Shown here one piece after another: positions 1 through 32,197 of a DNA stretch of 32,197 nt (its first letter is position 1; each line of letters starts with the position of its first letter). Origin of the DNA: Candidatus Aminicenantota bacterium (GTDB lineage Bacteria; Acidobacteriota; Aminicenantia; S016-38); assembly GCA_026991555.1 (NCBI GenBank), contig JALXBI010000123.1, positions 1 to 32,197 on the forward strand, written 5' to 3'. The translations under genes were made by a program, and so were the position numbers. The notes under the pieces are model-generated. The model did no database searches. It was not told the DNA's origin and was given only the letters and a program-made list of their open reading frames with translations.

Positions 1-346
1 GGGAAGGGATTGTGTTAGCGTAGGGGGAAGGGGAAGGTTTTTCCTGCGAAGGGATAGGTCTGTGGTTTTTAAGGATTTTTAGAAAAAGAAGTGGGATTTC
101 TGTCTGTTTTTGGGGGTGGATTTTTTGCTGGTGGGAGTTTTGGGTGGAAATTTTCTGAAGTGGCAGGGATTCGGGAGGGAGTTTTCGGGAAAGAATAAAA
201 AAGGGTCTGTCCCCAATAAAGTTTTGGGGAAATTTTTGGGGAAAAATTAAGAAAAAGGGTCTGTCCCTAATTTAACGGGGAAAAAGTAAAAAAGGGTCTG
301 TCCCTGAATTATGGCGTCTATAATTTGGCCTTTTCTTTTTTGGCGT
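1..346. other. Gene-free region with C-rich, G-poor minus-strand transcript (possible Rho-dependent terminator)
   Basis: No credible coding frame is seen here. In bases 1-180 I count about 73 G and 11 C on the plus strand, so an RNA reading leftward out of the folate operon would be about 40 percent C and 6 percent G. A long C-over-G stretch just downstream of a stop codon is the classical signature of a Rho utilisation site; the function is inferred. Bases 197-304 carry three copies of a short repeat, listed separately. A short open frame at the left edge ends by about base 80 and is not gene-like. Confidence 0.4.
197..304. repeat. Three direct copies of GGGTCTGTCCC preceded by an A-tract
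   Basis: Cores lie at 203-213, 257-267 and 294-304, each preceded by five or six A and separated by AT-rich spacers with GGGG-rich pieces. On the minus strand each reads GGGACAGACCC followed by a T-tract, giving a weak 3-4 bp stem plus T-run downstream of the operon that ends at 347. From memory, GGGACAGACC-type intergenic repeats occur widely in bacteria, often with REP-associated (Y1) transposases; no transposase is visible here. They could be REP-like repeats or weak tandem terminators. Confidence 0.6.
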
Positions 347-829
347 TTACATTTTGTATTTGCCGAAATCTTCCGGAGAAAGACCTTCCAGCCATTCTCT
401 CAGGTCCTGCTCCCCCTCCCCTTCCGGGGCAGGAAGTATGGAGGCTTCCTCAAAGACCTTTTCCTCAACGAACACAGGAGCCCCAACCCTTACAGCCAGG
501 GCTATGGCATCGGAGGGTCTTGAATCTATCTTTAAAACTTCGTCTCCCTTTCTTATGTATATTTTCCCATAAAAGGTCCCTTCCCTCAGGTCGTCCACCA
601 CTACCTTTTCTACCTCTCCTCCCATGGCTTTTATAACCCCTGCAAGAAGGTCGTGGGTCATGGGCCTGGGCGAGTGAACGTTCTCCAGCTTCATGGCAAT
701 GGCATTGGCCTCAAAGATACCCACCCATATAGGAAGAACCCGGCTGGAAAGCTCGTCCTTCAGGATAATAACTGGGGTATTGGAAGTAGGGTCAAGGACC
801 ACACCGTAAACCACCACTTCTATTTCCAT
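347..829 (-). CDS. Bifunctional nuclease (BFN/DUF151) family protein
   Basis: A 160-residue protein of the DUF151 family. Members from plants and Mycobacterium are reported to have RNase/DNase activity; most bacterial members are uncharacterised, so the activity here is only inferred. Family hallmarks are visible: FEANAIAMKLE around residues 39-49, the PRPMTHDLL segment near 54-62, and DSRPSDAIALAVR with GAPVFV near 102-122. Length is normal for the short bacterial form, followed by an acidic tail. The ATG follows AAGGAGG at good spacing. It is the last gene of the tRNA-Arg/folate operon, 28 bases after folK, and is the gene nearest the presumed termination region. Confidence 0.88.
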   Translation of the reverse strand: MEIEVVVYGVVLDPTSNTPVIILKDELSSRVLPIWVGIFEANAIAMKLENVHSPRPMTHDLLAGVIKAMGGEVEKVVVDDLREGTFYGKIYIRKGDEVLKIDSRPSDAIALAVRVGAPVFVEEKVFEEASILPAPEGEGEQDLREWLEGLSPEDFGKYKM

Positions 830-857
830 CTCTTCCTCCTTCTCCTAATATGATAGG

Positions 858-1343
858 TCAGGGAAGCTCAATTTCAAGCTTTTTTATACCCTGATAGGGA
901 AGAAGCCTGCGGGCAAGGTGAAACAGGCTCTCTCCTCCTATCTCCACATCTCCCTCCAGTTCTATAAGGGGAAGGATGAAAAAGAGGCGATTTTTCAGGT
1001 CATAATGGGGAATTTTAACCCTGGGAGTTTCCACCTCCCCCTCTGACCAGAGAACTATGTCAAGGTCAAGGGTCCTGGGGCCCCAGCGAATCTCTTTTCT
1101 CCTCCTACCCGCTTCCCTTTCTATTCCCTGTAGAATGTCCAGCACCCTTTCCGGAAGAAGGTCGGTGGTAATCTTCACCATCATGTTGTAAAAATTGGGC
1201 TGGTTGGGATAACCATAGGGCTCGGATTCGTAAACCGAGGAGAGAGCTACTATCTGAAACTCCTGGGAAAGCCTCTTCAGGGCCAGTTTGAGATTTTCCT
1301 CTTTTCTGATATTAGTACCGATGGCTATTATGTACTCCATCAT
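858..1343 (-). CDS. folK: 2-amino-4-hydroxy-6-hydroxymethyldihydropteridine pyrophosphokinase
   Basis: HPPK transfers pyrophosphate from ATP to 6-hydroxymethyl-7,8-dihydropterin, the step before dihydropteroate synthase. The 161-residue length is typical. The N-terminal IAIGTNI (family: LGSNL) and the metal/ATP motif GPRTLDLDIVLW near residues 88-99 are intact; PHYDLKNRLFFILPL further on matches the family's C-terminal signature. The start ATG overlaps the folP stop by 4 bases, so the two are translationally coupled. It belongs to the folE2-folP-folK cytosolic folate pathway cluster. Confidence 0.95.
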   Translation of the reverse strand: MMEYIIAIGTNIRKEENLKLALKRLSQEFQIVALSSVYESEPYGYPNQPNFYNMMVKITTDLLPERVLDILQGIEREAGRRRKEIRWGPRTLDLDIVLWSEGEVETPRVKIPHYDLKNRLFFILPLIELEGDVEIGGESLFHLARRLLPYQGIKKLEIELP

Positions 1344-2503
1344 TTGATCCCCTTTGCCAATTTTACACTCATTTTATTTTCTTTAACATCGTGCACCCTT
1401 ATTATACTAACTCCTTTAAGGGCAAGATAAAGGGAAAGGGAGGCGGTGGGGGCCAGCCTTTCCTCCACCTCTGCCCCGGTAAGATGGCCGATAAAACTCT
1501 TCCTGGAATGACCCACAAGGACGGGATAGCCCAAGGAGAAAAAGGCTTCTATGTTCTTGAGAATCGCCAGGTTGTCCTCAAGCCTTTTTCCGAAGCCTAT
1601 GCCAGGGTCCACGGCAATCTTCTCAACCCCTTCCCTTCGAGCGAAATCAACCCTTTCCCGAAGAAAGTCCAAAATCTCCTTTACGACATCTTCATAATAA
1701 GGATTCTTCTGCATGTTCTTAGGGGTTCCCTTCATATGCATGAGTATAACCGGCACTTTGTATTCTGCCGCCACCCTGACCATCTGGGGGTCAAATCTCA
1801 GGGCAGATATGTCGTTTATAATGTCAGCACCCTCCTCTAAGGCCGCTCTTGCCACCTCCCCCTTGTATGTATCCACGGAAATGGGTATGGAAACCCTTTT
1901 TCTTATCTCCCTTATGGCCGGAATAACCCTGTCTATCTCTTCCTGAAGCGGCACAGGCTCTGCCCCGGGCCTGGAAGACTCTCCTCCCACATCTATAAAA
2001 TCCGCTCCCTCTCCCTGCATCTGCTCTGCTATTTCACCGGCCAACTTTGGACTTACCCTGGAGCCATGATAGAAGGAATCCGGCGTAACGTTTATTATTC
2101 CCATTATGTATGTGTTCTTACAAAAATCGTATTGCTTTCCCCTTAGCTCCCAGACCATCTCCCTTGGGCGAAGCTGTTCCAGAAGGCTCTTGCCCAACTC
2201 CTTCAAACTCCAGTAGTCCATCTGCAGGAGTTTCTTCGCTGCCTTTTTAATCTGGGCCTCGGTTCCCATAAGGACGAGGTCAGAGGTCTCAACCTTGCAG
2301 TTTATCACGTTGCGGTGGACCGCAGCGTCCCCGCCAGCAGAGAGCATCTCCTGTTTTATTATGTTAGCGGCTGGGGCTTTCACATCGGTTATTTTGAAAA
2401 AAAGAAAATTGGACTTGGCTCTGAATATGGGAAGGGAGGCAGGGTCGGCTCCAAGCCTGAGAATTTCATCTGCTAAGGAAGAGGGGGAAACTCTATAAAC
2501 CAT
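1340..2503 (-). CDS. folP: Dihydropteroate synthase with N-terminal extension
   Basis: DHPS condenses p-aminobenzoate with hydroxymethyldihydropterin pyrophosphate; it is the sulfonamide target. Core motifs are complete: GIINVTPDSF, FIDVGGESSRPGA, GHSRKSFIG and the C-terminal RVHDV. About 120 residues precede the TIM barrel; such an extension is found in some thermophile and anaerobe DHPS and is not part of E. coli FolP. The open frame reaches 2530, but I place the start at the ATG at 2503, which overlaps the folE2 stop (2493-2495) and avoids nine residues read from inside folE2. That gives 387 residues. The stop overlaps the folK start. Confidence 0.93.
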   Translation of the reverse strand: MVYRVSPSSLADEILRLGADPASLPIFRAKSNFLFFKITDVKAPAANIIKQEMLSAGGDAAVHRNVINCKVETSDLVLMGTEAQIKKAAKKLLQMDYWSLKELGKSLLEQLRPREMVWELRGKQYDFCKNTYIMGIINVTPDSFYHGSRVSPKLAGEIAEQMQGEGADFIDVGGESSRPGAEPVPLQEEIDRVIPAIREIRKRVSIPISVDTYKGEVARAALEEGADIINDISALRFDPQMVRVAAEYKVPVILMHMKGTPKNMQKNPYYEDVVKEILDFLRERVDFARREGVEKIAVDPGIGFGKRLEDNLAILKNIEAFFSLGYPVLVGHSRKSFIGHLTGAEVEERLAPTASLSLYLALKGVSIIRVHDVKENKMSVKLAKGIK

Positions 2504-3269
2504 TGGTAAATTCCACACAGGCATAGGCATTGTGGTTGTGGATGGATTCGTAGTTTTCCACCTCCACCTTAAACCAGGTTATCCTTTCGTCCTTTTTAAG
2601 GGCTAAGGCTATTTCCCTGGCCGCATCTTCCACGAACCTGGGGTTGTCATAGGCCCTTTCGGTTATGTATTTTTCGTCCTCCCTTTTTAGAAGGGAAAAA
2701 ACAGGGGCGCTGGCAGCGCTTTCGGCTATCTCCACAAGTTCCTCAAACCATACCAATTTTTTCATCCTAACCTGTATCCTTGCCACTCCCCTCTGGTTGT
2801 GGGCTCCCCGGGATGAGATTTCCTTAGAACACGGGCACAGGTTATGGACCGGGGCCTCAACCAAAACCACCAGGTCAAATTTTTCCTGGGTTTTGGTTCC
2901 CATGAGCCCGCAGGTATAATTCATAAAACTTTCTATCCCGCTCACCGGGGCTTTTTTCCTTATAAAATAGGGAAACCTGAGTTCAATATGGGAAGTGGAG
3001 GCGGAAAAGGCATCCCTCATGTCCTGAAGAATCCTTTCTATGTTGTGTATGGCCATGGTGTTCTTGTGTCTTTCCAGCACCTCTATAAACCGGGACATGT
3101 GGGTTCCCCGGAATTCCTTGGGAAGGTCCACATACATGTTAACGGTAGCCACCGTGGACTGATACTTGTTCTTTCTGTCAAGAACCCTTATGGGATAAAG
3201 AAGCTCCTTTATCCCCACCTTATTTAACGGGATTTCTCTGGTGTCCCTTTCTGCCTGAACATCCTTCAT
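2493..3269 (-). CDS. folE2: GTP cyclohydrolase FolE2 (type IB)
   Basis: FolE2 converts GTP to 7,8-dihydroneopterin triphosphate, the first folate step, and unlike FolE is not strictly zinc-dependent. The N-terminus KDVQAERDTREIPLNKVG, the RGTHMSRF motif and the CPCSKEIS cysteine motif near residue 144 identify the family. The open frame extends to 3311, but its first 14 codons are read from tRNA sequence, so the ATG at 3269 is chosen, giving 258 residues and matching the usual FolE2 N-terminus. There is no Shine-Dalgarno sequence; only 15 bases separate the ATG from the tRNA 3' end. First enzyme gene of the folate operon. Confidence 0.94.
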   Translation of the reverse strand: MKDVQAERDTREIPLNKVGIKELLYPIRVLDRKNKYQSTVATVNMYVDLPKEFRGTHMSRFIEVLERHKNTMAIHNIERILQDMRDAFSASTSHIELRFPYFIRKKAPVSGIESFMNYTCGLMGTKTQEKFDLVVLVEAPVHNLCPCSKEISSRGAHNQRGVARIQVRMKKLVWFEELVEIAESAASAPVFSLLKREDEKYITERAYDNPRFVEDAAREIALALKKDERITWFKVEVENYESIHNHNAYACVEFTNGL

Positions 3270-3284
3270 ATAAAAATTAAAGAG

Positions 3285-3358
3285 CACGCCCGGAGGGACT
3301 CGAACCCCCAACCAACTGATTCGTAGTCAGCCGCTCTATCCAATTGAGCTACGGGCGC
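3285..3358 (-). tRNA. tRNA-Arg (anticodon ACG)
   Basis: A full 74-base cloverleaf folds: acceptor GCGCCCG with CGGGCGT (terminal G-U pair), D stem GCTC/GAGC, anticodon stem GCTGA/TCAGT around loop CTACGAA, five-base variable region, T stem GGGGG/CCCTC (one G-U) around TTCGAGT, discriminator G. The anticodon ACG lies at 3322-3324. CCA is not encoded. A34 should be edited to inosine by TadA to read CGU/CGC/CGA; this codon family looks minor here beside AGG/AGA. The gene has its own -10 box just upstream and runs directly into folE2. Confidence 0.96.
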
Positions 3359-3370
3359 ACCCAATTTTAT

Positions 3371-3400
3371 ATTATACCATTTGGTTAGAGCCTTCTGTAA
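3371..3400 (-). promoter_or_regulatory. Promoter for tRNA-Arg and the folate operon
   Basis: On the minus strand a perfect TATAAT (3371-3376) preceded by TGG forms an extended -10; TTACAG (3395-3400) at 18 bases is a weak -35. Transcription would start about 5-6 bases before the mature tRNA 5' end. Confidence 0.65.
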
Positions 3401-4158
3401 TTCCACTCCTTAGAGGAATACTTTTTCTCCAAGGCCCTGACCGGTTCTTCAGGGAGCTCTGCTTCAATCACCCTGGCCCTGAACTTGCGGGAAAAAGCCT
3501 CAAGTATTCCCTCCATCAATTCCTCCTTAGAAGGAAGCTCATCAAGGACCTCGGAAAGGGAGTAAAAACTTTTCTCAAGAAGGGAAAGGGGGGTCTTAGT
3601 GGCCCTGGCAATTTTTTCCCTTAAGTAATTTATGGGAATGGTGCCGTGAATCATAAAAACATCCCTCTTCTTTTTCATGGCTCCGGAAACCAGCTTCCTT
3701 CCCTTCACCTTTATCTCCCATCTTCCTGGAAAGGAAAAACAGGCAATTTCCTGGCGGGAAAATTCCCCGTATCGCTGATTGGAAAGTTTCACCTCCAAAC
3801 CCAGGGATTCAAGAAAAAGGGAAAGGGCTTCGGAGACAAGAAGATATGGGTAATAGGGGGAAGGATTGGAAAAGAAAAGGGGTTCCCTGCTGGAGACCGC
3901 ATAGGTTATCTCGTTATGGTGAAGAACCGCCTTCCCCCCGGTGAGCCTCCTTACAAAGGGAATGCCCTCCCTTTCAAGATATTCCAGGTCTAAGGCCTTG
4001 CTTACAGGCTGGGAAAAACCTATGGTCACCGTGGGACAGCACCAGTCGTAAAGCCGAAGGTGAATTCCTCCCCTTCGGCTGGCTTCCATCAGGTATTCGT
4101 CCTTGGCCATGTTGAGGGGGCCAGGTTCCTGGCCCCCCCTGTAAAAATAAATTTCCAA
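3385..4158 (-). CDS. Lipoate/octanoate protein ligase-family acyltransferase, LipM-like
   Basis: A 257-residue member of the biotin/lipoate A/B ligase (BPL_LplA_LipB) fold. Motifs visible are RLYDW with TVTIGFSQ near the N-terminus, the RRLTGGKAVLHH substrate loop near residue 70, GRKLVSGAMKKKRD with its conserved Lys near 155, and the family C-terminal KYSSKEWNYRR. A Cys in EIACFSF lies where LipM carries its catalytic Cys, so octanoyl-ACP:protein octanoyltransferase is the best guess; lipoate ligase is the alternative. The start is TTG, three bases after the aldehyde dehydrogenase stop, with AGGTGG/TAGGAG upstream. It supplies lipoyl groups to oxo-acid dehydrogenases or GcvH, none of which is in the window. 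Confidence 0.82.
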   Translation of the reverse strand: MEIYFYRGGQEPGPLNMAKDEYLMEASRRGGIHLRLYDWCCPTVTIGFSQPVSKALDLEYLEREGIPFVRRLTGGKAVLHHNEITYAVSSREPLFFSNPSPYYPYLLVSEALSLFLESLGLEVKLSNQRYGEFSRQEIACFSFPGRWEIKVKGRKLVSGAMKKKRDVFMIHGTIPINYLREKIARATKTPLSLLEKSFYSLSEVLDELPSKEELMEGILEAFSRKFRARVIEAELPEEPVRALEKKYSSKEWNYRRL

Positions 4159-4161
4159 CTC

Positions 4162-5667
4162 CTATTCCACCTTCACTATTTCGTCGGTATCTATCTGTGC
4201 CCTCTGAAGCCTTCCGCTGAAGTCAATGTAAACGGACTTCCACTCGGTGAATATGTCTATAACCGTATGGCCTCCCTCCCTGTGGCCGTTCCCTGTCTGG
4301 TTTACGCCGCCGAAGGGAAGATGGACCTCTGCCCCGATGGTGGGAGCATTCACATAGGTAATTCCGGTGTAAATGTCCCTTATGGCAATGAAAGCGTTCT
4401 TTATATCGTTGGTGTAAATGGAGGAGCTCAGCCCGTATTTGGAGTTATTGGCAATTTCAATGGCATGTTCCAAGGAATCTGCGGGGATTACCGAAACCAC
4501 CGGGCCGAAGATTTCCTCCTGGGCTATTCTCATGTTGGGGTCCACATCGGCAAAGATGGTTGGGGCCACGAACCAGCCCTTGTCGTATTCGCCTCCGGTC
4601 AGGCGATAGCCACCTATGAGGAGCTTCGCTCCCTCGTTCTTTCCTATCTCAATGTAGGAAAGGACTTTGTTCATCTGGGACTCGTTGATAAGGGGCCCCA
4701 CATCGGTCTTGGGGTCAAGGCCGTTTCCAACCCTGAGCTTTTTAACCCTCTCCACATACATGTCAAGGAATTTCTTGTAAACCTTCTTATGGACGATCAC
4801 CCTGGATGTGGCGGTGCAGCGCTGACCTGTTGTTCCGAATCCTCCCCAGGTAGCCCCATCCACAGCAAGCTCTAAGTTGGCATCGTCCATGACGATCTGG
4901 GCGTTTTTACCGCCCATCTCTAAGGACACTTTCTTGAAGAGGCTGGCACCCTTGGAGCCTATGTGCTTTCCCACCTCAGAGGAACCGGTGAAGGAAATTA
5001 CCTTCACATAGGGGTGGGTAATCAGGGATTCTCCCACCACGGCCCCTGAACCGGTAACTAAATTAACCACTCCCGCAGGAACCCCTGCCTCCACCAGAAT
5101 CTTTACGAAGTTATAAGCGGAAAGCGGGGTATCGGTGGCGGGCTTAAACACCACGGTGTTTCCAGCTACCAAGGCAGGAATAATCTTCCAGGAAGGAATG
5201 GCCATGGGGAAATTCCAGGGGGTTATTATGGCAGCCACCCCCATGGGTATCCTTATGGACATCTGGAATTTAAGGGGAAGCTCCGAAGGGGTGGTAAAGC
5301 CGTAAAGACGGCGTCCCTCCCCGGCTATGAAGAAGCTCATATCAATGGCTTCCTGGACATCCCCCCTGGTCTCTGGGAGTATTTTTCCCATTTCCCGGGT
5401 TTCGTCCCTGGCAAATTCCTCCTTCCTCTCTACCAGCATCTGGGCGGCTTTAAAGATGATTTCCGCCCTCTTGGGAGCAGGGACAAGTCTCCATTTCCTA
5501 TAGGCCCGCTGGGCGGCCTCCACCGCTGCCTCCACATCCTCCTTGGTGGACTTCTGGAATATCCCTATGACCTCATCCCAGTTCGCAGGATTGCGGTTTT
5601 CGTAAACTTCGCCCGAGGAGGACTCCACCCATTGCCCATCAATAAGATTTTTGTAAACCTCAGCCAT
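4162..5667 (-). CDS. NAD(P)-dependent aldehyde dehydrogenase (semialdehyde-type)
   Basis: A 501-residue ALDH superfamily enzyme oxidising an aldehyde to the acid. Present are [11 protein letters not shown] for cofactor binding, the catalytic base Glu250 in LEMGGKNA, the nucleophile Cys284 in GQRCTATSR and EEIFGPV. The C-terminal segment ([14 protein letters not shown]) is shared with a family of archaeal and thermophile semialdehyde dehydrogenases; the substrate cannot be read from sequence. The ATG follows GGAGGTG inside the 3' end of the bactofilin gene and overlaps it by 8 bases. The unrelated jobs of its neighbours give no substrate clue. Confidence 0.9.
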
Positions 5668-6091
5668 TTTTCACCTCCGGGTTTGAAGAAGTTGCAGGAG
5701 AAGGGGCGGGTCCCATTTCCACGGTGCCCCGGAAAACAGCCCCCTCCTCAATAACCAGTTTATCGGTGATAATCTTTCCCTGAACCTTCCCGGTGGGGGT
5801 AATAATGGTTTTCGCCTTGGTGGTAATATCCCCTTCCACCTTCCCCTCCACCTTGACCTCGGCGGCCTTAATGTTTCCCTTAACCTGGCCTTCCTGCCTT
5901 ATGTGGACGGACCTTTCCGCCTCAATGTTACCCTCAATTTTACCCTGGATTTCCATCTCCTCCTTAGAGGCCACGTTCCCTTTAATTTCCACCGTTTTTC
6001 CTATAAAAGTTTTCCCCGCAGAAACGGGCCCAGGCGTATAACTGGGAGTAAATTTTTCCCCTCCCTCCATTTCCTTTTTTCCTATAACCAT
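5660..6091 (-). CDS. Bactofilin (polymer-forming cytoskeletal protein)
   Basis: A 143-residue protein with a short disordered N-terminus, then a right-handed beta-helix made of repeating units such as [18 protein letters not shown] and VEGKVEGDI, and a Pro/Ser-rich tail. Bactofilins polymerise without nucleotide and scaffold cell-wall or polar functions. No membrane-spanning segment is visible, so it probably attaches to the membrane peripherally. The ATG at 6091 follows AAGGAGG. First gene of the bactofilin-ALDH-lipM-like operon, divergent from ribH. Confidence 0.92.
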
Positions 6092-6129
6092 ATCATCCTC
6101 CTTAGAAAATTTTTCCTTTCCAGAGGGAA

Positions 6130-6158
6130 ATTTTAGAATACTGAGGGTAAAACTTCAA
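6130..6158 (-). promoter_or_regulatory. Sigma-70-type promoter for the bactofilin operon
   Basis: On the minus strand TTGAAG (6153-6158), a 17-base spacer and TAAAAT (6130-6135). Predicted start near 6123 gives a leader of about 30 bases containing AAGGAGG. Confidence 0.6.
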
Positions 6159-6166
6159 ATAAAGGT

Positions 6167-6172
6167 TATAAT
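6167..6172 (+). promoter_or_regulatory. -10 box for the ribH-led operon
   Basis: A perfect TATAAT, 21 bases before the ribH ATG, with GGAAGGG in between as ribosome binding site. No good -35 is visible at 16-18 bases. It would drive the long run of genes to 19215. Confidence 0.45.
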
Positions 6173-6193
6173 TTAAAGAAAAAGGAAGGGAAA

Positions 6194-6667
6194 ATGCACA
6201 AAATTAGAGAAGGAAATCTCAAGGGAGAGGGGCTTAAAATAGCCATTGTGGTTTCAAGGTTCAACGGAAGGATAACTGCGAGGCTGCTGGAAGGAGCCAG
6301 GGAAGCCCTGGAAAAAACTGGAGTATCTGAAAATGACATAGAAGTATGGAAAACCCCTGGTTCCTTTGAAATTCCCTTAGTGGCAAAGAAAATAGCCCAG
6401 GGGAAAAACCGACCCGACGCTATAATCTGCTTAGGAGCCATAATAAGGGGTGAAACCCCTCATTTTGACTTCGTTGCCGCGGAGGTCTCCAAGGGTATCG
6501 CCCAGGTAAGCCTTGAGACCGGGGTTCCCCTTATCTTCGGGATAATAACCGCAGATACCAAGGAACAGGCAGAGGAAAGAGCCGGTGGAAAGATGGGAAA
6601 CCGCGGCTACGAGGCCGCCCTTTCCGCCGTAGAGATAGCCACTCTCCTGAGGTCTTCTGCCGGATGA
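6194..6667 (+). CDS. ribH: 6,7-dimethyl-8-ribityllumazine synthase
   Basis: Lumazine synthase joins 5-amino-6-ribitylaminouracil and 3,4-dihydroxybutanone phosphate, the penultimate riboflavin step. The 157-residue length is typical. VVSRFN, the TPGSFEIP phosphate/substrate loop, [13 protein letters not shown] with the catalytic His, and [14 protein letters not shown] are all present. The family usually forms pentamers or 60-mer capsids. GGAAGGG lies upstream of the ATG. The stop overlaps the nusB start by 4 bases; a ribH-nusB pair is common in bacteria. Other rib genes are not in the window. Confidence 0.96.
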
Positions 6668-7119
6668 AGAAGGAAAGGAGGATAGCCCGGGAACTGGCTC
6701 TCAAATTTCTTTTTCCCTTGGAAGTGGGCGGGGAGCCGGATAGTTCCCTGGGAAACAGACTGGAAAATTGCGGGGACGAGGCGTGTTCCTATGCCAAATT
6801 TCTGGTAAAGGGAGTTATGGAAAGAAGGGCTGAAATTGACAGGCTCCTTTCCTCAAGCACCCGGAGAAATTTCCAGAATCTCCTGCCCATAGAAAAGGTG
6901 CTTTTGAGGATGGGTGCCCTGGAAATCCTAACGGGCCTTAAGCCCTCCATTGCCATAAACGAGGCGGTGGAGCTGGCCAAGAAATACGGGGAGGCCTCCT
7001 CTTATCGGCTGATAAATGCCATCTTAGACAGCTTAGCAAGAAGATTACAAGGAGGGAAAATTGCAGGAGAAGGAAGCAAGAAAGGAGAACCTGAAGAGGC
7101 TAAAGGAACTGGGTTATAA
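6664..7119 (+). CDS. nusB: Transcription antitermination factor NusB
   Basis: NusB binds boxA RNA with S10/NusE and supports rRNA antitermination. The 151-residue helical protein begins [12 protein letters not shown], and its C-terminal half shows the conserved [16 protein letters not shown] and [15 protein letters not shown] near residues 77-107. Its last roughly 20 residues are an unusually charged tail that overlaps the lysS start by 59 bases. The ATG overlaps the ribH stop in an ATGA arrangement. Confidence 0.94.
7049..7056 (+). promoter_or_regulatory. Ribosome binding site deciding the TTG start of lysS
   Basis: AAGGAGGG inside nusB lies 4 bases before the TTG at 7061. No comparable site precedes a later in-frame start, so the overlapping TTG start is preferred. 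Confidence 0.75.
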
Positions 7120-8518
7120 GGCCCATCCCTATAAGTTTCCAGCCGAAGACAGGGTTTTTCGCTTAGTAGAGAAGTTTAAGGGAGAAAAGGACCAGGAAAA
7201 ACTCCAGAAAATCAGGGTAAAGACCGCCGGCAGAATCCTCACCATAAGGAGGATGGGAAGGGCCACCTTTTTCCACATTTCGGATGGGTTAGATAAAATA
7301 CAGGTTTTTCTCAGGGAGAACCAGTTAGGAAAGGAAAAATACAGGCATTTTAAATATTTCAATATAGGGGATTGGATAGGAGTTGAAGGGATATTATTCA
7401 GGACGAAAACCGGAGAGCTCACCATTCTTGCAAACGATTTCACCCTTCTTGCCAAAAGTCTCCTTCCCCTGCCTGAAAAATGGCACGGGCTTCAGGATGT
7501 GGAAGTCCGATTCAGAAAGAGATACCTGGACCTCATAGTTAACCCAAGAAGCAGGGAAATTTTCGAGAAAAGGGCAAAGATCGTGGGAATAATAAGAAAC
7601 TTCTTCTTAGACAGGGAATTCGTGGAAGTGGAAACCCCCATGATGCATTCTGTTCTGGGAGGAGCCGCTGCCAAGCCCTTCCGCACCCACCACAACGCCT
7701 TAGACATGGACCTTTACCTGAGGATAGCTCCGGAACTCTATTTAAAAAGGCTTGTTGTTGGGGGAATGGAAAGGGTTTTTGAGATAGGCAGGAATTTCAG
7801 GAACGAGGGCCTCTCCTCCCAGCACAACCCCGAGTTCACCATGCTGGAGTTTTACTGGGCCTACCAGGATTATCTCTTCCTCATGGACCTTACCGAGGAA
7901 CTATTTCAGAAGATAGCAAAGGAGGTCTGGGGCGAGCTCAAGGGGCAATACCAGGGAAGGGACCTGGACCTTTCTTCCCCATGGAAAAGGCTTAAATTCA
8001 TGGACTCCTTAGCGGAAGCCATGGGAATTGAAAAGGAAACCCTCTGGGACGAGGAATTCGTGCTTAAAAAAGCGAAGGAGGTCTTCCCGGAAGACGGGGG
8101 AAATCCCCCCTCCACCTACGGGAAGGCTTTGGACTTTCTCTTTGACAGCTTTGTAAAGGAGAGGTTATGGCAGCCCACCTTCGTCATGGACCATCCCAAG
8201 GTCATCTCTCCCTTGGCCAAGCAGCACAGGGAAGATCCAAGGCTTACTGAGAGATTTGAGCTTATAATAGCCGGAATGGAGGTTGCCAACGCCTTTTCCG
8301 AACTGGCTGACCCTGAGGAACAGCTCCTGCGGTTTCAGGAACAGGTCCGCAGGAAGGAAGAAGGGGCAGAGGTGGACATGGATTACATAGAGGCCCTCAG
8401 CTACGGCCTTCCTCCCACTGCGGGAGAGGGCATAGGAATTGACCGAACAGTGATGATATTCACCGACTCGCCCAGCATAAGGGAAGTTATACTGTTTCCC
8501 CTGCTCAGGAAAAAATGA
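7061..8518 (+). CDS. lysS: Lysyl-tRNA synthetase, class II
   Basis: Charges tRNA-Lys. The 485 residues comprise a helical N-terminus, an OB-fold anticodon-binding domain (about 60-145) and the class II catalytic core. Motif 2 is FRNEGLSSQHNPEFTMLEFY and motif 3 is GIGIDRTVMIF near the C-terminus; FVEVETPMM marks the motif 1 region. The TTG start gives the N-terminal [21 protein letters not shown] expected of the family. It overlaps nusB by 59 bases, and its stop overlaps the next start by 4. Confidence 0.96.
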   Translation: MQEKEARKENLKRLKELGYKAHPYKFPAEDRVFRLVEKFKGEKDQEKLQKIRVKTAGRILTIRRMGRATFFHISDGLDKIQVFLRENQLGKEKYRHFKYFNIGDWIGVEGILFRTKTGELTILANDFTLLAKSLLPLPEKWHGLQDVEVRFRKRYLDLIVNPRSREIFEKRAKIVGIIRNFFLDREFVEVETPMMHSVLGGAAAKPFRTHHNALDMDLYLRIAPELYLKRLVVGGMERVFEIGRNFRNEGLSSQHNPEFTMLEFYWAYQDYLFLMDLTEELFQKIAKEVWGELKGQYQGRDLDLSSPWKRLKFMDSLAEAMGIEKETLWDEEFVLKKAKEVFPEDGGNPPSTYGKALDFLFDSFVKERLWQPTFVMDHPKVISPLAKQHREDPRLTERFELIIAGMEVANAFSELADPEEQLLRFQEQVRRKEEGAEVDMDYIEALSYGLPPTAGEGIGIDRTVMIFTDSPSIREVILFPLLRKK

Positions 8519-9693
8519 AATTTCCCCTCTTCGTTGCCCTCAGGTACCTTTTTTCCCGAAGAAAACAGACCTTTATCTCCCTGATATCGGCGGTTTCCAT
8601 CCTGGGAATTACCATAGGGGTGGCCTCCTTGGTCATAGCCCTGGCCCTTATTTCAGGTTTCCACGGGGAAATCCAGGGAAAGATTCTCCAGGCCACCTCA
8701 GCCATAATGGCCACTGCCCCTGAAGGGGGGCTACGGGGATGGAAACAGGTATGCGAAAAGATTGAGAGCTTTCCTTTTGTGAAAAGGGCTTATCCCCAGG
8801 CCATATATCAGGCCTTGGTCAAAGGACCCTTATCTATCCAGGGGGTGATGCTGCGGGGAATTTCCCTCAAGTCCCCCCCACCCTGGGCCAGGGGAAAGCT
8901 CAGGGGAAAGGGCCTTCTCATGGGGGAAAAGCTCATGGAGAAACTGGGGATTTTTCCTGGAGACCAGGTGGAAGTTTACCTTCCCAGACTGGAGCTTACC
9001 CCCTTTGGAGCCATGCCCAAGGCAAGAAGGGTCCTGGTGGAAGCGGGATTCTCCAGTGGACTTTTCGTGCTGGATTCAACCTCGGCGGCCTTTCCTCTTG
9101 AAAGGTCTAAGGAAATATTGGGGGAGGATTTCCCGGTAAATTACATAAACATTGATGTGGACGATATTTATAAGGCAGAGGAATATTCAAGGAAACTGGA
9201 AAAGGCTTTTCCTGATTTTGCCTTTACCCCCTGGAGCGAGATTAACAGGACCCTTTTTGAATCCCTGAAACTTGAAAAAAAGGTAATATTCTTAGTTATA
9301 GCCCTGATAGTGGTGGTGGCTGCCCTCAACATAGTGGCCTCCTTAGTGCTTCTGGTGATGGAGAAGATAAAGGACATTGGAATCCTCATGTCCATGGGAG
9401 CAAGGAAAAGGGAAATATCCATGATTTTCATGCTTCAGGGAACCCTAATCGGGCTTATAGGAACCCTTTTAGGGGAAGGACTGGGAATCTTAGTCTCCCT
9501 TCTTGCCAATCACTTTCGCCTCATAAGAATTCCCCCGGATATATACCAGCTTGACCATGTGCCCTTTCAGGTAAAACCCTTAGAGGCCCTGGGAGTGGGT
9601 CTTTTCGCCTTGGCGGTTAGCTTCCTCTCCACCCTCTATCCCTCAAGGAAGGCCGCATCCATTGACCCTTCGGAGGCCATAAGGTATGAGTGA
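8515..9693 (+). CDS. Lipoprotein-releasing ABC transporter permease (LolC/LolE family)
   Basis: Inner-membrane component that extracts mature lipoproteins for transfer to the outer membrane. The 392 residues show the Lol/MacB layout: N-terminal segment RYLFSRRKQTFISLISAVSILG then one span (about 18-45), a periplasmic domain (about 50-255), and three C-terminal spans (about 258-285, 305-335, 358-385), with a KDIGILMSMGA coupling helix. Only one permease gene is present, so a homodimer or LolF-type arrangement is possible. It overlaps lysS by 4 bases and lolD by 8. Confidence 0.92.
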   Translation: MKFPLFVALRYLFSRRKQTFISLISAVSILGITIGVASLVIALALISGFHGEIQGKILQATSAIMATAPEGGLRGWKQVCEKIESFPFVKRAYPQAIYQALVKGPLSIQGVMLRGISLKSPPPWARGKLRGKGLLMGEKLMEKLGIFPGDQVEVYLPRLELTPFGAMPKARRVLVEAGFSSGLFVLDSTSAAFPLERSKEILGEDFPVNYINIDVDDIYKAEEYSRKLEKAFPDFAFTPWSEINRTLFESLKLEKKVIFLVIALIVVVAALNIVASLVLLVMEKIKDIGILMSMGARKREISMIFMLQGTLIGLIGTLLGEGLGILVSLLANHFRLIRIPPDIYQLDHVPFQVKPLEALGVGLFALAVSFLSTLYPSRKAASIDPSEAIRYE

Positions 9694-10360
9694 AGTAAGG
9701 CTGGAAGGAATAAAGAAGTATTACCCGTATCCCGGGGGATTGGTGAGGGTGCTTGAGGGGGTGGACTTAGAGGTTAAGGAGGGGGAGGCAGTTTCCATAA
9801 TGGGACCCTCTGGTTCGGGGAAAACCACCCTTCTTCACATTATCGGAACCCTCCTAAGGCCCACCCAGGGAAGGGTTTTCGTGGGGGGAAAGGAGATATC
9901 TTCCCTGAGCGATGAGGAACTGGCCCTTTTTAGAGCCCATAACATAGGCTTCGTCTTCCAGTTTCATCACCTTCTTCCCGAATTTACGGTCCTGGAGAAT
10001 GTAATGATGCCCTTGCTAATACGGAAAGAAAGGGCAGCCGAGGCTAAGGCGAGGAGGATTTTGGAGATGGTGGGCATGGACCACAGGCTCGCCTTTAAAC
10101 CCTCCCAGCTTTCTGGAGGGGAAAAACAGAGGGTAGCTTTAGCCAGGGCCTTGGTGGGAGAACCCAAACTTCTTCTGGCGGACGAGCCCACAGGAAACCT
10201 TGATTGGGACTCCTCACATAAACTTATTGAACTGCTTTCCCGCCTCCATGCCCAGCTGGGTTTCACTCTGATTCTGGTAACCCACAACCGGAAAATTGCC
10301 GAAAAATGGGGTAAAATATATTTGTTGGAAAGGGGTAATTTGAGATGTTGCACAAATTAA
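9686..10360 (+). CDS. lolD: Lipoprotein-releasing ABC transporter ATP-binding protein
   Basis: ATPase partner of the upstream permease. The 224 residues hold Walker A GPSGSGKTT near 40, Q-loop FVFQFHHLLPEF, signature LSGGEKQRVALARAL, Walker B LLLADEPTGNLD and the H-loop THN. It belongs to the MacB/LolD branch; the immediate LolC/E neighbour decides for LolD. The start overlaps the permease stop by 8 bases with GGAGG upstream; its 3' end overlaps the clp gene by 16 bases. Confidence 0.93.
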   Translation: MSEVRLEGIKKYYPYPGGLVRVLEGVDLEVKEGEAVSIMGPSGSGKTTLLHIIGTLLRPTQGRVFVGGKEISSLSDEELALFRAHNIGFVFQFHHLLPEFTVLENVMMPLLIRKERAAEAKARRILEMVGMDHRLAFKPSQLSGGEKQRVALARALVGEPKLLLADEPTGNLDWDSSHKLIELLSRLHAQLGFTLILVTHNRKIAEKWGKIYLLERGNLRCCTN

Positions 10361-12600
10361 GCGAAGGAGCTAAGCAGGTTTTAAACTTCGCTAAGCAGAT
10401 AGCACTTTTTGACTACGGGGATAGTGAGGTGGAACCGGAACACCTCCTTCTGGGAATGACCAAGGTTAAAATAGGGAATATAATCAACATACTCAGGGCC
10501 TTTCACATAGAACCCGAGCAGTTGAAGGAGGACCTGAGTATCCTTAAACCCTCGTCCTCCTCCCTAAAGGTAATATACTCCAACCAGCTCCCCCTAAGCG
10601 AGGCCAGCCAGAAGGTTCTGATATACGCCGAGGAGGAAGCGGGTTCCATGAATTCTCCGGTGGTGGGGGTTGAACACCTCCTCTTAGGTATCCTCAAGGA
10701 AAAACATTCCATAGCCGCAGAACTCCTCATGAGTTACGGAATGAGCCCCGTAAGGCTTCGTTCCTACATACTCAGGGGATTTCCCGAGGACGAGGAATTT
10801 CCTCCGGTTCCCGAGGTTCTGGAGGACTTCTCCGTGGACTTAGTGGACCTGGCGAGAAAGGGAAGAATAGACCCCCTGATAGGCAGGGAGAAGGAAATAA
10901 GCCAGATAATAAATGTTTTAGCCAGGAGGAAGAAGAACAATCCCCTGTTAATTGGGGAAGCAGGGGTGGGTAAAACCGCCATAGTTGAGGGCCTTGCCCA
11001 GAGAATAGCCCAGGGGAAGGTTCCCGAATTCCTAAGGGACAAATCCATCCTGATGCTTTCCATGTCCGACATAGTGGCAGGAACCAGATACCGTGGGGAA
11101 TTTGAGGAGAGGATGAGGGACATCCTGGAGGAGGTGGAGGACAGGAAGGATGTGATTCTTTTCATAGACGAACTCCACACCATAGTAGGGGCAGGGGCAG
11201 CCGAAGGGGCCATAGATGCCGCCTCCATTTTCAAGCCATTTCTCTCCACTGGAAGAATACGGATAATAGGCACCACCACCCCTCAAGACTACAGGGCAAC
11301 CATAGAGCAGGACCCGGCCTTAGAAAGGAGGTTCCAGAAGATTTTCATTAACCCTCCCAGCAAAAAGCAAGTCCTGGAGATACTCAAGGGGCTTCGCTGG
11401 AAATATGCGGCCCATCACGGGGTAAAATACACCGCAGAAGCCCTTAAGGCCATGGTAAACCTCTCCGCCCTTTACATTTCCTACAGGGAATTTCCTGACA
11501 AAGCAGTGGACCTTATGGACGAGGCAGGGGCCATGGTCAGGCTCCAGGGAAGAAGGGTGGTAAGGAAGGAGGATGTGGAAAAGCTGGTGGCTAAGAAAAC
11601 CGGAATTCCCCTTCCCACCCTTAAGGAAAGCGAAGCGGAGAGGATAGCAAAGCTGAAGGAAAGGCTGGAGGCGGAAGTTGTAGGTCAGCGCCAGGCCATA
11701 GAGGCCCTGGTTTCTGCCATAAAAAGGGCCAGCGTTGGGGTAAGGAGGGGAAAAAGGCCATGGGGTGTTTTCCTCTTTGTTGGCCCCACAGGGGTTGGAA
11801 AGACCCATACTGCTAAAGCCTTGGCCAAGCACCTCATGGGCAATGAGGACCGGCTCATAAGAATAGATATGTCCGAGTTCAGGGAGGAGCACAGCGTCTC
11901 CAAACTAATAGGTGCCCCACCGGGTTATGTGGGATACGGAAGGGGAGGATATTTAACAGAAAGGGTGCGTAATAATCCCTATTCCGTAATCCTGCTTGAC
12001 GAGATAGAAAAGGCCCACCCAGCGGTATTTAACCTGCTTCTTCAGGTCCTTGATGAGGGAAGACTCACCGATGGAATGGGAAGAACCACTGATTTCACCA
12101 ATACCATAATAATAATGACCTCCAACATCGGAACCAAGGAGGCCCTTTCTAAAAAGAAAGTGGGCTTTGCTTCCTTAGCCCCATCTGAAAGGGAAGGGGT
12201 CCTTCGCCAGGAAATAAACAACTTCTTCTCCCCCGAATTCCTCAACCGTTTGGATGAAGTAATTTTCTTCCGCCAGCTCACCAGGGAGGACCTCAGGAAA
12301 ATCGTGGAACTTATAGTGGCGGAGATAAACTCCGAGGCAGAAAACTTGGGCTGGCGGATAAAGATGAGCCCCGAGGCCGCCGAGCTGGTGGTGGAAAAGG
12401 CACTTCAGCAGGGCAAGTTCGGGGCCAGGCCCATAAGAAGGATTATTGAGAGGGAGGTTATAGACCAAGCGGCAAGCCTTCTTTTGAACAAAAGAGGAAA
12501 ATGGATTATAATTGAGGTCAATGAAAAAAAGGGTAAGTTTTCTGTTAGCTCTTCTTCTTCTGGCGCCCCTTCTCTGGGCGGTAAAAATAAAGAAAATTGA
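10345..12600 (+). CDS. ClpA/ClpC-type AAA+ unfoldase without the middle domain
   Basis: A 751-residue Hsp100 chaperone that should feed substrates to ClpP. Two Clp_N repeats span about 1-145. The first AAA+ module has GEAGVGKTA (about 205) and FIDELH; the second has GPTGVGKTH (about 483) and LLDEIEKAHP. Between them there are only about 40 residues, so the coiled-coil middle (UVR) domain of ClpC is absent, as in ClpA. A VGF tripeptide after MTSNIG sits where the ClpP-binding loop lies in ClpC (IGL in ClpA). No ClpP or ClpS gene is in the window. Its last 80 bases also encode the start of bamA. Confidence 0.9.
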   Translation: MLHKLSEGAKQVLNFAKQIALFDYGDSEVEPEHLLLGMTKVKIGNIINILRAFHIEPEQLKEDLSILKPSSSSLKVIYSNQLPLSEASQKVLIYAEEEAGSMNSPVVGVEHLLLGILKEKHSIAAELLMSYGMSPVRLRSYILRGFPEDEEFPPVPEVLEDFSVDLVDLARKGRIDPLIGREKEISQIINVLARRKKNNPLLIGEAGVGKTAIVEGLAQRIAQGKVPEFLRDKSILMLSMSDIVAGTRYRGEFEERMRDILEEVEDRKDVILFIDELHTIVGAGAAEGAIDAASIFKPFLSTGRIRIIGTTTPQDYRATIEQDPALERRFQKIFINPPSKKQVLEILKGLRWKYAAHHGVKYTAEALKAMVNLSALYISYREFPDKAVDLMDEAGAMVRLQGRRVVRKEDVEKLVAKKTGIPLPTLKESEAERIAKLKERLEAEVVGQRQAIEALVSAIKRASVGVRRGKRPWGVFLFVGPTGVGKTHTAKALAKHLMGNEDRLIRIDMSEFREEHSVSKLIGAPPGYVGYGRGGYLTERVRNNPYSVILLDEIEKAHPAVFNLLLQVLDEGRLTDGMGRTTDFTNTIIIMTSNIGTKEALSKKKVGFASLAPSEREGVLRQEINNFFSPEFLNRLDEVIFFRQLTREDLRKIVELIVAEINSEAENLGWRIKMSPEAAELVVEKALQQGKFGARPIRRIIEREVIDQAASLLLNKRGKWIIIEVNEKKGKFSVSSSSSGAPSLGGKNKEN

Positions 12601-14809
12601 GATTGTAGGCCTCAAGAGACTCTCCCCGGAAACAGTAAAATATTATTTGGTATCCTCAGAAGGGATGGATTATGACCCCGCAAGAATAAGGCAGGACATA
12701 GAAAACCTCTGGAAAACCGGATTTTTCTCCGACATCCGGGTATTCATCAAGGATAACGGTGAGGTCATAAGGTTCGTGGTCAAGGAAAGGCCCATAATAA
12801 AGAAGGTAATAATAAAAACCGACCGTTATGTTAAGAAAACCGATATAACCGACAAGCTCAAGGAGAAAGGAGCCGAGATACTGCCCTACTCCTATTACCA
12901 GCCGTCCAAAATCGCTAAGGCCAAAAAGATAATAGAGGAATTCCTCAAGGAAAAGGGATTTGCCCTGGGCAAGGTCACCGTGGAGAAGAAGGGCAAGGAT
13001 GAAATAACCCTGATTTTCAATGTGAAAGCCGGAGGAAAGTTAAGGATAGGGGCCGTGGAAATTGTGGGGAACCAGATCGTTCCCTCAAAGGTTCTCGTGG
13101 GAGCCATAAAATCCGTAAGGACATTTACTCCTATGAACTTACTATATTTGAAGAAAACCGTCTTTTCCTCCAAGGCCCTTCAGGAGGCCAAGGAAGAGCT
13201 CCGGAAAAAATACCTGGATCTGGGATTCCTTGATGTTTATGTCTCGGACCCTGAAATAAAGATAATCGAAAAAAGGGATTTCTTGGGGCAAAAAAGGAAA
13301 ATGGTAAAGGTGGTTTTCAGGGTAAACGAGGGCAACATCTACCGCATCGGGAAGATCACCATAGAAGGCAATAAAGCTTTCCCTAAATCCCTTCTTAGGA
13401 GCCTGATTTTAATGAAGCCCAACGAAATATATTCCCTTTCCCGCAGGGAGGACTCGGTTAAAAACCTTCAGGAGCTTTATGGCTCCATAGGATACATATA
13501 CGCCCAGATAATCCCGGTGGAGGAGCTTAAGCCGGAAAGCCACAGGGTGGATATAACCTTCAGGATTATCGAAAACAAGAGGGTCAGGCTCCATCGCTTG
13601 GACTTCAAGGGAAACACCTACACTTACGATAAGGTTCTGAGGAGAGAATTCCTCCTGGCAGAGGGGGATTATTTCAACGTGGACGCCTTTAAAAACAGCC
13701 TTATAAGGATAAGACAGCTGGGAATTGTGGAAATAAAGGAAAATCCCGATTTTCACCCTGTGGGGGACGACAAGATGGATGTGGTGGTTAAGGTGGAGGA
13801 GATGCACAGGAACCAGATTTTCTTCAATGCAGGATACGGGGGATTTTTCGGTTATTTCGTGGGAGGCTCCTTCTCCACCTCCAATTTCATGGGAAAGGGC
13901 GAAAACATAACTCTGTTTCTGCAATACGGAACCAGATATAAAAGTTATAGCGTTTCCTTCACCGAGCCCTATCTCTTTGACCGGCCCGTATTTCTAACCT
14001 TCAATGTTCACAACAATCTTTCCATATTCCCGTACATGTTCACCAGGCAGATGAAGGGCGGAGGAGTGACCTTTGGCTTCAAGAGGGGTTTCTGGAGGCT
14101 TGACCTTTCCTACACCAACGATTTCATTTCCCTGAAGGATGTAAACGAGGATTATTTGAAGAACCTGCCGCCCTTTTATCGGCTCCTCTGGCTGACCAAC
14201 ATGAGAATTGCCGCCATATCCCCGATAATTTACCGCTCCAGCGTGGACTCCCCCATCTGGCCCGAGAAGGGAACCTTATATCTTTACGGTGTGAAGATTG
14301 CCAATAAAGTCCTGGGAAGTGAAACCGATTTCGTAAGCAACTGGATAGAGTTTACCCATTATCACAAGTTTAAATGGGGACACATCCTGGGAGCTCATTT
14401 CAGGCTCCAGTACATGAAGGCTCTGGGAGGAAGCACCATCCCCATTTATGAGAGAATCTTCATGGGAGGAGAACAGACCCTGAGGGGATTTGACTTCTAC
14501 AGAGTAAGCCCCCAGGAAAATGGGGTTAGGATAGGGGGGACAAAATCTATTTTGTTCAACCTTGAATATGAAATCCGCATGAAGAACTCCCCCATGTCCG
14601 TGGTTCTGTTTATGGATGCGGGAAATGTCTACGCAGAGGACCAGAAAATGGATATAACGGATCTTTATTACTGTGTGGGGGTGGAAGGAAGGGTTTTCGT
14701 GGAAATGCTGAGAATACCCTTCCGCCTTATAATATCCTATAACCCGAAACTTCCCACCAAGTACGATAGAAACTTCACCATCAGAATAGGGATGGGAAGA
14801 ACATTCTAA
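12521..14809 (+). CDS. bamA: Outer membrane protein assembly factor BamA
   Basis: Omp85-family insertase that folds beta-barrels into the outer membrane. A signal peptide (about 1-20) is followed by five POTRA domains (about 22-430), then a 16-strand barrel domain. The barrel motif LRGF in GGEQTLRGFDFY corresponds to the family's VRGF, and the chain ends in aromatic Phe. The open frame can begin at a TTG at 12512, but the ATG at 12521, with TGAGG just upstream, gives the standard MKKR signal peptide and 762 residues. The start lies inside the clp reading frame. Gene order bamA-skp-fabZ-lpxA is the familiar envelope cluster. Confidence 0.95.
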   Translation: MKKRVSFLLALLLLAPLLWAVKIKKIEIVGLKRLSPETVKYYLVSSEGMDYDPARIRQDIENLWKTGFFSDIRVFIKDNGEVIRFVVKERPIIKKVIIKTDRYVKKTDITDKLKEKGAEILPYSYYQPSKIAKAKKIIEEFLKEKGFALGKVTVEKKGKDEITLIFNVKAGGKLRIGAVEIVGNQIVPSKVLVGAIKSVRTFTPMNLLYLKKTVFSSKALQEAKEELRKKYLDLGFLDVYVSDPEIKIIEKRDFLGQKRKMVKVVFRVNEGNIYRIGKITIEGNKAFPKSLLRSLILMKPNEIYSLSRREDSVKNLQELYGSIGYIYAQIIPVEELKPESHRVDITFRIIENKRVRLHRLDFKGNTYTYDKVLRREFLLAEGDYFNVDAFKNSLIRIRQLGIVEIKENPDFHPVGDDKMDVVVKVEEMHRNQIFFNAGYGGFFGYFVGGSFSTSNFMGKGENITLFLQYGTRYKSYSVSFTEPYLFDRPVFLTFNVHNNLSIFPYMFTRQMKGGGVTFGFKRGFWRLDLSYTNDFISLKDVNEDYLKNLPPFYRLLWLTNMRIAAISPIIYRSSVDSPIWPEKGTLYLYGVKIANKVLGSETDFVSNWIEFTHYHKFKWGHILGAHFRLQYMKALGGSTIPIYERIFMGGEQTLRGFDFYRVSPQENGVRIGGTKSILFNLEYEIRMKNSPMSVVLFMDAGNVYAEDQKMDITDLYYCVGVEGRVFVEMLRIPFRLIISYNPKLPTKYDRNFTIRIGMGRTF

Positions 14810-14823
14810 TTTAGGAGGTATCC

Positions 14824-15351
14824 ATGAAAAAGGCATTAACGGCAATTACAGCATTACTCATTCTGGCTGGGTTTTCCCTGGCTCAAAAGGTGAGAATTGG
14901 AGTGGTAAATCCGGATTACATCCTTGCAAATTCCAAGGAAGGAAAGAAAATCCTCAGCGAACTCCAGGCAATTCAGAAAAGGAAACAGGCAGAAATAGCC
15001 CGCAGGCAGAAGGAAATCCAGGACCTCCAGAGAAAGCTTCAGACCCAGCAGGGGATAATGAGCCAGCAGGCCCTCCAGAACCTGGAGGATAAAATAGTGG
15101 AAAAACAGAAGGCCCTGAAGAGGTATGTGGACGATGCCAAGGACGAACTGGCGAGACTCAATCAAAAGAAACTGGGAGCCTTCCAGCAGAAGATGCTGAA
15201 GGTCATAAAGAAGGTGGCCAAGGCCAAGGGATTGGTGGTGGTGCTTGACCAGCGGCAGCTCATCTACGCTGATCCCGTGGTGGATATTTCCTCTGAGGTC
15301 ATAGGGGAACTGGATAAGATGTTTGACAAACAGATGGGAATAGGAAAATGA
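14824..15351 (+). CDS. skp: Periplasmic chaperone Skp (OmpH family)
   Basis: Holds unfolded outer-membrane proteins in the periplasm for BamA. The 175 residues start with a signal peptide ending near GFSLAQ, then RIGVVNPDYIL, and a long Gln/Lys/Glu-rich coiled coil (about 40-120) forming the jellyfish arms, before the C-terminal strand region KGLVVVLDQRQLIYADP. AGGAGG lies upstream of the ATG, 14 bases after bamA. The stop overlaps fabZ by 4 bases; lpxD, often found here, is missing. Confidence 0.92.
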   Translation: MKKALTAITALLILAGFSLAQKVRIGVVNPDYILANSKEGKKILSELQAIQKRKQAEIARRQKEIQDLQRKLQTQQGIMSQQALQNLEDKIVEKQKALKRYVDDAKDELARLNQKKLGAFQQKMLKVIKKVAKAKGLVVVLDQRQLIYADPVVDISSEVIGELDKMFDKQMGIGK

Positions 15352-15779
15352 AGGTAGAGGAAATCCTTGCCCTTCTTCCCCACCGTTATCCCTTCATGTT
15401 AGTGGACAAAATAAAGGAAGTGGAGGAGGGGAAAAGGATAGTGGGGATAAAAAATGTCACCTTCAACGAGGCCTTTTTCCAGGGGCATTTCCCTGGGCGA
15501 CCCATAATGCCCGGGGTGCTAATCCTGGAAGCCATGGCCCAGACAGGGGCTGTGCTCCTTCTCTACTCCTTTGAGGAAGCCAGGAAAAAACTTTTCTACT
15601 TAGCCGGGATAAAAGAAGCCAAGTTCAAAAGGCCCGTAGTTCCAGGCGATGTTCTGGAAATGGAGCTGGTGGTGGAAAGGCTGAGGAGCAATTACGCAGC
15701 CATGAGGGGCACCGCACGGGTGGACGGGGAAATAGCAGCCCAGGCCCTTATTCAATCCATAGGAGTTCCGCAGGAATGA
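15348..15779 (+). CDS. fabZ: (3R)-hydroxyacyl-[ACP] dehydratase FabZ
   Basis: Dehydrates 3-hydroxyacyl-ACP in fatty acid elongation, competing with LpxA for the same hydroxyacyl-ACP pool. The 143-residue hot-dog fold has HRYPFMLVDK, the active-site His in FQGHFPGRPIMPGVL and Glu in ILEAMAQTG. It is coupled by 4-base overlaps to skp and lpxA, which suggests balanced expression of membrane lipid and lipid A synthesis. Confidence 0.96.
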   Translation: MKVEEILALLPHRYPFMLVDKIKEVEEGKRIVGIKNVTFNEAFFQGHFPGRPIMPGVLILEAMAQTGAVLLLYSFEEARKKLFYLAGIKEAKFKRPVVPGDVLEMELVVERLRSNYAAMRGTARVDGEIAAQALIQSIGVPQE

Positions 15780-16582
15780 AGGTCCATCCCACGGCTCAGC
15801 TTCTGGGAAAAGTTCACTTAGAAGAAGGGGTTGAAGTGGGCCCCTTCACCATCCTGGACGGAAGGTCAGGAGAAGTTCGCATAGGAAGGGGAACCGTTAT
15901 TCACGGTCATGTTTGGATACAGGGACCGACCTTTATCGGGGAGGAAAACATAATATACCCCTTCGCCTCCATCGGAGGAGGCCCGCAGGATATAGGCTAC
16001 AAGCAGGAACCCACAGAAATATTCATTGGAAGCAGAAATATAATCCGCGAATATGTGACGGTTAACAAGGGCTCCACCAAGGACAAGGGGAAAACCGTGA
16101 TCGGCGACGATAATTACTTCATGGCTTACTCCCACATAGCCCACGACTGCAAAATAGGAAACCATGTGATTTTCACCAATGGGGCATCCATAGCTGGCCA
16201 TGTGGAAGTCCACGATTATGCCATTTTAAGCGCCTTCGTAGGGGTCCAGCAGTTTGCGAGAATAGGGGCCCATTCCTTCGTGGGAGGATACAGCGCAGTG
16301 ACCCAGGATGTTCTTCCTTACGCCAAGGTGGTGGGAATAAGGCCCTTAGAAGTGGTGGGGATAAACACTGTGGGACTTTCAAGGAGGGGATTTACCCGGG
16401 AACAGATCCGGGCCATTGACCGGGCCTTTCGCATCCTTCTCCGATCAGGCCTGCTTCTGCAGGAGGCCATTGCGAAAATTGAAGAGGAACTGGGCCAGCG
16501 GGAGGAAATAAAACTTCTTCTGGACTTTCTCAAAACCTTAGACCCCAGGAGGGGCTTCCATAGAAAAGTTCGGGGGAAATGA
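15776..16582 (+). CDS. lpxA: UDP-N-acetylglucosamine O-acyltransferase LpxA (or UDP-GlcNAc3N N-acyltransferase)
   Basis: First acylation of lipid A synthesis. The 268 residues form a hexapeptide-repeat left-handed helix (about 1-190) and a helical C-terminus starting near NTVGLSRRGFTREQIRAI. The catalytic His is kept in HIAHDC, as is the His of AGHVEV and the glycine of FVGG equivalent to E. coli Gly173, which favours long acyl chains. Compared from memory with E. coli, His160 is Gln (GVQQF) and His191 is Arg (GIRP). With a GnnA-like neighbour, an amide-forming variant acting on UDP-GlcNAc3N is possible. Confidence 0.94.
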   Translation: MKVHPTAQLLGKVHLEEGVEVGPFTILDGRSGEVRIGRGTVIHGHVWIQGPTFIGEENIIYPFASIGGGPQDIGYKQEPTEIFIGSRNIIREYVTVNKGSTKDKGKTVIGDDNYFMAYSHIAHDCKIGNHVIFTNGASIAGHVEVHDYAILSAFVGVQQFARIGAHSFVGGYSAVTQDVLPYAKVVGIRPLEVVGINTVGLSRRGFTREQIRAIDRAFRILLRSGLLLQEAIAKIEEELGQREEIKLLLDFLKTLDPRRGFHRKVRGK

Positions 16583-17367
16583 AACTTCTGATAATAGCAG
16601 GCGAGGGAGAACTCCCTAAGGAAGTCTCTAAGGGAGCCCTTTCCCAGGGATACCAGGTGGTGGTTTTCAATTTTTCCCCTTCTCCCTTTGAGGGGAAAGA
16701 GGTTTATAACTTCAAACTTGAAGAACTTCCCAGGGCTCTGAGGCTCCTGGAGAAAATCTCCCCTGACCAGGCAGTAATGGCTGGAAAGGTTGAGCACAAA
16801 CTTGCCTTTTCCTCCCTCATAAAAAACCCTTCTCTCATTCCCATTGTAAAGAGGTTAAGAGGAAAAAGACCCTTGGAAATACTCCAGAGTCTGGGAGAAT
16901 TGCTGGAGGAAAGGGGGGTGAAAATGGTCTCTCCCCTTGAGTTCGTTTCCCACTTAGTCGCCCAGCAGGGAGAGCGGGTGGGGAAGTTTTCGGAGGATGA
17001 GATAGAGCAGGTTCGTATGGCCTTTTCCACAGCAAAAAAAATAGCAGAAATGGACATAGGACAGAGCATAGCCTGGAAGGAAGGGGCGGTGGTGGCAGTG
17101 GAGGCCATGGAGGGAACCGACGAGATGATAAGGAGGGCAGGGAAATTGGTAAGGGATTTCATGGTGGTTAAGGTAAGCAGACCAGCCCAGGACCTTCGCT
17201 ACGACCTCCCTGTGGTGGGCCTTTCTACCTTTATGGCCCTTGAAGAGGCCGGGGCAAAGAGCTTGGTTATTGAGGAGGGAAGAACCCTTTTCCTCCAGAG
17301 GGAGGAAAGTTTAAAATTGGCCAAGAAAAACGGAATAAAGGTGATATCGTGGAAAGAATCAAATTAG
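16579..17367 (+). CDS. lpxI: UDP-2,3-diacylglucosamine pyrophosphatase LpxI
   Basis: Hydrolyses UDP-2,3-diacylglucosamine to lipid X plus UMP; it replaces the unrelated LpxH of E. coli. The 262 residues start with IIAGEGELPKEV (family: AGxGxLP) and contain VVAVEAMEGTDEMIRRAG near residue 175 and the conserved DLRYDLPVVGLSTF near 208-221, whose second Asp matches the catalytic Asp of Caulobacter LpxI. It overlaps lpxA by 4 bases and the next gene by 19. lpxB, the usual downstream partner, is not present. Confidence 0.93.
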   Translation: MKLLIIAGEGELPKEVSKGALSQGYQVVVFNFSPSPFEGKEVYNFKLEELPRALRLLEKISPDQAVMAGKVEHKLAFSSLIKNPSLIPIVKRLRGKRPLEILQSLGELLEERGVKMVSPLEFVSHLVAQQGERVGKFSEDEIEQVRMAFSTAKKIAEMDIGQSIAWKEGAVVAVEAMEGTDEMIRRAGKLVRDFMVVKVSRPAQDLRYDLPVVGLSTFMALEEAGAKSLVIEEGRTLFLQREESLKLAKKNGIKVISWKESN

Positions 17368-18260
17368 CTGTAGTGGGGGTGGGAAAACTGGGAAGCCTTC
17401 ACTCCAGGGTAATTTCTCAAATGCAGCAGGCGGAACTGGTATATGTGGTGGATATTATAAAGGAAAGGGCAGAGGAAGTGGGTTCCGAATATTCCGCAGA
17501 ACCCCTGCTGGATTACCGTCAGGTAAAGGATGTGGACGGGGTGGTAATAGCCACCCCTACCTATGCCCATTACGAGATAGCCAGCTATTTTCTGCAAAGG
17601 GGAGTAAACCTGCTGGTGGAAAAGCCCATTGCCTCCTCGGCATCCCAGGCAGAGGAGCTCCTTTCCTTGGCCAGGGAAAAGGGCGTGGTCCTTCATGTTG
17701 GCCATGTGGAAAGGTATAATCCCGCGGCTAAGAAATTATTTGAAATTGAGGAAAAACCCCATTTTATCAGGGCCCAGAGACTTTCCCCCTTTACCGGAAG
17801 GTCCCTGGACATAGATGTGGTTCAGGACCTGATGATCCACGACCTGGAGATAATTCTTTCCCTGCTGGGTGAAGCCCCTGAAATTATCCATGCCTCCGGT
17901 GTCACCTTCGTAACGGATAGGCTGGATTTTGCTACCACGATTCTGAAATTCCCCTCCTGCGTGGCCGAGGTGACTGCCAGCAGAATTTACGATAAGAAGC
18001 TGCGCCGTTTAGACGCCTTTTTCCCCTCGGGCTTATATGTAAAACTTGACTTCGCCCAGAATACCTTTGCCCGTTTCAGGCCCACCATCTACGGGATTGA
18101 AGAGGAATGGACCAGAATAGTTTCCAAGGAACCCCTCAGGGCTCAGATGGAAAGATTTCTGGAAGCCATAAGGGGGAGGGAATCTCTGTGGGACGATACT
18201 GCGGTTCAGGCTCTGAGCCTCGCCGAAAAAATCTCAGCCCGTGCTGAAGGAAATATTTAA
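17349..18260 (+). CDS. Gfo/Idh/MocA family NAD(P)-dependent oxidoreductase, possibly GnnA-like
   Basis: A 303-residue two-domain oxidoreductase: N-terminal Rossmann fold with VGVGKLGSLHSR, then VEKPIA (about 94-99) carrying the catalytic Lys, GHVERYNP, and a C-terminal alpha/beta domain. Start codon is GTG inside lpxI. A gene of this family after lpxA/lpxI occurs in several diderm phyla. In Acidithiobacillus the adjacent GnnA oxidises C3 of UDP-GlcNAc before amination by GnnB to make UDP-GlcNAc3N. No GnnB-type aminotransferase is in the window, so GnnA activity is only a hypothesis. Confidence 0.85.
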   Translation: MERIKLAVVGVGKLGSLHSRVISQMQQAELVYVVDIIKERAEEVGSEYSAEPLLDYRQVKDVDGVVIATPTYAHYEIASYFLQRGVNLLVEKPIASSASQAEELLSLAREKGVVLHVGHVERYNPAAKKLFEIEEKPHFIRAQRLSPFTGRSLDIDVVQDLMIHDLEIILSLLGEAPEIIHASGVTFVTDRLDFATTILKFPSCVAEVTASRIYDKKLRRLDAFFPSGLYVKLDFAQNTFARFRPTIYGIEEEWTRIVSKEPLRAQMERFLEAIRGRESLWDDTAVQALSLAEKISARAEGNI

Positions 18261-19215
18261 ACAGGCTGCCGCCTCGGGAATTCCGGGAGGGGAGGCTCTC
18301 CTGGGCGAGAAGGGAAATCCCGTTTATTACGAAAGTTATGGATTCAGGAGAATAATCCCCGGGCCCGAACCCTGGGAAAAGGACCTTTTCCTTGACCTGG
18401 CTTCCATAACCAAGCCTTTAGTAACTGCCCATCTTATCCTGTGGTTCTCCCAAAAAGGGGAATTATCCCTCCATGAGCCTCTGGGAAAATACATTAACTC
18501 CACCCGCATTGGACAGGTAACTCTTCTGGAACTGGGTTCGCATACCTCAGGGCTTCCGGCATGGGTTCCTCTCTATAAAAAGGGCGCGGGAAGGGAAAAA
18601 ATGAAGAAAGTTCTTTTTTCCCTGGAAGCTAAGGAAAGGGGGAAGGTAAATTATAGCTGCATGGGATACTTCTACCTTGGGCTTGTCATAGAGAAAATAA
18701 CAGGGAAAAGACTGGGGGAGGTGGCCCAGAAGTTTTTCCGCAGTCGAGGAATGGAACTGAGGATGGGAAGGGCAGCCCCTGCGGTCCCCACAGAAGTGGG
18801 AAACGCCTACGAAAAGGAAAGGGCTCCTGATGCAGAGGTGAAATTCAGGGAGCATCTCATAGAGGGGGAAGTCCACGACGGAAATTCCTTTTACTGGGGT
18901 GGCGATGGGGGAAACGCCGGCGCTTTTTTAAGGGCTAAGGAGCTTCTTAAATACCCTGAAATTTTTGACGAACTTGCAGATGCCAGAGGCTATGCCCTTT
19001 CTCCCTTGGCTGAAGGTAGAAGTTTCGGCTGGGAGGTAAGGGGAAGCGTCCTTCTCCATCACGGTTTTACCGGAGGAACCTTAGCCTTTTCCCCGAAAAA
19101 CCATCGCTTGGCCTTCCTTTACCTTAACAGAACCCACCCTAAGGTAAGGTTAAAAGAAATGGAAGAACCCAGGGCGGATTTTCTATCCCGGGCCTTTAAG
19201 TTCTTAAAATCGTAA
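18241..19215 (+). CDS. Beta-lactamase-like serine hydrolase
   Basis: A 324-residue member of the class C beta-lactamase/DD-peptidase-like family; targets may be esters, D-amino acid peptides or peptidoglycan fragments, not necessarily beta-lactams. The SxxK motif is SITK near residue 57, in ASITKPLV. The expected YxN reads YSC in NYSCMGYFYLG, losing the Asn. The third box is HHGFTGG instead of KTG. There is no signal peptide with the GTG start at 18241, which overlaps the preceding gene by 20 bases, so it is probably cytosolic. Last gene of the envelope run. Confidence 0.78.
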   Translation: MLKEIFKQAAASGIPGGEALLGEKGNPVYYESYGFRRIIPGPEPWEKDLFLDLASITKPLVTAHLILWFSQKGELSLHEPLGKYINSTRIGQVTLLELGSHTSGLPAWVPLYKKGAGREKMKKVLFSLEAKERGKVNYSCMGYFYLGLVIEKITGKRLGEVAQKFFRSRGMELRMGRAAPAVPTEVGNAYEKERAPDAEVKFREHLIEGEVHDGNSFYWGGDGGNAGAFLRAKELLKYPEIFDELADARGYALSPLAEGRSFGWEVRGSVLLHHGFTGGTLAFSPKNHRLAFLYLNRTHPKVRLKEMEEPRADFLSRAFKFLKS

Positions 19216-19232
19216 AAAAATCCTTATTTCCG

Positions 19233-19238
19233 TATAAT
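19233..19238 (+). promoter_or_regulatory. -10 box 6 bases before the M1 peptidase ATG (leaderless promoter)
   Basis: Perfect TATAAT followed by TGGAAT and then the ATG at 19245. Transcription about 7 bases after the -10 would start on the ATG itself. No Shine-Dalgarno sequence is present. Confidence 0.6.
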
Positions 19239-19244
19239 TGGAAT

Positions 19245-21029
19245 ATGAGGAAACTAATATTTTTCTTAGCTCCCCTTTTTCTATTTTCCGGGGTCACATC
19301 CTATAAAATGGAAGTGACCCTGGAAATAAAGGGAAGGTATAAGGTTTTCGTAAAGGGAAGGGAAGTTATTCAGTGGGAAAACAACGCTAAGGTCCCGGTG
19401 GATAGGATTCCCTTTCATCTTTACCAGAATGCCTTCAGGAAGGGCTCTTCCTTTATGAAGGAAATCGGAGGTCTTCCCCGCAAATGGAAAAAACACGAAG
19501 AATGGTGGGGAAAGGAAGAAATCAAAAGGATAACGGTAAACGGAAAGGACCTGACAGGCACCCTTAAGTTCGTCCAACCCGATGACGGGAATGCAGAGGA
19601 CAGAACCGTGGCAGAAATCACCCTTCCTGAGCCTGCAAAACCCGGGGATCAGCTCACCATTGAGGTGGAGTTTGTCACCAAATTGCCCAAGGCCTTTGCC
19701 CGCTCCGGTTCTGGCGTCGGGTATTATTTCGTATCCCAGTGGTTTCCCAAACCCGGGGTTCTCCTTGACGACGGAAAATGGGTATGCCACCAATATCACA
19801 GAAATGGCGAGTTCTTTTCGGATTTCTCCACCTATGAGGTTAAAATTAAAGCCCCATCCCATCTGGTAATAACCGCCAATGGTGAACTGGTAAAACAGGA
19901 GAAGTCCGGGAAAAACCAGCTCCTTCTCTTCCGCCAGGAACGGGTTCACGACTTCGTATGGGTAGCGGATAAGGACTTTATAAAGGTGGAAGACAGGTTT
20001 TCCTCTCCCAAGCAGCCAGAGGTAAAAATTCTCCTTTTCATTCAGCCGGCTCATCTCAGGCAAAAGGGAAGATATCTTGAAGCCATAAAGAGGGCGTTGA
20101 AGTTCTATTCCGAAAAAATAGGCCCCTATCCCTACAAAAGGATAACCATCATAGACCCGGACATATCGGCCATGAGGACCTCAGGCATGGAATACCCCAC
20201 CCTAATAACAGGGGGGAGCCTGTATCTTCTTCCTAAGGGGATAAAATTTACCGAAGACGTTACCATCCACGAGTTCGGACATCAGTACTGGTACGGGGTG
20301 GTGGCAAACAACGAAACCGACGAAGCATGGCTCGACGAAGGGGTCAACACCTTTTTTGAGGAGAACATCATGGACACATATCCATGGTTTTTTGACATTC
20401 TGGGCCACAAAGCCAGGGACAGCGAAAGGCTGAGGCTTGGCTACATAAAATCCACCTATGCGGATCCCATAATTACCCCATCCTGGAAGTTCTTCCCAGG
20501 AAGTTATTCTGCCAATGTTTACATAAAGGCAGCCCTGACCCTTGAAACATGGAAAAGGCTTGTAGGGGAAGACAAGTTTTTCTCGGCCCTTAGAGAATAT
20601 TACAAAAAATACGCCTTTTCCCATCCTACATCTTCCGATTTCTTCAATACCATGGAGCAATACTTAGGGGATTGGTCAGGACTATGGAAGCCCATGTTTT
20701 ACCGAGCGGGAAAGGTAAACTGGAAGGTTTACGGGATCTGGGGCAAGGAGGTCATCCTGCTCAGGCAAGGCCTGGATGTGGAGGTTCCCGTGGAAGTGGA
20801 GGTGGAAACTCAGGATGGCGAGAAGCACAGGTTCGTGTGGGAGGGTAAATGGTTGAAAAAAAACTTCAGGAAGAAAATTGTTAAGGTAACTATAGATCCT
20901 GATGAGAAATTGATGATTGATGCCAATCCCTTTGACAACCGCTGGGCCAGGAAATCCCCCGTCGCCTCCCGCTTAGCCTGGCATCTCCTGGTGAACATCC
21001 AGGCCATATTTTTGAATCTATTACCTTAG
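19245..21029 (+). CDS. Secreted M1-family (gluzincin) metallopeptidase
   Basis: A 594-residue zinc aminopeptidase-like protein. A signal peptide (about 1-19) leads into an N-terminal beta domain, then the catalytic domain with HEFGHQYW near residues 342-349 and the downstream ligand Glu in DEAWLDEGVNTFFEE near 361-375. GMEYPTLI corresponds to the GAMEN region in altered form. The C-terminal beta region is short and ends in a hydrophobic stretch (AWHLLVNIQAIFLNLLP) that may be a membrane anchor. Likely periplasmic. The membrane protein gene follows after 9 bases. Confidence 0.9.
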   Translation: MRKLIFFLAPLFLFSGVTSYKMEVTLEIKGRYKVFVKGREVIQWENNAKVPVDRIPFHLYQNAFRKGSSFMKEIGGLPRKWKKHEEWWGKEEIKRITVNGKDLTGTLKFVQPDDGNAEDRTVAEITLPEPAKPGDQLTIEVEFVTKLPKAFARSGSGVGYYFVSQWFPKPGVLLDDGKWVCHQYHRNGEFFSDFSTYEVKIKAPSHLVITANGELVKQEKSGKNQLLLFRQERVHDFVWVADKDFIKVEDRFSSPKQPEVKILLFIQPAHLRQKGRYLEAIKRALKFYSEKIGPYPYKRITIIDPDISAMRTSGMEYPTLITGGSLYLLPKGIKFTEDVTIHEFGHQYWYGVVANNETDEAWLDEGVNTFFEENIMDTYPWFFDILGHKARDSERLRLGYIKSTYADPIITPSWKFFPGSYSANVYIKAALTLETWKRLVGEDKFFSALREYYKKYAFSHPTSSDFFNTMEQYLGDWSGLWKPMFYRAGKVNWKVYGIWGKEVILLRQGLDVEVPVEVEVETQDGEKHRFVWEGKWLKKNFRKKIVKVTIDPDEKLMIDANPFDNRWARKSPVASRLAWHLLVNIQAIFLNLLP

Positions 21030-21038
21030 GAGAGCAAA

Positions 21039-21836
21039 ATGAAGGGAATACTAACATATCTGGAGGGTTTAAAGGAAGCGGCATGGGAATTGAGGTATAG
21101 CCTCTACATATGGCTTTTATCCCTGGGCTTTTCCCTTTCAATCTACATTCCTGTTACCAAGTTTTTCTCCCGCAGGGTGGGACATTTCTCCGACTGGGCC
21201 TATCTTCAAGAACATCCGGCCTATATATCCCTGCTCTATTCCGATTGGGGGCTTCTCTTTTCCTTTGTGTTTTCTCTGTTTCTTATCTTCTACATAGCCA
21301 GTTTAATAGTAGAAGGGGGAATATGGGCTGGAATTTTGAGAAGGGAGCCCTTTTCCCACTGGAGACGGTATTTTTCAAGGTTTTTGCTCCTTGAGATTCT
21401 AACCCCCATAGTTTATCTACCCTTCCTGGTCATTGCAGGGGCCCTGGCCCTTCTTCTAAAACCCATACCTTATTATCATGAAAAGGTATTCTCGTGGGCC
21501 GTGATAATTTACCTTCTTATCCTGATATTTCTCATTTTCCTGGCCTCGGTTACCAAGGATTACGCCAAGATTTCCGTGGTAAGGGACAATTCCTCGTGCT
21601 TGCGGGCCATATTTTACGCCTGGAAAGTAGGGTTCAGCCGCTGGTTCTCCTCCGCAATTATGGGAATTCTCGCTTTTGTTCTTTGGGCTATTCCCTTCTT
21701 CCTGTTTAAGGACCTGTTTTCTTCCCTCCCGTCCTTTCTTTTCTTCCTCCTCCTTCAAATTCCTCTGCTTCTAAAAGCCTACACAAGGGTTTCCCTTTTC
21801 TACGGGGAGAAATACCTGAGCCGGAACTTTTCCTGA
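21039..21836 (+). CDS. Multi-pass membrane protein of unknown function
   Basis: A 265-residue protein not recognised as a named family. About six hydrophobic spans are visible (near 22-42, 70-95, 110-140, 145-170, 200-225, 228-250), with Arg/Lys-rich loops such as RREPFSHWRRYF. The overall look is like DUF4013-type or glycerophosphodiesterase membrane-domain proteins, without proof. AGGAGAG precedes the ATG. It is probably co-transcribed with the M1 peptidase; a role as its membrane partner is possible but unsupported. Confidence 0.75.
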   Translation: MKGILTYLEGLKEAAWELRYSLYIWLLSLGFSLSIYIPVTKFFSRRVGHFSDWAYLQEHPAYISLLYSDWGLLFSFVFSLFLIFYIASLIVEGGIWAGILRREPFSHWRRYFSRFLLLEILTPIVYLPFLVIAGALALLLKPIPYYHEKVFSWAVIIYLLILIFLIFLASVTKDYAKISVVRDNSSCLRAIFYAWKVGFSRWFSSAIMGILAFVLWAIPFFLFKDLFSSLPSFLFFLLLQIPLLLKAYTRVSLFYGEKYLSRNFS

Positions 21837-21840
21837 GTTA

Positions 21841-21846
21841 TATAAT
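21841..21846 (+). promoter_or_regulatory. -10 box 6 bases before the znuA-like ATG (leaderless promoter)
   Basis: Perfect TATAAT, then AAACCT and ATG at 21853. No Shine-Dalgarno sequence lies between. Same geometry as at 19233 and 24840. Confidence 0.6.
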
Positions 21847-21852
21847 AAACCT

Positions 21853-22626
21853 ATGAAAAAGGTCGTTTTTTTTCTTTTCCCGCTGCTTCTCTTCTCTCAG
21901 GTAGCCGTCTCCATAAAGCCACTGGCCTTAGTGGTAAGGGAAATCTATCCGGGAAAGGTAATGGTGGTCGTTCCCCCGAACCGTTCCCCCCATATTTTCT
22001 CCCCAAGCCCGGGCCAGGTCAGAGAAATACTCAGAGCAAAACTCCTGTTCAAAATAGGAGCTGGTCTTGAACCATGGAGCATTCCCTCGGCAAGGGAAGT
22101 GGAACTTTCTGCTGCCGTTTCCCTGATTTCCAAAGAGGGAAAGCCCAATCCCCATTACTGGCTTTCCCCCAAAAGAATGCTACAGGCCCTCGATTTAATG
22201 GAAAAAGTCCTGGAGGATGCTTTTCCCCAACTCAGGAAGGAGATCAGAAAAAGGGCTGAAAGGGAGAGGGAAAAACTTGAGGCCCTGGACCGCCGGGTGG
22301 CTGCTCTTCTTTCTCCTGTAAGGAACAGGATGCTGATTCTTTACAGGCCTGCCTGGCTATACTTGGTGAAAGACTATGGCTTCCCAGAGCCTGAAATTCT
22401 TACCTCAGACCCATCCCGGCCACCGGCCCCTTCAGGACTCGGAAAAATTAAGGGAGACCTTCTTATATGCGATCCCTCCCTTCCCCGGGAAAAAGCCAAA
22501 GTCCTATCCCGGTGGCTGAGAGTTCCCCTTGTTTACTTGGATCCCCTGGCCAGCTTCAGGGATTATTCTTCCTACAGCGAATTCATTCTGGAAAATGTCA
22601 CGAAATTAGCAGAGGCCCTCAAATGA
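21853..22626 (+). CDS. ZnuA/TroA-family metal ABC transporter substrate-binding protein, one ligand His replaced
   Basis: A 257-residue cluster A-I binding protein. Signal peptide about 1-19, then SIKPLALVV, the first ligand region SPHIFSP, the second PHYWLSP and a long linking helix (about 110-150). The third site, FHDAYGYF in E. coli ZnuA, aligns with LYRPAWLYL, putting Arg where the third His should be. The final acidic ligand in LDPL is kept. There is no His-rich loop. With the znuB/znuC-type genes behind it, it should deliver a divalent metal, but metal choice is uncertain. Confidence 0.87.
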   Translation: MKKVVFFLFPLLLFSQVAVSIKPLALVVREIYPGKVMVVVPPNRSPHIFSPSPGQVREILRAKLLFKIGAGLEPWSIPSAREVELSAAVSLISKEGKPNPHYWLSPKRMLQALDLMEKVLEDAFPQLRKEIRKRAEREREKLEALDRRVAALLSPVRNRMLILYRPAWLYLVKDYGFPEPEILTSDPSRPPAPSGLGKIKGDLLICDPSLPREKAKVLSRWLRVPLVYLDPLASFRDYSSYSEFILENVTKLAEALK

Positions 22627-23393
22627 AAGCTCTGGAAGTAAGGAAAGTGTGGTTTACATACCAGAGCGAGCCTGTATTAAAGAACATAAACTTCAGCGTT
22701 GAGGAAGGGGAACTGGTGGCCATTCTGGGGCCCAACGGGGCAGGAAAAACCACCCTGCTCAAGATAATCCTGGGCTTGCTTAAACCCCAGAAGGGAGAAG
22801 TCAGGATTTTCGGACTCCCCCCTGAAAAAGCCAGGGGTATTGTGGGTTATGTGCCCCAGAATCTTTCTCCAAATCGGAGGATGCCCATAACAGCAGAGGC
22901 GGTGGTTCTCATGGGAGCCTACAGGGGCTTCCTGAAACCCCTGGGAAAGGAAATCCGTAGGGCAGTGGAAGAAGTCCTCCAACAGGTGGGAATGATAGCC
23001 TTCAGAAAGAGGCTTTTCGGGGAACTTTCCGGGGGACAAAGGCAGAGGGTTCTCATTGCAAGGGCCCTGGTGAGAAGGCCAAAACTGTTAATCCTGGACG
23101 AGCCGGAAACCGGCCTGGACCCCTCCTTTCAGGAGGGATTTTACAAACTCCTTCTCAGGGTAAAGCAGGCCTACGGCACCACTATTTTAATCGTAACCCA
23201 CGATGTCATGGCAGTATCCCAGCGGGTCTCTTCTATAGCGTGTCTGAACAGGGAACTGGTAGCCCATGGAAGACCACAGGAGGTTCTAACTGGGGAAAAT
23301 CTAAAATGCCTCTACGGGGAAGCAGCGGCCTATTTCGGACACGGTCCTGCCCCACACATGGTGGTGGAGGAACACAGTGGCGGAAATTTTTAG
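22623..23393 (+). CDS. znuC: Metal ABC transporter ATP-binding protein (ZnuC-like)
   Basis: A 256-residue ATPase with Walker A GPNGAGKTT near 36-44, Q-loop VGYVPQN, signature LSGGQRQRVLIARAL, Walker B LLILDEPETGLD and the THD H-loop. The frame is open further upstream, but the ATG at 22623 overlaps the substrate-binding protein stop (ATGA) and gives the usual N-terminus. It overlaps the permease gene by 17 bases. Zinc, manganese or iron are possible cargo. Confidence 0.92.
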   Translation: MKALEVRKVWFTYQSEPVLKNINFSVEEGELVAILGPNGAGKTTLLKIILGLLKPQKGEVRIFGLPPEKARGIVGYVPQNLSPNRRMPITAEAVVLMGAYRGFLKPLGKEIRRAVEEVLQQVGMIAFRKRLFGELSGGQRQRVLIARALVRRPKLLILDEPETGLDPSFQEGFYKLLLRVKQAYGTTILIVTHDVMAVSQRVSSIACLNRELVAHGRPQEVLTGENLKCLYGEAAAYFGHGPAPHMVVEEHSGGNF

Positions 23394-24183
23394 CCTTCCC
23401 TTTATGAGAAATGCCCTTCTGGCAGGGCTTGCAGTTTCGGTAGCAGCAGCCCTGATAGGAAGTTTCGTGGTGGCCAGAAGGATGGCCTTTATTGGCGCAG
23501 GAATAGCCCACTCCTCCTTTGCCGGAGTGGTGATTGGCTTTCTCCTGGGAATAAATCCCCTGATTTCAGCAGGTATTTTTGCCTCTTTGACCGGTCTGTC
23601 CATAGGTTTTCTTTCAAGAAACTACAAAATAGAGGAGGAAAGCGCGGTAGGGGTTTTCTTTCCTTTTTCCATGGCCCTGGGAATAATCCTCCTGGGTTTT
23701 GTAAAGGGATTCACCCCTGACATAATGGGCTACCTTTTCGGGGATGTGCTCCTGGTGGGAAAAACCGAGATTTTACTTTCCTTCCTCACCATGGGGCTGG
23801 TTATAGTTTTCTTTCTGATGTTCTTTAGAGAAATGGTTTATTCTACCTTTGACGAGGAAACATCGAGGGTTCTTGGAATAAAGGTGGCTCTGGTCTACTA
23901 CCTTTTCCTTTTCCTCAGTTCAGTAACTATAGTGGTAAGCATAAAGGTAGTGGGAATTATCCTGCTGTCGGGCCTTCTCGTAATCCCCCCTCTTGCTGCC
24001 CTTCAGTTCGCAAAAAACATGAAATCCTATGTAATTTTATCTGTGTTATTCGGAATACTCTCGTCGGTGGGGGGATTGTTCTTATCTTATTGGTTAAACC
24101 TTCCTTCTGGAGCTACCATAATATCTGTAAGTTTCCTCCTTCTCCTTGCTTCCGGACTTACGAGAAAACTGGTTTTCCGGTAA
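23377..24183 (+). CDS. znuB: Metal ABC transporter permease (ZnuB-like)
   Basis: A 268-residue ABC-3 family permease with about eight membrane spans. FMRNALLAGLAVS, RRMAFIGAGIAHSSFAGV and GIILLSGLLVIPPLAAL are family signatures. Start is GTG at 23377, preceded by GGAGG and overlapping the ATPase gene by 17 bases. Last gene of the operon; 16 bases separate it from a convergent gene and no hairpin terminator is visible there. Confidence 0.92.
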   Translation: MAEIFSLPFMRNALLAGLAVSVAAALIGSFVVARRMAFIGAGIAHSSFAGVVIGFLLGINPLISAGIFASLTGLSIGFLSRNYKIEEESAVGVFFPFSMALGIILLGFVKGFTPDIMGYLFGDVLLVGKTEILLSFLTMGLVIVFFLMFFREMVYSTFDEETSRVLGIKVALVYYLFLFLSSVTIVVSIKVVGIILLSGLLVIPPLAALQFAKNMKSYVILSVLFGILSSVGGLFLSYWLNLPSGATIISVSFLLLLASGLTRKLVFR

Positions 24184-24199
24184 ATAAATCCTTGGGCAA

Positions 24200-24769
24200 T
24201 TACTCTTCAAATATAAGCTTCAGGGGTTCCTCTTTGACCTGAGGAAGCTCCCTTATAATTTTGTAGAATTCGATTATGTCCTGGAAGGGACCCTCTACGA
24301 GGTATTCTCCCTCGTAAACATAGGGATGAAGAGGAGCATACATTTCCGTCTGCTCCGCCTCCTTTATGTAAGTCTCCTTCTCGTCGTGTTTCTTTATATA
24401 TTCGGCAGGAAGTTTCTCGATGGCCCTTTTCAGTTTTTCTGCTATTTCCCTGTTGTAAATGGCAAAGCTGAATTTTACTGAAGCCGCTTTTATAGGTCTT
24501 ACAGACCGTAGCCTTAGCCCGAGCCTATCCGTGCACCTTTCTATGCATTTTCTAAGCTCCTCTGCCACATCTCCCCTGACCACGAAGTGGGTAAGATTCT
24601 CCAGCCCAAACCACTCCCTGAGGGAATCAGATAGGGTAGACCTTTCAATTCCCAGGACTTTACTGAAATAAACCACCTCTTCCTCTATTCCCTTTCCTCT
24701 GAGCCACCCATAGACAAATCCCTTGGTTAAAAGCAAAGGCGCTTCCACCACGAATTCATAGAAGGTCAT
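24200..24769 (-). CDS. Conserved-looking protein of unknown function
   Basis: A 189-residue soluble protein I do not recognise. It opens with the aromatic MTFYEFVVEAPLLLTKGFVYG, has mixed alpha/beta character with a basic middle (LRLRSVRPIKAASVKF near 84-99) and two similar-looking hydrophobic-charged helices, and ends acidic. No signal peptide, membrane span or known catalytic motif is seen. The two Cys, at about 74 and 78, form a CIERC pair. AAAGGAGG lies before the ATG and a good promoter precedes it, so it is very likely a real, separately transcribed gene. Confidence 0.72.
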   Translation of the reverse strand: MTFYEFVVEAPLLLTKGFVYGWLRGKGIEEEVVYFSKVLGIERSTLSDSLREWFGLENLTHFVVRGDVAEELRKCIERCTDRLGLRLRSVRPIKAASVKFSFAIYNREIAEKLKRAIEKLPAEYIKKHDEKETYIKEAEQTEMYAPLHPYVYEGEYLVEGPFQDIIEFYKIIRELPQVKEEPLKLIFEE

Positions 24770-24799
24770 TTTTTCCTCCTTTAACCTGTTTAAGAAGCC

Positions 24800-24828
24800 A
24801 TATTACCAGGAGGAGATTTTTTTTTCAA
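24800..24828 (-). promoter_or_regulatory. Sigma-70-type promoter for the 24200-24769 gene
   Basis: On the minus strand TTGAAA (24823-24828), 17-base A-rich spacer, TAATAT (24800-24805). Predicted start near 24793 leaves a leader of about 24 bases that includes AAAGGAGG. Confidence 0.65.
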
Positions 24829-24839
24829 GGCCACGATGG

Positions 24840-24845
24840 TAGAAT
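24840..24845 (+). promoter_or_regulatory. -10 box 6 bases before the ATG at 24852 (leaderless promoter)
   Basis: TAGAAT followed by TTGTCC and ATG. No Shine-Dalgarno sequence lies near the ATG. It is divergent from the minus-strand promoter at 24800-24828. Confidence 0.5.
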
Positions 24846-24851
24846 TTGTCC

Positions 24852-25598
24852 ATGAGAAAATTGTTGCCCTTCATTATCGCAGTGTCTCTGGTTTTGCCTT
24901 TAAAGGCAATAGGGTTTGAATTTTTCGGTGGAGCAGGAGTTTGGTCTCTCAATCTTCTCAAAGGCAAAATCGAAGATTTCGCCCGCGACAGAGTGGACGA
25001 GGTTTTAAAGAGTAAGCTTGAGGAGGAATATCCTCAGCTGAAGGGAGCAGATTACCAGCATTCGGAAACTTTTTCTTCAGGGGGTGGGAATTTTTCGGGG
25101 GGATTCAGGATTTATCCCGGCGGGAAAAATTCGGGCTTCAGCCTCGGATTTAGCTTCATAAAGCTCACCATGGATGTAAGGCTTGACGGGGATATAACTG
25201 TTACCAAAGATAGCGACCGTGCCGAAATATCAGGAGGAGGAAAGGTGGTCATTAATTCCTATGGAGCCATGCTTTCCATGAGGGGTCTATTTTTCCCTTC
25301 CCTTCCCGTAACCCCTTACATTTCCTTGGGGTTAGGAGCTGGAACCCTTCAGGGAGAAGCCTCTTATGAGGGCCATGGCACCGTGTGGTATCGGGGAAAT
25401 CAGGAAGATTTCAGTCAAAAGGAAACCAAAACTATAGACCAGCTCAGGCAAGAGGGTAAAGACATCCCCAGTGTCCTTCCCATTTTCCAGCTGGGTATAG
25501 GGATAGATGGAATGGTGGGTGAAGGCTTTTCCTTTTTTGTAGAAGGTGGGATTCTTGATGGTTTCTATCTGGGCGGCGGGATTCTCTACAGGTTCTAA
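24852..25598 (+). CDS. Exported beta-rich protein, probably outer membrane or periplasmic
   Basis: A 248-residue protein with signal peptide (about 1-20, MRKLLPFIIAVSLVLPLKA), then FEFFGGAGVWSL and many alternating Gly/aromatic beta strands, ending in GGILYRF with terminal Phe, as in outer-membrane barrels. Segments such as PYISLGLGAGTLQGEASY resemble small OMP barrels. The frame opens at TTG 24846, but the ATG at 24852 fits the signal peptide and the -10 spacing. Function unknown. Its stop overlaps the convergent glnA stop. Confidence 0.75.
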   Translation: MRKLLPFIIAVSLVLPLKAIGFEFFGGAGVWSLNLLKGKIEDFARDRVDEVLKSKLEEEYPQLKGADYQHSETFSSGGGNFSGGFRIYPGGKNSGFSLGFSFIKLTMDVRLDGDITVTKDSDRAEISGGGKVVINSYGAMLSMRGLFFPSLPVTPYISLGLGAGTLQGEASYEGHGTVWYRGNQEDFSQKETKTIDQLRQEGKDIPSVLPIFQLGIGIDGMVGEGFSFFVEGGILDGFYLGGGILYRF

Positions 25599-26941
25599 AA
25601 ATAAAGGATGAATTCTCCCGGGATAGGTTTTCCATACACGAAGTTTATCTCCTCCCGTTTCAAGGAAATCCATTTGGAAATTAGCGCCTCGCTAAATACC
25701 CCATCGCGCAGTAAATAATCGTTGTCATCCTCCAGTTCCTTGAGCGCTTGCTCCAAGGAACCTGGCATCTCTTCCCTTAAAATAGCTCTACCCTCCTCGG
25801 CAGGTCCATATCCCATTTCCCCGGGATCAAGCCCCCTTATAACCCCATCAAGGCCTGCCATGATTATAGAGGAAAGAATCAGATACGGGTTTCCGGTAAA
25901 ATCAGGGGTTCTGAATTCTATCCTCGTTCTGGCAGGGTCTTTAATATAGCCGGGAATCCTGATGGCCGATCCCCTGTTACCCCTGCCGAAACTTATGGAG
26001 GAGGGAGCTTCAAACCCACCCCTTAGCCTCTTATAGGAGTTGGTGGAGGCATTGGTAAAGGCAGCCAGGGACTTTGCATGGTAAAGGAGCCCACCTATGT
26101 AGTGGAGGGCCCTGGTGCTGAGGTTTGCATATCCATCCTGGTTGTAGAAAACATTCTTCCCATCTTTCAGAACCATTTGATGCAGGTGCCAGCCGGTGCC
26201 AGCCTGATTGTAAATGGGCTTTGGCATAAAGGTGAGAGATAGTCCCTTCCTTGCAGCCAGCCCCTTGAGCAAGTACTTGATTTTAATGGCATTGTCCGCT
26301 GTCTCCAAGGTAGGACTAAAAACGGTCTCTATCTCCTGCTGGCCTGCCTGGCCCACTTCGTGATGGTGGTATTTAACCCTTATCCCCGCCTTCTCAAGAA
26401 GGGTCACCGCGGAATCTCTGAAGTTCAGAAACTCATCCTCAGGCAGTTCCCTGTGATACCCGTTGTAATATTCCCCTTTCTCAGAGCTCAGATGAAAGCC
26501 GCTGGAAAATGGCTCCTGATAAAATTCCGCATTATGAAATATATAAAACTCATACTCCGGCCCCCAGTAGAGGTCATCTCCCATCTGGGTTTTCTTCAAC
26601 ACCTCCAGGCTCTTTTCCAGGACGAACCGCGGGTCCAGGGGATAGCGGGTCCTTTCTTTATCGGCCATGTGAATTGAACAGAGAAAGGACATGGTGGGTT
26701 CTTCGTGAAAGGGGTCCATGAAGGCAGTTTCCAGAATGGGTTTTAACACCAGGTCCGAGGATTCAATCTTCACATACCCGTAACTGGAACCGTCAAAGCC
26801 CACCCCCTCCTCAATTATGTCCTCAAAATAGGAAACCGGCAGGGTTACATGGTGAAGTTTGCCCCTCAGATCAAGGGCTTTAAGGTCCACATACTTTATT
26901 TCTCCGCTCCGCAGCGTAGCAAGGATTTTTCCCCTATCCAT
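25595..26941 (-). CDS. glnA: Glutamine synthetase, type I
   Basis: Makes glutamine from glutamate, ammonia and ATP. The 448 residues contain FDGSS, EYEFYIF with metal-binding Glu, the ATP-site HHEVGQAGQQEIE, the NAGTGWHLHQ segment (written QAGTGWHLHQ here), SYKRL and EFRTPD. There is no adenylylation Tyr region, so it looks like the GSI-alpha class, controlled by feedback rather than by adenylylation. The ATG at 26941 is preferred over GTG at 26947 because GGAGG directly abuts the GTG but lies 5 bases before the ATG. Divergent from the tldD-like gene. Confidence 0.95.
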   Translation of the reverse strand: MDRGKILATLRSGEIKYVDLKALDLRGKLHHVTLPVSYFEDIIEEGVGFDGSSYGYVKIESSDLVLKPILETAFMDPFHEEPTMSFLCSIHMADKERTRYPLDPRFVLEKSLEVLKKTQMGDDLYWGPEYEFYIFHNAEFYQEPFSSGFHLSSEKGEYYNGYHRELPEDEFLNFRDSAVTLLEKAGIRVKYHHHEVGQAGQQEIETVFSPTLETADNAIKIKYLLKGLAARKGLSLTFMPKPIYNQAGTGWHLHQMVLKDGKNVFYNQDGYANLSTRALHYIGGLLYHAKSLAAFTNASTNSYKRLRGGFEAPSSISFGRGNRGSAIRIPGYIKDPARTRIEFRTPDFTGNPYLILSSIIMAGLDGVIRGLDPGEMGYGPAEEGRAILREEMPGSLEQALKELEDDNDYLLRDGVFSEALISKWISLKREEINFVYGKPIPGEFILYF

Positions 26942-26958
26942 GAGCACCTCCGGATGTT

Positions 26959-26967
26959 ATTATATCA
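26959..26967 (-). promoter_or_regulatory. Extended -10 promoter for glnA
   Basis: On the minus strand TGATATAAT: perfect TATAAT (26959-26964) with TG one base upstream. No clear -35. Start near 26952 would place GGAGG (26947-26951) at the very 5' end of an 11-base leader. Confidence 0.55.
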
Positions 26968-26985
26968 AAAGAGATTTTTTCGGCC

Positions 26986-28158
26986 ATGATGATAAGCGTA
27001 GGGGAAATTAAGAAGGATTACGAATCTTTAAAAGGGGTGGATTACAAGGATGTGTATGCAGAGATGAGCCTTAACCGGAGGGTCAAAGATGTAAGGGGAA
27101 AGGTATATCATTTTTATCACAAGGAGGCCGGAAAGGCCCTGAGATGGGTGGAAGGGGGGGCGGAATTTCTCAGAGCCCGATCTCTGCCGGTCCAGGAAGA
27201 GGTCGGGGAGGACTTCTTTCTGGAAGAAATCATAAAGAGACTAAGGGACAGAGGGGTTGAGGGAGATTTGACTGTAGGAGTTAAACTCAAAAAATCCATA
27301 GTATATAATGGTGGAAATCTGTGGAAAAAAAGAGAGGAAATTTACACGGTGGAGATCAGGGAAAAGGGGGTGACTCAGAGTTCTATATTCACTTCAAGGC
27401 CCGGTGATGTTTTCCTGGACGGCTTGGTCAGCGAATTGCAGGAAAAGCAAAGGGCCAGGAAACAATCAAGGCCGGTTCCCAGGGAGGGGGAGGTTTTTCT
27501 ACTTTTTACTGAATCCGCGGCCTCTTTTTTTGTCCACGAAATACTCTGGCATCCTCTGGAGCTTGATCTGGTCCTTAAGGGAGCCTCGTTTCTTAACCTC
27601 TCCTCATTGGGAAACAGGATTTTCCCCCGGGAAATTTCCCTGCTCTCTTCTTCTACTCTTCCCGATGATGAAGGTAATCCTCCTGGAGAGTTTGCACTTA
27701 TAAAAAATGGAAGACTCCTCAATTTCGCTTCCTCGGTTTTTTACTCCATGATATCCGGCATGCCTCTGATTCCTCACGGCAGAAGGGAGAGCTATATTCA
27801 CCATCCGGGGGTAAGGGCTCAAAAAACCTTCGTCCAAAGGGGAAGCCTATCCCAGCTGGAACTTCTGCGAAAAATAAACAGGGGAATCCTGATAAGGGAA
27901 ACGGAAAAAGCCTGGGTGGATTTCCCAAAGAGGCGGGCGATTTTCGGGGTAAAACTCGGATACTGGATAGAGAAGGGAGAAATTACCTTTCCCATCACTC
28001 CTGTAAAGGTATGGGCGAACTTACCTATAGAGGAAATCTGGCTTTCGGCGGAACTCAACAGGGAGGAGCATTTCTTCTGTATTAAAGAAGGTCAGAAAGT
28101 GGTCTTCTCCTCCCTTTCCCCGGATTTCCTGATAAAGGGATATGTCAAAAATGATTGA
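26986..28158 (+). CDS. TldD-like metallopeptidase, shortened
   Basis: A 390-residue TldD/PmbA (U62) family protein; E. coli TldD is about 480. The metal motif HEILWH fits HExxxH near residues 184-189, followed by PLELDLVLKGASF, then DDEGNPPGEFALIKNGRLLNF and HGRRES, in the same order as in TldD. TldD/TldE heterodimers degrade unfolded peptides and trim RiPP precursors such as microcin B17. The start (ATG 26986 or 26989) has no Shine-Dalgarno sequence. The next gene overlaps by 17 bases and encodes the non-catalytic partner. Confidence 0.83.
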   Translation: MMISVGEIKKDYESLKGVDYKDVYAEMSLNRRVKDVRGKVYHFYHKEAGKALRWVEGGAEFLRARSLPVQEEVGEDFFLEEIIKRLRDRGVEGDLTVGVKLKKSIVYNGGNLWKKREEIYTVEIREKGVTQSSIFTSRPGDVFLDGLVSELQEKQRARKQSRPVPREGEVFLLFTESAASFFVHEILWHPLELDLVLKGASFLNLSSLGNRIFPREISLLSSSTLPDDEGNPPGEFALIKNGRLLNFASSVFYSMISGMPLIPHGRRESYIHHPGVRAQKTFVQRGSLSQLELLRKINRGILIRETEKAWVDFPKRRAIFGVKLGYWIEKGEITFPITPVKVWANLPIEEIWLSAELNREEHFFCIKEGQKVVFSSLSPDFLIKGYVKND

Positions 28159-29137
28159 AGCTGCCAAAAGAATTATAGGGCACCTACAGTCTAAGGGCCA
28201 CGAGGGAGATGTTCTCGCCTTTAAGGAAGAGAGGATAACCGCACAAAAGGAAGTGGGTCTGAAAATTGGCTTTTCAAAAAGAAGCGGATTTTCCACCCGC
28301 TGGAGAGAAAACAGGAGGGGTGTTTTTTTCCATTTCTCCACTTCCCCTCTCCTGAACCCTGAAAGAGCTTTCCTTATAAGCGAAGCCGTGGAATTATCCC
28401 TTCCCTCGAGGATAAGAAAAAGTCCTGTAAAGCTCAGCGATGAAAGGGGATTACCCCTGGGAGAAGAACTTGATTTTCCGGACTGGATTTTTGAATTCGG
28501 AGGAACGGAAAGAAAGCTGTTTCTTCAAAACACCCGGGGAGCTAAGGCCGAGTATTCGGAAACCCTCTTTTACTTCAGAGGGGAAATCGCGGGAGAAGAA
28601 CTGATTATCTGGAGCAGGAAAAGGGATTTTCCGGAAAACCTCCGAAGCCCGGGAGGAAAATATATGGTCCTTCATCCTCTGGCCAGCTTTAAGCTTGTAA
28701 GAGCATTACTTTCAGGGAAAATTAATATAAAGGGCTTCCCGGCAAGCATTACCGAAAATCCGGCCATTGACTATGCTCCTGGAAGCTACCCCTTTGATGC
28801 TTCCGGAAGGGATATGAAGAGGAGGCTGGTTTTCAAAAAGGGCAAAATTAAGGCCCAGAAACCAATCCATCTTCTGAGAAAATCACCGGACTCCCCGCCT
28901 TCCTTAGGCTGGACCAATATAGTAATGGAACTTCCCGAAGTAAATTGCGATTATTTTACCCTGGTTTTAAATCTCAGGGTATACGGTACCCTCACCGAAC
29001 TCGTCACAGAGGAGGGAAAAGTGAGGGAGGTGAATACTGAAACCCTCCTCTCTTCCGCAAGGGGCAAAATAAGAGACGGCTGGTTTATAGGGCCTCCTTT
29101 CATAAAATCCGATTATATACTCCTTCAGTATTCGTAA
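28142..29137 (+). CDS. TldE/PmbA-like partner protein, shortened
   Basis: A 331-residue protein lacking HExxxH, as TldE does; E. coli TldE is about 450. Similarity rests on the order of segments: an N-terminal beta region (LKIGFSKRSGFSTRWREN), the central LHPLASFKLVRALL, PFDASGRDMKRRLVFKKGKI matching the family's FDGEG-type loop, and a C-terminal GWFIGPPFIKSDYIL. It is divergent, so the call leans on its overlap with the TldD-like gene. It probably caps the protease chamber. The last 13 bases overlap a small gene on the other strand. Confidence 0.75.
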   Translation: MSKMIEAAKRIIGHLQSKGHEGDVLAFKEERITAQKEVGLKIGFSKRSGFSTRWRENRRGVFFHFSTSPLLNPERAFLISEAVELSLPSRIRKSPVKLSDERGLPLGEELDFPDWIFEFGGTERKLFLQNTRGAKAEYSETLFYFRGEIAGEELIIWSRKRDFPENLRSPGGKYMVLHPLASFKLVRALLSGKINIKGFPASITENPAIDYAPGSYPFDASGRDMKRRLVFKKGKIKAQKPIHLLRKSPDSPPSLGWTNIVMELPEVNCDYFTLVLNLRVYGTLTELVTEEGKVREVNTETLLSSARGKIRDGWFIGPPFIKSDYILLQYS

Positions 29138-29244
29138 TCTTCCTGAAACTCAGGAAATCTGTCCTTTATTATCCTCTGGCCCAATAAAAATCCCAGTGCA
29201 AAGGCCGTCCCAACAGCTAAGAAGAAAAAGAAGGAAGACTTCAT
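29125..29244 (-). CDS. 39-residue single-span membrane protein
   Basis: A short gene reading MKSSFFFFLAVGTAFALGFL and continuing to an acidic end, EFQEDYEY. Residues 4-22 form one hydrophobic span with small-residue packing (GTAFALGFLLG), followed by a basic patch QRIIKDR. An ideal AAGGAGG sits 6 bases before the ATG. The layout resembles small YtxH-like or assembly-type membrane peptides; function unknown. It is convergent with, and overlaps by 13 bases, the TldE-like gene. Confidence 0.7.
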   Translation of the reverse strand: MKSSFFFFLAVGTAFALGFLLGQRIIKDRFPEFQEDYEY

Positions 29245-29261
29245 TTTCCACCTCCTTTAAA

Positions 29262-29290
29262 ATTTTGACATTTCAGGCTTTTTCTGTCAA
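29262..29290 (-). promoter_or_regulatory. Possible promoter for the 39-residue gene
   Basis: On the minus strand a perfect TTGACA (29285-29290), 17-base spacer and CAAAAT (29262-29267). Start near 29255 would put the ribosome binding site at the 5' end of the message, as predicted for glnA. Confidence 0.4.
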
Positions 29291-29301
29291 GGGGTGCTTC
29301 C

Positions 29302-29330
29302 TTGACTTGCCCTGTTTTTTCTTTTACACT
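29302..29330 (+). promoter_or_regulatory. Sigma-70-type promoter for the 29359 gene
   Basis: TTGACT (29302-29307), 17-base spacer, TACACT (29325-29330). Predicted start near 29337; the leader of about 22 bases carries GGGAGG before the ATG. Divergent from the minus-strand promoter at 29262-29290. Confidence 0.65.
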
Positions 29331-29358
29331 AATATAAATTCCTGCAAGGGAGGTTAGT

Positions 29359-30045
29359 ATGAGGAAACTGCTGGTAGGTTTTTTATTTTTGGGCTTACTT
29401 GGAGCGGTGGAAATAAATATAAACCATCACGACCTTAACTGCTCTTACATAATAACCAAGGACAAACCCCTTGGAAAAATATTCAGCTCCATGGACGAGG
29501 ACTTCAAGAAGCAGACCTTCGCCGAGGGGGACATAGTATTCGCCAAGGGCCATCTCAACGTGGGAGAAAGCTATAGTATTATAGGAATGGAGACCTCCCT
29601 TTCCCACGGTTACAAAGTTTACCGCCTTCAGGGATATGGTAAAGTGCTCCGCAAGGAGGGGAAGGTTTTTCTCATCAAGATTGAAAAATCGTGCACAGGT
29701 GTAAGGCTCGGCTCCTTTTTGTATCCCCTGGTTTCCGAAAGGGGATTCACCCTGAACCTTGAACCCATTAACGAAGAAACCGTAGCTCCTCCGGGACCAG
29801 CCGGCCATGTTCTCTTTATACAATCCCAGCTCAAACAACTGGGAGAAGGATGGGCCATAGTGGACGGAGCGAAAAAACTTGGCCTTAAAAGGGCCGACAT
29901 CGTAATGGTTTTCCAGAAGCTTGGAGATGTAAGAAAACCCGTTTCCCTGGGGGTGGTTTTAAGAACCGCTGGAGATTATGCGGTCATACAGACCCTCCTT
30001 CCCATATCTGCGGTGCGAAAGGGTTACTTAGTTTATAAGAAATAA
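29359..30045 (+). CDS. Secreted protein of unknown function
   Basis: A 228-residue protein with a short signal peptide (about 1-16, MRKLLVGFLFLGLLGA) followed by beta-rich sequence. Two parts look alike in style: FAEGDIVFAKGHLNVGESYSI near 54-74 and GEGWAIVDGAKKLGLKRADIV near 160-180, each a G-D/A-I-V strand-turn pattern of the kind seen in SH3-like or LysM-associated domains, so an internal duplication is possible. Two Cys (about 29 and 113) could form a disulfide. No lipobox or catalytic motif. It has its own strong promoter; the Pur-alpha-like gene follows after 17 bases. Confidence 0.75.
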   Translation: MRKLLVGFLFLGLLGAVEININHHDLNCSYIITKDKPLGKIFSSMDEDFKKQTFAEGDIVFAKGHLNVGESYSIIGMETSLSHGYKVYRLQGYGKVLRKEGKVFLIKIEKSCTGVRLGSFLYPLVSERGFTLNLEPINEETVAPPGPAGHVLFIQSQLKQLGEGWAIVDGAKKLGLKRADIVMVFQKLGDVRKPVSLGVVLRTAGDYAVIQTLLPISAVRKGYLVYKK

Positions 30046-30062
30046 AAACAGCGAGGGAGAAA

Positions 30063-30275
30063 ATGGAAAGAAGAAACCTTTCGTCCAAGACCATCAAGAT
30101 CGAAAACAAAAAATTTCATTTTGACCTTATGGAAAATCACCGGGGTAAATACCTGAGAATAACTGAAAAAAGCGGAGGCAAATCCAGCATAGTTATCCCT
30201 GAAAGCGGGATAAAGGAATTTAAGCAGGCTCTGCTGGAATTCCTTCAGGAAAACGAGATGGAAGCTCTTTCCTGA
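30063..30275 (+). CDS. Single-repeat Pur-alpha-like nucleic-acid-binding protein
   Basis: A 70-residue protein whose middle (about 14-62) matches the PUR repeat pattern: KKFHFDLMENHRGKYLRITE, then GGKSSIVIP and a helix KEFKQALLEFLQEN. From memory, human Pur-alpha repeats read [20 protein letters not shown] with a similar Gly-Lys-Ser turn and final helix. Borrelia BpuR is a comparable single-repeat protein that dimerises and binds RNA and DNA. GAGGGAG precedes the ATG. It could be a global RNA/DNA binder or regulator; targets are unknown. Confidence 0.72.
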   Translation: MERRNLSSKTIKIENKKFHFDLMENHRGKYLRITEKSGGKSSIVIPESGIKEFKQALLEFLQENEMEALS

Positions 30276-30316
30276 ATTTTCCTTCGTCAAAAACAATTTT
30301 AAAAGGAGGTGCACTC

Positions 30317-31633
30317 ATGCGTAGGAGAGTTCTTATCATGGGGGCAGCGGGAAGGGATTTTCACAATTTTAATGTTTATTTCAGGGACCGGGAGGAATTC
30401 GAAGTGGTGTGTTTCACCGCTACCCAGATTCCCAATATAGAGGGCAGGGTTTACCCCCCGGAGCTGGCGGGAAAACTCTACCCTGAAGGTATACCCATTT
30501 ACCCGGAATCGCAACTAACGGAGCTTATCAAAAAATACAAAATTGAAAAGGTGGTTTTCGCCTACAGTGATGTCTCCCATGAATATGTAATGCACAAGGC
30601 CTCAGAGGCATTGGCTGCGGGAGCTTCCTTTTCAATCCTTGGACCAGAAGAAACCATGCTGAGCTCCAGGCTTCCTGTGGTGGCAGTAACTGCGGTAAGG
30701 ACAGGATGCGGAAAAAGTCAGACCTCCAGAAAGGTGGTGAAAATCCTGGCATCCCACGGAAAAAAGGTGGCGGTAATCCGCCATCCCATGCCCTACGGAG
30801 ACTTAGTAGCCCAGAGGGTTCAGCGTTTCGCCTCCTTTGAGGACATGGACAAAGCCAACTGCACCATTGAGGAAAGGGAAGAATATGAGCCCCACATAAG
30901 GATTGGAGCTGTAGTATGGGCAGGGGTGGATTACGAAGCAATCCTGAGGGAAGCGGAGAAGGAAGCCGACATAATACTCTGGGACGGGGGAAACAACGAC
31001 CTTCCCTTTTACAAGCCTGACCTCCACATCGTGGTGGCCGATCCCCACAGACCGGGCCACGAGAGGAAATACCATCCCGGAGAGGCCAACTTCCGCAGAG
31101 CCGATGTTATCATAATCAACAAGGAGGAGACCGCAGACCGGGCAGGAGTGGAGGAAATATGGAATTCGGCCAAGCAACTTAATCCCTCAGCCATACTCAT
31201 AGACGCTGCATCCCCCATTTTCGTGGAAGACGGAAAACTCATAGGGGGTAAGAAGGTTCTGGTCATAGAGGACGGTCCCACGGTAACCCACGGGGAAATG
31301 GGATACGGAGCAGGATACATGGCTGCCAAAAAATACGGAGCCGCAGAGATAATAGATCCCAGGCCCTTCGCCGTGGGATCCATCAGGGACACCTTTAACA
31401 AATACTCGCACCTGAAAGAAGTGCTGCCTGCCATGGGATACGGACCCCAGCAGATGAGGGAACTGGAAGAGACCATAAACAATTCCGATGCTGAAGTGGT
31501 GGTAGTGGCAACCCCCATTGACTTAGGGAGAATACTTAAGATAAACAAGAAGGCAGTAAGGGTCCTTTACGAACTTCAGGAAATCGGAGAGCCCACCTTA
31601 GAGGATGTTCTGAGACAGAAGGGAATTATATGA
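30317..31633 (+). CDS. P-loop GTPase of the cyclic 2,3-diphosphoglycerate synthetase-like family
   Basis: A 438-residue protein of the COG2403/cDPGS-like group. The N-terminal domain starts RRRVLIMGAAGRDFHNFN and includes YPEGIPIYPESQL; the NTP-binding domain begins near residue 117 with a P-loop, RTGCGKSQTS. VIRHPMPYGDL, LWDGGNNDLPFY and DPHRPGHE follow. Methanothermus cDPGS makes cyclic diphosphoglycerate, a thermoprotectant, but most bacterial homologues are untested. GGAGGTG precedes the ATG. The carbamate kinase gene overlaps its stop by 4 bases, a pairing that hints at a role near carbamoyl phosphate. Confidence 0.85.
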   Translation: MRRRVLIMGAAGRDFHNFNVYFRDREEFEVVCFTATQIPNIEGRVYPPELAGKLYPEGIPIYPESQLTELIKKYKIEKVVFAYSDVSHEYVMHKASEALAAGASFSILGPEETMLSSRLPVVAVTAVRTGCGKSQTSRKVVKILASHGKKVAVIRHPMPYGDLVAQRVQRFASFEDMDKANCTIEEREEYEPHIRIGAVVWAGVDYEAILREAEKEADIILWDGGNNDLPFYKPDLHIVVADPHRPGHERKYHPGEANFRRADVIIINKEETADRAGVEEIWNSAKQLNPSAILIDAASPIFVEDGKLIGGKKVLVIEDGPTVTHGEMGYGAGYMAAKKYGAAEIIDPRPFAVGSIRDTFNKYSHLKEVLPAMGYGPQQMRELEETINNSDAEVVVVATPIDLGRILKINKKAVRVLYELQEIGEPTLEDVLRQKGII

Positions 31634-32197
31634 AGAGGGTTGCGGTAATAGCCTTCGGGGGAAACGCCCTGCTACCTTCAGACAGCCGGGGAACCCAGGA
31701 GGAGCAGTTTGCCAGGGCTAAGGAAGCCTCAGGAAGGATAGCTGAGCTCATTAGCAGAAATTACGATGTGGTGGTGGTTCACGGAAACGGTCCCCAGGTA
31801 GGTAACCTCCTCCTGCAAATGGAAACCGCCGCCCATATTATCCCCCCCTTCACCTTAGATGTGGCCGATGCCATGACCGAGGGTTCCATAGGGTACATGC
31901 TCCAGACCTGGCTGATAAATTACATGAGGATCCTCTCCATAGACCGGGAAGTGGAGACGGTTCTGACCCCAGTGCTTGTAGATCCCTTGGATCCAGCCTT
32001 TAAAAACCCCACCAAGCCGGTGGGGCCATTCTATACCAAGGAAAAGGCGGAAAAACTGGCTAAGGAAAAAGGCTGGGCAGTAATGGAAGATGCGGGGAGG
32101 GGATGGAGAAGGGTGGTTCCCTCTCCCAGGCCCATCGACATAATGAACAAAACCGTTATAAAGGCCTTGGTAAAGGAAGGGGTGGTGGTCATAGCAG
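31630..32197 (+). CDS. arcC: Carbamate kinase, 3' end beyond the window
   Basis: The first 189 residues of an enzyme usually about 310 long. It interconverts carbamoyl phosphate plus ADP with carbamate plus ATP. AFGGNALLP near the start, VVVVHGNGPQVGNLL (about 51-65) and LDVADAMTEGSIGYMLQ are amino acid kinase-family signatures typical of ArcC. The ATG overlaps the preceding stop (ATGA). No arginine deiminase or ornithine carbamoyltransferase gene is visible, though they may lie beyond the right edge. Confidence 0.95.
   Translation, partial: MKRVAVIAFGGNALLPSDSRGTQEEQFARAKEASGRIAELISRNYDVVVVHGNGPQVGNLLLQMETAAHIIPPFTLDVADAMTEGSIGYMLQTWLINYMRILSIDREVETVLTPVLVDPLDPAFKNPTKPVGPFYTKEKAEKLAKEKGWAVMEDAGRGWRRVVPSPRPIDIMNKTVIKALVKEGVVVIA

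Follow-up and report, generated by a model that had tools for sequence, protein, structure and literature searches.

Three genes in the window, by which we mean the whole analysed stretch of 32,197 nt, are very probably leaderless: at each of them the -10 element of a housekeeping-sigma promoter would place the transcription start on the ATG. Judged by spacing, promoter features and conservation, leaderless starts appear as a real, genome-wide and evolutionarily conserved trait of this genome, but one of a kind known in bacteria. An export-linked mode of initiation is not revealed by them.

The first-pass annotation had placed TATAAT, TATAAT and TAGAAT boxes before three ATG codons, and its coordinates proved exact (Table 1). 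The distance from box to ATG (the gap) is 6 nt at all three sites, and no Shine-Dalgarno (SD) sequence lies in the usual place at the starts 19245, 21853 and 24852. Both TATAAT boxes are perfect and stand without a clear -35 element or TG; a TG is present at the third site. A consensus promoter scan missed all three, because it requires a -35. Signal peptides had been ascribed to the three products as well, and inspection by eye together with a heuristic predictor agreed, with a charged n-region followed by a hydrophobic stretch in each.

Table 1. Predicted promoter boxes and the genes they precede or accompany, in window positions.
Feature	Position	Strand	Remarks
-10 box TATAAT, M1-peptidase gene	19233..19238	+	predicted leaderless promoter; starts 18 nt past the preceding gene's stop; ATG 19245
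Predicted exported M1-family metallopeptidase, 594 aa	19245..21029	+	Peptidase_M1 at residues 278-473, PF01433, E=1e-15; signal peptide MRKLIFFLAPLFLFSGVTS
-10 box TATAAT, znuA	21841..21846	+	predicted leaderless promoter; ATG 21853
ZnuA-type periplasmic metal-binding protein, 257 aa	21853..22626	+	PF01297, E=9e-35; signal peptide; heads a znuACB-like set
ABC transporter ATPase (ZnuC-like)	22623..23393	+	PF00005; downstream of znuA
ABC-3 family permease (ZnuB-like)	23377..24183	+	PF00950, E=2e-68
-10 box TAGAAT, outer-membrane-type gene	24840..24845	+	TG one base upstream (extended -10); predicted leaderless promoter; ATG 24852
Exported protein, 248 aa, glycine-rich	24852..25598	+	signal peptide; no Pfam family match

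Relatives of the glycine-rich protein were found in 28 of the 31 genomes of the class that were searched. Our guess is that it may form an outer-membrane barrel, and it possibly represents an uncharacterised outer-membrane family. Divergent from its gene lies another one on the minus strand (24200-24769), which encodes a 189-aa protein without a Pfam family and has a strong SD sequence (AAAGGAGG).

The source genome (G000) comprises 1.90 Mb in 125 contigs, of which the window is the entire contig 123. Metagenome genomes of Candidatus Aminicenantes hold the nearest named relatives of its lysyl-tRNA synthetase, with identities of 53-58%, and the genome probably belongs to an Aminicenantes-related lineage of Acidobacteriota. 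In a sample of 1.21 Mb (64%) 982 genes were called by codon-pair statistics, and starts were assigned from coding potential and start codon alone, with upstream signals ignored. At ATG starts, TATAAT-like boxes show a sharp peak at a gap of exactly 6 nt, with 62 boxes in comparison to a mean of 5.3 per other gap (Poisson p about 2e-43), and a minor peak of 18 boxes at gap 7. GTG starts carried 11 gap-6 boxes compared to 0.37, and none of the 96 TTG starts in the sample (stretches L001-L100) had one. Leaderless transcripts of mycobacteria start with ATG or GTG. SD-like tetramers form a separate peak at 5-8 nt, so both start modes coexist in this genome. As a whole-genome pattern count, TAWAAT-N6-ATG occurs 165 times and TAWAAT-N9-ATG 46 times. 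A corresponding excess was obtained for a congener (104 versus 51), for a sister genus (124 versus 69) and for some other families of the class; it was not seen in class members such as G047, G093 and G111.

In the window the signal sits at real gene starts. The loose pattern TANNNT-N6-ATG, counted over the whole window irrespective of gene starts, shows no excess (11 versus 9.7 expected). A TATAAT box with at most one mismatch stands at gap 6 before about 0.2% of internal ATGs, and about 0.07 such boxes would be expected by chance among the roughly 33 genes of the window, compared to the three observed. Within genes, the combination of a TATAAT-like box, N6 and ATG was counted 15 times versus about 26 at neighbouring gaps. 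This count, a post hoc one in which codon phase is a confounder, is suggestive of a possible avoidance of false leaderless starts inside genes, which we do not claim.

Alignment of the 68 leaderless ATG sites revealed T and G at -15/-14, a T-rich stretch at -36 to -34 and C or T at -1, features that we read as marks of sigma-70 promoters with +1 on the A of the ATG. SD sequences of 5 or more occur in 6% of the leaderless genes in comparison to 53% of the other genes. Roughly 7-8% of the ATG genes of this genome would start leaderless, whatever the fate of the protein. For the three genes in the window we propose that the boxes act as -10 elements of ordinary housekeeping-sigma promoters, that transcription would begin on the A of the ATG, and that the resulting mRNAs would be leaderless. 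The 5'-terminal AUG would then be translated without SD pairing, presumably by binding of 70S ribosomes (or 30S-IF2), a mechanism taken from other bacteria.

The boxes were followed through orthologous genes in related genomes. For znuA, gap 6 is kept in all four members of the genus, in both sister-genus genomes that carry znuA and in two genomes from a different family (families f1 and f6), down to a protein identity of 28-31%. In G004 and G152 znuA does not adjoin the M1-peptidase gene and the box is still present, which indicates that the box belongs to znuA itself rather than to the gene upstream of it. For the outer-membrane-type gene, all four genus members keep gap 6, and three sister-genus genomes show CAGAAT or CATTAT at gap 6 with a -35 element of the TTGAC type (TTGACA, TTGACT or TTGACC) 16-17 nt upstream. 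The box is kept across family f1; SD sequences are used in most of the more distant relatives. The M1-peptidase gene shares its spacing with the closest species only: among its orthologues (L181-L186) the gap is 6 in the source genome and its closest relative G149 and 9 in G150 and G034, and in the sister genus (G152, G004) a leader with an SD sequence comes after TATAAG. There, the start mode appears to have been changed by a small insertion or deletion that separates the -10 element and the ATG differently. Box and spacing are hence conserved as under selection across families for znuA, across one family for the outer-membrane-type gene, and in the closest species only for the peptidase.

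The comparison was also made more broadly. Of five leaderless genes with an orthologue start in a sample of 0.38 Mb of G034, four retain the box at a gap of 6, compared to 0 of 115 other genes, and the remaining one shows a gap of 7. All four species sampled from the genus have the gap-6 box at gyrB, mutL and def; in the sister genus the gap is 7 for gyrB and mutL. Orthologues of def (L328-L347) from several families of the class (e.g. L335, L343, L344 and L347) show TANNNT at gap 6, which makes def a conserved leaderless candidate. That znuA and def, with gap-6 boxes in several families, are kept leaderless for a regulatory reason and not as an interchangeable start mode is a reading to which we give a low probability; translation might, for example, continue when zinc shortage or stress alters the ribosomes.

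The orthologues whose gap is 7 (sister-genus gyrB and mutL) or 9 (the M1 peptidase of G150 and G034), together with the minor gap-7 peak, would fit a transcription start 1-4 nt off the ATG, with a very short leader and translation that is still free of SD pairing. Gap 6 dominates, though, and the pyrimidine at -1 and the A at +1 fit a start exactly on the ATG, so that we consider such short leaders improbable for the three genes. The boxes could also be chance matches in AT-rich DNA, with SD-less translation from read-through or upstream transcripts. Same-strand stops 29 nt before the start 19245 and 16 nt before the start 21853 make a coupling of these two genes to an upstream transcript possible, and 270 of 981 sampled genes lack both box and SD, so other SD-less translation exists here. 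Against chance stand the peak that falls at exactly 6 nt across the genome and the persistence of the znuA box next to different neighbours in G004 and G152, which leave this explanation with very little probability. Transcription initiation on the start codon, as proposed by the first-pass annotation, is in comparison well supported by the spacing peak, the promoter features and the conservation.

The same annotation had suggested that leaderless initiation may mark a class of exported proteins, to be checked by a genome scan for the box at 6 nt combined with a signal-peptide test. The scan returned the excess of this spacing described above, but no enrichment of signal peptides. Signal-peptide-like N-termini were found for 13 of 68 leaderless and 116 of 728 other ATG genes, corresponding to an odds ratio (OR) of 1.25 (p=0.49) with a 95% confidence interval of 0.60-2.40 that leaves room for an export effect up to about twofold. 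The OR was 0.90 against genes with a strong SD and 0.71 when only promoter-proximal genes were compared, and no significant enrichment appeared under several set definitions and controls. The heuristic predictor also scored an NAD-epimerase-like protein (L086) as positive; leaderless exported genes are therefore over-counted, if anything. Besides gyrB, mutL and def, which encode cytoplasmic products and have conserved leaderless starts, the leaderless set includes genes for a Mur ligase, an exonuclease III-type nuclease, a Fur-family regulator and a KptA-type phosphotransferase. Conversely, the window genes at 14824 and 29359 encode exported products and have SD sequences. According to literature, cellular-process categories such as secretion have relatively low leaderless proportions (Zheng et al. 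2011, PMC3160421), and the open literature searched yielded no paper that ties a leaderless start to signal peptides. The signal peptides of the three products speak for an export class, which we nevertheless regard as having next to no probability; the three out of three in the window are a local coincidence.

Sequence-level, conservation-tested evidence for leaderless genes now reaches an uncultured lineage near Candidatus Aminicenantes. For this lineage it follows that the annotation of start codons should not depend on SD sequences alone. The switches of the M1-peptidase gene among close species (6 nt, 9 nt, SD leader) further make the lineage tractable for studying how leaderless and leadered starts interconvert.

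The starts described here resemble the TA-led leaderless genes that were reported in 207 of 953 bacterial genomes, among them all three Acidobacteria genomes with proportions of 9.7-19.4% (mean 13.3%) (Zheng et al. 2011, PMC3160421). Like these, the genes have a box at the distance that would put +1 on the start codon (TATAAT or TANNNT about 12 bp upstream), lack an SD and start with ATG or GTG; a TG before the box is shared with some low-GC genomes of that study. In contrast to that work, the share here is about 7-8% of ATG genes and the conservation of the spacing was checked orthologue by orthologue. The genome set of 2011 would presumably not have covered this lineage. In Deinococcus, a -10 motif 6-7 bp before open reading frames was tested experimentally as the element that drives leaderless genes, with spacing requirements and without bias to particular pathways (PMC12340547). 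The position of the motif is similar here. Deinococcus-Thermus differs in its share of about one third of genes and in a looser TANNNT, in comparison to the smaller share and the stronger TATAAT-like box, often with TG, found here. In mycobacteria, which belong to another phylum, leaderless transcripts are a common genome-wide feature too (PMC4633059). Experiments support the Deinococcus-Thermus case, and RNA-seq and ribosome profiling the mycobacterial one; the present case is built from sequence alone and extends the same pattern of leaderless starts.
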